Of a stretch of 64,000 nt of DNA, positions 1 to 64,000 are shown one piece after another (position 1 is the first letter of the stretch; every line of letters starts with the position of its first letter). The stretch covers positions 1,736,001 to 1,800,000 of the forward strand of contig NZ_CP096032.1 in NCBI RefSeq assembly GCF_023115425.1. The letters are read 5' to 3'. The notes under the pieces are model-generated. The model made no database searches. It was not told the DNA's origin and saw nothing but the letters and a program-made list of their open reading frames with translations. Origin of the DNA: Synechococcus sp. A10-1-5-1. GTDB taxonomy: Bacteria; Cyanobacteriota; Cyanobacteriia; PCC-6307; Cyanobiaceae. The position numbers were made by a program, and so were the translations under genes.

Positions 1-16
1 GGAGCGCACGGCTCCG

Positions 17-1249
17 GTGGTTCAGCAGCGTCGGGCGGGGATCAAGCCTCGGTTGCAGCGGGTCCTCGATGCCTTTGCCGCGGAGCGGCTGGGGGTCCAC
101 CACTTCGCCTCCGTCAGTGGCTACGGCCATGGAGATCTGGGTCGGGAGGTGCTGGATCGTGTGTTCGCCCGGGTGCTTCAAGCCGAAGCTGCGGCGGTGC
201 GCCTGCAATTTGTGAGCGGCACCCATGCCATCGCCGCTGCCCTCTATGGGGTGTTGCGCCCTGGTGATCGGCTCTTGGCCCTGACCGGCCGTCCCTACGA
301 CACCCTCGAGGAGGTGATCGGCATCCGGGGCGAGGGGCAGGGATCGTTGGCGGAGTTTGGGGTCGCCTACGACGAGCTGGATCTCCTCCCCGATGGCTCT
401 GTCGATGAGGCGGGTATTGCTGAGGCGCTGGCACTGCCCACGCGGATGGTCCTGATCCAGCGCAGCTGCGGCTACAGCTGGAGGCCCTCCCTAACCGTTC
501 AGCAGATCGGTGGGCTGGTGGAGCGGGTCAAGGCGATTCAGCCTGGGTGTCTGGTCTTTGTCGACAACTGCTACGGAGAGTTGGTCGAGCTGCAGGAACC
601 CACGGCCCTGGGCGCCGACCTGATGGCCGGCTCATTGATTAAGAACCTCGGCGGCACGATTGCCCCCACCGGGGGGTATGTGGCCGGGCGAGCGGACCTT
701 GTGGAGCAGGCCTGCTGCCGGCTTACGGCGCCGGGCATCGGCAGTGAGGGGGGCACCGGCTTCGACCTGCACCGCCTGCTGTTTCAGGGACTGTTTCTGG
801 CGCCGCAGATGGTGACCGAGGCCCTGCTCTGCGCTGAGCTCACGGCGGCGGTGTTTGACGGCTTGGGCTATGCGGTCAAGCCCCTGGTGGGCGGGGTGCG
901 GAGTGATGTGATCCAGGCGGTGCGCCTGGGGTCCCCTGAGCCGCTGAAGGCGGTCTGCCGCGCCTTCCAGACCTGCTCGCCGGTGGGTTCTTATCTCGAT
1001 CCAATTCCGGCGCCGATGCCCGGCTACGCCAGTGAGTTGGTCATGGCTGGCGGCACGTTTATTGACGGCAGCACCAGTGAGTTCTCCGCTGATGGCCCGC
1101 TGCGGGAGCCCTATGTCCTCTATGCCCAGGGCGGCACAACCCAGGCCCATGCAGAGCTCGCGCTGGAGCGGGCCCTGCTGGCATTAGCTGAATCCCATTA
1201 CAAGGGTGGCCTTGGGAACAGCCGCCCCCCGGCAAATTCGACAAACTGA
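17..1249 (+). CDS. PLP-dependent methionine gamma-lyase family protein (aluminium resistance protein type), 5' end uncertain
   Basis: This is a fold-type I PLP enzyme of the cystathionine beta/gamma-lyase-like family often labelled aluminium resistance protein or methionine gamma-lyase. The expected PLP lysine is K209 in SLIKNLGG, counted from the GTG at 17, and a glycine-rich turn (TGGYVAGR) follows it. SGTHAIAAAL near residue 68 fits the phosphate-binding start of the large domain. The reading frame is open to the left window edge, so the true start may lie upstream of base 1 and the entry may be slightly short. It lies 27 bases before gcvH on the same strand. The family assignment is strong. 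The substrate (a sulfur amino acid) is inferred from family and not shown by the sequence. Confidence 0.8.
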   Translation: MVQQRRAGIKPRLQRVLDAFAAERLGVHHFASVSGYGHGDLGREVLDRVFARVLQAEAAAVRLQFVSGTHAIAAALYGVLRPGDRLLALTGRPYDTLEEVIGIRGEGQGSLAEFGVAYDELDLLPDGSVDEAGIAEALALPTRMVLIQRSCGYSWRPSLTVQQIGGLVERVKAIQPGCLVFVDNCYGELVELQEPTALGADLMAGSLIKNLGGTIAPTGGYVAGRADLVEQACCRLTAPGIGSEGGTGFDLHRLLFQGLFLAPQMVTEALLCAELTAAVFDGLGYAVKPLVGGVRSDVIQAVRLGSPEPLKAVCRAFQTCSPVGSYLDPIPAPMPGYASELVMAGGTFIDGSTSEFSADGPLREPYVLYAQGGTTQAHAELALERALLALAESHYKGGLGNSRPPANSTN

Positions 1250-1276
1250 CAACCATCTTTTGCTCCGGCGCGGCCC

Positions 1277-1666
1277 ATGGGTCTGCACTATCCCGATGAC
1301 TGCCGCTATTCCGAGAGTCACGAGTACGTGAAGTCCGAGGGGGAGCTGGTGCGCGTCGGCATCAGCGCCTTTGCGGTTGATCAGTTGGGCGACATCGTCT
1401 TCGTTGAATTGCCGGAGGTGGGAGCGAGCCTGACCCAGGGCTCCAGCTTCGGTTCGGTGGAGTCGGTGAAGGCGGTGGAGGACATGCTCTGCCCCATTGA
1501 TGGGACGGTGGAGGCCCGCAATGAGGCGGTCCTGGCCAGCCCCGAAGAACTGCAGAACGATCCCTATGGAGAGGGTTGGTTGCTCTTGCTGCGCCCCTCG
1601 GCTCCGGCCCAGGTCGATGGCTTGATGGATGCGGCCAGCTACGGCGCCAAGGTCGACGGCAACTGA
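1277..1666 (+). CDS. gcvH: Glycine cleavage system H protein
   Basis: This is the lipoyl carrier protein that shuttles the aminomethyl group between the P, T and L proteins of the glycine cleavage system. In cyanobacteria the system serves the photorespiratory C2 cycle and one-carbon supply. It is 129 residues, the normal family length. The lipoyl-attachment lysine is K65 within ESVKAVED, and the N-terminal part [16 protein letters not shown] is typical. The ATG at 1277 is the only sensible start. Its stop overlaps the gcvP start (TGATG at 1664-1668), so the two are probably translationally coupled and made in matched amounts. No gcvT or glycine riboswitch is visible in the window. Confidence 0.97.
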
Positions 1667-4593
1667 TGGATTTGAGCGCCTTTGTTCAGCGCCACATCGG
1701 CCCCACCCCCGCTGAGCAGCAGACGATGCTGCGGGATCTGGGGCTTGCTGATCTGGAGGCCCTGGTGCGCCAGGTGGTCCCAGAACCGATTCGCTTGGAG
1801 CCGGCCCAGGCCCTTGAGGGGTTGCCGGCTGGCTGCCACGAGGCCCAGGCCCTGGCGGAACTGGAGCAGATTGCGGCGGCGAACGAGGTGCGCCGTTCCT
1901 TCATTGGTCTGGGCTACTACGGCTGCATCACCCCGGCGCTGATTCAGCGCCATGTCTTTGAAAATCCCGCCTGGTACACCGCTTACACCCCTTATCAAGC
2001 GGAGATCAGCCAGGGGCGCCTCGAGGCACTTCTCAATTTCCAGACCCTGATCAGCGAGCTCACCGGCCTGCCGATCGCCAATGCCTCGCTGCTGGATGAG
2101 GCCACGGCAGCGGCCGAGGCCATGGCCCTGAGCCTGGGAGCCTGCCGCAACCGCAGTGCACGTCGTTTCCTGGTGGATGAGGCGGTGTTCCCTCAGACCT
2201 GGGCCGTCCTGCAGACCCGGGCCGAACCGCTGGAGCTGGAGCTGGAGCGGGTTAACCCTCAGGAGCTCCTGGAGCGGCCTGAGGCCTTCAGTGATGCCTT
2301 CGGACTGCTGCTGCAGTTGCCCGGTGCCTCCGGTGCGCTCTGGCACCCCGGTGCGGTGATCGCTGCCGCGCGGGCCGCTGGCGTGATCGTGACGGCGGCG
2401 GTGGATCCCTTGGCCCAGGTGCTGATGGCGCCGGTGGCCGAGTTGGGCGTTGAAATTGCGGTGGGAAGCACCCAGCGCTTGGGTATCCCCTTGGGCTTTG
2501 GCGGGCCCCATGCGGCCTTCTTTGCCACCACCCCCACCCACCAGCGCAAGATTCCGGGCCGTTTGGTGGGGCAGTCCGTGGATGCCGAGGGCCATCCGGC
2601 GTTGCGCTTGGCTCTGCAGACCCGTGAGCAGCACATTCGCCGGGACAAGGCCACTAGCAACATCTGCACCGCCCAGGTTCTGCTGGCGGTGATGGCCAGC
2701 TTCTATGCGGTGCATCACGGCCCCGACGGCCTGACGGCGATCGCCCGGCGCTTGGTGTTGCAGCGGGAGCTGCTGCGACGCGGGCTCGAGGCCCTGGGGC
2801 ATCCCCCCGAGCTAGCCCCTGGCCTGGACACCCTGAGGGTGCGCTGCTCCGAGGCGCCGGAATTGATTGCCCGGGCCGCGGCGGCGGGCTTCAATCTGCG
2901 CCCCGAGGCCGATGGCTTTGCCATCAGCCTCGATGAGTTGAGCGACCTCGATGAGCTGCAACGGCTGCTCTCAGCCTTGGCGGCCCTGCCACAAACGGCG
3001 CCGGATCTGGCGCGACTGGAGCACACCCTGCTGCAGGAGAGCCAGGGACAACCCATTGAAGACCGTCTGTGGGGGACCCTGGTGCCCCGTCGCACGCGTC
3101 CTTGGCTCCAGCAACCGGTGTTCCATCGCTACCGCAGCGAGACCGAGTTGCTGCGCTACATCCAGCGGTTGGTCTCCAAGGACTTTTCCTTGGTCCACGG
3201 CATGATTCCGCTAGGGAGCTGCACGATGAAGCTCAATGCCGCGGCGGAGCTGCTGCCGGTGAGCTGGCCGGGGTTTGCCGGTCTGCATCCGTTCGCTCCG
3301 GCCCACCAGAGCGCGGGCTACCGCCGTTTGGTGGCCGATCTTGAGCATTGGTTGGCGGCCATCACCGGTTTTGCCGGGGTGTCCCTGCAGCCCAATGCCG
3401 GATCCCAAGGGGAGTACGCCGGCTTGCTGGTGATTCGCGCTTATCACCGCAGCCGCGGCGATGAGCAGCGCCGGGTCTGTCTGATCCCAACCAGTGCCCA
3501 TGGGACTAACCCCGCCAGCGCTGTGATGGCTGGCTTGAAGGTGGTGGCCGTGGCCTGCGATGGCCAGGGGAACATCGATCGGGCTGATCTGCAGGCCAAG
3601 GTCGAAGCCCACAAGGATGAGTTGGCGGCCCTGATGGTCACCTATCCCTCCACCCACGGGGTGTTTGAAGAGGGCATCCGCGAGATCTGCGCGTTGGTGC
3701 ATGCGCACGGCGGTCAGGTGTATCTCGATGGCGCCAACCTGAACGCCCAGGTGGGCCTGGCTAAGCCCGGGGCCTATGGAGCCGATGTCTGCCACCTGAA
3801 CCTGCACAAGACCTTCTGCATTCCCCATGGCGGAGGCGGACCAGGGGTGGGACCGATCGCTGTGGCCGCGCACCTGATGCCCTTCCTGCCCGGCCATCCC
3901 GCGGCTGAGGCCTGTGGGGGCGACCAGGCCATCGGTCCGGTGAGTGCAGCCCCGTGGGGCAGCGCCAGCATTCTTCCGATCAGCTGGATGTACATCCGGA
4001 TGATGGGCGGGGCTGGCCTGCGCCAAGCGAGTGCCGTGTCCCTCCTGGCCGCCAATTGGCTGGCCCATCAGTTGGAGGATCACTTTCCAGTGCTCTATCG
4101 CGGCCAATCCGGACGGGTGGCCCATGAATGCATCTTTGATTTACGCCCGCTGAAGCGCAGTGCCGGCTTGGAAGTCGATGACCTCGCCAAGCGCCTGATG
4201 GACTACGGCTTCCATGCCCCCACGGTGAGTTGGCCGGTGGCCGGCACGGTGATGGTCGAGCCCACAGAAAGCGAGGGTTTGGCGGAGTTGCAGCGCTTCT
4301 GCGATGCGCTGGTCGCGATCCGCGCTGAGGCTGCGGCGATTGAGTCGGGAGCGATGGATCCTGAGAACAATCCCCTCAAACGTGCGCCCCATACGTTGTC
4401 AGCGGTCACAGCTGATGTTTGGGACCGTCCCTATAGCCGTCAGCAGGCGGCATACCCCCAGGGAGAGGAGCATCACCAGGGCAAGCTTTGGCCGGCGGTG
4501 GCTCGCATTGATAACGCCTTTGGTGATCGCAACCTGGTCTGTACTTGCCCATCGGTTGAGGAAATGGCCGTTTCATCGCCAACGGCTGCTTGA
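1666..4593 (+). CDS. gcvP: Glycine dehydrogenase (decarboxylating), P protein of glycine cleavage
   Basis: This is the PLP enzyme that decarboxylates glycine and passes the aminomethyl group to lipoylated GcvH. At 975 residues it is the fused, homodimeric form found in cyanobacteria, proteobacteria and mitochondria rather than the split alpha/beta form. The N-terminus FVQRHIGP is typical. The PLP lysine is K715 in [17 protein letters not shown], and [10 protein letters not shown] lies in the C-terminal catalytic half. I place the start at the ATG overlapping the gcvH stop. A longer frame begins at 1576 but would run through gcvH coding sequence. About 115 AT-richer bases separate it from the next gene. 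Confidence 0.97.
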
Positions 4594-4615
4594 TTTGGGC
4601 TTAAATGCTCTTGCG

Positions 4616-4654
4616 AAGGGAAAAGTTCAGAATTTCTTTCTGCTTTCTCCCTTG
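4616..4654 (+). other. AT-rich imperfect hairpin after gcvP
   Basis: Downstream of gcvP, AAGGGAAAAG (ending at 4625) can pair imperfectly with CTTTCTCCCTT, and an inner CAGAA/TTCTG stem has a five-base loop. No uniform T tract follows, so this is at best a weak terminator or a leader element for the small gene at 4709. The surrounding 115 bases are clearly less GC-rich than their neighbours. Confidence 0.3.
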
Positions 4655-4708
4655 ATTTCCCACCAATATCTGCTGCAACTGCAGTCATCGCTGTAGTTCA
4701 GGGGGCAC

Positions 4709-4972
4709 ATGAGCGACGAGACCAAAACCACTACCCTCGATCCCCTCTCCCGCGGCGAGAAGGACGTGAAGCTCCCCTCCCTGCAGGGCAGCCTCAATCA
4801 AGCTGCGATGACTGGCCAGACCCTTCGGGTTGAGGGCACCAACGTCTTGCGCGTTCCCTTCGGTGTTCGCCGTCCTCGCCGCACCCGTCCTGCCCGCCCT
4901 GAGCATTGGGCCACCGTCGTTCTGCCCTTCCAGGCGGGCGGCTCCACACCACCTCCGCCGCAGGCGGCCTAG
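4709..4972 (+). CDS. Small conserved hypothetical protein, 87 residues
   Basis: I do not recognise a domain in this short protein. An acidic and polar N-terminal part is followed by a basic patch (VRRPRRTRPARP, around residues 53-64) and a proline/alanine tail. There is no signal peptide or membrane segment. Support for it being real: AGGGGG lies just upstream of the ATG at 4709, its composition resembles its neighbours, and it ends in an interlocked stop (CTAG at 4969-4972) with the convergent gene. I recall similar small proteins of unknown function in picocyanobacteria but cannot verify this here. The basic stretch could bind nucleic acid, which is only a guess. Confidence 0.6.
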   Translation: MSDETKTTTLDPLSRGEKDVKLPSLQGSLNQAAMTGQTLRVEGTNVLRVPFGVRRPRRTRPARPEHWATVVLPFQAGGSTPPPPQAA

Positions 4973-5202
4973 CTGGCGTTCTGATTGAGGCGCCAGTCGA
5001 TCAGTGCCTTGACGTCTTCGATGGAGCTGGCTGGTGCTCGGAAGGGCAGCAGCTTCATGGGACTGCGTTCGGGTCTGACCATCCACGAGAGATCCTTTTG
5101 GGGGATCAGCACAAAGCCGCGGTAGCGGACGATCCAGCGCTGTGAGGTTGGACTGGGGTTGGGTCGAGGTCCCATCCAGTTGCAGTGGCGTCGGAAATTC
5201 AT
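4969..5202 (-). CDS. Small conserved cyanobacterial hypothetical protein, 77 residues
   Basis: The protein has no named domain I recognise. It is compact and rich in Arg, Trp and Pro (NWMGPRPNPSP, QRWIVRYRGF, DLSWMVRPERSPMKLLPF), with a C-terminal predicted helix SIEDVKALIDWRL. The pattern of aromatic and basic residues fits a folded soluble protein. I recall short proteins with the same RYRG...PERSP pattern in marine Synechococcus. AAGG lies about seven bases before the ATG on the minus strand. It converges on the 87-residue gene with a shared CTAG stop and lies 74 bases upstream of the flv1 stop without obvious coupling to it. Confidence 0.65.
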   Translation of the reverse strand: MNFRRHCNWMGPRPNPSPTSQRWIVRYRGFVLIPQKDLSWMVRPERSPMKLLPFRAPASSIEDVKALIDWRLNQNAS

Positions 5203-5276
5203 TTCAACCCTTGTGGGGCTGAGATCGTCTGAATTCAGGTTTTCTTCCGCTGCAGATCACGAGATCTTGCAGGCCG

Positions 5277-7106
5277 TTAATAGTTGGCTCCGCTGCGGCG
5301 CTGGTGGACGGCGGTGGTGGCCTCTGGATCCACAAGAGCCCCGGATCCCACCTGGGCATAGATCAGCCAGTGGTCACCGCATTCCATCCGCTGTTTGACA
5401 CTGCAGTCCAACCAGGCCAGGGCGTCGGGAAGGATCGGCTGACCGCCGGGGCTCTCCTCGAGCTCCAGTCCTGCGAAGCGATCGGCGCCCGGGGCAAAGG
5501 GCTGCAGAAATTGCTTCATTGGTCCGCTTTCGCGGCCTGAGGCCAGGACATTGAGGGCAAAGGAATCGCCGACGTGCAACAGGGCTTCCACGGCCCGGTC
5601 CTTGGCGACGGCCACCGTCAATCCCGGTGGGCTGAAGCTCGCTTGACTGACCCAGCTGGCCACCATGGCGCCGCTGAGTTGGCTTTCACCACTGCCTTTG
5701 CGCGTGGTGAGAACGCAGAGGGAACCCACCACACGGCCCAGGGCGAGGACGGCTGGGTTGCTGCGGCTTTCGCTGAGGCCGCCGCTGGTGCCGCTGCGGC
5801 GTTGGGCCTTCCGTTGCGCCGTGATCAGGCTGCGGCCGAGGCCGGTTCCGGTTTCCTCCAGGGTTTTGATCGTGGTGGCATCGGGGCTGAACTTCACCCG
5901 AATCGGTTCAAAGGCGAAGCTGAAGCCGCCGTCGCGCAACTTGCTCTCCAGGAGATCGATCGCCTCGCCGCTCCATCCGAAGCTGCCGAAGACGCCAACC
6001 GGTTTGGAGCGATCTCCTTCAGCGAGCACCGTGCCCAGGGCTGAAACGATCGGTGTCGGGGCATGGCCCCCCAGGGTGGGGGAGCCGATCAACAGCGCAT
6101 CGGCACTGCGGATCGTCTCCAGCAGTTTTTCCGTGGGCGTGAACTCGCAATTCACGCTTTCGACCCGGACCCCCGTGCGGGAGACCCCTTGGGCGAGGGC
6201 ATCGGCGATGGCGGCGGTGTTGCCATAGGCGCTGGCGAAGAGCAGGGCCACCGAGAGGCTGGAGCGTTCCTGGGATTCCCCCCAGCGCCGGTAGTCCACC
6301 AGCAGGCTCCGCCAGCTCTCGGCGATGGCCGGGCCATGGCCTGGGGCGATGCAGCGGATGGAGAGCTCATCAAGGCGGTTCAGCACCGCTTCCACCTGGC
6401 GGGCCATCGGCGCCATCAGGCAGTCATAGAAGTAGCGGCGGTCTTCCTCGGTGCTGCTGCGGTTGGCTTCCGCCCAGTCCTGGCTGCAGAGGTGGGCCGA
6501 GAAGAACTTGCCGCTCATCAGCAGGCCGGTGGTCTCCTCGAAGGCCATCAGGGCTCCGGGCCAGCGCGGGGTGGGGGCGGCCAGCAGGCTGATCGAGTAG
6601 CCGTCGGGGCGCTCGATGCTGTCTTCGCCCCGGACCACGGTTAGGGGTGGGAGCTTCGGCAGGGCCGGTCCTTCGGGCTCGCCGGCTGCTGTGGGTTTGC
6701 GCTGGGCCCAGAGGTCCTGCAGCAGCTTGGCGCCAGGGTTCGAGGCGATCAGGCGCAGCTTTCCCCAGCGGCGGGCCAGTTCATGCAGGAGGGCGATCCG
6801 GTTGGGGTTGACGTGGCTGACCACGACCTGGAGCTCGGTGCTGCTGGGGACTAGGGCCGAGAGCTGCTCCAGGTAGGGCTCGGCGAAGGAGGCACCGGGG
6901 GGGTGGATCAAGAGCGCCGCGGTGCGGCCGATCTGCTCGTCTTCCTCAGCGCTGGGCAGAAAGAGAAAGCTGTTGGCCGTGGTACCGCGCTCCAGGCCGT
7001 ATTCGACTTCGAAGCGCAGACGTTTGGGACTCATGCCCCGCAGGCAGACCAGACCGGGTTCGACCGGCAGCTGAATGACCTGCCGTTCTGCGGTTGCTGT
7101 CGCCAT
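5277..7106 (-). CDS. flv1: Flavodiiron protein Flv1 (non-canonical metal site)
   Basis: This is a cyanobacterial flavodiiron protein working with Flv3 in photoreduction of oxygen to water downstream of photosystem I. It is 609 residues: a metallo-beta-lactamase-like domain (about 30-265), a flavodoxin domain (about 285-430) and a C-terminal NAD(P)H:flavin reductase-like domain (about 455-600). Most diiron ligands are replaced: where Flv3 has HTEPDH this protein has HVNPNR (98-103), R181 replaces a histidine and K200 an aspartate, while H257 remains. This basic pocket is characteristic of Flv1 and suggests the diiron chemistry resides in the partner. Its ATG overlaps the flv3 stop by one base (TAATG), so it is the second gene of a two-gene operon. 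Confidence 0.95.
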   Translation of the reverse strand: MATATAERQVIQLPVEPGLVCLRGMSPKRLRFEVEYGLERGTTANSFLFLPSAEEDEQIGRTAALLIHPPGASFAEPYLEQLSALVPSSTELQVVVSHVNPNRIALLHELARRWGKLRLIASNPGAKLLQDLWAQRKPTAAGEPEGPALPKLPPLTVVRGEDSIERPDGYSISLLAAPTPRWPGALMAFEETTGLLMSGKFFSAHLCSQDWAEANRSSTEEDRRYFYDCLMAPMARQVEAVLNRLDELSIRCIAPGHGPAIAESWRSLLVDYRRWGESQERSSLSVALLFASAYGNTAAIADALAQGVSRTGVRVESVNCEFTPTEKLLETIRSADALLIGSPTLGGHAPTPIVSALGTVLAEGDRSKPVGVFGSFGWSGEAIDLLESKLRDGGFSFAFEPIRVKFSPDATTIKTLEETGTGLGRSLITAQRKAQRRSGTSGGLSESRSNPAVLALGRVVGSLCVLTTRKGSGESQLSGAMVASWVSQASFSPPGLTVAVAKDRAVEALLHVGDSFALNVLASGRESGPMKQFLQPFAPGADRFAGLELEESPGGQPILPDALAWLDCSVKQRMECGDHWLIYAQVGSGALVDPEATTAVHQRRSGANY

Positions 7107-8845
7107 TAGTAGTGGTTCCCCACTTTGCGGTGGTGCACGGCCGTGCGCGCCTCGGTGTCGGAGACGTTCCCCTGCTCGACCTCGCCGTAGATGATCCAGT
7201 GGTCAGGGCCCTCCATCCGCTGGCTGACGCGGCAACCGAGGAAGGCCAGGGCATCGCCGAGGACCGGGCCGCCATTGGCTACGCCATCAAGGATGTTGAC
7301 CCCCTCGAAGCGATCCGCACCCGGCGGGAAGCGCTTGAGGAAGTGCCGCATCAGGTCTTGGTAGTTGTCCTCCCGCAGGATGTTGAGCACGAAGCGATCG
7401 CCCACCTGCAACAGGGCTTCGATGGCGCGGTCCTTGGCCACGGCCACGGTGATGCCGGGGGGATCGAAGCTGGCCTGGCTGACCCAGCTGGCCACCATCG
7501 CGGAGGCCCGCTCGTCCTGGCGGGCGGTCACGACATAGAGACCACCAGAGAGGCGGCCCAGGGCTTTGTCCAGGTCGCCATCGAGGGATTTCATGGCTGC
7601 GATGGTCTTGGCCCGGGTGAGGAGTTGACCCAGGTCGGTCCCGGCTTCTTCGCAGCGCTGGTAGTCGTTCCCATCGGGAACCTGGCGGACCCGAAGCGGT
7701 TCAAAGGCTTCCTTCTGGCCCATGCTGCGCAGCTGGGAGGCGACCGCGTCAATCGGCTCGTCGTTGCCGCCGTAGGCGTCGTAGCTGCCGATCCACTGCT
7801 TGGGTTTCAGGGCCGCCAGCAGGGTGCCGATGGAGGCTTGGAGTTCGGGGTCGGGGTTGGCGGGCCAGGTGGGAACGACGACGGCGCTGGCCTCGCTGAT
7901 CAGGGCGCTGAGTTCCTGGGCGTCGGTCGCGCGCAGGTCCACCAGTTGCACCTGGGCTTCCGCTTTGCCGATGCCCCGGGCAATGGCTTGGCTGAGGCGG
8001 TCGCAGAAGCCGTATTGGCTGAGATAGCAAACGGCGGCATAGGCCTCCCCTTTGCTGCGGTCGCTGCTCCAGTCCTTGTAGTCCCCCATCCAGAGGTTGA
8101 GGTGGTGGCGCAGCAGTGGACCGTGGCCGGTGGCGATGGTGTTGATCGTGCCCTCGAGGCCATCCATCCGCTTCATGGCCTGGAGGACGCTGCGGGCGTT
8201 GGGGCCCATCAGGCAGTCGTAGTAGAAGCGGAAGTCCGGAGCGAGGGAGCCGGGGTCCACATCAAAGGTGTCCTCGGAGCAGTAGTGCATTCCGAAGGCA
8301 TCGCAGGTGTAGAGGATCCCAGTGCCGTGGTCGAAGGAAAAGATCGTGTCCGGCCAGTGCAGGTTGGGGGCACTGAGGAACTCAAAGCGGTGCTGGATCC
8401 CGCTCTCAGGGTTCGTTCCCAGGTCGAGCTCATCGCCGCTTTTGATGGCGCGGCTCTTGAAGGGGCGATGGACCTGGTTTTCCAGGAACTGAATGGCGAC
8501 CTTGGAGCCCACGACTTCAATGTCTGGGTTGAGGTCGATGACGTGACCCACCAGACCGGAGTGGTCCGGTTCGGTGTGGCTGACGATCAGGACGTCGATC
8601 GCTTTGGGGTCGATTTGCTCTTTGAGCAGATCCAGCCAGGTCCCTTCGAACTTGAGGTGGCTGGTGTCGATTAAGGCGGTGCGCTCGCCCCGCACCAGAA
8701 AGCTGTTGTAAGTGGTCCCGTTGCGCAGGCCGAACTCAATGTCGAAGCGGCTGCGGTCCCAGTCCAGGGAGCGGATGGTGCTGGTGTCATTGGCGATGGC
8801 CTCGCACTGCAGGCTCAGCCGGGGCGTGCTGGCAACGACAGCCAT
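7106..8845 (-). CDS. flv3: Flavodiiron protein Flv3
   Basis: This is the catalytic-type partner of Flv1, taking electrons from the photosynthetic chain to reduce O2 to water without superoxide release. At 579 residues it has the same three domains as Flv1 (beta-lactamase-like about 30-250, flavodoxin about 265-410, flavin reductase about 425-575). The canonical ligands are visible: H90, E92, D94 and H95 in HTEPDH, H163 in NLHWPD, D182 in CDAFG and H241 in TGHGP. It is the first gene of the flv3-flv1 operon. Its promoter must lie in 8846-8910, directly beyond the hsp20 terminator. Confidence 0.95.
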   Translation of the reverse strand: MAVVASTPRLSLQCEAIANDTSTIRSLDWDRSRFDIEFGLRNGTTYNSFLVRGERTALIDTSHLKFEGTWLDLLKEQIDPKAIDVLIVSHTEPDHSGLVGHVIDLNPDIEVVGSKVAIQFLENQVHRPFKSRAIKSGDELDLGTNPESGIQHRFEFLSAPNLHWPDTIFSFDHGTGILYTCDAFGMHYCSEDTFDVDPGSLAPDFRFYYDCLMGPNARSVLQAMKRMDGLEGTINTIATGHGPLLRHHLNLWMGDYKDWSSDRSKGEAYAAVCYLSQYGFCDRLSQAIARGIGKAEAQVQLVDLRATDAQELSALISEASAVVVPTWPANPDPELQASIGTLLAALKPKQWIGSYDAYGGNDEPIDAVASQLRSMGQKEAFEPLRVRQVPDGNDYQRCEEAGTDLGQLLTRAKTIAAMKSLDGDLDKALGRLSGGLYVVTARQDERASAMVASWVSQASFDPPGITVAVAKDRAIEALLQVGDRFVLNILREDNYQDLMRHFLKRFPPGADRFEGVNILDGVANGGPVLGDALAFLGCRVSQRMEGPDHWIIYGEVEQGNVSDTEARTAVHHRKVGNHY

Positions 8846-8910
8846 GGGATCACCAGTGGGTTGGGTGAACTCTACGGAGCTTCTCTAGAGAGCTGGCTAA
8901 TCCCGCAGTC

Positions 8911-8937
8911 AAAAAGCCCTGGCTTGCGGCCAGGGCT
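8911..8937 (-). terminator. Rho-independent terminator of hsp20
   Basis: On the minus strand AGCCCTGG and CCAGGGCT form a perfect 8-bp stem (8915-8922 with 8930-8937) with a seven-base loop, followed by five Ts. It sits 43 bases after the hsp20 stop and insulates that gene from the flv3 promoter. Confidence 0.85.
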
Positions 8938-8979
8938 GGGTCCCGTCTCTCGTTGTTGGTGTGGTCTCTCTGCTCTCGC

Positions 8980-9375
8980 TTAACCCTCGACCTTGACCGA
9001 GACGGTGGTCATGGTTTGGGCCTTGGGGGCGGTGACCAGCAGGAGGCCATCGCGGTAGTGGGCTTCCAGGCCCTCGCGGTCGATGCCGGAGGGGAAGCGG
9101 AAGCTGCGGCTCCAGGTTCCGTAGCGGAATTCGCTCAGGAGTGGAGCGGGGGCTTCGGCCGCCTCTTCGGGGGCGAGGCGCTCGGCGCTGATGACCAGAG
9201 TTCGATCGGTGGCTTTGACATCGATCGAGTCGCGCTTGACGCCTGGCAGTTCCAGGGTGATGGCGAAGCCAGCCTCGGTTTCACGCACTTCAGCGGCGGG
9301 GACACGCTCGGCGGTGTGCAGCTGCTGATCGAGTTGTTCGAACAGATCAAAGGGTGATTGGCGCAGGGTCAGCAT
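8980..9375 (-). CDS. Small heat-shock protein, Hsp20/alpha-crystallin family
   Basis: This is an ATP-independent holdase chaperone of 131 residues. The short N-terminal arm (MLTLRQSPFDLFEQLDQQL) is followed by an alpha-crystallin domain from about residue 28 to 125, including ELPGVKRDSIDV, the family-typical FRFPSGID strand and YRDGLLLVTAPKA. The C-terminal extension is very short and lacks a clear I-x-I anchor, ending VSVKVEG. A strong Shine-Dalgarno (GGAGG, complement of 9383-9387) precedes the ATG. It is monocistronic, with its own terminator. I found no CIRCE element in the 160 bases upstream, so heat control, if any, is by another route. Confidence 0.93.
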   Translation of the reverse strand: MLTLRQSPFDLFEQLDQQLHTAERVPAAEVRETEAGFAITLELPGVKRDSIDVKATDRTLVISAERLAPEEAAEAPAPLLSEFRYGTWSRSFRFPSGIDREGLEAHYRDGLLLVTAPKAQTMTTVSVKVEG

Positions 9376-9536
9376 GGCTGTTCCTCCAAGACTTGACTGG
9401 GCGGGGTGTTGCCCGCAACGCCAATGTGGCCCCGCTGAATGACAACGAAGAGGGCGAGAACCGACCCATTGAGTACGGCCCTCACTCCTAGGGTTCGGTT
9501 GCTACGCCTTGGTTTTCGTGGGAGCCGAACCAGTTT

Positions 9537-10031
9537 TTAGAGCCACCACCAATCGCTGAAGGCCGCCGCTTGGCCGCAGGGGCGTCCATCGGGGTCGCTC
9601 AGGCACCAAAGCCGGGCGTTGTGGATCTGAAAGCGCCGGCCCGTGCGGCTGATGCGGATCCCGCTGTAGCCCTCGATCGCTTGTTGCTTCAAGGCCTGTT
9701 GCAGGGCCTGGGAGCGGCTTTGGCGCTCTTGGGGTTCAGCTGTGAGCCGCGAGGGCATGCCGACCATGGCGCTCCAGGGGCGCTCCCAGAGCTGGAGAGC
9801 CGCCGCGTTGGCGTAGGTCAGACAGGGGTCGCTGCTGCCGTCATGGGCCAGGACCACCAGATCTGCTGAGAAGAGTTCCTGGGCGGATGGGGCGAGCGCC
9901 CGCCCAAAGGCCTGCTGGTGAGAGCTGAGGATCTGATTGGCCAACTGGCGTTTCCCGGGGGTGAGCCAGGGTGCTGGTGCTTGCTCGAGTTGTTGCCGCC
10001 GCAGGCGGTGCCGGCGATCGCTCAGGGGCAC
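9537..10031 (-). CDS. MEKHLA domain (PAS-like) protein
   Basis: This 164-residue protein is mostly a MEKHLA domain, a PAS-related fold of unknown ligand found alone in bacteria and C-terminally in plant HD-ZIP III factors. Diagnostic stretches are YANAAALQLWE, SRLTAEP, YSGIRISRTGRRFQIHNARLW and GQAAAFSDWWW at the C-terminus. A longer frame exists to 10136, but the extra 35 residues would overlap the SWIM gene and are low-complexity. The GTG at 10031 follows the SWIM stop by one base (TGAGGTG), so I chose it. That spacing implies translational coupling to the SWIM and SNF2 genes. The role is unknown, and a sensory or ligand-binding part for that cluster is inference. Confidence 0.85.
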   Translation of the reverse strand: MPLSDRRHRLRRQQLEQAPAPWLTPGKRQLANQILSSHQQAFGRALAPSAQELFSADLVVLAHDGSSDPCLTYANAAALQLWERPWSAMVGMPSRLTAEPQERQSRSQALQQALKQQAIEGYSGIRISRTGRRFQIHNARLWCLSDPDGRPCGQAAAFSDWWWL

Positions 10032-10032
10032 C

Positions 10033-10932
10033 TCAGTCGTCCTGGTTCCGGCCTGCCGCCATGGCGGTGGCCATGGCGGCGGCGCTGAAGTTGGTTCCCT
10101 GGGCCTTGAGGTGCTCGACGAATTGCTTGCCGGCATCGGGGAAGCGGCCGTCTTCGGCTAGGGGGATGGCTCCGGCTTCATCCAACCCTGTGTCCCCCTC
10201 CATGGCCGGCGTGATGACCACTAGCCCGGGATCCAGGGCGGCCCCGTAGCGCCACCAGCGCTTGGGCTCGCGGATGGAGATCGGAGCGGGGTGGGCTTGA
10301 GGGGTGACGGCTGGGTGGGCGTCAGGGTTGGCCTTGGCTTCCTTCGCTTTCTTGGCCAGCAGGGCGCGGCGCTTCACCGCCAGGTCGCTGAGCAGCTGAG
10401 CGCGGGTGCGGCCCCGCAGTTGGAAGAGGACGAAGGGGTCTTCGCTGAAGCGCTCCCCCATTAAGTAGTAGACGGCGCTGACGTGCTTGCAGGGGTTGAC
10501 CTTGTCCGGGCAGGTGCACTCGCTGCGGACCTCCTGCAACTTGAAGGGGAAGAGACGCTTGCCGCTGGCGGCGAAGGCCCGCTCGATGTCCTGCGGCATG
10601 ACCCCAGCCAGGAGCTGGGCGGACCAACGGGCCTTTTGTCCCAGGGCCTCAAGGACGTAGTTCCAGTCCTCATCGTTGAGGACATCCAGCCAGAGCTTCA
10701 CCTTGTAGGGGTCCTCGCCGCTGCCCTGCACCCGGGCGTGAACGCGGCGGCCTTCAAAGCGGATCGAGAGGACGTTGCCTTCACGGGCGTAGGCCCAGGC
10801 CCGCTCCAGGCGCTTCTTGAAGCGGTAGCCGTTGATCAGCTCCATCCACTGCTCAACCCACCAGGGCTGCTGGCTCAGGCCCTCATCGCCGAGCTGGGTG
10901 GTGATGCCGTTGGAGGGGGAGGTGAAGGTCAT
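10033..10932 (-). CDS. SWIM zinc-finger domain protein
   Basis: This 299-residue protein carries one SWIM zinc finger: C139-x-C141, then C148-x-H150 within a helical context (PCKHVSAVYYLMGERF). SWIM fingers are predicted to bind DNA or protein. In bacteria such genes are commonly next to SNF2-type ATPases, as here. The region before the finger (about residues 25-130) is a conserved SWIM-associated part with WWVEQWMELINGYRF near the start. The C-terminal third is Lys/Ala-rich and probably flexible. It begins four bases after the SNF2 gene stop and is coupled to the MEKHLA gene. The function with the helicase (DNA repair or chromosome remodelling) is inference. Confidence 0.9.
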   Translation of the reverse strand: MTFTSPSNGITTQLGDEGLSQQPWWVEQWMELINGYRFKKRLERAWAYAREGNVLSIRFEGRRVHARVQGSGEDPYKVKLWLDVLNDEDWNYVLEALGQKARWSAQLLAGVMPQDIERAFAASGKRLFPFKLQEVRSECTCPDKVNPCKHVSAVYYLMGERFSEDPFVLFQLRGRTRAQLLSDLAVKRRALLAKKAKEAKANPDAHPAVTPQAHPAPISIREPKRWWRYGAALDPGLVVITPAMEGDTGLDEAGAIPLAEDGRFPDAGKQFVEHLKAQGTNFSAAAMATAMAAGRNQDD

Positions 10933-10936
10933 CGGA

Positions 10937-13900
10937 TTAGTTCTCGCTGAGGGTGACGAGTTCTTTGAGTTGGCTCACATCCATGCCGCCGAGCCAATCC
11001 TCGCCGGAGCCAACGATGTCTTCGGCGAGTTTCGACTTCTCTTTAATCATGCGGTCGATGCGCTCTTCCACCGAGCCACTGGTGATGAACTTGTGGACCA
11101 TCACTCGGTTCTGCTGGCCGATGCGGTAGGCCCGGTCCGTGGCCTGGTTTTCCACGGCGGGGTTCCACCAGCGGTCGATGTGGAAGACGTGGCTGGCGCG
11201 GGTCAGGTTGAGGCCGACGCCGCCCGCCTTGAGGGAGAGCAGGAAGAGTTGCGGGCCGCGGGGGTCGTCCTGGAAGCGATCGACCATGGCCTGGCGTTCG
11301 GTCTTGCTGGTGCTGCCGTAGAGGAAGGGAACCTCTTGGCGCCACCTGTGCTCCAGGTGAGCCTTGAGGAGGTGCCCCCATTCGGCGAATTGGGTGAAGA
11401 GCAGGGCCCGATCGCCCGCTTCCATCACTTCCTCGAGGATTTCCTCCAGTCGCTGCACCTTGGCGCTGCGGGCGGCAAACTCCTTGAAGAAGCTGGCATC
11501 CGCCTCCGCTGGGTCCTGTTTGAGGGCTAGGGCCGGGTGGTTGCAGATCTGCTTGAGCTTCGTGAGCAGCGCCAGCACCTGACCGTGTTTCTGGCCCAGG
11601 GGCGACCGGGCGATCGCATCGAGGCTCTCGTCCACGGTCTTGGAGTAGAGCTTCTTCTGCTCGGGGGCCAGGCCCACCCATTCGCTCAGCTCCACCTTCT
11701 CGGGCAGGTCGGAAATGATCGATTTGTCGGTCTTCAGGCGCCGCAGGATGAAGGGACCGACGCGGCCCTTGAGGTCCCGCAGCGATGACATGTCGCCGTA
11801 GCGCTCAATCGGCATCCGGTAGCGCTGCCGGAAGAAGGGTTCGTCGCCCAGCACCTTGGGATTGAGGAAATCCATCAGGGCCCAGAGCTCGCTCACCCGG
11901 TTCTCCACCGGCGTGCCGGTTAGGGCGATGCGGAAGCGAGGGCCCTTGCCGGGGCGTCCCATGTCGCGGGCCGCCATGGACTGCTTGGCCGCGTGGTTCT
12001 TGATTGCCTGAGCTTCATCGATCACGACCCCCTGCCAGTCGACCTTGTCCAGCAGTTCGCTGTCCCGTTGCAGCAGGCCGTAGGTGGTCAGGACCAGATC
12101 CACACCCTTCAGGGCTTTCTTCAGGGCCTCCGGGCTGGAGGGGCGTCGCGGTCCGTAGTGCTCATTGACCGTCAGGTCCGGGGTGAAGGCCGCGGCTTCC
12201 CGTTTCCAGTTGGTCAGCACCGAGGTGGGCGCCACCAGCAGCACGGGCCGCTTGAGCTCCTCTTCGGCCTTGAGGTGCTGCAGGAAGGCCAGTAACTGGA
12301 TCGTTTTGCCCAGTCCCATGTCATCGGCCAGGCAGGCGCCCTGATCGAAGCGATGCAGGAAGGCCAGCCAGCCCAGACCGCGTTCCTGATAAGGCCGCAG
12401 TTGCCCTGCGAATCCGGGTGGTGCCGGCAGCGGATCGGGGGCTTTCTGCTGGTGGTACTGCTCGAGAACCGCCTGCAGGCGCGGACCTGCAGTGAAGGCG
12501 TGGACCGGCAGCCGAGCCAGGGTTTCCCCTTCGTTGCCTGTGATCCGCAGGGCGTCATCCAGGCTGAAGGGTGGTTCAGAGGAACAGAACTTCTCGGCGT
12601 TCTTGAGATCGAGGGGCCGCAGTTCGATCCAAGCCCCCTTGTGCTGCACCAGGGGGCTGCGCTTGGCCGAAAGCTTCTCGAGGTCCTTGAGGTTCAGCGT
12701 GACCCCGCCGATCATGAATTCCCAGCGCCAATCCAGGCTTTCACCAAGGGTGAAGCCGCGGGACTTCTCCGGCAGCTCGGCTGTGATCGCTAGGCCCAGG
12801 CGGCTGGCCAGGCCTCCGGAGAGGCTTGCGGGGAGGACAACCCCGACACCCACATCCCGCAGGCGGGCGGCCGCGGTCCGCACCAGCACGAATGCTTCCG
12901 CGGGGGTCAGCTGCATCGCCTCGGGGGTGGCGGCATCGAGGCCCCGCTCCAGGGGCTCAAAGGCCAGCAGGGCGCGGCCCAGGCCCTCGAGCAGCAGCGC
13001 TCCCGGCTGCTCCAGTTGAAGTTCACCGAGGGCCAGGTTGCTGTCGCCCGCGGCCCAGACCAAGCCGGCGGGCACCCGCAGGCTGGGGTCGGCTTCAGCC
13101 TGCAGGCCGAATTTCAGTTCCCAGAGTTCCTCCCCTTCCGGAGGGGTGAAGAGCTCCAGGCAGGCCCGCGCGGGAGCCACCTTGCCGGCCACGGTCTCGC
13201 GCCAGTGGTTACTGGCACCGCCAAGGCGCTCCTGGTCCTCCTCGTCGAGTTTGAGCTTCCCGTCGCGGCTGGCCAAGCCCTCTTCCCAGGCCGCCAGCAG
13301 GGGGTCGAGGCCTGTCGCACCGGGTTGGAAGGCTTCGCGCAGCTGTCCATCCACCAGCTTCTCGACGATGCTCGCCACCAAGAGCCGGTTGGAGCGGGGG
13401 CGACCGCAGGCCAGCTGGGGGTCTGGGCTGGAGGCCGCAACCACCTGGGGCATTCGGGAGGCCAGTTCTTCCAGCCGGCGGCGGTCGTCTTCTCGGTTGA
13501 GTAGGGGGCGCCAGCTGGCTTTACCGTCATCGCTTTCGGGCAGCCAGCGGCCCCGGGCGATCAGGCTGAGGCACCAGCGCTGCACGTGGCACCACCAGAG
13601 CAGGTCATCCCCGAGGCCAGCCTCATAGGCACCCGATAGGGGCAATTGGTTCAGCCAAGCGGCAGCCGGTCCAGGCTTGAGGAACCACCCCTCCACCTGC
13701 CAGGGCCACCAGCTCAGGTCCTTGGGCAGCGGTTCCCCCGACTGCAGCGGCAGGCCACTCCAAGGGCTCTTGTCCGTGCTTTTTGTCCCGCGGCTCTGTT
13801 GCTGACGGCTGGGCAGGGTCAGGGTGACGGTGGCCTGGCGCAGGTCCTCAGACCAGAAGTTGTTGTCGTCGAGCCAGGTGGCTAGATCGTCGAGATCCAG

Positions 13901-14056
13901 GCTCAGGGGATGGAAGGGCGCCTCGTCCTTCGGGTTGACGGGTTCGGCCACACGCCAGGTATCCGCCCAGATCAACAGGCCGGCGGTGGGCGCCTTGCCT
14001 TTGGCGAAGCTTCCCGCCGGGACGACGGGCAGCCAGGTGGCATGCAGCAGGCTCAT
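10937..14056 (-). CDS. SNF2/HepA-family DNA helicase-like ATPase
   Basis: This is a 1039-residue superfamily 2 ATPase. The N-terminal half (about 1-500) is the extension typical of bacterial SNF2 proteins that pair with SWIM genes. The motor follows: motif I DDMGLGKT near residue 578, motif II DEAQ near 681, an LTGTPVENR motif, and the C-terminal RecA lobe with LLSLKAGGVGLNLTRA and DRWWNPAVENQATDRAYRIGQ (motifs V and VI). Such ATPases translocate on double-stranded DNA or remodel protein-DNA complexes without classical strand separation. No nuclease or methylase motif is seen, so there is no direct sign of a restriction or anti-phage system. It is the first gene of a three-gene operon. Confidence 0.93.
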   Translation of the reverse strand: MSLLHATWLPVVPAGSFAKGKAPTAGLLIWADTWRVAEPVNPKDEAPFHPLSLDLDDLATWLDDNNFWSEDLRQATVTLTLPSRQQQSRGTKSTDKSPWSGLPLQSGEPLPKDLSWWPWQVEGWFLKPGPAAAWLNQLPLSGAYEAGLGDDLLWWCHVQRWCLSLIARGRWLPESDDGKASWRPLLNREDDRRRLEELASRMPQVVAASSPDPQLACGRPRSNRLLVASIVEKLVDGQLREAFQPGATGLDPLLAAWEEGLASRDGKLKLDEEDQERLGGASNHWRETVAGKVAPARACLELFTPPEGEELWELKFGLQAEADPSLRVPAGLVWAAGDSNLALGELQLEQPGALLLEGLGRALLAFEPLERGLDAATPEAMQLTPAEAFVLVRTAAARLRDVGVGVVLPASLSGGLASRLGLAITAELPEKSRGFTLGESLDWRWEFMIGGVTLNLKDLEKLSAKRSPLVQHKGAWIELRPLDLKNAEKFCSSEPPFSLDDALRITGNEGETLARLPVHAFTAGPRLQAVLEQYHQQKAPDPLPAPPGFAGQLRPYQERGLGWLAFLHRFDQGACLADDMGLGKTIQLLAFLQHLKAEEELKRPVLLVAPTSVLTNWKREAAAFTPDLTVNEHYGPRRPSSPEALKKALKGVDLVLTTYGLLQRDSELLDKVDWQGVVIDEAQAIKNHAAKQSMAARDMGRPGKGPRFRIALTGTPVENRVSELWALMDFLNPKVLGDEPFFRQRYRMPIERYGDMSSLRDLKGRVGPFILRRLKTDKSIISDLPEKVELSEWVGLAPEQKKLYSKTVDESLDAIARSPLGQKHGQVLALLTKLKQICNHPALALKQDPAEADASFFKEFAARSAKVQRLEEILEEVMEAGDRALLFTQFAEWGHLLKAHLEHRWRQEVPFLYGSTSKTERQAMVDRFQDDPRGPQLFLLSLKAGGVGLNLTRASHVFHIDRWWNPAVENQATDRAYRIGQQNRVMVHKFITSGSVEERIDRMIKEKSKLAEDIVGSGEDWLGGMDVSQLKELVTLSEN

Positions 14057-14074
14057 GGAGGCGGGGCCTGGGGT

Positions 14075-14521
14075 TCAGGGGCGCCGCCGGATCGGTTCAA
14101 CCCGGGTCACGACAAGTCGCGATAGGGCCATCGATCCGTGCAACACCAGCGCGGCGCCGATCAGCGGCAACCAAGCACGAATAAACCCCATCATCACAGT
14201 TGGCGCGACCTGAGCCAAGGTCTGGGTCCAAGGTTCCTGGAGCGGCCAGGGCAAAAGGGCTGGTAGCCCAAGGCTGTGGATGCCGCAGACCGCTCCGACC
14301 AGTCCCGCCTGCAGGTGACTGTCATTGGGGTCCACCCGCTGCAGGTGGAAGGCCAGGAGGCCGTAGAAGAACCCGCAGCCACCTGCCCGGAGGGCTGATT
14401 CCACTCCCAGTGGCAGCCCCAAGATCAGCGCGCTGAGGCCTGCTCCCAGGGCCCAGGCGATGGAGCGCAGCCGCAGTTCGGCCCGGCTGGGCCCTTCGGT
14501 GACAGGGGAGGCGGCGCTCAT
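14075..14521 (-). CDS. Small integral membrane protein of unknown function
   Basis: This 148-residue protein has three to four predicted membrane segments (about 25-45, 48-62, 74-92 and 105-135) with a short basic C-terminus [10 protein letters not shown] recognise no family. It begins at an ATG at 14521 and is divergent from alaS, whose first possible start is only 12 bases away, so the two share a very small promoter region. The 18-base gap to the SNF2 gene start could let it be co-transcribed with the helicase cluster, with this gene first. Function cannot be stated. Confidence 0.65.
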
Positions 14522-14562
14522 GCTGCGCGATCATGCCCGGTTCAGGCTTCTTTCGCTTCGTC

Positions 14563-17199
14563 ATGGCCGCCGCTCCCCGCACTGGTGCTGAGATTCGTGC
14601 GGCCTTTCTCGATTTCTACGAACAGCGGGGCCATCAGCCGATGGCCAGTGCCTCCCTGGTGCCGGAAGACCCCACGGTTCTGCTGACCATTGCCGGGATG
14701 CTCCCGTTTAAGCCGGTCTTCCTGGGCCAGCAGCCCCGGCCTTCGGCCCGCGCCACCAGCAGCCAGAAGTGCATTCGCACCAACGACATTGAAAACGTGG
14801 GGCGCACCGCGCGGCACCACACGTTCTTCGAGATGCTCGGGAACTTCTCCTTTGGCGATTACTTCAAGGAGCAGGCGATCCAGTGGGCCTGGGAGCTGAG
14901 CACCACGGTGTACGGGATCAGCCCCAAGAACTTGGTGGTCAGCGTCTTCCGCGAGGACGACGAAGCCGAGCAAATCTGGCGCGATGTGGTGGGGGTCAAC
15001 CCCAAGCGGATCATCCGCATGGATGAGGCCGATAACTTCTGGGCCTCCGGTCCCACGGGCCCCTGCGGTCCCTGCTCGGAGATCTATTACGACTTCAAAC
15101 CCGAGCTGGGTGATGAGGGCATCGATCTCGAGGACGACAGCCGCTTCATCGAGTTCTACAACTTGGTCTTCATGCAGTTCAACCGCGACGCTGAGGGCAC
15201 CCTCACGCCGCTGGAGAACCGCAACATCGATACCGGGATGGGCCTCGAGCGGATGGCCCAAATCCTGCAAAAGGTTCCGAACAACTACGAGACGGACCTG
15301 ATCTATCCGCTGATTGAGGCTGCGGCGGCTCTGGCGGGTGTCGACTACAAGCAACTCGACGCCAAAGGGCAGACCTCCCTGAAGGTGATCGGTGACCACA
15401 GCCGGGCTGTGACCCAGCTGATCTGTGATGGCGTCACCGCCAGCAACCTGGGCCGCGGTTACATCCTGCGTCGCCTACTGCGCCGGGTCGTCCGTCACGG
15501 ACGTCTCCTGGGCATCGATAAGCCCTTCCTGACGGCGATGGGTGAGGCGTCGATTGCCCTGATGCAGACGGCCTACCCCCAGTTGCTTGAGCGCAAGGAG
15601 GTGATTCTTGCTGAGCTGAAGCGTGAAGAGGCCCGCTTCCTGGAAACCCTGGAGCGGGGCGAGAAGCTGCTGGTCGATGTCCTGGCGGCCAAGCCCAAGC
15701 AGATCTCAGGTGAGCAGGCCTTTGAGCTCTATGACACCTATGGCTTCCCCCTGGAGCTCACCCAGGAGATCGCCGAAGAGCACGGCCTGGCGGTCGATCT
15801 GGATGGCTTTGAGCAGGCGATGGAGGCGCAGCGCCAGCGGGCGAAGGCCGCGGCGGTCAGCATCGACCTGACTCTTCAGGACGCCATTGATCAGATGGCC
15901 GCCGATCTGGAGGCCACCAGCTTCCGGGGCTACGAGTTGCTGGACCAGAGCAGCAGCGTTCAGGCGTTGGTGGTCAATGGTGAACCGGCCGTGCGGGCTG
16001 AGGCTGGGGACAGCGTTCAGCTGGTGCTGGACACCACGCCCTTCTACGGCGAAGGCGGCGGTCAGGTGGGCGACCGCGGGGTGTTGAGCGGTGATGGCCT
16101 GATCATTGCGATCGAGGCCGTGAGCCGAAACCGCAGCGTGTTCGTCCATAGCGGCCGGGTGGAGCGCGGCAGCGTGAGCGTGGGCGATGTGGTCCACGGC
16201 CAGGTGGATCGGGCCTGCCGCCGGCGGGCCCAGGCCAACCACACGGCGACTCATTTGTTGCAGTCGGCTCTCAAGCAGGTTGTCGATCCCGGGATCGGCC
16301 AGGCCGGCTCCCTGGTTGATTTCGATCGCCTGCGCTTTGACTTCCACTGCCCCCGGGCGATTACGGCGGCAGAGCTTGAGCAGATCGAGACCCTGATCAA
16401 TGGCTGGATCGCTGAGGCCCACAGCCTCGAGGTCCAGGAGATGGCGATCGAGAAGGCCAAGGCCGCCGGCGCCGTGGCGATGTTTGGCGAGAAATACGCC
16501 GATGTGGTCCGGGTCGTCGATGTTCCGGGCGTTTCGATGGAGCTCTGCGGCGGGACTCACGTCAGCAACACCGCAGAGATCGGGCTGTTCAAAATCGTCA
16601 GTGAAAGCGGCGTGGCCGCTGGCATCCGCCGCATCGAAGCTGTCGCTGGGGCTGCAGTCCTCGCTTACTTGAACGAACGGGATGCGGTGGTGAAGCAGCT
16701 CGGAGAGCGCTTCAAGGCCCAGCCGGCGGAGATTGTTGAGCGAGTGGTGACCCTGCAAACCGAGCTGAAGGCCAGCCAGAAGGCTCTGGCCTCGGCGCGG
16801 GAAGAGTTGGCCTTGGCGAAATCCGCGGCCCTGGCGAGCCAATCAGAAGCGGTTGGCGACTTCCAGGTGCTGATTAGCCGCCTGGATGGGGTTGAAGGCG
16901 GTGGCCTGCAGAGCGCAGCCCAGGGTCTGGTGGATCAACTCGGCGATGGAGCTGCGGTGGTCTTGGGGGGTCTGCCGGATCCCTCGGATCTGGGCAAGGT
17001 GATCTTGGTGGCGGCCTTCGGCAAGGGGGTCATTGCCAAGGGGCAGCAGGCCGGCAAGTTCATTGGCGCAGTGGCCAAGGCCTGCGGTGGCGGCGGCGGC
17101 GGCCGGCCCAACTTGGCGCAGGCCGGTGGCCGCGATGGGGCAGCCCTGGATGCCGCACTGGAGCAGGCCAAAGGCGAGCTGACCGCGGCCCTGGGCTGA
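14563..17199 (+). CDS. alaS: Alanyl-tRNA synthetase
   Basis: It charges tRNA-Ala and edits mischarged Ser/Gly. From the ATG at 14563 it is 878 residues, the family norm. The N-terminal catalytic core begins with [15 protein letters not shown] and contains [12 protein letters not shown]. The editing domain has the zinc-binding HxxxH (HTATHLLQ) and CGGTHVSN, and a coiled coil and the C-Ala domain end with [15 protein letters not shown]. An ATG at 14533 would add ten residues, [10 protein letters not shown], unlike the family N-terminus, so I prefer 14563. Two hairpins lie just downstream. Confidence 0.97.
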
Positions 17200-17221
17200 T
17201 TCAGACAGCTCCCGAACCGTT

Positions 17222-17290
17222 CTCCTGGCGTTGCCAGGGGAGCGGCAGGAGGGGAATCCTGCAGGCAAGGACCGATGCAGGAGAGATTCG
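17222..17290 (+). promoter_or_regulatory. Structured leader with alternative Shine-Dalgarno pairing
   Basis: Between alaS and the next gene, CTCCTGGC (17222) pairs with GCCAGGGGAG (to 17242), forming a hairpin that may end alaS weakly although no T tract follows. Next, GCAGGA (17245-17250) pairs perfectly with TCCTGC (17257-17262). The same TCCTGC can instead pair with a second GCAGGA (17277-17282) that contains the AGGAG ribosome-binding site of the gene at 17291. The two pairings exclude each other, the layout of a translational on/off switch. The complementarity is directly visible; regulation is inference. Confidence 0.45.
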
Positions 17291-17482
17291 ATGGCCAGCT
17301 CCTTTGAAATTCATGCCCGTCACCACTGGAGTTTCCAGTTGGTGCTGATGGGCAGCCGCCTGCAACTGGAGGGTTGCCGTGATGGAGAGGAGCCCCTGCG
17401 CTGTTCCACCTGGTTGGAGCCCCAGGACACGCCCCTGGACATGGCCCATGAACTGATGGCCCATCCCAGCTGCGCTGTTTGA
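17291..17482 (+). CDS. Small hypothetical protein, 63 residues
   Basis: This protein has no recognised domain. It contains HARHHWSFQLVLMGSRLQLEGC and a C-terminal part with several acidic residues, ending HELMAHPSCAV. The pattern of alternating hydrophobic residues fits a small beta-rich fold, and there is no signal peptide or membrane helix. The ATG at 17291 has a good AGGAGAG site seven bases upstream; a longer frame from 17231 would translate the hairpin region and is unlikely. It converges with speA (stop at 17487). Histidines and two cysteines suggest a possible metal site, but this is speculation. Confidence 0.65.
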   Translation: MASSFEIHARHHWSFQLVLMGSRLQLEGCRDGEEPLRCSTWLEPQDTPLDMAHELMAHPSCAV

Positions 17483-17486
17483 GCGC

Positions 17487-19421
17487 TCAGCTCTGCAGGT
17501 AAGTCGTTTGCCTGAGGCTGGTCTCCAGGTGATCCATCAGGCGCCGGGCCTCCTGGATCTTGAGATTTCCCTTTTGGATCGCTGACTCGCTGGTCATGCG
17601 CAGGCGCTCCAGCAGGACCTCAGGGTCGTGTTCCATCGCTTCAAGCACCTCGGCGTTGGTGTCTCCGCGCACGACGTGATCGACCTGGTAGCCGCCTCCT
17701 GGTGAGAGACGGATGTGGACGGCATTGGTGGTGCCAAACAGGTTGTGGAGATTGCCCATGACCTCTTGGTAGGCCCCGCCCAGGAAGAGACCGATCAGGT
17801 AGGGCTCAGCCGGATTCAGTGCGTGCAGCTCCAGCAACGGTTTGCTTTGTCCCTGGGCGATGAAGCGCGCCAATTTCCCGTCGGAGTCGCAGGTGAGGTC
17901 CGCGAAGTGCCCTAGCGCCTCAGGCTGTTCGTTCAGCCGGTGGATCGGTAGCAGCGGGAAGAGTTGCTCAATGGCCCAGCTATCGGGAACGGAGCGAAAC
18001 ACTGACAAGTTGGCGTAGAAGGTGGCGGCAAGCTCGGCCTTCAGGTTGCTCAGCTCCTCGGGGATCGCTTCATTACCGGGCAGTTTTTGGGCAATGGCCT
18101 GGGCGCAGGCCCAGGTGAGTTGTTCGGCAACGGAACGCTCCGGAAGGCTCATGTAGCCCAGGCGAAACGCGCTCAAAGCATCGTCTTTGAACTTGAGGGC
18201 GTCGTTCCAGGTTTCCTGCAACTTGGAGAGATCCCGATCGCCCTGCCCATCGACGGCTTCAATCTCAGCGAGGGTTTGGCGCAGGTTGCGGACCGTGAGT
18301 GCCTCGTCTCCCTGGGCCGCTGGGCAGCCGCTGGGCACGGTGCTTTGGCCCAGCACGTTGAAGACCAGCACAGAGAAGTGGCTGGCGATGGCGCGCCCGC
18401 TTTCAGAAACCAGGGTGGGCACGGGAACGCCGTGGGGTTCACAGCATTCCCGAACGGTGGCCACGACGTCGTTGGCGTAGTTCTGCAGCGAGTAGTTCGT
18501 CGAGGCCGATGTGGCGGTGCGGCTGCCGTCGTAGTCGACCCCGAGACCACCACCCACATCGAGGAAGCCCATCGGGGCGCCGAGCTTGGTGAGCTCGACA
18601 TAGATCTGCCCGGCTTCCTGCAGGGCGTCCTTAAGAACGGCGATGTCGTTGATCTGACTGCCCACGTGGAAGTGCAGCAGCTTCAGGTCGTTCAGCAGGT
18701 TGGCCTTCTTCAGGGCCTCGACCGTGGCCAGGAGTTCGGGGATAGCCAAGCCAAATTTCGCCTTGGCGCCAACGGAGCTGCCCCAGCGGCCGGTGCTGCG
18801 GCTGGAGAGCTTGGCTCGGATGCCAATGAATGGGGCCGCGCCCAGGTCCTGGCTCGCCTGGATGATCCGCTCGACCTCATCGGCCTGTTCGATGACGACC
18901 ACCGGTTGCCGGCCCAGTCGTCTGGCCAGGATGGCGGTTTCGATGTAGCGCTGGTCCTTGTAGCCGTTGCAGATCAGCAGCGCCTCGGGGTCGTCAACTA
19001 AGGACAGGGCGATCAGCAGTTCTGCCTTGCTGCCGGCCTCCAGGCCGAAGTGCCAGCGCTTGCCGCAGGTCACGAGCTCCTCGACCACGTGACGCTGCTG
19101 GTTGCACTTCACGGGGAAGACCCCCTGGTAGCGACCGGCGTAGCCGTACTGGGCAATGGCGCGTTCGAAGGCGGCATGCAGCCGCTCGAGCCGGTCTTCG
19201 AGGATGTCGTCGAAGCGGATCAGCAGGGGAAGGCCAAGGCTCCGGCCTTCCAGCCCCTGGACGAGATCCAGGAGATCAAGGCTGCCGCCCCGTTCCCCTT
19301 TGGGTTGCACGCTGATGTGACCGCGGGCATTGACCGAGAAATAGGGATCCCCCCAGCGATCGAGGCCATAGAGGGCTGCGCTGTCAGCCGCGCTCCAGCT
19401 GGCGTTTTCAGCGGAGACCAT
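17487..19421 (-). CDS. speA: Biosynthetic arginine decarboxylase
   Basis: This PLP fold-type III (alanine racemase-like) enzyme converts arginine to agmatine for polyamine synthesis. It is 644 residues from the ATG at 19421, as usual for the SpeA family. [12 protein letters not shown] contains the PLP lysine, HFHVGSQI and [12 protein letters not shown] are barrel motifs, and VSESGRAI lies in the C-terminal part. The longer frame to 19568 adds 49 residues unlike the family and would cross the ndk start, so I reject it. It diverges from ndk, with 115 bases between the two starts for both promoters. Confidence 0.95.
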
Positions 19422-19536
19422 CGAGCCGGCAGCGGGGCAATGCCGGAAATCTAAGGACTCGTGCCCGGGGTGCCACGTGTGCTTGCCAAGCGGTAGGGCG
19501 GCCACGGACGATGGGCCGGATCTGACGTTTTTTGTT

Positions 19537-19995
19537 ATGGCTGCCGAGCGCACCTTTATTGCCATCAAGCCCGATGGTGTTCAGCGCGGTTTGGTGGGCG
19601 AGATCCTCGGCCGCTTCGAGCGCAAGGGCTTCAAGCTGGTGGGCCTCAAGCAGCTCACCCCCAGCCGTGAACTGGCGGAGAGCCACTACGGCGTCCACCG
19701 CGAGCGCCCCTTCTTCGCTGGCCTGGTGGACTTCATCACCTCCGGCCCCGTGGTGGCCATGGTCTGGGAAGGCGACGGTGTGATCGCCAGTGCTCGCAAG
19801 CTGATCGGCGCCACCAAGCCCCTGGAAGCTGAGCCCGGCACCATCCGCGGTGATCTGGCCGTGAACATCGGCCGCAACGTCATCCACGGTTCTGACGCCC
19901 CCGAAACGGCTCAGTTCGAGATCGGTCTCTGGTTCCAGGCCTCTGAGCTCAGCGACTGGACCCCTTCTGATCAGGGCTGGCGCGTCGAGGGCTGA
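19537..19995 (+). CDS. ndk: Nucleoside diphosphate kinase
   Basis: It transfers the gamma phosphate between nucleoside tri- and diphosphates. It is 152 residues from the ATG at 19537. [20 protein letters not shown] is the standard N-terminus, and the phospho-histidine lies in [12 protein letters not shown]. The longer frame from 19477 is not supported. It is followed by a strong terminator, so it is transcribed alone, divergently from speA. Confidence 0.97.
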
Positions 19996-20014
19996 TCCCT
20001 CCCATTCTCACGAG

Positions 20015-20043
20015 GCCGGGGAGCGCAAGCCCCCGGCTTTTTT
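20015..20043 (+). terminator. Rho-independent terminator of ndk
   Basis: GCCGGGG (20015-20021) pairs with CCCCGGC (20031-20037) and is followed by six Ts. It lies 20 bases after the ndk stop and just before the convergent thiO stop. Confidence 0.9.
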
Positions 20044-20062
20044 GTGCCGCTCGTCGGTCGCC

Positions 20063-21169
20063 TTAGGAAAACCGCTTCCAGCTGAATGCTGCGAGCAGGT
20101 CCTCTTCCTCGCGGACAAGGATTTCCCCAAGAAGGCACTTGCGCAGCAGTTGGGCGGTGATGGCTGCCAGCAGAACGCCATTGCGGTGATGGCCGGCAGC
20201 TAGCCACAAACCGGAGATCGAGCTAGCCCCGAGCAGGGGACCTTCGTCGGGGGTGCAGGGCCGGAAGCCCCACCAGCGCTCCATCGGTGGCCAGTGTTTG
20301 GCCTCGGGGAGGAGCGCCGCGATGCCTGCCTGCAGTTGCCTCTGACCAAAGGGGGTCAGCCCAGTCGTGAAACCTGCATCCCGTTCGCTGGTGGCACCCA
20401 CCACCAGCAGTCCGTCTTCTCTGGGGACCAGATAGGTGCCCGGGCCAAAGATCACCCGGGGCAGAGCGTCTTTCGGGCCCTGCAGCGAGAGCATCTGTCC
20501 TTTGACTGGATAGATCGGCAGCTCGGGCAGCAGCTCGGCACTCCAGGCCCCGCAGCAGAGCACGGCCTCACGGGCGTCGATGGTCTGGAGGTCGCCTTCG
20601 GCATTGCGGACGCGGATCCCCTGGAGGGTCTGGTCCTGCTGGAGCAGCTCCAGTACTTCAACGCCCTCCTGGAAGCGGACACCCAGGTCGACGCAGGAGC
20701 GCTCCAGGGCGCGCATGAGTTGGCGGCGGTTATCGATTTGTCCGTCCTGCTGGAACAGCAGTCCGGCCTGCCATCCCGGCCCGATGCCTGGGATTTCACG
20801 CTCGAGGCCCGCTCGATCGAGGGCTTGGCCCCAGGGAGCCGTGGGGTAGACGTCACGCTCCGCCGCTGAGGCGAAGGGCACCACGATTCCGCAGTCCCGC
20901 AGACCGCAGGACAGGCCGCTGTCGGCTTCGATCTGTTGCACCCAGGCGGGAATGCGCTGCAGGCTCTCTTGGCCCAGGCGCAGCAGATCACCGCTGAGCC
21001 CCTCGGCGTGGGGAGCGAGCATCCCGGCGGCCACAAAACCAGCCGCCTCGCTGCGCTGCCGGCTGAGGACCTCAACGGAGCGACCTTCCCGGGCGAGCTG
21101 ATGGGCCAGGGCCAGTCCCATCAGGCCGCCACCCAGGATCAGAACTCCGTTGTCGTGGGCGGCTGTCAT
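20063..21169 (-). CDS. thiO: Glycine oxidase ThiO (FAD-dependent amino acid oxidase)
   Basis: It belongs to the DAO family and oxidises glycine to the imine used for the thiazole part of thiamin. It is 368 residues. The N-terminal FAD dinucleotide-binding motif is GVLILGGGLMGLALAHQLAREG, ending in a glutamate for the FAD ribose (RSVEVLS). C-terminal features are FGPGTYLVPREDGLLVVGAT and GLWLAAGHHRNGVLLAA. No thiG is attached. Other FAD amino acid oxidases are possible, but this domain pattern and length are those of cyanobacterial ThiO. It is divergent from gatB, with 93 bases between starts. Confidence 0.88.
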   Translation of the reverse strand: MTAAHDNGVLILGGGLMGLALAHQLAREGRSVEVLSRQRSEAAGFVAAGMLAPHAEGLSGDLLRLGQESLQRIPAWVQQIEADSGLSCGLRDCGIVVPFASAAERDVYPTAPWGQALDRAGLEREIPGIGPGWQAGLLFQQDGQIDNRRQLMRALERSCVDLGVRFQEGVEVLELLQQDQTLQGIRVRNAEGDLQTIDAREAVLCCGAWSAELLPELPIYPVKGQMLSLQGPKDALPRVIFGPGTYLVPREDGLLVVGATSERDAGFTTGLTPFGQRQLQAGIAALLPEAKHWPPMERWWGFRPCTPDEGPLLGASSISGLWLAAGHHRNGVLLAAITAQLLRKCLLGEILVREEEDLLAAFSWKRFS

Positions 21170-21262
21170 GGCCGATCCAGCGCGAACCGCCAGTGTTTCA
21201 GGTGATGCGGAGTGCTGACCAGAGGCCCTTCCATAGGATCAATCGACCGTCGGAGTTGGGAC

Positions 21263-22735
21263 ATGGCTGCTGAGGCCGCCTGGGAAGCAGTGATCGGCTT
21301 GGAGACCCATGTGCAACTGGGGACCAATAGCAAGATCTTCACCGGCGCCTCCACCACCTTTGGGGACGATCCCAACACCCATATCGATCCGGTGGTTTGC
21401 GGTCTACCAGGCACCCTTCCGGTGCTGAATCAGAAGGTGCTGGAGTACGCCGTGAAGGCGTCCATGGCCCTCAACCTGAATATTGCTGAGCACAGCAAAT
21501 TCGATCGCAAGCAATATTTCTATCCCGACCTTCCGAAGAACTATCAGATCTCTCAGTACGACGAGCCCATTGCCGAGGACGGTTGGATTGAGGTCGAAGT
21601 AGCTGAGAAAGGCAAAGAGACCTACCTCAAAAAGATTGGGATTGAGCGCCTTCACATGGAGGAGGACGCCGGCAAGTTGGTCCACGCCGGTAGTGATCGC
21701 CTCGCCGGTTCGACCCACTCCTTGGTGGACTACAACCGCGCCGGCGTGGCCCTTGCTGAGATCGTGAGTAAGCCGGATCTGAGGACCGGCCGGGAGGCGG
21801 CGGAGTACGCCTCAGAGATCCGCCGGATCATGCGTTATCTGGGCGTTAGCGACGGAAACATGCAGGAGGGTTCCCTGCGCTGTGACGTCAACATCTCCGT
21901 GCGCCGCGGGCCGGATGCCCCCTTTGGCACGAAGGTGGAGATCAAGAACATGAACTCCTTCTCGGCCATCCAGAAGGCCTGTGAGTACGAGATTCAGCGT
22001 CAGATCAAGGCCTACGAAACGGGCGAGCCGATTGTTCAAGAGACCCGCCTCTGGGATGAGGGCAAGCAGCTCACCAAGAGCATGCGCAGCAAGGAGGGAG
22101 CCAGCGACTACCGCTACTTCCCCGACCCGGATCTCGGACCCATTGAAGTCAGCGCAGACCTGCGGGAAGGCTGGCGCTCTGAGCTGCCTGAGCTACCAGC
22201 CGCGAAGCGCCACCGTTACGCGGAGGACCTTGGCTTGTCCCAGTACGACGCTCGCGTGCTGACCGATGAGCGTCCAATGGCGGAATTCTTCGAGGCGGCT
22301 GTTGCCGCCGGAGCGGATCCCAAGGGTGTCTCGAATTGGATCACGGGTGATATTGCCGCTTACGTCAATGCCAATCGCCTCAGCTACAGCGAACTGGCCT
22401 TCCGTCCGGAGCAGGTGGCGGAAATGGTGAAGCTGATCGATGACGGCAAGATCAGCGGCAAAATTGCCAAGGAAATCCTTCCTGAACTTCTAGAGAAGGG
22501 TGGCTCACCGGCCAAGATCGTTGATGAGCGTGGTCTGGGCATGATCAGTGACCCCGCTGCCATTACTGCGATCGTTGAAGAGCTGCTGGCGGCCCATCCT
22601 GAGGAGGTCGAAGCCTTCCGCGGCGGTAAGAACAAACTCCAGGGCTTCTTTGTCGGTCAGCTGATGAAGAAGACCGGCGGTAAGGCTGATCCGAAGCTGG
22701 CGAATCAAATCCTGAGTCAGAAGTTGAAGGGCTAA
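21263..22735 (+). CDS. gatB: Aspartyl/glutamyl-tRNA amidotransferase subunit B
   Basis: This is the kinase/transamidase subunit of GatCAB, which converts Glu-tRNA-Gln (and Asp-tRNA-Asn) to the amide form. It is 490 residues from the ATG at 21263. The N-terminus WEAVIGLETHVQLGTNSKIF is diagnostic. KIGIERLHMEEDAGK and the C-terminal YqeY-like helical tail ending GGKADPKLANQILSQKL are as expected. The longer frame to 21212 starts in the intergenic region. It converges with coaE, with only 17 bases between the stops. Confidence 0.97.
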   Translation: MAAEAAWEAVIGLETHVQLGTNSKIFTGASTTFGDDPNTHIDPVVCGLPGTLPVLNQKVLEYAVKASMALNLNIAEHSKFDRKQYFYPDLPKNYQISQYDEPIAEDGWIEVEVAEKGKETYLKKIGIERLHMEEDAGKLVHAGSDRLAGSTHSLVDYNRAGVALAEIVSKPDLRTGREAAEYASEIRRIMRYLGVSDGNMQEGSLRCDVNISVRRGPDAPFGTKVEIKNMNSFSAIQKACEYEIQRQIKAYETGEPIVQETRLWDEGKQLTKSMRSKEGASDYRYFPDPDLGPIEVSADLREGWRSELPELPAAKRHRYAEDLGLSQYDARVLTDERPMAEFFEAAVAAGADPKGVSNWITGDIAAYVNANRLSYSELAFRPEQVAEMVKLIDDGKISGKIAKEILPELLEKGGSPAKIVDERGLGMISDPAAITAIVEELLAAHPEEVEAFRGGKNKLQGFFVGQLMKKTGGKADPKLANQILSQKLKG

Positions 22736-22748
22736 TCCCTTACTACGG

Positions 22749-22772
22749 GCATTCAGATTGCCTTCTGAATGC
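22749..22772. repeat. Perfect inverted repeat at the coaE stop
   Basis: GCATTCAG (22749-22756) and CTGAATGC (22765-22772) form a perfect 8-bp stem around an eight-base loop. It overlaps the last codons of coaE and lies 13 bases after gatB. There is no T tract on either strand, so it may slow transcription or stabilise 3' ends rather than act as a classical terminator. Confidence 0.5.
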
Positions 22773-23379
22773 TTCTTCGGAGATGTTGTTCTGATCCGGT
22801 TGTCACTCTGTTGTCAATCACGACATCGCTTATGCGCCGTTTCTCCTCAAGCGGCCACTGAGCATTAATCCGGGCTTCCGCGTCTGCTCGGCAGAGACCA
22901 TCGCGTTGCATCAGGCGTTCCAGTTGCTGCCTCTCGTCGCAGTCCACGAGCCAGATCTCGCTGCAGAGGGCCTCGAGGCCGACTTCGAAGAGAAGAGGGA
23001 TCATCAACACCACCGTCTGTTCGCCGCTGAGGTCGGCGAGCTCTTGATCAAAGCGTTGGCGCACGAGCGGATGGATCAGTTGCTCCAGCCAGAGCTTTTC
23101 ATCGGGGTGACTAAAAACAATCGAGCCGAGGGCCCCGCGATCGATCGTTGGGCACTCGGGGTCCGTTCCCTGGGCTCGAACGCAGTCGCCATAGCGCTCC
23201 AGCACGGCTTTGGCACCTGGGCTACCAGGAGCCAGGGCCTCGCGGGCGTAGTGGTCCGCATCCAGAACACGGAGTCCTTCTGCCTCAAGGAGCCGGCCCA
23301 CCGTGCTTTTGCCTGTGGCAATGCCGCCGGTCAGGCCAATCCGCCGTTGCGCTCCGCACCAACGTGGCGACCGGCTCAT
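22753..23379 (-). CDS. coaE: Dephospho-CoA kinase
   Basis: It carries out the last step of coenzyme A synthesis, phosphorylating the 3'-hydroxyl of dephospho-CoA. It is 208 residues, with a P-loop at the N-terminus (RRIGLTGGIATGKSTV), DADHYAREAL (CoA-binding DAD motif) and a lid region RLMQRDGLCRADAEARI. The ATG at 23379 is 55 bases from the GTG of the divergent argJ. The last codons form half of an inverted repeat. Confidence 0.95.
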   Translation of the reverse strand: MSRSPRWCGAQRRIGLTGGIATGKSTVGRLLEAEGLRVLDADHYAREALAPGSPGAKAVLERYGDCVRAQGTDPECPTIDRGALGSIVFSHPDEKLWLEQLIHPLVRQRFDQELADLSGEQTVVLMIPLLFEVGLEALCSEIWLVDCDERQQLERLMQRDGLCRADAEARINAQWPLEEKRRISDVVIDNRVTTGSEQHLRRSIQKAI

Positions 23380-23434
23380 CGAGGGAGGGCTGACTGCATT
23401 TCAGAATCGCAGGAGTTCTTGTCGCCCACCAGTT

Positions 23435-24664
23435 GTGACGCAGTCCTGGCGATCGATTGCAGGTGGCGTGACGGCGCCGCAGGGGTTTCAAGCCGCCGGG
23501 ATCACGGCGGGACTGAAGGCCTCGGGGAAGCCTGACCTCTCGCTCTTGTTGGCCCCTGAGGGCGCCGTTTGTGCGGGGACCTTCACGACGTCTCTGGTGC
23601 GCGCCGCCTGTGTGGATCTCTGCTCCGATCGCCTGGCGGCTAGCGGTGGGGTGGCTCGGGCAGTGCTCACCAACTCCGGTCAGGCCAATGCCTGCACCGG
23701 TGATCGCGGCCTGATTGACAGCATCCGCGCCACCCAGGCCGTGGCCGATCGCCTCGGGCTCTCTGCTGAAGAGGTTCTGATCTGCTCTACCGGGGTCATC
23801 GGGGTCCCGATCTCGATGGAGACCCTGCTGCAGGCCATTGATCCCCTGGCGGAAAGCCTCAGTTCGGAGGGCGGTCCTGCGGCGGCCCAGGCGATCCTCA
23901 CCACTGACTTGATCGATAAGCAGATCGCTCTTGAGGCGGATCTCGGCGGCCAGACCGTTCGGATCGGTGGGATGGCCAAAGGATCGGGAATGATCCACCC
24001 GAACATGGCCACGATGCTCGGCTACCTGAGCTGTGATGCCGGCGTGCCGGCGGAGGTCTGGCAGGGAATGGTCTCCCGCGCCGTGCAGCGCTCGTTCAAC
24101 GCCATCACGGTCGATGGCGACACCAGCACGAACGACACCTATCTGGCTTTTGCGGCTGGTGCCGCTCTTGATCCCGCTGACTACGTCGCCCTGGAGGAGG
24201 GGGTGACAGCGGTTTCTCAGCACCTGGCCAAGGCCATTGCCCGTGATGGCGAAGGGGCCACCTGCCTGCTGGAGGTTCAGGTGGAGGGGGCTGCCACAGA
24301 AGCCGATGCGTTGGCCATCGCCCGAACGGTCTGTGGCTCCTCCTTGGTTAAGACAGCCGTTCACGGCCGTGACCCCAACTGGGGCCGGATTGTGGCTGCG
24401 GCCGGTCGTGCGGGTGTCTCGTTCCAGCCTGCAGCCGTCGCGCTTTGGCTCGGGGAGCATCAGCTGATGGCAGCAGGACAACCGCTGGCCTTTGATCGCG
24501 CGGGCGCTTCGGCCTACATGCGGGATCGGGCCGCTGGCGCCTACCTCTCGGATGACACCGTTCAGATCCGCCTCGCAGTTGGCGACGGACCAGGCAGCGG
24601 ATTGGCTTGGGGCTGCGATCTCTCCGATCAGTACGTCCGCATCAACGCCGACTACACGACCTAA
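23435..24664 (+). CDS. argJ: Bifunctional ornithine acetyltransferase / N-acetylglutamate synthase
   Basis: It recycles the acetyl group from N-acetylornithine to glutamate in arginine synthesis. It is 409 residues from the GTG at 23435. The self-cleavage site that makes the alpha and beta chains is the threonine in HPNMATMLGYL, preceded by GMAKGSGMI. The beta chain contains DGDTSTNDTY. It should act as an alpha2-beta2 complex. An upstream frame reaches 23303, but its first 44 residues lie in the coaE antisense region and do not resemble the family. Whether it has full synthase activity cannot be told from sequence. Confidence 0.95.
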   Translation: MTQSWRSIAGGVTAPQGFQAAGITAGLKASGKPDLSLLLAPEGAVCAGTFTTSLVRAACVDLCSDRLAASGGVARAVLTNSGQANACTGDRGLIDSIRATQAVADRLGLSAEEVLICSTGVIGVPISMETLLQAIDPLAESLSSEGGPAAAQAILTTDLIDKQIALEADLGGQTVRIGGMAKGSGMIHPNMATMLGYLSCDAGVPAEVWQGMVSRAVQRSFNAITVDGDTSTNDTYLAFAAGAALDPADYVALEEGVTAVSQHLAKAIARDGEGATCLLEVQVEGAATEADALAIARTVCGSSLVKTAVHGRDPNWGRIVAAAGRAGVSFQPAAVALWLGEHQLMAAGQPLAFDRAGASAYMRDRAAGAYLSDDTVQIRLAVGDGPGSGLAWGCDLSDQYVRINADYTT

Positions 24665-24701
24665 GACCACGCCTACGATCAGCCACAACCTCCCTGCTGA
24701 G

Positions 24702-25241
24702 ATGGCCAAGGCCGGAGCACCCCAGAAGCCGGCTCCAAGCGGTCTCCCCCGGATTTGGATGGGCCCCTTGGTGGCTGGGGTCAGCTTCGCGTTGGCCTAT
24801 GGGATCACCCAGCGCCTCAGCGCCATCAACCTGGGCGAGGTCATTCGCTTGAGCCCCCGCTTTGAGCAGAAGCAGACGCCTGGGGTGAGCCTCAAGGACA
24901 TGCGTCTGCGCTACGGCGAGCAGCCATCGGAATTGCGTTCTGATCTCGATCCCCAGCAACTGGAGCTCTGGCGCAAGGCCCAGGAGCAGGCCGATGCCCT
25001 CGAGAAGACCAAGGCAGAGGCCGAGGCCAAAGCTGAGCGCGAAGCCGCAGCTCAGGCAGCTCCGCCCAAGCCCGCGAAGCCCGCAACCCCTATTGAAGAG
25101 CAACCGGTCGCACCCAAGCCCGCCGTTGAGGCGCCAAAGCCAACGCCAAAGCCAAAGCCTCAGCCCCAAGTCCAGGCCCCTGCCGCAAGGCCTGATCCCC
25201 AGCAGTCGGTTCCTCTGCTGGAGTTGCCCCCCCTTCAGTAG
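24702..25241 (+). CDS. Single-pass membrane protein with Lys/Ala/Pro-rich tail, unknown function
   Basis: This 179-residue protein has one predicted membrane segment (about residues 19-39, WMGPLVAGVSFALAYGITQRL), a short conserved stretch (SLKDMRLRYGE), then a charged Ala/Lys/Glu-rich coil (about 85-115) and a Pro/Lys/Ala-rich tail. The tail is low-complexity. It has no catalytic motif. It begins 37 bases after argJ and precedes a small protein and an ABC1 kinase, so the four may be co-transcribed. The function is unknown; a scaffold or cell-envelope role is only a possibility. Confidence 0.7.
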   Translation: MAKAGAPQKPAPSGLPRIWMGPLVAGVSFALAYGITQRLSAINLGEVIRLSPRFEQKQTPGVSLKDMRLRYGEQPSELRSDLDPQQLELWRKAQEQADALEKTKAEAEAKAEREAAAQAAPPKPAKPATPIEEQPVAPKPAVEAPKPTPKPKPQPQVQAPAARPDPQQSVPLLELPPLQ

Positions 25242-25283
25242 CTCTGATCTGCCACGATTTGGGTGATCCCTTAGCGGCCGGCC

Positions 25284-25598
25284 ATGAGTGAGCCTCAGAC
25301 CCTGGTTCAGGCGGCCCTTAATCGTCTGAGTGCCCGCCTGGGCAGTGGTCTGGCCGATGCCGCCGCTGGGTTTGCGGTTTTGGCTCAGGACGCCCCTGAG
25401 CGATTACGTCAGGAATGGGATCTGTTCAAAGAAGAGGTGGAGCTAGAAGCCCAACGGCTCGAGCATGGTGAGCAGGATCAGCCGGCGGCCGATTCCTCGA
25501 CGGCCTCCTCCTCGCCACCGGCTGATCCCCAGCAACAGATCGATCAGCTTCGTGCTCAGGTCACGCGGTTGGCCCGCCGTCTCGAGGAGCCCGCTTGA
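25284..25598 (+). CDS. Small conserved hypothetical protein, 104 residues
   Basis: This is an acidic, helical protein: residues 8-60 form an amphipathic helical region (ALNRLSARLGSGLADAAAGF, then ERLRQEWDLFKEEVELEA). A Ser/Pro/Asp linker and a C-terminal coiled-coil-like segment (QIDQLRAQVTRLARRLEE) follow. No domain is recognised. Its stop overlaps the ATG of the ABC1 kinase (TGATG at 25596-25600), so it is translationally coupled to that gene and may be a partner or regulator of it. This is inference from position. Confidence 0.75.
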   Translation: MSEPQTLVQAALNRLSARLGSGLADAAAGFAVLAQDAPERLRQEWDLFKEEVELEAQRLEHGEQDQPAADSSTASSSPPADPQQQIDQLRAQVTRLARRLEEPA

Positions 25599-27265
25599 TG
25601 CGCCTCCTGAGACCTGCTCTGGCGAGCGCGCTTCGCTCCCTACGGATCTGGGGCGCTGTTCTTCAGTTGTTGCTCTTCCTCTGGTGGGATGCGCAGGCCT
25701 GGAGCTATCCAGGTGGTGTCACCCAGGAGCGGCAAGAGCGGCGGCAGAAGCGCCGTGCCCGTTGGCTCACGGCCCAGTTGCTGGAGCTGGGTTCGGCCTT
25801 CATCAAGCTCGGTCAGCTTCTCTCGGCTAGGCCGGATGTGTTGCCGGCCAGTTGGGTCGAAGAACTCTCGAGGCTTCAGGACAGCGTCCCGGCTTTCTCC
25901 TTCGATACGGCCCAGGCACTGCTGGAGCAGGAGCTGGGTGAGCGCTGCGCTGAGATCATCGATATCGAGGAGCAACCCCTCGGGGCCGCCAGCCTGGCCC
26001 AGGTTCATCGCGCCAGCCTCCGTAGTGGCCGGCAGGTGGTCTTCAAGATCCAGCGCCCCGGTCTTGAGCGCCTCTTCCGCCTCGATCTTGAGGTCATGCA
26101 ACAGGTGGCTGCGGTGCTGCAGCGCCATCCCCAGTGGGGCGTGGGTCGCGATTGGGTCTCCATCGCTCAGGAATGTCGCCGTGTGCTCCTGCGTGAGCTC
26201 GACTTCCGTCTAGAGGCCGAGCATGCCGCCCGCTTCCGGCAGCAATTTCTCGATGACCCGGGCATTCGGATCCCAGCGGTGGTCTGGGAGCTCACCACCC
26301 GCCGGGTGCTCTGCCTCGACTACGTCCCTGGGATCAAAATCAACGACCGTCAGGCCCTGCTTGATGCCGGCATCGATCCGTCGGCGGTCGCAGAAAAAGG
26401 AGCCGCCAGTTACCTGCAGCAGCTGGTCCGCTTTGGCTTCTTCCATGCCGATCCCCATCCCGGGAATTTGGCGGTGGCCCGTGATGGGGCCCTCATCTAC
26501 TACGACTTCGGCATGGTCGGGACCTTGTCTCAGCGGCTTCGCAGTCGCCTGGGACGGATGGTGACCGCCGCTGCTGCCCGCGACGCCTCGAGCCTGGTGC
26601 GTGAGCTCCAGGCCGCGGGTGTGATCGCCTCCGACATTGACCCCGGTCCGGTCCGCCGCCTCGTCCGCGTCATGCTCGCGGAGGCCCTGACGCCCCCGTT
26701 CTCCGCCAACGTCCTCGACAAACTCTCGGGGGATCTCTACGAGTTGGTCTATGGGCAGCCCTTCCGCCTGCCCCCGGAGCTGATCTTTGTGATGCGGGCC
26801 CTCTCCACCTTCGAGGGAGTCGGCCGCAGCCTGGATCCCAGCTTTAGCCTCGTGGCCATCGCCCGTCCCTATCTGCTTCCGCTCATGACCGCCAGTGGCA
26901 ACGGCCCCAACGATCTCTTCAATCAGTTGGGTCGCCAGGCGGTGGAGGTGGGCAGCCGTGCCCTCGGCCTTCCCCAGCGTCTGGAGGACAGCCTCAGTCG
27001 CATCGAGCAGGGGGATCTCCAAGTTCAGATTCGAGCCGGTGAAACCGATCGCCTGCTTCGCCGTCTAGCCCTGAGCCAGCAGAGCGCGGGCCAATCGGTG
27101 CTGCTCGGGGCCCTGACCGTGGCTGCGGCCATGTTGGCGGCCAGCACCAGACCTGTTCTGACGATTGTTCCCGTTGTCGCCGCCATTCCAGTCGGCTTGA
27201 GCTGGGTGAAGTTGCAGGCCCGCCTCAAGCGCGACGCGCGTATCGACAAGCTCGGCAATCCCTAA
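25598..27265 (+). CDS. ABC1/UbiB family atypical protein kinase-like protein
   Basis: It is a member of the ABC1 (ADCK/UbiB) family, linked in bacteria and plastids to isoprenoid quinone and lipid metabolism. It is 555 residues. The core runs from about 50 to 400: the diagnostic KxGQ motif is FIKLGQLLSARPD, the alanine-rich loop follows as PLGAASLAQVHRA, then VVFKIQRPG (the ATP-binding lysine), and FFHADPHPGNLAV and YYDFGMVG are the catalytic and DFG-like motifs. Two hydrophobic C-terminal segments (about 500-540) suggest membrane anchoring. Cyanobacteria carry several paralogues, so the substrate is not predictable. The start is the ATG overlapping the previous stop. Confidence 0.93.
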   Translation: MRLLRPALASALRSLRIWGAVLQLLLFLWWDAQAWSYPGGVTQERQERRQKRRARWLTAQLLELGSAFIKLGQLLSARPDVLPASWVEELSRLQDSVPAFSFDTAQALLEQELGERCAEIIDIEEQPLGAASLAQVHRASLRSGRQVVFKIQRPGLERLFRLDLEVMQQVAAVLQRHPQWGVGRDWVSIAQECRRVLLRELDFRLEAEHAARFRQQFLDDPGIRIPAVVWELTTRRVLCLDYVPGIKINDRQALLDAGIDPSAVAEKGAASYLQQLVRFGFFHADPHPGNLAVARDGALIYYDFGMVGTLSQRLRSRLGRMVTAAAARDASSLVRELQAAGVIASDIDPGPVRRLVRVMLAEALTPPFSANVLDKLSGDLYELVYGQPFRLPPELIFVMRALSTFEGVGRSLDPSFSLVAIARPYLLPLMTASGNGPNDLFNQLGRQAVEVGSRALGLPQRLEDSLSRIEQGDLQVQIRAGETDRLLRRLALSQQSAGQSVLLGALTVAAAMLAASTRPVLTIVPVVAAIPVGLSWVKLQARLKRDARIDKLGNP

Positions 27266-27274
27266 GCCCCGCAA

Positions 27275-27312
27275 CAAAAAATCCCGGGGCCTGGCGGTGC
27301 AGGTCCCGGGAT
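27275..27312 (-). terminator. Rho-independent terminator of eno
   Basis: On the minus strand ATCCCGGGACCT and AGGCCCCGGGAT form a 12-bp stem with one mismatch (27300-27312 with 27281-27293), followed by six Ts (27275-27280). It lies 36 bases after the eno stop and just after the convergent ABC1-kinase gene. Confidence 0.9.
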
Positions 27313-27348
27313 CATGCTCTGTTGAAAGGAACCTGACTGCCTAGGGCT

Positions 27349-28647
<1,299 letters not shown>

Positions 28648-28765
28648 CTAACGCACAACATGAGTCCTTGCAGGGATCTTATGGGTCGCCCTGCCGGGGG
28701 CCTTGGTCACCGTTGGCACCAATCGGCTGACTTTGGTCAGAATGCGGCCGTCAAGAGCAGTCCGG

Positions 28766-29167
28766 ATGCGCCTTCTCCACACCATGCTGCGGGTCGGCGA
28801 CCTGGAGCGCTCGATCGCGTTCTACACCGAGATTCTTGGGATGCGGCTGCTGCGTCGCAAGGACTATCCCGGCGGCCGTTTCACCCTGGCTTTTGTGGGG
28901 TACGGAGAGGAAAGCGACACCACGGTCCTCGAGCTCACCCACAACTGGGACACCAGCAGCTACGACATCGGTAGCGGCTATGGCCACATCGCCCTGGGCG
29001 TGGACGACATCGTGGGCGTCTGCGACCAGATCCGCGCCAAGGGGGGGAATGTGGTGCGTGAACCGGGCCCGATGAAGAACGGCACCACCGTGATTGCCTT
29101 CGTCGAGGACCCAGATGGCTACAAGGTTGAACTGATTGAGATGAGCTCTCGCGCCCATGCGGCCTGA
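28766..29167 (+). CDS. gloA: Lactoylglutathione lyase (glyoxalase I)
   Basis: It converts the hemithioacetal of methylglyoxal and glutathione to lactoylglutathione, detoxifying a by-product of glycolysis. It is 133 residues with two vicinal-oxygen-chelate half-folds. The metal ligands H5, E56, H74 and E122 match the E. coli enzyme at the same numbers, which supports the start at the ATG at 28766 rather than upstream ATGs. The E. coli-like short form usually prefers nickel. Its last codons overlap the clpB start by 11 bases. Confidence 0.95.
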
Positions 29168-31874
29168 TTCCTACGCCGCTGGCCCCGCCAGCCTCACCAC
29201 GGTTCCTGATCGCTTCAGCGATGCCGGCTGGGACCTGCTGCTGGCCAGCCAAGAGCAGGCCCGTCGCTGGCGTCACGGCGAGATGAATGTCGAGCACCTC
29301 CTGCAGGTGCTGCTGAATGACGAGCGCTACGCCACCTGGGTCGATCCCCTGCCGCTCGATTCCTCCCGTCTGCTGGATCAGCTGGATGACTTCTGTGCTG
29401 ACCAACCCACCAGCAGTGCCAGGGACCTCTTTGTCGGTGAGGACCTGGAACTGCTCCTGGAGGAGGCCGATCGCCAGCGGGGCCAATGGGGTTCCCGCTT
29501 TCTCGATGTCCCCCATCTTCTGGCGGCCCTACTGGACGATCGCCGCATCGCGGGGCCCCTGTTGCAGCAGCAGGGGCTGGCTCCCGAAGATCTGCGTCGT
29601 TCCGTTCCCAGGCCGGCACCGGCGCCCAGTGCCCCACCGCAACCAGTGGTGGAGCCAGCTGCTCCGGAGCGCCCCTCCCGCAGTGCGCCAGCGATTGAGG
29701 CGACCCCCAGCAGCGAAAACGGCCTCAAGCTTGAGCAGGAGCCCGCGGCCCTTGAGCAGTTTGGACGGGATCTCACAGCTGCCGCCCGGGCGGGCGATCT
29801 GGATCCAGTCATTGGACGCGATACCGAAATCCGGCGCCTCATGCAGGTGCTCTCGCGCCGCGGCAAGAACAACCCGGTCTTGATCGGGGAGCCCGGCGTG
29901 GGCAAGACAGCCATTGCTGAGCTGTTGGCGCAGCGGATCGTCGCTGGGGAAGTGCCCGATGCCCTCAAGGGTCAGCGTCTTGTGTCCCTGGATCTGGGGG
30001 CCCTGATCGCCGGCGCGAAGTTCCGCGGTCAATTTGAAGAGCGCCTGCGCAGCGTGCTCAAGGAGGTGCGCGAGGCCGAGGGCGCTGAGGCGGGCGGCGT
30101 GATTCTTTTTATTGACGAGCTCCATAACGTTGTCGGGCCGGAGCGCTCCAACAGCGATGCCGGCAGCATCCTTAAACCCGCCTTGGCCCGGGGCGACTTG
30201 CGCTGTATCGGCGCCACCACCCCTGAGGAATACAGCCGCACTGTTGAGAAGGATCCCGCCCTCAACCGGCGTTTTCAGCAGGTCCTGATCAAGGAGCCCA
30301 GCCTGGAGGAGAGCACCCTGATTCTGCGGGGCTTGAAGGAGCGTTACGAGCTGCACCACGGGGTGGCCATCACCGATGGCGCCGTTGTGGCCTCGGCCCG
30401 CCTGGCGGATCGCTACATCTCCGATCGCTGTCTGCCGGATTCCGCCATCGATCTGATCGATGAGGCGGCTGCCCAGCTGCGGATGGAGGTCACCTCGAAG
30501 CCGCGTCTGGTGGAGGAGGCCGAGAGCGACCTGCGTCGGGTTGAGTTGGCCCTGCTCTCTGCGGAGAGTGCCCCAGAAGCCGAACGGGTGGCGCTGCAGC
30601 AACAGCGCCGGCAGGTCAGCGAGACCCTGCAGGGTTTGCAGGAGCGCTGGTCAGCGGAGCGGGAGCAGTTGGCGGAGTTGCGTCAGCTCCTCGCCGACGA
30701 CGAAGCCCTGCGGCTGCAGATGGCCGAGGCCGAACGGGATGGCGATCTCGAGGAAGCGGCCCGGCTTCAGTACGACCAGCTGCATGGCGTGCAGCAGCGC
30801 CGCAGCGAATTGGAGGAGCAACTCCAGGCCAGTCAGCAGAGCGGGCAGTCCCTGCTGCGGGAACAAGTGGAGGAGGGGGACATCGCTGATGTGGTGGCCC
30901 GCTGGACGGGTATCCCGGTTCAGCGCTTGATGGCGGGTGAGCGTCAGAAGCTGCTGGAGCTCGAGCAGCGCCTGGCGCAGCGGGTGATCGGTCAAGGGGA
31001 GCCCGTGGGGGCGGTGGCCGCGGCGATTCGTCGCGCTCGCGCTGGCATGAAGGATCCCCGCCGTCCCGTGGGCTCGTTCCTGTTCCTGGGCCCCACCGGT
31101 GTGGGTAAGACCGAATTGGCCAAAGCTCTGGCGGCCTCCCTCTTCGATGAGGAAGAGGCCCTGGTGCGCCTGGACATGAGCGAGTTCATGGAGCGCAATG
31201 CTGTGGCCCGCCTGCTCGGAGCTCCTCCGGGCTACGTCGGCTACGAGGAGGGTGGCCAGCTCACCGAAGCCGTCCGGCGGCGTCCCTATGCGGTGCTGCT
31301 CCTCGATGAGGTGGAGAAGGCTCATCCGGATGTCTTCAACGTGCTGCTGCAGGTGCTTGATGACGGCCGCCTGACCGATTCCCAGGGCCGCACGGTCGAC
31401 TTCCGCCACACCGTGGTGGTCATGACCAGCAACCTGGCCAGCCGGGCGATCCTGGACGCCGCCCGCGGTCAGACCGACGCTCCGGCACTGGAAGAGCAGG
31501 TCGAGCGGGCCCTGGCGAGCCAGTTCAGACCGGAATTCCTCAATCGCATCGATGAGGTCATTCGCTTCCAACCCTTGGGGCCGGCCGATCTGCAGCGGAT
31601 TGTGCGTTTGCAGGTGGTGGAGTTGGCTCAGTTGCTGCAGGAGCAGGGACTGGCTCTACAGGTGGATGAGCCGGTCGTGGCGTGGCTGGCGGAACAGGGC
31701 TACGAGCCGGAATACGGAGCCCGGCCCCTCCGCCGCCTGCTGCGGCGTCAGATCGAGAACCCCTTGGCGACCCAGTTGCTCGAAGAGCGCTTCCTCGGGG
31801 CATCGGCCGTTCAGGTCAGCCTCGGGGAGGGAGGGCAAGCGCTTTGCTTCAAACCCATCTCAGGCCCTGAGTAG
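29157..31874 (+). CDS. clpB: ClpB-type AAA+ disaggregase, divergent paralogue
   Basis: This is a Hsp100 protein of 905 residues with two AAA+ modules: the first Walker A GEPGVGKT near 244, the second GPTGVGKT near 645, and [10 protein letters not shown] in the second module. A coiled-coil middle domain (about 395-525) marks it as ClpB rather than ClpA or ClpC. No ClpP-docking IGF/L loop was noticed. The N-domain (1-150) is poorly conserved, and a Pro/Ala/Ser-rich linker (about 150-185) precedes module 1. Cyanobacteria usually have a heat-inducible ClpB1 and a second constitutive ClpB2; this looks like the second type. The start at 29157 overlaps the gloA stop. Confidence 0.88.
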
Positions 31875-31961
31875 GACATCCGTTAGGGTGTTTGTTTGCC
31901 GGCGCGTGGGCTCAAACGCCGCGCGGCCCGCTGAAGGCTCAGCAGGCTTCGTGCTCTGCCT

Positions 31962-32234
31962 ATGAGGCTTTGCCTGATTTCCCCTGTGGAATCTTCATCC
32001 GTGGAATCTCAGACCGAACCACAAGTCACTCCCGACGAAGCTGCCGCCGCTGAACCGGTCAAAACCGGCTTTGTGGCGGACACCGTCGCTGAGCTGCGCA
32101 AGGTGGTTTGGCCGAGCCGTCAGCAGCTGTTTGGTGAATCAGTCGCGGTGATCTTGATGGTCACCATTTCGGCCTTCGCGATTGCAGCCATCGATCGCTT
32201 CTACAGCTGGGGAAGCGCCCAGGTGTTCCGCTGA
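31962..32234 (+). CDS. secE: Preprotein translocase subunit SecE
   Basis: This is the small essential subunit of the SecYEG channel. The acidic variable N-terminus (about 1-35) is followed by the conserved amphipathic stretch AELRKVVWPSRQQLFGES and one membrane helix (about residues 62-80). It is 90 residues from the ATG at 31962. An in-frame GTG at 31986 would give 82 residues, nearer the usual length, and neither has a clear ribosome-binding site, so the start is uncertain. It is the first gene of the block secE-nusG-rplK-rplA, an order kept across bacteria. Confidence 0.93.
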   Translation: MRLCLISPVESSSVESQTEPQVTPDEAAAAEPVKTGFVADTVAELRKVVWPSRQQLFGESVAVILMVTISAFAIAAIDRFYSWGSAQVFR

Positions 32235-32269
32235 CCCGCTGAATTTTTCGCCCTCTCTTCCCTTTGCCC

Positions 32270-32926
32270 GTGTCCGACGTCGACTTGACCACTGAAGAAT
32301 TCGCCGCGGCGGATCTGGCTGCCGACGCTGAACCCGCGGGTGTTGCCGCTGAAGGCCGGGCTCCGATTGCCCGTTGGTATGCCGTTCAGGTGGCCTCTAG
32401 CTGCGAGAAAAAAGTCAAGGCCACCCTTGAGCAGCGGGCCGTCACCCTCGGCGTTGATAACCGCATTCTCGAGATCGAAATCCCCCAGACCCCTGCGGTC
32501 AAGCTCAAGAAAGACGGCAGCCGCACGAGCACCGAAGAAAAGGTGTTCCCGGGTTACGTCCTGGTTCGGATGGTCCTCGATGAAGACACGATGATGGCGG
32601 TTCGGAGCACCCCCAACGTGATCAATTTCGTGGGTGCGGAGGATCGCCGTGCCACCGGCAAGGTTCGCGGTCACATCAAGCCTCGTCCCCTCAGCCGCCA
32701 GGAGGTGGATCGCATCTTCAAGCGGGCTGCCGAGAAGAAGCCTGTAGTGAAGGTGGATCTCGCCGAAGGCGATCAAATTTTGGTGACGGCAGGTCCCTTC
32801 AAAGACTTCCAGGGCGAAGTCATCGAGGTGTCTGGCGATCGCAACAAGCTCAAGGCCTTGCTCTCGATCTTCGGCCGGGAAACACCGGTGGAACTCGAGT
32901 TCTCTCAGATCAGCAAACAAAGCTGA
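32270..32926 (+). CDS. nusG: Transcription termination/antitermination factor NusG
   Basis: It binds RNA polymerase as a processivity factor and links it to Rho or the ribosome. The NGN domain starts at ARWYAVQVASSCEKKV and contains VFPGYVLVRMVLDE. The C-terminal KOW domain has EGDQILVTAGPFKDFQGEV. It is 218 residues, with an acidic cyanobacterial N-terminal extension of about 35. I chose the GTG at 32270; a TTG two codons upstream is also possible. Confidence 0.96.
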   Translation: MSDVDLTTEEFAAADLAADAEPAGVAAEGRAPIARWYAVQVASSCEKKVKATLEQRAVTLGVDNRILEIEIPQTPAVKLKKDGSRTSTEEKVFPGYVLVRMVLDEDTMMAVRSTPNVINFVGAEDRRATGKVRGHIKPRPLSRQEVDRIFKRAAEKKPVVKVDLAEGDQILVTAGPFKDFQGEVIEVSGDRNKLKALLSIFGRETPVELEFSQISKQS

Positions 32927-33044
32927 TTGCCGTGCGGCCGTCTCCCTGCGGAGGGCGGCCTAAGGCGGTGCTTCGGTTTCCGGAGTCCGCCGCACACGCT
33001 GCCCTAGGGTCGCGGATCCGCAGATTGCTCAAGACGCCAGGACG

Positions 33045-33470
33045 ATGGCAAAAAAAGTTGTAGCTGTGATCAAGCTGGCGCTCGATGCCGGCAAAGCAAA
33101 CCCCGCGCCACCGGTGGGCCCCGCCCTCGGTCAGCACGGCGTCAACATCATGGCGTTCTGCAAGGAGTACAACGCTCGGACGCAGGACAAAGCCGGATAC
33201 GTGATTCCGGTGGAGATCTCGGTCTTTGAAGACCGCAGCTTCACCTTCATCACCAAGACCCCTCCCGCTTCCGTGCTGATCGTGAAGGCAGCCGGAATCG
33301 CCAAGGGTGCCGCCACCTCTTCCAAGGGTTCTGTCGGGGCCATAAGCCGCGCACAACTCGAAGAGATCGCCAAGACCAAGCTGCCTGACCTCAACTGCAC
33401 CAGCGTTGAGTCGGCCATGCGCATCATCGAAGGCACCGCCCGCAACATGGGCGTTGCTGTGAAGGACTGA
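33045..33470 (+). CDS. rplK: Ribosomal protein L11
   Basis: This is the GTPase-centre protein of the 50S subunit. It is 141 residues: the N-terminal domain has [23 protein letters not shown] and the C-terminal RNA-binding domain ends with [13 protein letters not shown]. 118 bases separate it from nusG. That gap holds GC-rich self-complementary sequence (around 32937-32962) that may be a leader hairpin, but I could not define an L1 binding site in it. Confidence 0.98.
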
Positions 33471-33555
33471 GCCTCGGGTTAATCCCGGCTTATCCATTCC
33501 TTTCTGTTCCTTAGCGGGGGAGAGCTCTTGAGCTCGTTTGCACCCCATTCCTGAC

Positions 33556-34263
33556 ATGCCCAAACTCTCCAAGCGCTACTCCGCCGCCGTCGGCAAGGTC
33601 GAAGAACGCGTCTACGCCCCGCAAGAGGCCGTTGATCTGGTGAAGGCCAACGCCACCGCCAAGTTCGACGAAACCGTCGAGGCCCACGCCCGTCTCGGGA
33701 TCGACCCCAAGTACACCGACCAGCAACTGCGGACCACCGTTGCGCTGCCCCACGGCACCGGTCAGAGCATCCGGATCGCTGTGATCGCCCGCGGTGAAAA
33801 GGTCGCAGAAGCCAAGGCGGCTGGTGCTGATCTGGCCGGTGATGACGATCTGGTCGAAACCATTTCCAAGGGTGAGATGGAGTTCGATCTACTGATCGCT
33901 ACCCCGGACATGATGCCCAAGGTGGCCAAGCTGGGTCGCGTCCTCGGCCCCCGTGGCCTGATGCCGAACCCCAAGGCCGGCACCGTCACGACCGACCTGG
34001 CCTCTGCCATTAACGAGTTCAAGGCCGGCAAACTCGAGTTCCGTGCTGACCGCACCGGCATCGTCCACGTGCGTTTCGGTAAGGCCAGCTTTGATGCGGC
34101 CAAGCTGCTGGATAACCTGAAGGCCCTGCAGGAGACCATCGACCGCAACAAGCCCAGCGGTGCGAAGGGTCGCTACTGGAAGAGCCTGTACATCACCTCC
34201 ACCATGGGTCCTTCCGTGGAAGTGGACGTGACTGCACTGCAGGACATCAAGCAAGAGGGCTGA
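33556..34263 (+). CDS. rplA: Ribosomal protein L1
   Basis: This protein forms the L1 stalk at the E site and in many bacteria represses its own operon. It is 235 residues from the ATG at 33556; an upstream ATG at 33538 would add six residues. [20 protein letters not shown] is the family signature. It is followed by a perfect 11-bp hairpin that should end most transcription before rplJ. Confidence 0.98.
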
Positions 34264-34283
34264 TCGTCCCCGTCCCTCTGCTC

Positions 34284-34312
34284 AAAGCCCCCGCTTCGGC
34301 GGGGGCTTTGTT
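34284..34312 (+). terminator. Terminator between rplA and rplJ
   Basis: AAAGCCCCCGC (34284-34294) and GCGGGGGCTTT (34299-34309) form a perfect 11-bp stem capped by a TTCG tetraloop, followed by GTT. The short T tract on the plus strand suggests partial read-through or a bidirectional element. Confidence 0.8.
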
Positions 34313-34324
34313 GTATGTTCGTTC

Positions 34325-34551
34325 TCTGGCAAATGCCAGAAGGGTTACGCGCCCTACCCAAGACAGCAGGTCGAATTCCTGTTCTGCTCGCAGAACTTGA
34401 GTCCTTAAACCCTGCCGAGGTGTCCGCGACGGTTTTTCTCACCAGGGCTCTCTCGGGAGTTCGGGTTGGGCAAAGCAAGCCGCAGCCCCTCGAGTGCCAA
34501 CCGGTACTGGGGTTGCGTACCCGGCTTGTTCCCCTGATCCGTTCCTTAACC
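34325..34551 (+). promoter_or_regulatory. Ribosomal protein L10 leader (rplJ autoregulatory mRNA leader)
   Basis: The 240 bases before rplJ contain the core of the bacterial L10 leader: AGACAGCAGGT (34361-34371) and TTAAACCCTGCCGAGGTG (from 34405), in which GCAGG pairs with CCTGC. Perfect side hairpins are TCTGGC/GCCAGA (34325-34340) and GTTCTG/CAGAAC (34381-34396). In other bacteria the L10-L7/L12 complex binds this RNA and represses rplJ-rplL. A long frame running through it into rplJ is not coding. The match is from memory of the motif. Confidence 0.75.
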
Positions 34552-35085
34552 ATGGGCCGCACTCTGGAGAACAAGCAACAGATCGTCGAAGAGCTGAAGC
34601 AGCTCCTTGGCGAGGCCGAAATGGCGCTGGTCCTTGATTACAAGGGTCTGTCCATCAAGGAAATGTCTGATCTGCGGACCCGTCTGCAGGCCAGCAACGG
34701 TGTGTGCAAGGTGACCAAAAACACCTTGATGCGCCGTGCCATTGATGGCGATAGCGCTTGGTCGGAACTCGATTCCCTCCTCACCGGCACCAATGCCTTC
34801 GTGCTCGTTAAGGGCGACGTGGGTGGTGCGGTGAAAGCCGTTCAGTCCTTCCAGAAGGACACCAAGAAATCGGAAACGAAGGGCGGCCTTTTCGAAGGCA
34901 AGCTCCTTTCCCAATCCGAGATCAAGGCGATCGGGGATCTGCCCTCCAAGGAGGTGCTCATGGCGCAGATCGCAGGTGCGATCAACGCCGTGGCCACCAA
35001 GGTTGCTGTGGGCATCAACGAAGTTCCTTCCGGTCTTGCTCGGGCGCTCAAGCAGCACGCCGATGGCGAGGGCAAGGCCGACTGA
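34552..35085 (+). CDS. rplJ: Ribosomal protein L10
   Basis: This is the base of the L7/L12 stalk. It is 177 residues from the ATG at 34552. The N-terminal rRNA-binding domain has [18 protein letters not shown] and [12 protein letters not shown], and the C-terminal helices that hold L7/L12 dimers follow. The frame extends upstream to 34315, but that part is the L10 leader. It is co-transcribed with rplL, 62 bases downstream. Confidence 0.98.
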
Positions 35086-35147
35086 GGCCTGCTCTGCTGA
35101 GCTCTCCGATCCGACTGTTTTCACAGATCTGTTGCTGATTCCCAACC

Positions 35148-35534
35148 ATGTCTGCCACAACCGACCAAATTCTCGAGCAGCTGAAGTCCCTCTCCCTGCT
35201 GGAAGCCTCTGAGCTTGTCAAGCAGATCGAAGAGGCCTTCGGTGTGTCCGCCGCCGCTTCTGCTGGCGTCGTGATGGCTGCCCCCGCCGCTGGCGGTGCT
35301 GCTGAAGCTGCTGAAGAGAAGACCGAGTTCGACGTCCACCTCGAGGGCTTCGACGCTGCCGCCAAGATCAAGGTCCTCAAGGCCGTCCGCGAGGCCACCG
35401 GCCTGGGTCTGGGCGAAGCCAAGGCTCTTGTCGAAGGCGCTCCTTGCAACGTCAAGGAAGGCGTTTCCAAGGCCGACGCTGAAGCGATGAAGAAGTCCAT
35501 CGAAGAGGCCGGCGGCAAGGTCTCCCTCAAGTGA
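35148..35534 (+). CDS. rplL: Ribosomal protein L7/L12
   Basis: This is the multicopy acidic stalk protein that recruits translation factors. It is 128 residues: the N-terminal dimerisation helices ([20 protein letters not shown]), an Ala/Gly-rich hinge (about 40-60) and the C-terminal domain with [20 protein letters not shown] and [15 protein letters not shown]. Strong terminator sequence follows, closing the ribosomal block. Confidence 0.98.
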
Positions 35535-35575
35535 TCCCGCCGTGGGCTGCCTCGGCGGCCCACTCCTTCAACGCA

Positions 35576-35602
35576 GCCGGCCCTTTCGGGGGCCGGTTTT
35601 TT
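35576..35602 (+). terminator. Rho-independent terminator of rplJ-rplL
   Basis: CCGGCCC (35577-35583) pairs with GGGCCGG (35590-35596), followed directly by six Ts (35597-35602). It ends the plus-strand ribosomal transcript. Confidence 0.9.
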
Positions 35603-35625
35603 GTGTGCAGCGGTTGCTGAGCAAT

Positions 35626-35721
35626 AAAAAAGCCCCGCCGAAGGCAGGGCTTTGAGCCGGAACGCTTCTGGGAGTCTGTCCTCGTTTCGACCCCGGAAGT
35701 GGTGTTCCGCACTCCTCACAC
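35626..35721 (-). ncRNA. Candidate small RNA of about 96 nt, complementary to the Yfr1 motif
   Basis: Read on the minus strand, a TATGGT box (complement of 35727-35732) is placed to start a transcript near 35721. The transcript would begin GTGTGAGGAGTG. A long hairpin follows: CGGAAC/GTTCCG plus CTTCCGGG/CCCAGAAG (35658-35709), with a purine-rich loop containing CGAAACGAGGACAG. Four bases later a second hairpin, GCCCTGCC/GGCGGGGC, ends in six Ts (35626-35631). Hairpin plus terminator at about 95 nt is the build of picocyanobacterial sRNAs such as the Yfr2 group, but I cannot confirm membership. The first bases are the exact complement of CACTCCTCACAC (35710-35721 plus). It could also be the 3' end of the DUF3747 mRNA. 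Confidence 0.5.
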
Positions 35722-35726
35722 AGAAA

Positions 35727-35732
35727 ACCATA
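35727..35732 (-). promoter_or_regulatory. Possible -10 box for the candidate small RNA
   Basis: TATGGT on the minus strand matches the TAnnnT core of sigma-70-type -10 elements and ends six bases from the proposed RNA start at 35721. No good -35 is visible, as is common in picocyanobacteria. Confidence 0.35.
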
Positions 35733-35788
35733 CCGCTAGAGGAAAAGAGCAAGCCGCTGGTTCCGGCCGCTGTCTCAACTGTCCCTGA

Positions 35789-36454
35789 TCAGAATCGTGG
35801 CGTTTGCCCTCCGTAGGGGATGACCTGCAGGGCGATCGGGCCGCTGCCAGGACTGGTGCTCCCGTAGGCCGCCGGGGGGCGAGCTTGGTTGCGTTCCGCT
35901 TGGGCGATCAGTCCATCCAGGGGCTTGGGGTTGGCGAAATAGACGTGGCTCAGGCTGCGCTGGCCGTACATCCGCCGTTCGAGTTGCCAGCCGGGTTCCA
36001 GCTTGAGGGCCACAAAGCCGTCCCGGTCCCGTAGGGGAATCGCGCCACGGCCCACGACCAACTCCGTTGGGTGGCTGCCGGACATGGCCAGCAGCACCAG
36101 GGTGTTCCCTTGGCTCTCGAGCCGCAGGCGATAGCGGGGGGAGACATCGTCATCACCCACCCGTAGGGAATAGCCATTGCTGTCGAGGTAGCGGCTGCAG
36201 ATTCCGCTGAAGTTGAAGCGGTTCAGGGCCGGATCAATCAAGCCATCCCGCCGTTCCTCCCAGCACTTCGGCGCGGGCTTCAGCTGCTCCAGCACGAGCA
36301 ACTTCCATCCCTGGCTGCCCACCGGCTGTCCCAGCACGGCCAGGCGCTGTTGCTCGAGCGGTTGGCTTTGGAAGACCCCAGCTGCCGCTTGGCTGCCCAC
36401 CAAGCCTGCGCTCAGCAGAGCGAGACCCGCCCATGGGAGGTAGCTTCGCTGCAT
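35789..36454 (-). CDS. Exported DUF3747 domain protein
   Basis: It belongs to a cyanobacterial family of unknown function (DUF3747). It is 221 residues from the ATG at 36454. A signal peptide is clear (MQRSYLPWAGLALLSAGLVG, cleavage near SQAAA-GVF), so the protein is periplasmic or secreted. Family-like stretches are QPVGSQGWKLLVLEQLKPAPKCW, DPALNRFNFSGICSRYLDSNGYSLRV and LRLESQGNTLVLLA. The two cysteines (in PKCWEE and SGICSRY) could form a disulfide. The frame continues to 36535 but would then overlap the rnhA start; I rejected that extension. It is divergent from rnhA, with about 60 bases between. Confidence 0.88.
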   Translation of the reverse strand: MQRSYLPWAGLALLSAGLVGSQAAAGVFQSQPLEQQRLAVLGQPVGSQGWKLLVLEQLKPAPKCWEERRDGLIDPALNRFNFSGICSRYLDSNGYSLRVGDDDVSPRYRLRLESQGNTLVLLAMSGSHPTELVVGRGAIPLRDRDGFVALKLEPGWQLERRMYGQRSLSHVYFANPKPLDGLIAQAERNQARPPAAYGSTSPGSGPIALQVIPYGGQTPRF

Positions 36455-36515
36455 GGGATGTCTCCTGAGCTCCTGACGAGAGCTGTGTTGTACCGGATGT
36501 TGGGGGGCAAGCCCA

Positions 36516-37274
36516 GTGGTCAGTGATACGCCCAAGGTGGTGGCTGCCGCCTGTGATGGGGCCTGCAGCGGAAATCCCGGTCCCGGTGGCTGGGGCTGTT
36601 TGCTGCGTTTTGACGATGGCAGCGTTCAAGAGTTTGGCGGAGCTGATGCGAACACCACCAACAACCGCATGGAGCTCACGGCGGCCCTGACGCTGTTGGA
36701 GAAGTTGTCGGTCCTGCCTCGGCACCCGGATCTGAGCATCCGCACGGACTCCAAGTACCTGATCGATGGCTTCAGCAAGTGGATCAACGGCTGGAAGCGC
36801 AAGGGTTGGCGCACCGCCTCTGGAAGTCCAGTTCTGAATCGCGATCTCTGGGAGTCTCTCGATGCGGCGCGCATCCAGGGTTTACCCCTGACCTACGTCA
36901 AGGGCCACAGCGGCGACCCCGATAACGACCGCTGCGATGTCATCGCAGTGGCCTTCTCCAAGGGACAGTCCATCAGCCTGGCGGCAGGCGAGATCGTGGC
37001 GGCGCCCCCCGCTGTTGATCTGGCACCCCCGGCCTTGCAGCAGCTGCTGACGCGCCTGGAGCTGGCGGATCGTCTGGCCGAGGGCGAGTACGGCCTGAGC
37101 CTGATGGAGCTGGCCCAGCTGGTGGAGAAGCCCCTGAAGACCCTGGAGGGGCGTGAGGCGCCCTGGCGTTGGAGGGATTGGCAGGTCCTTCCCCTGGACG
37201 ATGGACGCTGGCGTCTTTGCCGTGACGCGTCAGGATCAGGGCGGCCCCATGGCGAGGAGCGACGAGATGGCTGA
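36516..37274 (+). CDS. rnhA: Ribonuclease HI with a C-terminal extension
   Basis: It cleaves RNA in RNA-DNA hybrids. The RNase H domain occupies about residues 7-150 with catalytic D14 ([13 protein letters not shown]), E53 (NRMELTA), D78 ([10 protein letters not shown]), H131 (KGHSGD) and D141 (RCDVIA). It is 252 residues, about 95 longer than the E. coli enzyme. The extra C-terminal part holds a helical region reading [19 protein letters not shown] followed by a Trp-rich strand region ([18 protein letters not shown]). It starts at a GTG at 36516. Its stop overlaps the pyrD start by eight bases. Confidence 0.93.
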
Positions 37275-38427
37275 GGTCGGCACTGGATCGCTTTATCAGC
37301 GTTTTGTGGGCCCCCTGCTCAGCCGCGATGACGGGGCTGATGCCGAGCAGCTGAGCCAGCTCACCCTGCAGGCTCTGGGCCAGGCCTGCCTGCGCCGTAA
37401 CTGGCCCCTGGTCAGCAGCTCCCTGGCGGGACTGGGGGCGGAGCTCCAGCGCAAGGACCTGAGGCTGGAGCAGACGCTCTTTGGCTGTCGCTTCCTCAAC
37501 CCCGTCGGCCTGGCGGCTGGCTTTGACAAGAACGCTGTCGCCGCCGGCATCTGGCATCTCTTTGGCTTTGGCTTTGCCGAACTGGGGACCATCACCTGGC
37601 ATGCCCAGCCCGGCAATCCCCGGCCCCGTTTGTTCCGCTTGGCCGAGGAGCGGGCCGCCTTGAACCGCATGGGGTTCAACAACCAGGGAGCTTTGGCCGC
37701 GCGGCGCACCCTGGAGCGTCAGGCCCTGCCCGCGGCCGGTCAGCGTCCGGCGGTCCTGGGGATCAACCTGGGCAAGTCAAAGGTCACCCCCCTGGACATG
37801 GCTCCAGACGACTACGCCTCCTCCCTGGAGCTGCTAGCGCCCTTGGCTGATTACGCGGTGATCAATGTCAGCTCCCCCAATACCCCTGGGTTGCGGGAGC
37901 TCCAGGACGAGGTGCAGCTGCGGCGCCTGGTGGAGCGGTTGCGTCGCCTGCCGGCCTGCCCCCCGTTGCTGGTGAAGATCGCCCCGGACCTCGAGGACGA
38001 TGCCATCGATGCCATTGCCCGCCTGGCCTACGAGGAGGGCCTGGCCGGTGTGATTGCGGTCAATACCAGCCTGAATCGCCTTGGCCTCGAGGGGCGTCGC
38101 CTGGCGCAGACCGGCAAGACCTTGGCGGAGGAGGCGGGGGGATTGAGTGGTGCCCCCCTGCGGCAGCGTGCCCTGGAGGTGATGCGCCGCTTGCGGGTCA
38201 CCGCCGGTCCCAGCCTGCCCTTGATCGGAGTGGGCGGCATCGATTCCCCAGAGTCCGCCTGGGAGCGGATCACCGCTGGAGCCTCCCTGGTGCAGCTCTA
38301 CACCGGTTGGATCTACGGCGGACCGGCCCTGGTCCCCGAGATTCTGGAGGGGCTGAGCGCCCAACTTGATCGCCACGGTTTCCGCAACATCAGCGAAGCC
38401 GTTGGCTCTGGGGTGCCCTGGAGCTGA
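37267..38427 (+). CDS. pyrD: Dihydroorotate dehydrogenase (quinone), class 2
   Basis: It oxidises dihydroorotate to orotate in pyrimidine synthesis, passing electrons to membrane quinone. It is 386 residues from the ATG at 37267. The N-terminal amphipathic extension (about 1-60) that places class 2 enzymes at the membrane is present. [39 protein letters not shown] (with the catalytic serine) and LIGVGGI (FMN phosphate site) follow. ATGGCTGA overlap with rnhA suggests coupling. An ATG at 37249 is an alternative start. Confidence 0.96.
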
Positions 38428-38465
38428 AACCTCGATAGCTTGCGGCTAGAGCAAGCGGTAGGCGA

Positions 38466-39344
38466 GTGGTGCTCGCAGGAGTTCAAGAGCGCCTCGGCCC
38501 CTTGCAAGCGTGGCTGTTTCCCCAGCGCGTCTACCTCGAGCTGCAGGATCAGACGATCACCGCGATGGTCCTGAGCGGCCGGCGGCTGACCTGGCTGGAT
38601 CAACTGACCCTGCCGCCGGGGCTCTGCGCTGGGGGACGTCCCCTGAATGGACAAGCTCTGGCGGATCTGTTGGGCGACTGGCTGGTGGAGCGGGGCTACG
38701 CCGGGGCTCGCATCTGGGCTGTGCTGCCGGGAGCCGCCAGTGAGCTGCGTCTGCTCAAGAGCAGTGCTGCGTTGCCCGTGATGCCCAAGGAGCTCGAGGC
38801 CCTGCGGTTGCCCTGGCCCGCTGAGACGGCAGTCGATCTGCTTCGCGCTCCGTTGCCCTCCTGCCCGGGCAGCAGTGTCTCGGTGGCGGTGGAGGCGGCC
38901 CTGCTGGAGGACTGGATCGAGGTGTTTGCCGATGCGGGGTTGGGGCTGGATGCCCTGGAGGCCGCTCCGGTCTGTGCCCTGCGCGGCGTTGGGCTGCAGA
39001 GCGGCTGGCTGTTGGGACTGGAGCCCGAGCAGAGCTGGTTGCTGCGCCTGGAGCAAGGGTCTCCGACCTGGCAGTGGCGCTTGCCGCCCTGGGCTGAGCA
39101 TGAGGCGTTGCAGGCCGAGCTCGATCAATGCCTGAGCTACTGGCAAAGCCGTGCTCCGCGGCCGAGCGCGATCGCCGTGGTGGCCTCAGCGGCTGTGCCC
39201 GCGTCGGGTTTAGGGGCCCTGCGGGTGGAGCTCGAGTGGATGGATCCGTTGGCGGCCGGTGAGTTGGAGAACGGGTTGAGCCATCCCGTTGAGGTCCCGT
39301 TGGGGCTGATCTGGGGGCTGGCGGCGGCCGAGGTGCAGCCATGA
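38466..39344 (+). CDS. pilM: PilM-like type IV pilus assembly protein (divergent)
   Basis: It is the first gene of a pilM-pilN-pilO-pilQ cluster and is probably the cytoplasmic actin-like protein that binds the PilN tail. It is 292 residues from a GTG (a second GTG follows). Similarity to PilM is weak: the order of strands (VYLELQDQTITAMVLSGRRLTW) fits the family, but I see no clear phosphate-1 or adenosine motif, so nucleotide binding may be reduced or lost. The identity rests mainly on position. ATGA overlap couples it to pilN. A small GCTTGC/GCAAGC hairpin lies in the gap after pyrD. Confidence 0.65.
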   Translation: MVLAGVQERLGPLQAWLFPQRVYLELQDQTITAMVLSGRRLTWLDQLTLPPGLCAGGRPLNGQALADLLGDWLVERGYAGARIWAVLPGAASELRLLKSSAALPVMPKELEALRLPWPAETAVDLLRAPLPSCPGSSVSVAVEAALLEDWIEVFADAGLGLDALEAAPVCALRGVGLQSGWLLGLEPEQSWLLRLEQGSPTWQWRLPPWAEHEALQAELDQCLSYWQSRAPRPSAIAVVASAAVPASGLGALRVELEWMDPLAAGELENGLSHPVEVPLGLIWGLAAAEVQP

Positions 39345-40024
39345 GCGCTCGCCTTGGCCCCCTGGATCTGCTGCAGGAGCGCCGGCGGGCCAGCGGTGCG
39401 CTGGAGCCCGGTGGGCCGATGGTCCCGGCTCGGGGTTTGTTGTTGCAGGGCGCGGCCGTGGGCGCGGGCGTCTTGGCGTTGATGCTGCTGGTGCTGGCTG
39501 CCGTCAGCTGGCGTCAGCAGCAGGTGAGCGCGGCGTTGGCGCAACTCTCCGGAGTCAAGGTCCAGGTGCAGGCCTTGGAGACCCGGGTCGGCCGGGTGCG
39601 GCGGGCCAAGGCCCAGCTGCAACGCAGCAGCGAGGGGTTGGCCAAGGGCCTGGTGGGGGTCTCCTCGGGGTCGGCCCTGGTGACTCAGCTCTCGGCGGCG
39701 ACCCCGGCGGGCGTGCAACTCACGGAGGTCCGCTCCCAGAGCAACGGCTTGGTGCTGAAGGGGGTTGCCGTTGATCCCCAGGCCTTTCGCCGGGTCAATG
39801 GGCTGAGCCTGCTGCTGTCGCAGTCACCGCTGTTTGATCCCGAGTCTGTTCAGGTGGTGAAGGTGCAGCGCGATGGCGCCGGCGAGGGGCCGGTGGAGTG
39901 GGAGCTCTCCGCGCGCTTCACGTCGCTGACTCCTGCTCAACAGTTGGCCGTGCTCCAGGCCCTGCAGTCCGATGGCTTGGTGAAGCGGCTGCAACTGCTG
40001 CAGTCCAAGGGGGTGTTGCCGTGA
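39341..40024 (+). CDS. pilN: PilN-like type IV pilus assembly protein
   Basis: This 227-residue protein has one membrane helix near the N-terminus (about residues 30-55, LLLQGAAVGAGVLALMLLVLAAVSW), then a coiled coil and a periplasmic ferredoxin-like domain (TPAGVQLTEVRSQSNGLVLKGVAVDPQAF). In pili of this type PilN and PilO form the inner-membrane alignment complex between motor and secretin. It overlaps pilM and pilO by four bases each (ATGA and GTGA). The short cytoplasmic tail LDLLQERRRA is where PilM would bind. Confidence 0.85.
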   Translation: MSARLGPLDLLQERRRASGALEPGGPMVPARGLLLQGAAVGAGVLALMLLVLAAVSWRQQQVSAALAQLSGVKVQVQALETRVGRVRRAKAQLQRSSEGLAKGLVGVSSGSALVTQLSAATPAGVQLTEVRSQSNGLVLKGVAVDPQAFRRVNGLSLLLSQSPLFDPESVQVVKVQRDGAGEGPVEWELSARFTSLTPAQQLAVLQALQSDGLVKRLQLLQSKGVLP

Positions 40025-40683
40025 ACCTGCAGCTCCGGCGGGAACAGGTCTTGCTGGGGGCACCCGTTCTGCTGGGTGTGCTGCTCGCTGCCGGACTGGG
40101 TGGCGTGGCGGTCTTGCCCCGTTGGCAGCAGTTGCAGGCGGATCAGCAGGAACTGCTTGTGCTCGAGGAGCAGCGGGAGCGTTTGCCCTTGTTGCGCCGT
40201 CAGCTCGACAGCCTGGAGCAGCAGCGGCAGCAGGCCGACCGCAGGAATGCCGAGATCTTGGGGCTGATTGCGGGCAGTGGGGAGCTCGCGACCTTCTTGG
40301 CCCAGCTCAGTGAACAGGCAGCCCAGACGGGCGTGCTGCTGGATGGCTACGAACCGGTGCAAGCTCTCGCGCCACCCGTCAGCCGAGGCAAGAGCAAAAA
40401 GGCGGAAGATCAAACGCCTAGCGATCCTCTCCTTGCCCCAGGTTTGAAGAAGACTTCGGTGCTGTTGACCGCCCGCGGTAGCGGGCCGCAGCTGTTGGAC
40501 TTCCTGCGGCGTTTGGAGCGCTTGAGCCTCCTGGTGGTCCAGAGCGATCTCTCGCTCAAAGGCGGGAGCAGCAGCAAGGACAAAGACGGTCGGGTGGTCC
40601 TTGAGCCCACCGAACTGCGGCTGAATTTGGGCCTCTATGCGAGAGATCACAGCCCAAGTCAGAAGCCTGGAAAGCCCGGCTGA
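40021..40683 (+). CDS. pilO: PilO-like type IV pilus assembly protein
   Basis: This is the partner of PilN. It is 220 residues from the GTG at 40021. There is one N-terminal membrane helix (about 11-32), a coiled coil (about 35-78) and a periplasmic domain with a Lys/Ser-rich linker (about 120-140) that looks flexible. A longer frame from 39898 lies within pilN and is not real. 36 bases separate it from pilQ. Confidence 0.85.
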   Translation: MNLQLRREQVLLGAPVLLGVLLAAGLGGVAVLPRWQQLQADQQELLVLEEQRERLPLLRRQLDSLEQQRQQADRRNAEILGLIAGSGELATFLAQLSEQAAQTGVLLDGYEPVQALAPPVSRGKSKKAEDQTPSDPLLAPGLKKTSVLLTARGSGPQLLDFLRRLERLSLLVVQSDLSLKGGSSSKDKDGRVVLEPTELRLNLGLYARDHSPSQKPGKPG

Positions 40684-40719
40684 GCATCGATACCATCCGC
40701 CCAACTGGCAAAGGGCAGC

Positions 40720-42957
40720 GTGGGTTGGCGGCGCACTGGGATCTCGGCCCTGATGGCTGCTGCTTCGATGACGGCCCCTGCGCTGGCGCTGCCGCAATCC
40801 ACGTCGTCTGCTCCGTTGCCGTCCGTCGCCCAGCGCGGCGGTGCCCTGCTGCTGCAGTTACGCCGGGGCGCCAACAGCGTGGATGTGGTGGTGGAAGGGA
40901 CCGGTGCAGCTCCGGTGCTTCGGCAGCGCCAAACCGCCTCCGGTTGGCAGGGGCAATTGCAGCTCAATCAATCCGCCTCCTTGAAGGTCGGCCCGCAAAC
41001 GCTGACCCTGCCTGAGGCAGGCCTGAAGCGGGTGAGCATCACAGGCAGTGGCCAGATGTTTCAGCTGGAGGTGGTCCCGATGCCGGGTGCGCCGGCCTCC
41101 AAGCCGGTGGTGAGCGCTGATGGTCGCAACCTGATCCTGAGCTTCAGCGCCCCAAGCGAGTTGGTCTCGAAGACCGCGACCTTCAACCTCAATCAGCCGG
41201 GTTCGGTGCCCCAGCCGCGCTATGCCCCGCCCCTGCAACCGCGGGCGGTGGCCCCGCCACTGGGAGACATGGCGGTGGGGACGATGGTGCTGCGCAACCG
41301 CAGTTACCTGAATCTCAGTGGGCCGCCGGTGACGATGACCCTGCGGAATGCGCCAGCCAAAGATGCCCTGATGGCCCTGAGCCAAATGGGTGGCTATGGC
41401 TTCGTCTACGTCGACGATGAGGAGCGCTCAGGTGCGGCGGCCGCCTCAGCCCAAGCTCGCTCCGGTCCCACGGTGTCTCTGTCCTTCCGCGGAGAGACCT
41501 ACAGCAAGGCCTTGAATTCGGTGCTGTTGGCCTCTGGTCTTCAGGGACGGATGGAGGGGAATCTGCTGTTGGCCGGCCCATCGGTGATGGGCAAGACCTT
41601 CGGCGCCCAGATGTCCAAGGTCTATCGCCTCAACCAGGCCTCGGCCGAATCGGCCGCCAAGTACCTGGCCAGCCTGGGGGCGCGCATCACCCAGGTCACC
41701 ACAATCACCAACGCCGTGACCTCTGGGCAGCCGGTCGCCAATCAGGTTGCGGGTGGCGAGCAAACGCAGCAAACCAAGCGAGAAACGATTACCACCACGG
41801 AGACCTACGGCGCGTCCGCCGGCCCCTTGCGTGGCTTGATCGGTACGACCGATTCACGCCTGCGCACGATCACGTTGGTGGGTGATTCTCAGATGGTCTC
41901 TGTGGCTGAGAACTACCTCAGGCAGATTGATCTGCGTCAGCGGCAGGTGGCTCTATCGGTGAAGATTCTGGATGTCACGTTGAACAATGACGCCAGCCTT
42001 TCGAACTCCTTTGCCTTCCGATCGGGCAGCAACTTTGTGGTCAGTGATCGGGGTGAATTCCTCGGAGCCTTCGGCGGTTTGCTGCCGCCTCAAGGGGATC
42101 AATTCAGCACGATTGCGGGTGGGGCTGCAAGCGCGAAGGCAGAAGTGGTTACCGCAGCAGGACGGGAAGCCAGGGTTGCTCAGGAGACTATCAATGCAAA
42201 TAGCCCCGCTCCCGTAAATCCTGGAGTTGCTTACCCCACTGGTGGCGGGAATAGCTCTAATTACTTTGATTTTGTGCGGGGACTGATTGAGTCGAACACG
42301 ACCAAGGTTCTGGCTTCGCCAACGCTGATCATTAACGAAAATTCCGAACCAATCGCTTCCGGTGCGGCTGTCTCGGTAGGTGGTTCGGGCTCTGCTGCGC
42401 TCAATACGGCATCCATCGGCCGCCCCTATGCCAACGAATCCTTTGTGACCGTCGGTGCCCAGGAGATCGTCAGTTACACCGTCCAGGCCGGACAGAACGG
42501 AGCGCCGAACAGCTGTCAGCCTGAATTTGGAACCGCAGGCCTGACCTTCGGTGCGCGCGTGTCCCGCATCGACGACAACGGTTTCGTCACCTTCTCGATG
42601 TCACCGGAGATCTCAGCGGTGATCGCAACGGACCAGCTCATTGCAGGCTGCGGCACGGTGAACACCCTGACGACCCGTCGCCTCGATACCGGTGAGGTGC
42701 GCGTGCGCGATGGCCAGACCTTGATCCTGACGGGCGTGATTTCGGATTCCGACCAAGCCGTGGTGCGCAAATGGCCCATCCTTGGAGACATTCCGTTCGT
42801 TGGTCAGTTCTTCCGGAATTCCATCAACCAGCGTGAGAAACGCGAGCTGGTGATCCTGGTTTCGCCGCGCATCATTCGTGACGACAACGGCGGCAACTTC
42901 GGCTACGGCTACCAAGCCGCGACGCCGGAAGCTCGTCAGTTGGTTTCGCCTTACTAA
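40720..42957 (+). CDS. pilQ: Type IV pilus secretin PilQ
   Basis: This is the outer-membrane channel for pili; in cyanobacteria these serve motility, attachment and DNA uptake. It is 745 residues from a GTG. Signal-like N-terminus, AMIN-type domain (about 45-150), STN/N0 region (about 195-290, with VTMTLRNAPAKDALMALSQ), an N1 domain (about 300-410) and the secretin domain to the end, with VLASPTLIINENSEPIASG and VRKWPILGDIPFVGQFFR as the family signatures. A stretch near residues 465-520 is less GC-rich and uses rarer codons. It shares its stop (CTAA) with the convergent next gene. Confidence 0.94.
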   Translation: MGWRRTGISALMAAASMTAPALALPQSTSSAPLPSVAQRGGALLLQLRRGANSVDVVVEGTGAAPVLRQRQTASGWQGQLQLNQSASLKVGPQTLTLPEAGLKRVSITGSGQMFQLEVVPMPGAPASKPVVSADGRNLILSFSAPSELVSKTATFNLNQPGSVPQPRYAPPLQPRAVAPPLGDMAVGTMVLRNRSYLNLSGPPVTMTLRNAPAKDALMALSQMGGYGFVYVDDEERSGAAAASAQARSGPTVSLSFRGETYSKALNSVLLASGLQGRMEGNLLLAGPSVMGKTFGAQMSKVYRLNQASAESAAKYLASLGARITQVTTITNAVTSGQPVANQVAGGEQTQQTKRETITTTETYGASAGPLRGLIGTTDSRLRTITLVGDSQMVSVAENYLRQIDLRQRQVALSVKILDVTLNNDASLSNSFAFRSGSNFVVSDRGEFLGAFGGLLPPQGDQFSTIAGGAASAKAEVVTAAGREARVAQETINANSPAPVNPGVAYPTGGGNSSNYFDFVRGLIESNTTKVLASPTLIINENSEPIASGAAVSVGGSGSAALNTASIGRPYANESFVTVGAQEIVSYTVQAGQNGAPNSCQPEFGTAGLTFGARVSRIDDNGFVTFSMSPEISAVIATDQLIAGCGTVNTLTTRRLDTGEVRVRDGQTLILTGVISDSDQAVVRKWPILGDIPFVGQFFRNSINQREKRELVILVSPRIIRDDNGGNFGYGYQAATPEARQLVSPY

Positions 42958-43748
42958 ATCGAGCCCGGTAGAGCGACCTTGGCGGCAATCGGGGCCACCA
43001 TCTTGAAGGCGGCCATGAGCCCGCCCAGCAGGGCGCTGCCCATGCCGTTGCCGGACTTGGCTTTCTTGCTGGGCTTCAGCAGGGTGACTGCCGCCTCTTC
43101 CAGGGATTTGGCCTGCTGCAGCGCACCGAGCTCGCTGTAGAGCCGGCCGGCGTAGCGCAGGTCCTGGGCGGCCAGGCTGAACTGTCCCTGCTCGGCGCGG
43201 CTGACCCCCCGGGCCATCCAGCTGACCGCGGCGTTGGGGAGCCGTTCAATCGCCCGGCTGAAGAACTGCTCGGCCTCCGGGAAGCGCCCCGCTTCCGCGG
43301 CCTGCACGCCGGCGTTGTGGAGGGCCGCATAACTGTGGACAGAGGCGCTGACACCCCGGGCCCCTTGCCAATGGCTGCCCTCGAGGGCGCCGGGATCGAG
43401 TTGCGCGCCGGAGAGGTCGCTATCGCGTAGATCGGTGCCCTCCAGTTGCGATCCCCGCAGATCGGCTCCCCGCAGGGAGGCACCCGCCAGGCTGGTAAAG
43501 CGCAGGTTGCTCTCGCGCAGGTCGGCCCCATCGAGCCTTGCGCCGCTCAGGTTGGCCCGCTCCAGTTGGGCGCCCTGCAGACGTGCATCGCGCAGATCGG
43601 CATGGACCAGATCGGCGTCCTGCAACATGCAGCGCTCACAGGCTCGCTGATCCAGGGTGCGCATCAGGGCCTGATCGTCGGCGGCCCAGGCTGCTCCAGT
43701 CCCCAGCAGGACAACCAAGCTGGCGAGAGAGGGGCGCAGGCGAGCCAT
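42954..43748 (-). CDS. Exported pentapeptide-repeat protein with TPR-like C-terminus
   Basis: This 264-residue protein has a signal peptide (MARLRPSLASLVVLLGTGAAWA) and then about 15 pentapeptide repeats of the A(D/N)Lxx type (residues 45-120, for example LSGARLDGADLRESNL), which fold as a right-handed beta-helix. Two adjacent cysteines (ACERC) lie just before. A helical repeat region (about 140-215, AALHNAGVQAAEAGRFPEAEQFF) resembles tetratricopeptide repeats, and a hydrophobic C-terminus (about 240-262) may associate with membrane. The function is unknown. It converges on pilQ with four shared bases. Confidence 0.85.
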   Translation of the reverse strand: MARLRPSLASLVVLLGTGAAWAADDQALMRTLDQRACERCMLQDADLVHADLRDARLQGAQLERANLSGARLDGADLRESNLRFTSLAGASLRGADLRGSQLEGTDLRDSDLSGAQLDPGALEGSHWQGARGVSASVHSYAALHNAGVQAAEAGRFPEAEQFFSRAIERLPNAAVSWMARGVSRAEQGQFSLAAQDLRYAGRLYSELGALQQAKSLEEAAVTLLKPSKKAKSGNGMGSALLGGLMAAFKMVAPIAAKVALPGSI

Positions 43749-43815
43749 GGGCTTGTGCGGCCGAACTGGCGCCGTTCTAACGGTCTTGGCTCCCCCCGTC
43801 GATCAGGCTGGTGGG

Positions 43816-44883
43816 ATGGAAGCCCACGGCGGCAATCTGGAAGCCACGGCTCGGCGCTTGGGGTGCCGGCCCGATCAGATTCTTGATGCCAGTGCCTCCC
43901 TGGCCCCCTTTGCCCTGCCGCGGGCGGCACGCCGTGCCCTGCGCCAGGCAGACCTGCGGGCCTATCCCGACCGCAGCCATTGGCGCCTGCGCCAGCAGAT
44001 CGCGCGTTTGCATCAGCTGGACCCCGAGTCGGTGCTCCCCGGCAACGGCGCGGCGGAACTCTTCACCTGGGCGGCCCGTGATGCGGCCAGCAGCGGCGTG
44101 TCCCTGCTGCCCCAACCCGGCTTTGCCGACTACCAGCGCAGCCTGCAGTGCTGGGGTGGCCAGCAGCGTTCCCTGCCGCTGCCACTGGAGTGGTCTGAGC
44201 CTTTCCCTCACCCATTCCCCGGCGCCTCTGGCGCTGAGGTGCTCTGGATCACCAATCCCCACAACCCCACCGGGCAGCTCTGGAGCCGGGAGTCCCTGGC
44301 ACCGCTCTTGGCTCGCCATCGCCTGGTGATCTGTGATGAAGCCTTTTTGCCGCTGGTGCCAGGCGGTGAGCAGCAATCCTTGATTCCGCTGGTGGGCCAG
44401 CACCCCAACCTGGTGGTGATCCGCAGCCTGACCAAGCTCTACGGAATTGCTGGGGTGCGGCTCGGCTACGCCGTCGCCCAGCCCGAGCGGCTGCAGCGCT
44501 GGGCCCAGTGGCGGGATCCCTGGCCGATCAACGCCTGGGCTGGGGCCCTGGCGAATGCCTTGCTGAGCGATCCGCGCGATTACGAGCGCTGGTGCGCCCG
44601 CGTGCAGCGCTGGGTGGCCCAGGAGGGTCAGTGGCTGCAGCAGCGATTGAGGGCGTTGCCGGGCATTCGCCCCTACCCCTCCTCCGTGAATTACCTCCTG
44701 CTGCGAGCCGATCAGGGCTCCTTGCAACCGCTGCGGGAGGCATTGGAGCAGCGTCATCGCATCCTCCTGCGCGATTGCCGCTCCTTTACGGGACTCGGCG
44801 AGGCCTGGTTACGGCTTGGCCTGCAGGATCGCTCCGGCAATAGGCGCTTGCTGCGGGCCCTAGGCGCTGAGCTCCTGCAGTAA
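43816..44883 (+). CDS. cobD: L-threonine-O-3-phosphate decarboxylase-like aminotransferase (cobalamin synthesis)
   Basis: This is a PLP fold-type I enzyme of the HisC-related group, 355 residues from the ATG at 43816. The N-terminus [16 protein letters not shown] is typical for the CobD/CobC branch that makes (R)-1-amino-2-propanol phosphate for the cobalamin side chain. [13 protein letters not shown] is the PLP-pocket motif and the Schiff-base lysine is in [17 protein letters not shown]. HisC itself lies at 62702, which supports a separate role here. It converges on murG with a 24-base overlap. Confidence 0.85.
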
Positions 44884-45942
44884 CCCAGCGATCAGTACTT
44901 CGGCGTCGCGCACAGCCAGGCGCTCCATGCCGCGGTGCAACTGCAGCAGCGGATCAATGACGGGATCGCAGCCCCGCAGCCGCGGACCCAGCAGGCGCCA
45001 GATGGTTTGCGCTAGGGCTGGATGCTCGGGGGGGTGTTGCCAGACGATCACGGCAGCACAGACGGCCGCGGCGGCACCGGCGTTGGCGTCTTGGTGTTTG
45101 TCCGCGGCTTGGGGGTAGGGGACCAGAATCGTTGGGCTCCCGCAGACCGCTAATTCGCTCAAGCTGCCGGCGCCGGCGCGGCTGATCACCAGATCGGCGT
45201 GTTGCAGCAACCCGGCCACCTCATCGCTGAAGGGACGTTCGGCGTAGAGGGGATGTTGGAGCGCTCCGCTCTCGGGGTCGTTGTTCCCGCTGAGATGCAC
45301 CACCCGGCAGCCCAGCTCCAACAGCTTGGGTAGAAGGGGCCGGACCATGCGGTTGAGCCCCACGGCTCCCTGGCTGCCGCCCATGACCAGCAGCAGTGGA
45401 CCGGATCCCTGGGGAACCCAACCGGGGAGGGGCGCTGGTTGCAGGAACGCGCGCCGGACCGGGGTACCCGTCACCCGCGGATGGCAACCCTGCAGGCGCT
45501 CCGCCGCTTGCGGCAGTCCGACGGCGACTTGGCTGCAGAACCGTCCGAACAGGCGCGTCACTTTCCCGGGGACGCCATTGGATTCATGCAGCACCACCGG
45601 CACCCCGCACCAGCGGGCCGCGAGGATCGCCGGGGCAGCGATGTAGCCGCCGGTGCTGAAGACCAGACGGATGCGCTCCCGGCGGATCAGACGCCGAACA
45701 GCAACGGTGGCGCCCAGCAGGCGCAGCAGGTTGTAGAGCTTGCGCAGACCTCGGCCCTGCAAGCCGCCGGCTTCGACGGTGTGTAGGGGGATGGTGCTTG
45801 GCACCAGATCCGTCTCCAGTCGATCGGGGACCCCCAGCCACTGGATTTCCCAATCGGAGGGCAGCGCCTGGGCGACGGCGAGGGCTGGAAAGAGATGCCC
45901 GCCGGTGCCGCTGGCAGCGATCAACAGGCGTGACATGGGCAT
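44860..45942 (-). CDS. murG: UDP-N-acetylglucosamine transferase MurG (lipid II synthase)
   Basis: It adds GlcNAc to lipid I at the inner face of the membrane, the last cytoplasmic step of peptidoglycan synthesis. It is a GT-B fold glycosyltransferase of 360 residues (or 358 from the second ATG at 45936). The N-terminal [15 protein letters not shown] loop, [12 protein letters not shown] and [17 protein letters not shown] are typical, as are the C-terminal [13 protein letters not shown] and [20 protein letters not shown]. Its 3' end overlaps cobD on the other strand. It diverges from an exported protein. Confidence 0.96.
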
Positions 45943-45989
45943 CGCTGATGAGCGCGCCTAACTTAAGGGCACCTCCTGGTTGAGCCCCC

Positions 45990-46724
45990 GTGCAGTTGCG
46001 CTCCCTCCTGACTGCCGCCATTGCTCTGACCGGGTTGGCCATGGGCTCTCCCCTGCGGGCGGCCCCGAGTCTTCAGGCGTTGCAGGAGGCCCTCAACAAC
46101 GGCTCTTCTTCGGAGATCACCGCTTTGATGGAGGCCGGGAATGGCCTCGACCCCGAGCTGATCTTGCAGCGCCGCAACTTCCTGCGGGCCCAGTTCCCGG
46201 ATGCCAGCTGGCAGGTGAGCCCTGGCGTGTCCCTGAAGGATGGACGGCCCACCACCCTCGTTACGGTCGCAGGAAGCCGCGACCAGGGACCCTACAAATT
46301 CCGCTTTGAAGCCACCCAGAAGTTGGTCCTGGGATCCAGTGGCGAGCGCTTCAACAGTCAGGACGTGATCGAGTCCAATTCGGTTCTGCGCAGCGGTGAT
46401 CCCAATTTGAAGGTCAGCTTGCTGATCCCTGATGCCGTGTTGACCGGTCAGCGCTACGACCTCGACGTGATCTTTGACGACCCCCTCAACGGTGCGGTGG
46501 TGGCCGGTGCGATCAAGCCCGTCACCGTCAGTGAGTTGCTGCGTTTGCAGGCTCCCGACCTGCAGCTCGAAGCCCTCGGTGGTGGTGGCCTGTTCAAGAC
46601 TGTTCAGGCTCCCTTCCAGCCCGGCAGTCAGACCTGGGCGGTGCTGTTGGTGCACCCCAAGGGCATCGTTGCGGCGTCCAAGCAGGTTCGGGTGGTGGCG
46701 AAGCGATCCGACCTCACGCTTTGA
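45990..46724 (+). CDS. Exported conserved hypothetical protein
   Basis: This 244-residue protein starts at a GTG with a signal peptide (VQLRSLLTAAIALTGLAMGS, cleavage near LRA-APS). The mature part is mixed alpha/beta with stretches such as PYKFRFEATQKLVLG and LIPDAVLTGQRYDLDVIFDDPLNGAVVAGAIKP, suggesting an immunoglobulin-like or beta-sandwich second half. I recall similar proteins in picocyanobacteria without known function. It converges with the dehydrogenase gene by an 11-base overlap (46714-46724). Confidence 0.8.
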   Translation: MQLRSLLTAAIALTGLAMGSPLRAAPSLQALQEALNNGSSSEITALMEAGNGLDPELILQRRNFLRAQFPDASWQVSPGVSLKDGRPTTLVTVAGSRDQGPYKFRFEATQKLVLGSSGERFNSQDVIESNSVLRSGDPNLKVSLLIPDAVLTGQRYDLDVIFDDPLNGAVVAGAIKPVTVSELLRLQAPDLQLEALGGGGLFKTVQAPFQPGSQTWAVLLVHPKGIVAASKQVRVVAKRSDLTL

Positions 46725-47583
46725 ACCAGCGGGCCAGCACTGAGACATCCAGCTCGCCGCAGCCCTGATCGATCAGGGCGTCTTCGATGGCGGCCACCTG
46801 CTCGCAGATCGGAAGGCCCAACTGGGCCTCGGCCGCGGCGCTCAGGGCGATGCCGAGGTCCTTGCGGTGCAAGGCCAACTTGAACCCCAACGGATAGGAG
46901 TCATTGATCATCTGTTGGCTCCTGTTCTCCAGGGCCCAGGAGCCAGCGGCACCCCCTTTCAGCGCGTCCACCAGTGGCTCAGGGGGTAGGCCGAGGCGAT
47001 CGGCGAGGGCCAGGGCTTCGGCCACGGCGGCATAGCTCCCGGCCACCAGCACCTGATTGACCGCTTTGGCCTGTTGCCCCGCTCCGACGGGGCCGAAATG
47101 GTGCAGGCTCCCGCCGATCACCTCCAGGAGCGGCCGGGCCCGCTCGAGTGAAGCCACGTCAGCTCCGATTAAGACCCGCAGGGTTCCCGCCCTGGCCCCT
47201 TCGGTGCCGCCGGTGACGGGGGCATCGACGTAGCTCACCCCATGGCTCTTCAGCTCCTGGGCCAGCCGTTGGCTGGTGCTGGGGCTGATGGTGGAGCAGT
47301 CGATCACCAGGGCGCCAGGCCGCAGGCCGGCTTTGGTGAGCTCCAGCACTTCGTCGACCGCTTGGTCATCACTCAGGCAGAGCAGCACCAGCGGCGAGGC
47401 TGCCGCCGCCTCAGCCGCCGTCCTCGCCCGTTGGGCGCCCGCCGCTGCAAGGGCATTGGCAGGTTCGGGACTGCGATTGAAGACGGTCACGCGCCAGCCG
47501 GCCTCCAGCAGGTTGCGGGCCATGGGGGCCCCCAGCGCCCCAAGGCCAATGCAGCTCACTGCGTCTGCCTGATCACTGGCCAT
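46714..47583 (-). CDS. 3-hydroxyisobutyrate dehydrogenase family NAD(P)-dependent oxidoreductase
   Basis: It belongs to the beta-hydroxyacid dehydrogenase group (HIBADH, tartronate semialdehyde reductase, glyoxylate/succinic semialdehyde reductase). It is 289 residues from the ATG at 47583. The Rossmann fold has SCIGLGALGAPMARNLLEAG, substrate-binding VDAPVTGGTEGARAGTLRV, and the catalytic lysine is in GAGQQAKAVNQVL. The substrate cannot be told; a glyoxylate or succinic semialdehyde role is plausible for cyanobacteria. The frame runs upstream to 48003, but that part is antisense-frame sequence of the EF-hand gene. Confidence 0.9.
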   Translation of the reverse strand: MASDQADAVSCIGLGALGAPMARNLLEAGWRVTVFNRSPEPANALAAAGAQRARTAAEAAAASPLVLLCLSDDQAVDEVLELTKAGLRPGALVIDCSTISPSTSQRLAQELKSHGVSYVDAPVTGGTEGARAGTLRVLIGADVASLERARPLLEVIGGSLHHFGPVGAGQQAKAVNQVLVAGSYAAVAEALALADRLGLPPEPLVDALKGGAAGSWALENRSQQMINDSYPLGFKLALHRKDLGIALSAAAEAQLGLPICEQVAAIEDALIDQGCGELDVSVLARWFKA

Positions 47584-48031
47584 GGGAGGGTTTCGAGAGG
47601 GTGTTGAGTTCGCGTCGATCCAGGCTGCCATCGCCGTTTCGGTCAATGGCATCGAAGTGTTTGCGAAGCCAGGGGTAGCCCTGGGCTTCTTGGCGATCGA
47701 TCCGGCCGTCGCCGTTTTGATCGGCCTTGCGCAAGATCCGCTCGGAGCGTGGCGGCGGTTGATGGCGACTGGGTTTGAGATCGGAGGGGGCCAGGTATCC
47801 CCGCTGCTGTTGGTCCAGACGGTCGAAATGGCGCTCGAGATAGGGCTGCCCTTGGACCTCTTGGCGATCAAGGCGTCGGTTGCCGTCCCGATCCAGTTGC
47901 TCAAAGAGCTGTTGCAGGCGCCGTTCATAGACCTTGATTTCCTGCGGCGTCTGCGCCTGCAGGGCCAAGGGGCAGGCCAACAGCAGGCCGGCGCCAACGG
48001 CAAGGACGGAACGGGAGCGGTGGCGCCTCAT
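47573..48031 (-). CDS. Exported EF-hand calcium-binding protein
   Basis: This 152-residue protein has a signal peptide (about 1-26, GLLLACPLALQAQ) and at least three EF-hand loops: DRDGNRRLDRQE (about 47-58), DQNGDGRIDRQE (about 103-114) and DRNGDGSLDRRE (about 129-140). A fourth, degenerate loop lies near DQQQRGYL. The loop ligands at positions 1, 3, 5 and 12 are present in the last two, so calcium binding outside the cytoplasm is likely. Its stop overlaps the dehydrogenase start by 11 bases, and it diverges from the two-component genes. Confidence 0.9.
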   Translation of the reverse strand: MRRHRSRSVLAVGAGLLLACPLALQAQTPQEIKVYERRLQQLFEQLDRDGNRRLDRQEVQGQPYLERHFDRLDQQQRGYLAPSDLKPSRHQPPPRSERILRKADQNGDGRIDRQEAQGYPWLRKHFDAIDRNGDGSLDRRELNTLSKPSHGQ

Positions 48032-48163
48032 GGCATCAGGCTATGGAGCCCTCCCTGCGGCGATCGGCCTGGCTGATCGGCAAGGTGTGACCAGATCTGT
48101 CTAGCGCGATTTCTGCAGCCCGATCTCCATACAGTCAGTGAAGTCGTTGCTCCGTGCAGTCCC

Positions 48164-48904
48164 ATGGCCGTGCCTGCACGGAGCACTCACCAACGCATCT
48201 GGGTGGTGGATGACGACGCGGAGCAGAGGCGGTTGGTCGGCACCTACCTGAGCGACCAGGGCTACGACGTGCGCTGCCTCAGCAGCGGTGAGCAGTTGAT
48301 GGCACGGCTCGAGAGTCAACGCCCCGATTTGGTCGTCCTCGACGTCATGCTTCCTGGGGATGACGGCCTGACGCTCTTGCGCCGGCTGCGCGACGGCGGC
48401 GATGACCTGCCCGTGGTGATGCTGACGGCCAAAGGGGATGGCATTGATCGGATCATTGGCCTGGAGCAGGGGGCCGACGACTATCTCGGTAAACCCTTCC
48501 TGCCTCGGGAGTTAACGGCGCGCATTGAGGCGGTCCTGCGGCGCCGGGTGGCCCTGCCGGCGGGGACCCCCTTGGCGGAGGGACAGCTGGTGGAGTTCGG
48601 CGAGAACCGGCTCGATTTGGCGAATCGCAGTTTGGAGCGCAACGCCCAACCGGTCGTGATCACCAGCGGTGAGTTCAGCTTGCTAGCGGCCTTCGTCCAG
48701 CACCCCCATCGCCCCCTCTCCCGCGAACGCCTGATCGAGTTGGCCCGCGGGCCTGAATCGGAGACCGACAGCCGCAGCATGGATGTGCAGGTCTCGCGGG
48801 TCCGCAAGTTGGTGGAGCCCGATCCCACGCGGCCCCGCTACCTCCAGACGGTCTGGGGTTACGGCTACGTCTTCGTGCCCGATGGCCAAGCACGCACCCG
48901 CTAA
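48164..48904 (+). CDS. OmpR-family response regulator
   Basis: This 246-residue protein has a receiver domain (12-125) with acidic pocket D16-D18, phospho-acceptor D60 (LVVLDVMLPGDDGL), T88 and K110 (DDYLGKPF), and a C-terminal winged helix (about 148-243) with SREIL-type region LSRERLIELARG, VDVQVSRVRKLVEPD and TVWGYGYVF. It is an OmpR/PhoB-type transcription factor. The 23-base overlap with the kinase gene marks a cognate pair. The signal and targets are unknown, and it is not obviously RpaA or RpaB. Confidence 0.94.
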   Translation: MAVPARSTHQRIWVVDDDAEQRRLVGTYLSDQGYDVRCLSSGEQLMARLESQRPDLVVLDVMLPGDDGLTLLRRLRDGGDDLPVVMLTAKGDGIDRIIGLEQGADDYLGKPFLPRELTARIEAVLRRRVALPAGTPLAEGQLVEFGENRLDLANRSLERNAQPVVITSGEFSLLAAFVQHPHRPLSRERLIELARGPESETDSRSMDVQVSRVRKLVEPDPTRPRYLQTVWGYGYVFVPDGQARTR

Positions 48905-50162
48905 GTACGTCCTGACGGGGGCGGGCATCTCCGCTTTCTGTCTGGCGGTGTTGCAGTCCCTGCTGGCCCAGCGGTTGGAGCGCGCCCAGATCGCGCAGAT
49001 GGGGCCGGAGGTGGCCTTCAACCTGAGACTTGGTGAACTGGCCCTCGATCGCCTGCCTCCCCAGGCCTTGGCCCGCCTGAGTGGATTGCCGTTGCGGGTG
49101 GGCCCATTCCCTCCCGTCAGCCGCGATGGTCGCTTGCAGCGACAAGCGCGGCTGTTGCAGCAGGAGTTGTGCCAGCGGGTCCGTCCCTGTCCGCCGGTCC
49201 TCCCTGCGCAGAGTGCGACGCCGGGGTTGTGGGTGGAGCTGCTCTCGCCCCTGGAGCCGGTCTGGCTGTTCACCCCCGTTGGCCCCACCCAGCGCTGGCC
49301 ACCCGACCCTTTGCTGCTCGGGGTCTCGTTGTTGACGGGGAGCATTTCCGCGTCCTTTCTCTTCCTTTGGCGTGAGGTGCAAACGCCGCTGCAGCAGCTG
49401 GAGCAGGCGTTGGGGTCGGTGGGCCGCTCCGGTCTGCAGCCAGCCCTGCCCAAGCGGGGGGCTCGCGTGGTTCGCTCGCTCACGGGCCGCTTCAACGCCA
49501 TGGTCGAGCGTTTGGCGACCAACGATCGCGAGCGGGCCACGATGCTCGCGGGCATTGCCCATGACCTCAAGAGTCCGTTGACCCGCCTGCGCTTGCGCCT
49601 GGATCGGCTGGAGGACAAGGAGAAAGCGGAAGCTGATTTGGATGCGCTTGAGCGCATCACCGGTCAGTTCCTGTTGTTTGCCGGAGGAGGGGATGCGGAG
49701 CCGCCGGTGCAGTTGCCCCTGGATCAGTGGTTAGCGGAGTTAACGGCCCCCTTAGAAGCCGAGCTGGTTCAGCTGGATCTCAGTCCGCTGGAGGCCAGCG
49801 TTCAGCCGGTGGCCTTGGGTCGAGCAGTGGGGAATTTGATCGAGAACGCGTTGAGCCATGGCCAGCCCCCATTGCGGTTGGTCTTGCGTCCAGACCCACC
49901 CGATGGCTTCTGCATTGAGGTCTGGGATCAAGGACCAGGCATCCCCGCCGAACAGTGGGCTCAAGCATTGATGCCCTTTCAACGGCTGGACCGTGCCCGG
50001 GGCGGTAGCGGCCACTGCGGCTTGGGTCTAGCGATTGCAGCCCGGGTGGCGGCCAGCCATGGCGGCGGCCTGAGCCGCTTGCAGTCGGAGCGGGGATTCG
50101 CGGTGGTCTTGCGGGCCCGTTCGCTTTTAGTCACAGCTGCCAGCCCTACCAGTCACACCTGA
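48882..50162 (+). CDS. EnvZ-like sensor histidine kinase
   Basis: This 426-residue protein starts at the ATG at 48882. TM1 (about 9-28), a periplasmic part of about 115 residues with cysteines C97 and C103, TM2 (about 144-163), a HAMP domain (about 164-216), the H-box with phospho-acceptor H227 (MLAGIAHDLKSPLTRLRL) and an ATPase domain with VGNLIENALSHG (N box) and DQGPGIP (G1). The small periplasmic domain suggests it senses an extracytoplasmic cue. A longer frame from 48783 lies within the regulator gene. Confidence 0.93.
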   Translation: MAKHAPAKYVLTGAGISAFCLAVLQSLLAQRLERAQIAQMGPEVAFNLRLGELALDRLPPQALARLSGLPLRVGPFPPVSRDGRLQRQARLLQQELCQRVRPCPPVLPAQSATPGLWVELLSPLEPVWLFTPVGPTQRWPPDPLLLGVSLLTGSISASFLFLWREVQTPLQQLEQALGSVGRSGLQPALPKRGARVVRSLTGRFNAMVERLATNDRERATMLAGIAHDLKSPLTRLRLRLDRLEDKEKAEADLDALERITGQFLLFAGGGDAEPPVQLPLDQWLAELTAPLEAELVQLDLSPLEASVQPVALGRAVGNLIENALSHGQPPLRLVLRPDPPDGFCIEVWDQGPGIPAEQWAQALMPFQRLDRARGGSGHCGLGLAIAARVAASHGGGLSRLQSERGFAVVLRARSLLVTAASPTSHT

Positions 50163-50207
50163 GCCACCGATCTCTCGCAGTCTGTGGGGGTCCAGAACAC
50201 GGTCCCC

Positions 50208-50618
50208 ATGACTTCTCTTCCCAATGTCTTGGCTCGCACGAGTCGAGCGGTTCAAATCGGTCTGGCCCTGAGCTTGGCGACGGCAGCTACGACAAGCTTG
50301 ATTTCGGCCCCTGCGCAGGCCAAAGGTCGTCACGGTGGTTGGAGAACCTCCGCAGAGGCGCTTTCAAAACTCAGTCCTGCTGATCGTCGTGGCTATTTCG
50401 AGGGGTTGCGCTCTCTCGATCGCCGTCGGTTTGACCAGCGCCAAGAGGATCTCCGCGCTTTTGAAGCCTGCCTGGGCGATCAGCCGGAGAGCGAGTGTGT
50501 GGATTCGCTGCGCAGCGCGCGGGCGGATCAGCGCAAGCAGTGGCGTAAGGAGAGGCAGGCATTACTCAGCCGCTACAACCTGCCCGTTCGATCCAGCCAA
50601 TATCGCCGCGCCTCTTAA
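50208..50618 (+). CDS. Small exported charged protein
   Basis: This 136-residue protein has a signal peptide (about 1-39, LALSLATAATTSLISAPAQA-KG). The mature part is Arg/Glu/Asp-rich and helical (SPADRRGYFEGLRSLDRRRFDQRQEDL), with a pair of cysteines C89 and C97 likely to form a disulfide. I recognise no domain; the pattern slightly recalls periplasmic stress proteins of the CpxP/Spy kind (charged helices), but the LTxxQ motif is absent. It starts 45 bases after the kinase gene and could be in its transcript or under its control. Confidence 0.65.
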   Translation: MTSLPNVLARTSRAVQIGLALSLATAATTSLISAPAQAKGRHGGWRTSAEALSKLSPADRRGYFEGLRSLDRRRFDQRQEDLRAFEACLGDQPESECVDSLRSARADQRKQWRKERQALLSRYNLPVRSSQYRRAS

Positions 50619-50623
50619 GCATC

Positions 50624-50648
50624 AAAAAAGGGGCCCCTCGGGGCCCCC
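50624..50648 (-). terminator. Rho-independent terminator of pgk
   Basis: On the minus strand GGGGCCCC pairs with itself-type repeat GGGGCCCC across a two-base GA loop (near 50631-50648) and is followed by six Ts (50624-50629). It lies 24 bases after the pgk stop. Confidence 0.85.
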
Positions 50649-50672
50649 ATCTGATGGATCGAAGCTTGCGAA

Positions 50673-51878
50673 TCAGGCTTCGTCGAGGGCAGCCACGCCA
50701 GGGAGAACCTTGCCCTCGAGCAGCTCGAGGCTGGCGCCACCACCGGTGGAGATGTGGGACATCTTCTCGGCCAGGCCGGCCTTCTCCACAGCAGCCACGG
50801 AGTCACCGCCACCGATGATCGTGCAGCAGCCTTTCCCGCTCAGGTCGGCCAGGGTGGTGGCGATGGCGTTGGTGCCAGCGGCGAAGGCGTCGAATTCGAA
50901 CACGCCCATGGGGCCGTTCCAGATGACGGTCTTGCAGTCAGCCAGAGCGTCCTGGAACACCTTCACGGAGTCGGGGCCGATGTCGAGGCCCATCCAGCCG
51001 TCGGGGATGGCATCAACCTTGGCGACCTGGCTGTTGGCGTCAGGGGCGAAGTTGTCGGCCAGCACCACATCGGTGGGCAGCAGGAACTGAACACCCTTGG
51101 CGGCAGCCTTGGCCTCGAGCTCCTTGGCCAGTTCGAGCTTGTCTTCTTCCACCAGGCTCTTGCCGACGGAGAGGCCGCGGGCTTTGTAGAAGGTGAAGAT
51201 CATGCCGCCGCCGACCAGGATCTTGTCGCACTTGTCGAGCAGAGCCTCGAGCACGCCGATCTTGGAGCTCACCTTGGAGCCGCCGACGATGGCGGCCAGG
51301 GGACGCTTGGGCTCGTCAATGGCGCCCTGGAGGTACTGGAGCTCCTTCTCCATCAGGTAGCCGGCCACGCTGGGGCTCAGGTACTGGGTCACGCCCTCGG
51401 TGGAGGCGTGGGCACGGTGAGCGGCGCCGAAGGCGTCGTTCACGTACACATCGGCCAGGCTGGCCAGCTTCTTGGCGAAGTCGCCTTCGTTCTTCTCTTC
51501 CTCAGCGAAGAAGCGGACGTTCTCCAGCAGCACGACGTCGCCGTCGGCCATGGCGGCCACCTTGGCTTCGGCGTCAGCGCCGATGCAGCTGTCGGTCTTC
51601 ACCACGTCCTTACCCAGCAGCTCGGCTAGACGAGCTGCCACGGGGGTGAGGCGCATGGACTCGTTCACCTGACCCTTGGGACGGCCGAAGTGAGCTGAGA
51701 GGATCACCTTTGCGCCCTTGCCGACCAGATCATTGATCGTGGGAAGGGCAGCGCGGATGCGGGTGTCATCGGTGATGGAGCCGGCATCGTTCAGAGGCAC
51801 GTTGAAGTCGACCCGAACCAGCACGCGCTTGCCGCGCAGCTCGTCAGCGGAAAGGCTGGCTAGGGAGCGCTTCGCCAT
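50673..51878 (-). CDS. pgk: Phosphoglycerate kinase
   Basis: It interconverts 3-phosphoglycerate and 1,3-bisphosphoglycerate in the Calvin cycle and glycolysis. It is 401 residues from the ATG at 51878. [34 protein letters not shown] and [14 protein letters not shown] are the expected motifs. An open frame continues to 52163 but would cross the start of the universal stress gene. It is monocistronic, diverging from uspA-like with 134 bases between starts. Confidence 0.98.
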
Positions 51879-52012
51879 GGGTGAGATGGGGAGTGGAGGT
51901 CGCGCGAATTTAGCGGGCCAGTCAAGGACTTCCTTGTTTTCGCAGCCTCTCGGGTGATTGCTGGCTCTCTGGGCTGTGGGCGCTAGACAGAGAGAGCACC
52001 GGCCAGCCGGCC

Positions 52013-52387
52013 ATGTTTGAGATCGTTCTCTTTCCCATCGACCGCAGCCGACAGGCTGCTGAGACCGCCTCCTTCGCCCTGAAGTTGGCCCAGCAGCACG
52101 AGAGCCGTTTGGTGGTGCTTTCGGTGGTGGAGCCCGGTCAAGACGATCCCGCCGTGGCGGCATTGCTTGAGCAGGCCCGCGGTCGCTTTGAAGAGCAGGG
52201 TGTGAGTTGTGAGGTGCTCGAGCGTGAGGGAAAGCCGGCCTTTGTGATCTGCGATGTGGCCGATGAGATCAATGCCGACGTCATCGTGATGGGGACCCGC
52301 GGCCTGAGCCTCGAAGCGGAGGACGCCCCGAGCACGGCCTCTCGTGTGATTCAGTTGGCCCCATGCCCCGTGATGGTGGTGCCGTGA
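52013..52387 (+). CDS. Universal stress protein, UspA family
   Basis: This 124-residue protein has a single Usp domain: the N-terminal strand [20 protein letters not shown], a middle strand [10 protein letters not shown] and C-terminal [31 protein letters not shown]. The ATP-binding motif G-2x-G-9x-G(S/T) is incomplete (GTRGL then STASRV), so it may be a non-nucleotide-binding type. GTGA overlap couples it to ylqF, an unusual partnership that suggests joint control of ribosome maturation genes under stress. Confidence 0.88.
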
Positions 52388-53283
52388 GTGAGCTGCTGAG
52401 TAGCGCAGCCCCGTCGATCCAGTGGTACCCAGGCCACATCGCCAAAGCTGAGCGCGCGCTCACCGACAACCTGGCCAAGGTGGATTTGGTGATTGAGGTG
52501 CGTGACGCCCGCATCCCGACGGCCACCGGCCACCCTCGCCTGCAGCGTTGGATTCAAGGCAAGCAGCATCTGCTGGTGCTGAACCGTCGCGACATGATCC
52601 CGTCGGCGGCCCGGGAGGCTTGGGATGCCTGGTTCCGCAGCCAGGGTCAGACCCCTTGGTGGAGCGACGCCAAGGCCGGGACGGGGGTCAAGCAGCTGCA
52701 GCAGGCGGCGATTCGGGCGGGTGATTCCCTCAATGAGCGGCGCCGCAATCGGGGCATGCGCCCCCGGCCCGTGCGGGCGTTGATGTTGGGCTTCCCCAAC
52801 GTCGGCAAGTCCGCCTTGATCAACCGGTTGGTCCGGCAAAAGGTCGTGGATAGCGCCCGCCGCGCCGGTGTGACCCGCAGCCTGCGCTGGGTGCGCCTTG
52901 GCCAAGATCTGGACCTGCTGGACGCGCCAGGGGTGTTGCCCCCTCGGCTGGATGACCAGCTCGCCGCCCTGCGCCTGGCGCTCTGCGACGACATCGGCCA
53001 GGCGGCCTATGACGGTGAGGCCGCTGCCATGGCCTTTGTCCACATGCTCGCGGCCTTGGAAGCAGCGGAGCAGTCCGGGGTGAAGCCCGGACTTTTGGAG
53101 AGGCGCTACGGCATCCCTGTGGAACCGCTTTCGGGGGATGGTGTGCCCAAGCCGGATGTCCATGGCTGGTTGACGGGGGCGGCTGAGCGGCACACCAGTG
53201 GCGATACCTCCCGGATGGCCCAGCGGTTCCTCGATGACTTCCGCAGAGGCATGCTCGGACCGATTGCCTTGGAGTTGCCGTGA
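52384..53283 (+). CDS. ylqF: Ribosome biogenesis GTPase YlqF/RbgA
   Basis: This circularly permuted GTPase helps mature the 50S subunit. It is 299 residues from the GTG at 52384 (GTGA overlap with the Usp gene; an ATG at 52363 is possible). The motif order is permuted: G4 NRRDMIPS near residue 66, G1 GFPNVGKSALIN near 139, G3 DAPGV near 183. The start IQWYPGHIAKAERAL is typical. The C-terminal domain would bind rRNA. It overlaps rluD by four bases. Confidence 0.94.
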   Translation: MSELLSSAAPSIQWYPGHIAKAERALTDNLAKVDLVIEVRDARIPTATGHPRLQRWIQGKQHLLVLNRRDMIPSAAREAWDAWFRSQGQTPWWSDAKAGTGVKQLQQAAIRAGDSLNERRRNRGMRPRPVRALMLGFPNVGKSALINRLVRQKVVDSARRAGVTRSLRWVRLGQDLDLLDAPGVLPPRLDDQLAALRLALCDDIGQAAYDGEAAAMAFVHMLAALEAAEQSGVKPGLLERRYGIPVEPLSGDGVPKPDVHGWLTGAAERHTSGDTSRMAQRFLDDFRRGMLGPIALELP

Positions 53284-54257
53284 GTGGTTTTGGGGAAGGT
53301 GCAGGGGAGCTGCTGACGCTCACCTACCCCAAACCTCTGCCGATGCGACTGGATCGCTGGCTGGTGGCCCAGCGCCCGGAGCAGAGCCGGGCCCGGATTC
53401 AGAAGTTCATCGATGCCGGCTACGTCCGTGTGAATGGGGTGACCGGACGGGCCAAAACCCCTCTACGTGAGAACGACACGGTGGAGCTCTGGATGCCACC
53501 GCCGGAGCCGCTTCCCTATTTGATTCCCCAGGACATTCCGTTGGATGTCCTTTACGAGGATGAGCACTTGATCGTGCTCAACAAGCCTGCAGGTCTCACC
53601 GTCCACCCGGCACCCGGCAATAAAGATGGAACCCTGGTGAATGGCCTGCTGCATCACTGCCCCGATCTGCCGGGCATTGGCGGCGAGATGCGTCCGGGGA
53701 TCGTTCACCGCCTTGACAAGGACACCACGGGCTGCATCGTCGTGGCCAAAAGCCAGGAGGCCTTGGTGAAGCTCCAGGTGCAGATCCAGAAGCGCGTTGC
53801 TTCCCGGGAGTATCTGGCGGTGGTCCACGGTGCACCGGCCGGGGACCACGGAACGATCGTTGGTGCCATCGGTCGCCATCCCGCGGATCGCAAGAAGTAC
53901 GCCGTGGTTCATGACGGCTCAGGGCGCCATGCCTGCACCCACTGGACCTTGCTTGAGCGGTTGGGCGACTACGCCCTGATGCGTTTCAAGCTCGACACCG
54001 GTCGCACGCACCAGATCCGGGTTCACTGCGCCCACATTGGGCATCCCATCGTTGGTGATCCCGTTTATTCCCGCTGCCGCAAGTTGCCGATGGCGCTGCC
54101 GGGCCAGGCGCTCCATGCCTTCCAGCTTGGTCTTGACCATCCGATTCGCAAGGACCGGATGCTGTTTGAAGCCCCCCCGCCGGAGGTGATGGAGAAGCTG
54201 CTCAAGCTGCTGAGGCGGCGGGCAGGCGTGGACATGCTTCCACCAGCGTCCGTGTGA
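53280..54257 (+). CDS. rluD: RluD-family 23S rRNA pseudouridine synthase
   Basis: This 325-residue enzyme has an S4 domain (about 22-75, DRWLVAQRPEQSRARIQKFI) and the RluA-type catalytic domain with HRLDKDTTG (catalytic D146). The C-terminal motif RTHQIRVHCAHIGHPIVGD is standard. It would isomerise uridines in helix 69 of 23S rRNA, although RluA/RluC/RluD cannot be told apart with certainty from sequence. It starts at a GTG overlapping the ylqF stop, giving a ribosome-maturation operon. Its 3' end overlaps the convergent transporter gene by 56 bases. Confidence 0.93.
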   Translation: MSGFGEGAGELLTLTYPKPLPMRLDRWLVAQRPEQSRARIQKFIDAGYVRVNGVTGRAKTPLRENDTVELWMPPPEPLPYLIPQDIPLDVLYEDEHLIVLNKPAGLTVHPAPGNKDGTLVNGLLHHCPDLPGIGGEMRPGIVHRLDKDTTGCIVVAKSQEALVKLQVQIQKRVASREYLAVVHGAPAGDHGTIVGAIGRHPADRKKYAVVHDGSGRHACTHWTLLERLGDYALMRFKLDTGRTHQIRVHCAHIGHPIVGDPVYSRCRKLPMALPGQALHAFQLGLDHPIRKDRMLFEAPPPEVMEKLLKLLRRRAGVDMLPPASV

Positions 54258-55824
54258 TGGCGGCCTGGGGCTGGCTGAGCAACTGATCGCCTGGGCCCTC
54301 TTCGACGATCTTCCCGCCGTCGAGCACCACGACCCGCTGACAGAAGCCACTGGCCACCGAGAGGTCGTGGGTGACAAAGATCAGCCCCAGACCGAGGCGG
54401 TCCTGGAGGGAGCGCAGCAGTTGCAGCACCTCCGCCTGCACCTCGGCATCGAGCATGCTCACACTCTCGTCGCAGAGGAGCACCTGCGGTTCGAGCACGA
54501 GGGCCCGCGCGATGGCGACCCGCTGCTGCTGACCGCCGGAGAGCTGGCGGGGCAGTCGTCCTTCAAAGGCCTCAGGCGGCTGCAGACCTACAGCCTCTAG
54601 CCATTGCCGGGCCTGCTCGCGGGCGGCGGCCGGGCTGGCGAGCCCATGGATCAAGAGCGGATCGGCGATGGCCTCCCCCACGGTCATCGCTGGGTTCAAG
54701 CAGGCGAGCGGGTCCTGAAAGACCATCTGGATCCTGCGGCGGGCCTGGCGTAGGGCCTCGCCCCTCAGGCGCATCAGGTCGACCCCCTTCAGCTTGACGC
54801 TGCCGCCCCGCACCGGAGTGAGCCCCATCAGGGCTCGGCAGAGCGTGCTCTTCCCGCAACCGGAGGCGCCGACCACGCCAACGGTTTCCCCATGGCGGAG
54901 CTGCAGGCTGACGCCATCGACGGCTCTGTACCAACGGGACTGCCAGGGCAATCCCGCCAGGGGATGCCAGCAGCGCAGTTCCTCCAGTTCGAGCAGGGGG
55001 GCGGCATTGGAGGGGGCGGGTGTCACACCGCCTTCCCTGGCCCGGGCCGCTCCCACGAGCCGTTGGGCAAGGGGGGACTGGGGTTGGGTGAGCAAGGTGG
55101 TCGCTGGGGCCTGCTCCACCAGTCGGCCCTGGTCCAGCACGGCGATTTGATCGCACCAGCGTCCGGCCATGGCTAGGTCATGGCTGATGAGCAGCAGGGC
55201 ACTGCCGGCTTCCCTGCAGAGATCGCAGAGCTCTTGCATGACCTGACCCGCCACGGCCACATCCAGGCTGGTGGTGGGTTCATCGGCAATCACCAAGGCG
55301 GGCCGCAGGGCCATGGCCAGGGCAATAGCAAGGCGTTGCCGCATCCCCCCGCTGAATTCGTGGGGATAACTGCTGTAGCGCTCCTGGGAAATACCGACTC
55401 GCTGGAGCAGCGACTGGGCCCGCTCCCGGATTTGGGCCTGCTGCCAGGCCGGATGGTGTTCGCCCAGGGTGTCGGCGAGGTGCTCGCCAATGGTCATGAG
55501 GGGGTTCAGCCGGGTCATCGGGTCTTGGAAGACCAGACCCACGGCCTCGCCCCGCAGCCGCCGGAGTTTCGAGCGTCGCAGGCCCCTTGGATCGCAGCCG
55601 TTCAGCAGCAGGCCGCCTTGGCAGCGACTGCCTTGGGGCAGCAGTTGCAGCACAGCCCTGGCCACCGTGCTTTTGCCGCAACCACTGGGACCCACCAGGG
55701 CGAGGCGTTCACCAGCGTTGAGCTCGAGGCTGAGGCCATTCAGGGTGTTGCTGGAGCTCCCCGGGTAGCGCACCCGCAGGGCTTGCAACTCCAGGACCGC
55801 ACCGGGATGGGCTGGGGCGGCCAT
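54202..55824 (-). CDS. Peptide/nickel-type ABC transporter with two fused ATPase domains
   Basis: This 540-residue protein carries two ATP-binding cassettes of the DppD/DppF (oligopeptide) type in one chain, as in GsiA/YliA. The first: Walker A GPSGCGKST near residue 49, signature FSGGMRQRL near 156 and IADEPTTSLD; the second: GASGCGKST near 330, signature LSGGQQQRV and LLCDESVSMLDAEV. Both sites look complete except that the second Walker B region has CDES. The permease and binding protein are not in the window, so the substrate is unknown. A longer frame to 56160 is not supported. Confidence 0.93.
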   Translation of the reverse strand: MAAPAHPGAVLELQALRVRYPGSSSNTLNGLSLELNAGERLALVGPSGCGKSTVARAVLQLLPQGSRCQGGLLLNGCDPRGLRRSKLRRLRGEAVGLVFQDPMTRLNPLMTIGEHLADTLGEHHPAWQQAQIRERAQSLLQRVGISQERYSSYPHEFSGGMRQRLAIALAMALRPALVIADEPTTSLDVAVAGQVMQELCDLCREAGSALLLISHDLAMAGRWCDQIAVLDQGRLVEQAPATTLLTQPQSPLAQRLVGAARAREGGVTPAPSNAAPLLELEELRCWHPLAGLPWQSRWYRAVDGVSLQLRHGETVGVVGASGCGKSTLCRALMGLTPVRGGSVKLKGVDLMRLRGEALRQARRRIQMVFQDPLACLNPAMTVGEAIADPLLIHGLASPAAAREQARQWLEAVGLQPPEAFEGRLPRQLSGGQQQRVAIARALVLEPQVLLCDESVSMLDAEVQAEVLQLLRSLQDRLGLGLIFVTHDLSVASGFCQRVVVLDGGKIVEEGPGDQLLSQPQAAITRTLVEACPRLPAASAA

Positions 55825-55934
55825 GGTGAAGGAACAGCACTGAACCCAGGCTGGCAGGTGTGGCAAGGGCAAACCCACACCTGTGGTCGGTTTGTGAGGG
55901 CCACTGCATACGATGGGGCAAATCGCAGAGCGCA

Positions 55935-58295
55935 ATGCTCCAGGCGGTGCCCGGCACGGCAGAACGACCCGCCTCTGATGGGGCAGCGGCTTCTGCTGAA
56001 TGCCAAGGCCCTGGAGCGGCCCTCGGACGGCGGAGCATCCAGAGTCCCGCGGATTACGGCATCGAGTTGCCGGCGTGGCTGCACACCTGCATCGAGCATG
56101 TGCCCCCTGGCGCCGGGGAAAGTTGCCCGACGGACACCGAGGCGCTGCTGGCCTCAGCATTCGATTTCGCGTTTCAGCTCCATGACGGTCAGGTGCGGGC
56201 CAGCGGCGAGCCCTACATCTGCCATCCCGTGGCGGTTGCTGATTTGCTTCGCGACATTGGCGCGAGTGCGGGGGTAATTGCTGCCGGGTTCCTCCACGAC
56301 GTGGTGGAGGACACCGAGGTCACTCCGGAGGAGATCGAGCAGCACTTTGGCCCTGAGGTCCGGGGCTTGGTGGAGGGGGTCACCAAGTTGGGGGGCTTTC
56401 ACTTCACCAACAAGACCGAAGCCCAGGCCGAAAACCTGCGCCGCATGTTCTTGGCCATGGCCAGTGACATCCGCGTCGTGCTGGTGAAGCTGGCCGATCG
56501 CCTGCACAACATGCGCACCCTGGGTGCGCTCAAGCCCGAGAAGCAGCAGCGCATTGCTCGGGAAACCCGCGAGATTTACGGCCCCTTGGCGAACCGCCTG
56601 GGTATCGGTCGCTTCAAGTGGGAGTTGGAGGACCTGGCCTTCAAGATCCTTGAGCCTGAGGCCTTCCGCGATGTGCAGCAGCAGGTCTCGAGCAAGCGCA
56701 GCGACCGCGAACAGCGCCTGGGCGTCACCGCCGAGATCCTCAGTGGAAAGTTGGCTTCCGTCGGCTTGGGTGAATGCGAGGTCAGTGGACGGCCCAAGCA
56801 CCTCTACGGCATCTGGAACAAGATGCAGCGCCAGCGCAAGGCCTTCCACGAGATCTACGACGTGGCAGCGCTGCGGATCATCTGTCCCAACGTGGAGAGT
56901 TGTTATCGCGCCCTAGCGGTGGTGCATGACACCTTCAGGCCGATCCCTGGGCGCTTCAAGGACTACATCGGTCTGCCCAAGCCCAATGGCTACCAGTCCC
57001 TGCACACGGCGGTGATCGGTCGCCATCGCCCGATTGAAGTGCAGATCCGCACGGCTGAGATGCACCGGGTCGCGGAGTTTGGTATCGCCGCCCACTGGAA
57101 ATACAAAGAGGGGGGGTCCCCCGCCGCCACCGGAGCCGATGCAGAGCGCTTCAACTGGCTACGGCAACTGGTGGATTGGCAAAAAGATGGTGTCGGCGAG
57201 GACAGCGGTGACTTCCTGCGCTCGATCAAAGAGGACCTCTTTGATGAAGAGGTGTTTGTCTTCACCCCCGGAGGGGATGTGGTGGGCCTACGCAATGGTT
57301 CAACCGCAGTGGACTTCGCCTATCGGATTCACTCCGAGGTGGGCAACCACTGCCAGGGCGCCCGTATCAATGATCGCCTCTGTCCCTTGGCAACCCCGCT
57401 GCAAAACGGCGACTTCGTTCAGATCCTGACCTCGAAGACGGCGCACCCCAGCCTGGACTGGCTCAACTTCGTGGCGACGCCAACGGCGCGCAATCGCATT
57501 CGTCAGTGGTACAAGAAGAGCCATCGCGAGGAGAACATCCAGCGCGGCACCGGCATGCTCGAGCGGGAGCTGGGCCGTGATGGCTTCGACGCTCTCCTCA
57601 AAGGTGAGGCGATGGCGAAGGTCGCTCGCCGTTGCAACCTGGTTGGCACCGAAGACCTGCTCGCGGCCATCGGTTTCGGGGGCGTCACGCTCCATCAGGT
57701 TCTCAACCGTCTGCGGGAGGAGCTGCGCCTGGCCACCGAGGCCGAGGCCCCGTCCATCACGGATGAAGAGCTGGCTAGCAACCTCTCCCAGCAAGGAGAA
57801 CAGGCCTCAGGTCCGGCAACCCCCCTCACGGGCCATGGCGATGCCAGCCCGATCCTGGGCCTCGAGGGTCTCGAATACCGCTTGGGCGGATGTTGCAGTG
57901 CACTCCCCGGAGAGGCGATTGTCGGCACGGTCGCCCTGGGTAATCACGGCATCACCATTCACCGGCAGGACTGTTCCAACCTCGGTTCGGTGCCAGCGGA
58001 GCGCCGCCTGCCGGTGCAGTGGAATCCCCAGGTCAGTCACTCTCAGCGTCGCCGCTATCCGGTGCAGCTGCGCATTGAGGTGTTGGACCGGGTAGGCGTC
58101 CTTAAAGACATCCTCACCCGCCTCTCTGATCACCGCATCAACGTCAGTGATGCACGGGTGCGCACGAACCCTGGCCGTCCAGCGCGCATCGACTTGAAGG
58201 TCGAGTTGGAGAGCGCCGATCAGCTGAGCTCCACCATGGACCAGATCCGATCCATGGCGGATGTGCTCGACATTGCCCGCACGGGCATCGGTTGA
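55935..58295 (+). CDS. spoT: Bifunctional (p)ppGpp synthetase/hydrolase (Rel/SpoT)
   Basis: This is the stringent response enzyme, 786 residues from the ATG at 55935 (an earlier ATG at 55860 is possible). HD hydrolase domain (about 70-220) with HDVVEDT; synthetase domain (about 265-390) with RFKDYIGLPKPNGYQSLHT, whose RxKD form is that of bifunctional Rel enzymes; TGS domain (about 415-475, VFTPGGDVVGLRNGSTAVDFAY); a C-terminal ACT domain (about 710-786). It should both make and destroy (p)ppGpp according to nutrient and light status. Confidence 0.95.
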   Translation: MLQAVPGTAERPASDGAAASAECQGPGAALGRRSIQSPADYGIELPAWLHTCIEHVPPGAGESCPTDTEALLASAFDFAFQLHDGQVRASGEPYICHPVAVADLLRDIGASAGVIAAGFLHDVVEDTEVTPEEIEQHFGPEVRGLVEGVTKLGGFHFTNKTEAQAENLRRMFLAMASDIRVVLVKLADRLHNMRTLGALKPEKQQRIARETREIYGPLANRLGIGRFKWELEDLAFKILEPEAFRDVQQQVSSKRSDREQRLGVTAEILSGKLASVGLGECEVSGRPKHLYGIWNKMQRQRKAFHEIYDVAALRIICPNVESCYRALAVVHDTFRPIPGRFKDYIGLPKPNGYQSLHTAVIGRHRPIEVQIRTAEMHRVAEFGIAAHWKYKEGGSPAATGADAERFNWLRQLVDWQKDGVGEDSGDFLRSIKEDLFDEEVFVFTPGGDVVGLRNGSTAVDFAYRIHSEVGNHCQGARINDRLCPLATPLQNGDFVQILTSKTAHPSLDWLNFVATPTARNRIRQWYKKSHREENIQRGTGMLERELGRDGFDALLKGEAMAKVARRCNLVGTEDLLAAIGFGGVTLHQVLNRLREELRLATEAEAPSITDEELASNLSQQGEQASGPATPLTGHGDASPILGLEGLEYRLGGCCSALPGEAIVGTVALGNHGITIHRQDCSNLGSVPAERRLPVQWNPQVSHSQRRRYPVQLRIEVLDRVGVLKDILTRLSDHRINVSDARVRTNPGRPARIDLKVELESADQLSSTMDQIRSMADVLDIARTGIG

Positions 58296-58402
58296 GGCTT
58301 GCTGCGTTTGGGTCTGCACACCAACCCCCTGGCTGGTCAGCTGGGCTACAGCTTCTGCTGAAGAGGTTCTGTAGCAAGAGGCCAACGGATCAACCGGTTG
58401 CC

Positions 58403-58588
58403 ATGACCTCTGAACAGGCGGCGCAGCTCATCGATGACGCACTGGATCTGGTGCAGGAGCGCCTCGAGACCCTCGATAAGCGCCAGCCGCTCGCCCATCA
58501 AGCCCTGATGGAGGAGTTCCGCGAGTGGCGCCATCCCCCCGGGAGCCACATTGACTTGATGGTCTGCCCGGGCTTCTCCACGAGCTGA
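58403..58588 (+). CDS. Small hypothetical protein, 61 residues
   Basis: This short acidic helical protein has no recognised domain. Residues 3-45 form a likely amphipathic helix pair (EQAAQLIDDALDLVQERLETL, EEFREWRHPPGSHIDLMV). It sits between spoT and mnmE on the same strand. No clear ribosome-binding site is seen, and a longer frame from 58292 is less likely. Conservation would decide whether it is real. Confidence 0.5.
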   Translation: MTSEQAAQLIDDALDLVQERLETLDKRQPLAHQALMEEFREWRHPPGSHIDLMVCPGFSTS

Positions 58589-58613
58589 GGCAGCGAAACG
58601 AGACACTGGAGGC

Positions 58614-59963
58614 ATGCCCTCCGAAACGATCGCCGCCGTCGCCACCGCCGTCGCCGCTGGCGAGGGCAGCGTCTCGATCGTCCGGATCTCTGGGCCTGAG
58701 GCTGAGGTCATTGGGCAGCGCTTGTTTGAGGCTCCCGGCAAGCAGGTCTGGGACAGCCACCGCGTGCTCTATGGCCATGTGCGCGATCCCGGCAGCGGCG
58801 AGCGGGTTGATGAAGCCTTGCTGCTGTTGATGCGGGCTCCCCGCAGCTTCACCCGCGAAACCGTCGTCGAGCTGCATTGTCACGGGGGTCTGATCTCTGT
58901 GCAGCGCGTGCTGGAGCTGGTGCTGGCCGCGGGTGCACGGCGCGCCTTGCCCGGTGAATTCAGCCAAAGGGCCTTCCTGAATGGCCGGCTGGATCTCACC
59001 CGCGCTGAAGCGATCAGCGAGTTGGTCACGGCCCGCAGCCGGCGGGCGGCCCAATTGGCAATGGCTGGCCTCGATGGTGGCTTGGAACGCCGGATTAGTG
59101 CGTTGCGGCTGCGCCTGCTGGATCAGCTGGCGGAGTTAGAGGCCCGGGTGGATTTTGAAGACGACCTGCCGCCCTTGGATGGCCAGGCGGTGGCATCGGA
59201 ATTGCAGGCAGTCCGCGCTGAGTTGTTGGAACTGGTTGCCGACGGCGAGCGCGGCCAGATCCTGCGGGAGGGGCTCAAGGTGGCGATCGTGGGCCGCCCC
59301 AACGTCGGCAAGAGCAGCCTGCTCAATTTGCTCAGCCGCTGCGATCGCGCCATCGTGACCGACTTGCCCGGCACCACCCGCGACCTAGTGGAGAGTGAGC
59401 TGGTATTGAAGGGAGTTCCGCTCACCCTGCTGGATACCGCTGGGATTCGCGACACCGACGATCGCGTTGAGCAGATCGGCATCGAACGCAGCCGTGGCGC
59501 GGTGCAGGCTGCGGACGTGGTGCTGCTGTTGTTTGACCTGGTTCAGGGTTGGTTGGCGGAGGACCAGGCTCTGCTGGATTCACTGCCTCCCGGTATCCCC
59601 CATTTGGTGGTGGCCAACAAGGCGGATCAGCCGGCGGCTGGACCTCCCGCCGATGCCGATGTCTGCATCAGTGCCCTGACCGGTGCCGGTCATGAGGCCC
59701 TCGTCGATCGCTTGCTGCAGCGTTGCGGCCATGGCGGTGAGCAGGGGCTGCGGGTGGCCCTGAATCAGCGGCAGCTGGATCTGGCTTTGTCAGCAGCGGC
59801 GAGCTTGCAGCGCACCCTGGAAGCCGGTGAGCAGCAGTTGCCCTGGGACTTCTGGACGATTGACTTGCGGGGTGCCGTGCGCTCGCTTGGGGAAATCACC
59901 GGAGCGGAGGTCACCGAGGCGGTCCTGGATCGGATCTTCTCGCGCTTCTGCATTGGCAAATAG
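58614..59963 (+). CDS. mnmE: tRNA modification GTPase MnmE
   Basis: With MnmG it adds aminomethyl-type groups to the wobble uridine of certain tRNAs. It is 449 residues. The N-terminal formyl-THF-binding domain begins ETIAAVATAVAAGEGSVSIVRISGP and has LPGEFSQRAFLNGRLDL. The G domain inserted in the helical domain has GRPNVGKSSLLNLL (G1), DTAGIRDT (G3) and NKAD (G4). The C-terminal FCIGK contains the conserved cysteine. It is flanked by small gaps only. Confidence 0.97.
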   Translation: MPSETIAAVATAVAAGEGSVSIVRISGPEAEVIGQRLFEAPGKQVWDSHRVLYGHVRDPGSGERVDEALLLLMRAPRSFTRETVVELHCHGGLISVQRVLELVLAAGARRALPGEFSQRAFLNGRLDLTRAEAISELVTARSRRAAQLAMAGLDGGLERRISALRLRLLDQLAELEARVDFEDDLPPLDGQAVASELQAVRAELLELVADGERGQILREGLKVAIVGRPNVGKSSLLNLLSRCDRAIVTDLPGTTRDLVESELVLKGVPLTLLDTAGIRDTDDRVEQIGIERSRGAVQAADVVLLLFDLVQGWLAEDQALLDSLPPGIPHLVVANKADQPAAGPPADADVCISALTGAGHEALVDRLLQRCGHGGEQGLRVALNQRQLDLALSAAASLQRTLEAGEQQLPWDFWTIDLRGAVRSLGEITGAEVTEAVLDRIFSRFCIGK

Positions 59964-60015
59964 GGCTCAGGGTTCCGGCAAGCTGCCCCTGGGTCCTTCA
60001 TCACGCTGAGTTCAG

Positions 60016-60870
60016 ATGAGCGCCGCCTCGCTTCCCCTGACGCCAGCCCTTCAGCAGCAGCTGCGCGATTGGCTGCAAGAGGACATCGGCCGCGGCGACC
60101 TCAGCGCCCCTGCTTTGGCCTCCGGTCGCTGCCGGGCCCACTGGATCAGCAAGGCCGATGGCGTGTTCTGCGGCGGTCCATTGCTGGAGTTTGTGTTTCG
60201 CGAGCTCGATTCGACCGCCAGCGTGGAGCGGTTGGTGGCGGACGGGGATGCGGTCAGCCCGGGGCAACGCCTGGTGAACCTGGAGGCCGAGGCGCCGGCC
60301 TTGGTGGCGGCCGAGCGCACGGCCCTGAACCTGGCGATGCGCCTCTCGGGGATTGCCACGGAGACGGCCCGCCTGGTGGCCGAACTGGAGGGCAGCGGGG
60401 TCCGCTTGGCGGACACCCGCAAGACCACCCCGGGGCTGCGCGTGCTGGAGAAGTACGCCGTGCGCTGCGGCGGTGGCGTGAACCATCGCCTCGGCCTGGA
60501 CGATGCGGCGATGCTCAAGGAAAACCATCTGGCCTGGGCCGGTGGGGTGGCCGCGGCAATCACCGCTGTTCGCGTTGGAGCCCCCTGGCCGGCTCGCGTG
60601 ATCGTGGAAGCGGAGACCGCGGCTGAGGCCCAGGCGGCGATTGAGGCGGGAGCCGATGGGGTGTTGCTCGATGAGTTCAGCCCAGAGGCCCTGCGGGAGC
60701 TTGTCCCCCAGTTGCGGGCCCTAAGCCCACGGCCGGTGGTGCTCGAGGCCTCCGGCGTCCAGCCGGATCAGCTGCGTGCTTATGGGGCTACGGGGATTGA
60801 TCTGATTTCCACCAGCGCACCGGTGACCCGCAGCAGCTGGCTGGACCTGAGCATGCGCTTCTCCAGCTGA
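60016..60870 (+). CDS. nadC: Nicotinate-nucleotide pyrophosphorylase (quinolinate phosphoribosyltransferase)
   Basis: It converts quinolinate and PRPP to nicotinate mononucleotide in NAD synthesis. It is 284 residues. The N-terminal open-faced sandwich contains EDIGRGDLS, and the barrel has NLAMRLSGIAT, ADTRKTTPGLRVLEKYAVRCGGGVNHRLGLDDAAMLKENHL (with the conserved basic residues), and EASGV. It is followed 47 bases later by argS, probably in the same transcript. Confidence 0.96.
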   Translation: MSAASLPLTPALQQQLRDWLQEDIGRGDLSAPALASGRCRAHWISKADGVFCGGPLLEFVFRELDSTASVERLVADGDAVSPGQRLVNLEAEAPALVAAERTALNLAMRLSGIATETARLVAELEGSGVRLADTRKTTPGLRVLEKYAVRCGGGVNHRLGLDDAAMLKENHLAWAGGVAAAITAVRVGAPWPARVIVEAETAAEAQAAIEAGADGVLLDEFSPEALRELVPQLRALSPRPVVLEASGVQPDQLRAYGATGIDLISTSAPVTRSSWLDLSMRFSS

Positions 60871-60917
60871 GCCATTCCCGCGGAGAGGGATGATCTGAAG
60901 ATCTCCTCCGCATCTCC

Positions 60918-62702
60918 ATGCTTCGCATCGCCCAATCCCTGGAGAACCAGCTGCGGGATGCGATGCAACGGGCGTTTCCCGAGGCGGCAGCGGCGGGGCA
61001 GGCCTTTGATCCCCAACTGGCGCCGGCCAGTAAGCCCGAATTTGGGGATTTCCAGGCCAATGGCGCTTTGCCCCTAGCCAAGCCCTTGGGCCAGCCACCC
61101 CGCAAGATCGCCGAGGCGGTGGTGGAGCAACTCAAGGCGGACGCGGGCTTTATGGACCTCTGCCAGGAGCCGCAGATTGCGGGACCTGGTTTCATCAACA
61201 TCACCCTGCAACCCGAGCGTTTGGCGGCGGAGGTGCAGCAGCGCTTGGGGGATGCCCGCCTGGGAGTTCCCGCCGTGGAGCAGGCCTCGCCGGTGGTGGT
61301 GGACTTCTCCAGCCCCAACATCGCCAAGGAGATGCACGTGGGGCACCTGCGCTCCACGATCATTGGCGACTCCCTGGCCCGTGTCCTGGAGTTCCGCGGA
61401 CATCCGGTCCTGCGGCTGAACCACGTGGGGGATTGGGGCACCCAGTTCGGGATGCTGATCACCCACCTCAAGCAGGTGGCGCCAGAAGCGCTGGAAACCG
61501 CGGATGCGGTGGATCTGGGGGACCTGGTGGCCTTCTACCGCGAGGCCAAAAAACGCTTCGATGAGGACGAGGCGTTCCAGACCACCTCTCGGGAGGAGGT
61601 GGTGAAGCTCCAGGGCGGCGATCCGGTCTCCCTGAAGGCCTGGGGTCTGCTCTGTGACCAGAGCCGCCGCGAGTTCCAAAAGATCTACGACCGCCTCGAC
61701 ATTCGCCTGAGCGAACGGGGGGAATCCTTCTACAACCCCTATCTGGAAGGGGTCGTCCGCGACCTGGAGGCCACCGGCCTGTTGGTGGTGGATGACGGCG
61801 CCCGCTGCGTCTTCCTTGAGGGGGTGAGCGGTAAGGACGGCAAGCCCTTGCCGGTGATCGTCCAGAAGAGTGACGGCGGCTTCAACTACGCCACCACGGA
61901 CCTGGCGGCCATCCGTTACCGCTTTGGTTCAGTCCCGGAGGGTGATGGCGCCCGCCGGGTTGTGTACGTGACCGATGCTGGCCAGGCGAATCACTTCGCT
62001 GGGGTGTTCCAGGTGGCCCGCCGGGCCGGTTGGCTGCCAGAGGGTGCTCGCCTGGAGCACGTGCCGTTTGGACTGGTGCAAGGGGAAGACGGCAAGAAAC
62101 TGAAAACCCGAGCCGGGGACACGGTGCGCCTGCGGGATCTTCTGGATGAGGCCGTTGAGCGCTCCGATGCGGACTTGCGTCGCCGCCTGGAGGAGGAGGG
62201 CCGCAGCGAGGACGAGGCCTTCATTGAGCATGTGGCCACCACGGTTGGTCTGGCGGCGGTGAAGTACGCCGACCTCAGCCAGAACCGGATCACCAACTAC
62301 CAGTTCAGCTTTGATCGAATGCTGGCCCTGCAGGGCAACACGGCTCCCTACTTGCTCTATGCCGTGGTCCGCATTGCCGGCATCGCCCGCAAGGGCGGTG
62401 ACCTCGATGCCTCAGCCAGCGGGGCGCTTCAGTTCAGTGAGCCCCAGGAATGGGCCCTGGTGCGGGAGCTGCTGAAGTTCGATGCGGTGATCGCCGAGGT
62501 GGAGGAGGAGTTGCTGCCCAATCGTCTCTGCACCTATCTGTTTGAGCTCTCCCAGGTGTTCAACCGCTTCTACGACCAGGTGCCGGTGTTGAAATCCGAG
62601 GGGATAGCCCGTCAGTCCCGTTTGGCCCTTTGCCGTCTCACCGCGGACACCCTCAAACTGGGACTGGGTCTGTTGGGCATCCCAACGCTGGATCGGATGT
62701 GA
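60918..62702 (+). CDS. argS: Arginyl-tRNA synthetase
   Basis: This class I synthetase is 594 residues. The N-terminal Add-1 domain is present (1-110). The HIGH-like motif is EMHVGHLRS, and [13 protein letters not shown] replaces KMSKS as is usual in ArgRS. The C-terminal DALR anticodon-binding domain ends with [14 protein letters not shown]. Its stop overlaps the hisC start by one base (TGATG). Confidence 0.97.
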
Positions 62703-63790
62703 TGGAGCAAGCGTGGCCACCGGCTCGCCCTGAAGTGGAGAGCCTCCATGCCTATAGCGCTCCCCTGGAGGGACGCCGGACGTTGCTGCGGCTCGACTTC
62801 AACGAGAACACGGTTGGCCCAAGCCCCCGCGTTGTCGAAGCGTTGCGGACCATTCCCGCTGACCAGATCGGCATCTACCCCGAGTACGACGGCCTGCGGG
62901 AAGCGGTGGTGGCCAACCTGGGACTGCCGCTCCAGCCGGAGCAGGTCGGCCTGTTCAACGGTGTCGATGCGGCGATCCACGCCGTCTTTCACGCCTACGG
63001 CGACCGCGGGGAGACATTGCTCACCACCTCGCCAACCTTTGGCTACTACACACCCTGTGCCCAGATGCAGGGGATGGTGATCGAGGCCGTCCCCTATGTG
63101 GGTGAGGTCTTTGACTTCCCGCTGGAGACGATTCGCGAGCGCCTGCAGGCCTTGAAGCCCCGCCTGCTCCTGATCTGCAATCCCAACAACCCCACTGGGA
63201 CCCGTCTGGCTCCGGACGTGATTCTTCAGCTCGCGGCCGAAGCGCCGTCCACGCTGGTGGTGGTGGATGAGCTCTACGAAGCCTTCACCGGCGACAGCGT
63301 TCTTCCCAGTGCCGACTTCGCGGCCACACCGAATCTGCTGGTCCTGCGTTCGCTGGCTAAAACCGCAGGCCTGGCGGGGTTGCGCATCGGCTTTGCCTTG
63401 GGCCACGCCGCCGTCGTGGATCGTGTCAGCCGGGTCACGGGGCCCTACGACATCAACAGTTTTGCGGTGACCGCAGCCTTCGCGGCCCTGAAGGATCAGG
63501 CCTACGTGGATGCCTATGTCCAGGAGGTCCTGCAGGCCAGAACCTGGATGGCCCAGCAGCTCCGGGCCGCAGGAGTTCGCCATCACATCGATGGCGGGAA
63601 CTACCTGCTGGTGTGGCCCAAGGGTGATCCGGCGCGGATCGATCAGGGACTGCGTCAGGCCGGAATTTTGGTGCGGGCGATGACCGGCAAGCCGTTGATT
63701 GATGGCTCGCTGCGGGTCAGCCTGGGCACCACGGCGCAGATGCAGCAGTTCTGGGCGGCCTACGCCGCCCTGGAGGGACTCGCGTCTTAG
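62702..63790 (+). CDS. hisC: Histidinol-phosphate aminotransferase family protein
   Basis: It is a PLP fold-type I aminotransferase for histidine synthesis, 362 residues from the ATG at 62702. RLDFNENTVGPSP is the N-terminal substrate motif, CNPNNPTGT the PLP-pocket motif, VVDELYEAFTGD the metal-free loop aspartate region and RSLAKTAGLAGLRIGFALG contains the Schiff-base lysine. HisC-like enzymes can also use aromatic amino acids. Its stop is interlocked (TTAG) with the convergent next gene. Confidence 0.9.
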   Translation: MEQAWPPARPEVESLHAYSAPLEGRRTLLRLDFNENTVGPSPRVVEALRTIPADQIGIYPEYDGLREAVVANLGLPLQPEQVGLFNGVDAAIHAVFHAYGDRGETLLTTSPTFGYYTPCAQMQGMVIEAVPYVGEVFDFPLETIRERLQALKPRLLLICNPNNPTGTRLAPDVILQLAAEAPSTLVVVDELYEAFTGDSVLPSADFAATPNLLVLRSLAKTAGLAGLRIGFALGHAAVVDRVSRVTGPYDINSFAVTAAFAALKDQAYVDAYVQEVLQARTWMAQQLRAAGVRHHIDGGNYLLVWPKGDPARIDQGLRQAGILVRAMTGKPLIDGSLRVSLGTTAQMQQFWAAYAALEGLAS

Positions 63791-64000
63791 CGCATCACAT
63801 CGATTTGGGTGCCCTCGCCGAGCTTGCCCGGCAGGCTCAACACCCGGCCGACCCGTTTGACGCTGGTGCCCTTCATGGCCTCCAGGAAAGGTTCAACGCT
63901 GCTTTGATCGCAGTTCGCCGGCGTCTTGCCGCTGACGTACTGCACCGGAATCACCCGTTTGGGCGCCAGCTCGCGCACCACTGCTGCAGCTTCCGCGCCG
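63787..64000 (-). CDS. MBL-fold metal-dependent hydrolase, C-terminal part only
   Basis: Only the last 71 or so codons are inside the window; the frame is open at the right edge. The visible part, with VVRELAPKRVIPVQYVSGKTP and LSLPGKLGEGTQIDVMR, resembles the C-terminus of beta-lactamase-fold hydrolases of the UlaG-like kind, in which the strand before VIPVQY leads to the last metal-binding histidine or its equivalent. No metal motif can be seen here, so the family call is tentative and the function unknown. Confidence 0.55.
   Translation of the reverse strand, partial: GAEAAAVVRELAPKRVIPVQYVSGKTPANCDQSSVEPFLEAMKGTSVKRVGRVLSLPGKLGEGTQIDVMR

Follow-up and report, generated by a model that had tools for sequence, protein, structure and literature searches.

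The closest described systems to the locus reported here are the cyanobacterial small RNAs Yfr2 to Yfr5 and the RNAs with which they pair. A pairing between the 5' ends of Yfr2-5 and the RNAs Yfr1, Yfr10, Yfr12 and Yfr18 was proposed, in a duplex with one bulge and one mismatch, and three of these Yfr1-motif RNAs adjoin Yfr2, Yfr4 and Yfr5 (Steglich et al., 2008; PMC2518516). In MED4, it was shown by pull-down, GFP reporter and RNase E protection assays that Yfr2 binds Yfr1 and Yfr10 and lifts the repression by Yfr1 (Lambrecht et al., 2019; PMC6778093). In Nostoc, a gel shift of Yfr1 with Yfr2 was described together with a sequestration model (PMC6974561). The Cyano-1 family of Rfam (RF01701) has been equated with Yfr2 in words (PMC8400943), and yfr2 positions are described as not fixed (PMC1242208, PMC6778093). 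Our literature search found no work that treats Yfr2 together with rplL, and none that treats it together with Cyanobium.

In this study we analyzed a stretch of 64,000 nt from Synechococcus sp. A10-1-5-1 (the window), in which a sequence beside rplL is a copy of the known small RNA Yfr2 (Table 1). A sequence-only reading of this DNA had pointed to a minus-strand RNA that could bind Yfr1 as a target or sponge, and knew of no such partner of Yfr1. Binding is plausible, with a 5' end that complements Yfr1, but membership in Yfr2/Cyano-1 was missed. The partner role was put forward in 2008 (PMC2518516) and has been examined experimentally in MED4 (PMC6778093) and Nostoc (PMC6974561), so that the suggestion of a new Yfr1 partner does not hold. 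What is new here is the conserved rplL address of one yfr2 copy; the Yfr2-Yfr1 pairing itself is already in print.

Table 1. Features of the rplL-Yfr2 locus (positions in the window) and the Yfr1-motif candidate of genus g5 (loci of the genome sample)
Feature	Position	Strand	Basis or remark
Yfr2 (Cyano-1) small RNA gene	35626..35722	-	ends (~35721 to ~35626) inferred from -10-like box and terminator
-10-like box TATGGT	35727..35732	-	sequence
5' motif GTGTGAGGAGTG, exact complement of the Yfr1 motif	35710..35721	-	sequence
Upper stem and loop GGGTCGAAACGAGGACAGACTCC, second conserved Yfr2 motif	35671..35693, limits approximate	-	alignment columns
Intrinsic terminator of the Yfr2 copy	35629..35653	-	11-pair stem and T tract
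rplL terminator, convergent with the Yfr2 gene	35575..35598	+	10-pair stem and T tract
rplL (ribosomal protein L7/L12), conserved neighbour	35148..35534	+	ORF; TIGR00855, E 2.5e-44
DUF3747 protein gene, upstream of the Yfr2 gene, conserved neighbour, start codon uncertain	35789..36454	-	ORF; PF12565, E 5.5e-50
g5 Yfr1-motif RNA candidate	L249, L252, L253, L256, L257, L261		~75 nt

The Yfr1 12-mer CACTCCTCACAC occurs a single time in the window, at 35710-35721 of the plus strand. Among 100 dinucleotide shuffles of the window it was matched in one (mean 0.01), which agrees with the chance of about 1% estimated before. The minus strand carries a box, the complement of the 12-mer, an interrupted hairpin with a 12-nt loop GAAACGAGGACA and then a terminator. 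The Rfam search that the sequence-only reading had recommended gives RF01701 on the minus strand and RF01116, the Yfr1 family, on neither. The RF01701 match (35725-35656, 49.4 bits against a cut-off of 41) covers the model end to end, positions 1-69 of 69, and is the sole match above cut-offs in the whole window; a permissive scan of 35560-35800 gave no second family above its cut-off. RF01116 was unmatched in the window at its cut-off, and within 35560-35800 also when matches with E up to 1 were admitted. One of our sampled genomes is, as we take it, Prochlorococcus MED4, and in it the RF01701 model found all four published yfr2-yfr5 genes, each of the four starts lying 2 bases from the printed one. 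Because the model recovers these genes, Cyano-1 and Yfr2 are the same family, and the plus-strand motif is therefore the antisense of Yfr2.

The RNA of ~97 nt, for which ~96 nt had been suggested from the box and terminator that also define our ends, is predicted to fold with -43.5 kcal/mol (z -3.3), and none of 200 shuffles folded as well. Of the layout read earlier from the minus strand, the TATGGT box, the exact complement, the hairpin and the T-tract terminator stand; the stem is not 8+6 but is predicted as 4+6, then 4, then 3+3 pairs. The predicted fold has a long interrupted stem topped by the 12-nt central loop, and the short conserved single-stranded 5' stretch, that characterize Yfr2/Cyano-1, a family of abundant transcripts of ~80-95 nt. 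The motif bases GAGU are paired in it and about the first seven of the 12 are clearly free. Among relatives, 10 of the 15 predicted pairs show changes on both sides in at least one sequence, mostly pairs of the terminator and the loop base; the long basal stem is absent from the consensus fold of the relatives. A search of 35500-35850 gave no sigma-70 promoter that includes a -35 hexamer. The gene would be transcribed from its own minus-strand promoter, convergent to rplL, and the transcript would stop at its own terminator.

The genome is a single contig of 2.40 Mb, and the RF01701 scan found three Yfr2 copies in it, all with an exact Yfr1 complement. One true Yfr1 is present at C1:835338-835395 (RF01116, 59.3 bits), flanked by a guaB-type (GuaB3-family) gene and trxA; a position near trxA had been anticipated. 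The 11-mer ACTCCTCACAC occurs five times in the genome: three times as complements in the Yfr2 copies, once in Yfr1 and once unexplained. The last, at C1:357744 (L004), was rejected as an RNA gene, being without an RNA-family match and, by eye, without a terminator. It is probably a chance match, since roughly one such match is to be expected in each genome, and two were obtained with the reversed control pattern. A weak RF01116 match at C1:2103383 (L090), also without a terminator by eye, was left out. By its rplL-region DNA the genome is closest, among 32 named loci, to Cyanobium sp. E1_MAG_00006 (84.5% over 3.4 kb for the best-matching piece).

Other Yfr1-motif sequences were observed around copies 2 and 3. 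A candidate consisting of ATTCCTCACACCACCC and a terminator lies upstream of copy 2 on the same strand (L002, ~1645-1720, minus strand, around G000:C1:2358383-2358428). Three sister genomes have two such candidates beside copy 2, the second being divergent and in between; our genome keeps one and is missing the second. Another candidate is divergent from copy 3 (L003, ~1345-1415, minus strand) and is absent from the same place in two sister genomes. A conserved palindrome, ACTGGCAC(T/A)GTGCCAGT, is found ~20-40 nt upstream of the Yfr2 copies of the copy-2 class (L093, L094, L115, L002) and is a possible operator.

How could such a copy act on Yfr1? In the proposed mechanism the Yfr2 5' end GUGUGAGGAGUG would pair with CACUCCUCACAC, a largely single-stranded part of Yfr1 that Yfr10-like RNAs also have, and Yfr1 held in this way would be kept from its mRNA targets. 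The GUCGAAACGAGGA loop of Yfr2 may be a second, separate contact site, a role that we infer. Full-length RNAduplex, which ignores self-folding, did not separate Yfr1 from its shuffles (291 of 500 as good) and is thus uninformative, so that RNAcofold gains were computed instead. The gain for Yfr1 with the rplL-side copy is -15.4 kcal/mol against -6.7 +/- 2.9 for shuffled Yfr1 (5 of 300 as good), and it falls to -7.2 when UCCU of Yfr1 is mutated to AAAA. Copy 3 shows a smaller gain, -12.2 against -8.4 for the mutant; shuffles were run for the rplL-side copy. In the predicted fold of Yfr1 the first three motif bases are paired. On these predicted energies the rplL-side copy plausibly binds Yfr1. 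By analogy with relatives it would also be expressed and would sponge Yfr1 in Synechococcus sp. A10-1-5-1, and we hold it to be very probably a sponge whose 5' end captures Yfr1.

The address beside rplL was followed in 101 genomes of at least 90% completeness, drawn evenly from the window's family, which we take to be Cyanobiaceae. Yfr2 was found in 99 of them, Yfr1 (RF01116) in 88 and rplL in all 101; the Yfr2 rows of 13 genomes came from a supplementary scan. By model coordinates, Yfr2 lies 45-434 nt downstream of rplL, always antisense to it, in at least 63 genomes. In the remaining 38, inspection of the sequence that follows rplL brought in 14, and a looser loop pattern two more (G066 and G115), of which G066 is presumably Prochlorococcus MIT9313. 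In total, 79 of the 101 genomes, from 27 of 34 genera, have a Yfr2 copy shortly downstream of rplL and antisense to it. The 22 genomes without an rplL-linked copy fall in genera g8, g32, g6, g29, g22, g4, g2 and g13; g8 presumably holds MED4 and g6 SS120. In a separate sample of 25 genomes of the genus, 21 have Yfr2 (14 of 14 near-complete ones) and 24 have Yfr1, and 20 of the 29 Yfr2 copies, from 20 genomes, adjoin rplL. Among 20 picocyanobacterial rplL loci hand-picked from 80 named ones (about seven further picocyanobacterial loci lie outside this set), 13 have Cyano-1 antisense downstream of rplL above the cut-off and two fall just under it (40.9 and 39.9 bits); at five Prochlorococcus loci none was found at E up to 0.1.

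The neighbours of the gene are also kept. DUF3747 and RnhA both lie upstream in 28 of 30 rplL loci and RnhA alone in one, and the single locus without Yfr2 has neither. Since these genes travel with rplL and Yfr2, the fixed address may simply reflect the gene order of an ancestor. A fixed yfr2 address in 79 of 101 genomes contradicts the printed view of unconserved loci and lets orthologues be named. A further idea is that the rplL-linked Yfr2 is the ancestral core sponge and that its convergent place matters: read-through RNA from rplL would be fully antisense to Yfr2, would itself show the Yfr1 12-mer and could titrate the sponge, tying the Yfr1 regulon to growth rate. We consider this very unlikely.

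The sequence of the rplL-linked copies is strongly constrained. GTGAGG(A/G)G is present in 63 of the 63 copies found by the model; the other 16 were found by motif and are not independent evidence for it, so that the 63 are the ones that can count. Over all 79 copies the 12-mer GTGTGAGGAGTG is exact in 51, another 12 read GTGTGAGGGGTG, a form that preserves the duplex with a single G-U pair, and in 16 the motif is shortened or altered at one end. A TANNNT box at -20 to -4 before GTGAGG was found in 77 of the 79, against three in the control stretch from -42 to -26. In the genus sample GTGTGAGGAGTG is exact, by eye, in 25 of 29 Yfr2 copies. An alignment was made of 70 distinct rplL-linked copies out of 73 picked by pattern, and GTGAGG-GT, GGTCGAAAC and AGAC are invariant in all 70 rows; the picking pattern itself required most of GTGAGG, and GAAAC with AGGA, which inflates the loop conservation. 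Six rplL-linked copies missed by this pattern have AGGC instead of AGGA, and the AGGA part of the loop is therefore not invariant. The small RNA had been made to depend on conservation of motif and hairpin in sister genomes, and both are conserved, as is the place downstream of rplL that was to be compared. On the partner's side, the Yfr1 12-mer is present in 80 of the 83 Yfr1 sequences read, as is the 14-mer CACACTCCTCACAC (from 88 genomes with a match, five left out).

RF01116 was unmatched in 13 of the 101 genomes. One of these, G036, has the 11-mer between guaB and trxA (L248, ~1501), likely a divergent Yfr1 that RF01116 misses; no Yfr2 match was found there at E up to 0.05. In all of the other twelve, Yfr2 is matched at E up to 0.05, in six of them above the cut-off and in one very weakly (25.9 bits), and canonical Yfr1 is therefore not needed for Yfr2 to persist. 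In genus g5, where RF01116 was unmatched in all six sampled genomes, the six share an almost unchanged stretch in which the Yfr1 11-mer is preceded by a CATAAT box and followed by a terminator (Table 1). Neither guaB nor trxA lies near this stretch in the 3-kb loci, and the fold predicted for it from one of the genomes does not surpass those of shuffled sequences (z -0.6). On one side of this candidate, L257 has genes that encode a CPP1-like protein and Hsp33. The g5 Yfr2 reads GTGTGAGGAGTGTG in six of six. If Yfr2 decayed wherever Yfr1 disappears, its motif should be degraded in these genera, and this was seen only in part: g6 and g22 have an eroded leading GTG but keep GTGAGGAG, and g5 has the complete motif. 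A Yfr2 motif that is kept where Yfr1 is missing or replaced offers a natural test of the dependence of Yfr2 on Yfr1.

Yfr1-motif RNAs adjoining Yfr2 are already in print for Prochlorococcus (PMC6778093, PMC2518516). In our sample, Yfr1-motif candidates with terminators lie within 600 nt of nine of 74 Yfr2 loci, including copies 2 and 3 of our genome; the nine include orthologues and thus are not nine independent cases. By distance, 15 matches lie within 600 nt of Yfr2 and none at 600-1500 nt. The permuted-word control was not clean: its mean was 1.3 of 74 loci, but one of the 29 words, CCACTC, also reached nine of 74, and the comparison by distance gives the sharper contrast. The scan misses two more candidates that were seen by eye (L235, L243). 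In L112 and L116 (1426-1568) a Yfr1-motif candidate was observed convergent with a Yfr2 copy.

Other explanations of the locus have to be weighed against the sponge. One option is that this is a Yfr2 RNA whose main work concerns other targets or proteins, reached through the GGA-containing central loop, with Yfr1 pairing being secondary. In rows partly picked by a loop pattern, the loop and the 5' motif show about equal conservation, and Yfr2 is retained in genomes where the Rfam model matches no Yfr1. Yfr2 of MED4 has many other enriched targets, with 48% of the peaks being antisense (PMC6778093). A 2009 paper likened the GGA motifs to RsmA-titrating RNAs, with no RsmA/RsmE homologue found in cyanobacteria. 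However, the 5' motif is kept in its Yfr1-pairing form, the six g5 genomes, in which the Rfam model matches no Yfr1, contain a different candidate RNA with the Yfr1 motif, and very small amounts of Yfr2 already blocked the binding of Yfr1 to ppa in vitro (PMC6778093). We regard this option as rather unlikely.

Two further options take the plus strand, or no RNA at all, as the source of the signal. The exact 12-mer on the plus strand could by itself mark a second Yfr1 or a Yfr10-like RNA (row L001), but the RF01116 scans were empty there, and no terminator was found after the motif, as the sequence-only reading had also noted; the Rfam match and the terminator are both on the minus strand. This candidate was rejected and is extremely improbable. 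The two terminators that face each other at the locus could also be seen as a mere bidirectional terminator between convergent genes, with the Yfr1 match arising by chance; indeed, a 2005 screen has an entry, conserved between MIT9313 and WH8102, that it describes as a 'possible bi-directional terminator of the rplKAJL operon'. A full-length RF01701 match and the conservation of the -10-like box, the motif and the loop speak against it, and we give it next to no credence. The genome that we take to be MIT9313 has a Yfr2-like sequence downstream of rplL, and from this the 2005 entry may have been Yfr2. The reading that we prefer is thus a Yfr2 sponge for Yfr1.

By comparing this copy with the known systems, its place among them can be described. 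With Yfr2-Yfr5 and Cyano-1 (RF01701) it has in common the 5' motif of the GTGTGAGGAG type, the GAAAC-loop hairpin, the 3' terminator, several copies per genome and an own -10-like box. It differs in that its Yfr1 complement runs gap-free over 12 bases, whereas the pairing of the MED4 Yfr2 has a bulge and a mismatch, and in that its locus recurs in most of the genera sampled, whereas the yfr2 loci in the papers are not conserved. Yfr1 (RF01116) has the complement of the 12-base motif, which here lies on the opposite strand of a locus that RF01116 does not match. The motif and terminator scan found no Yfr1-motif candidate beside the rplL-side copy, and candidates similar to the Prochlorococcus Yfr10, Yfr12 and Yfr18, which are Yfr1-motif RNAs beside Yfr2 genes, adjoin copies 2 and 3 of the same genome.
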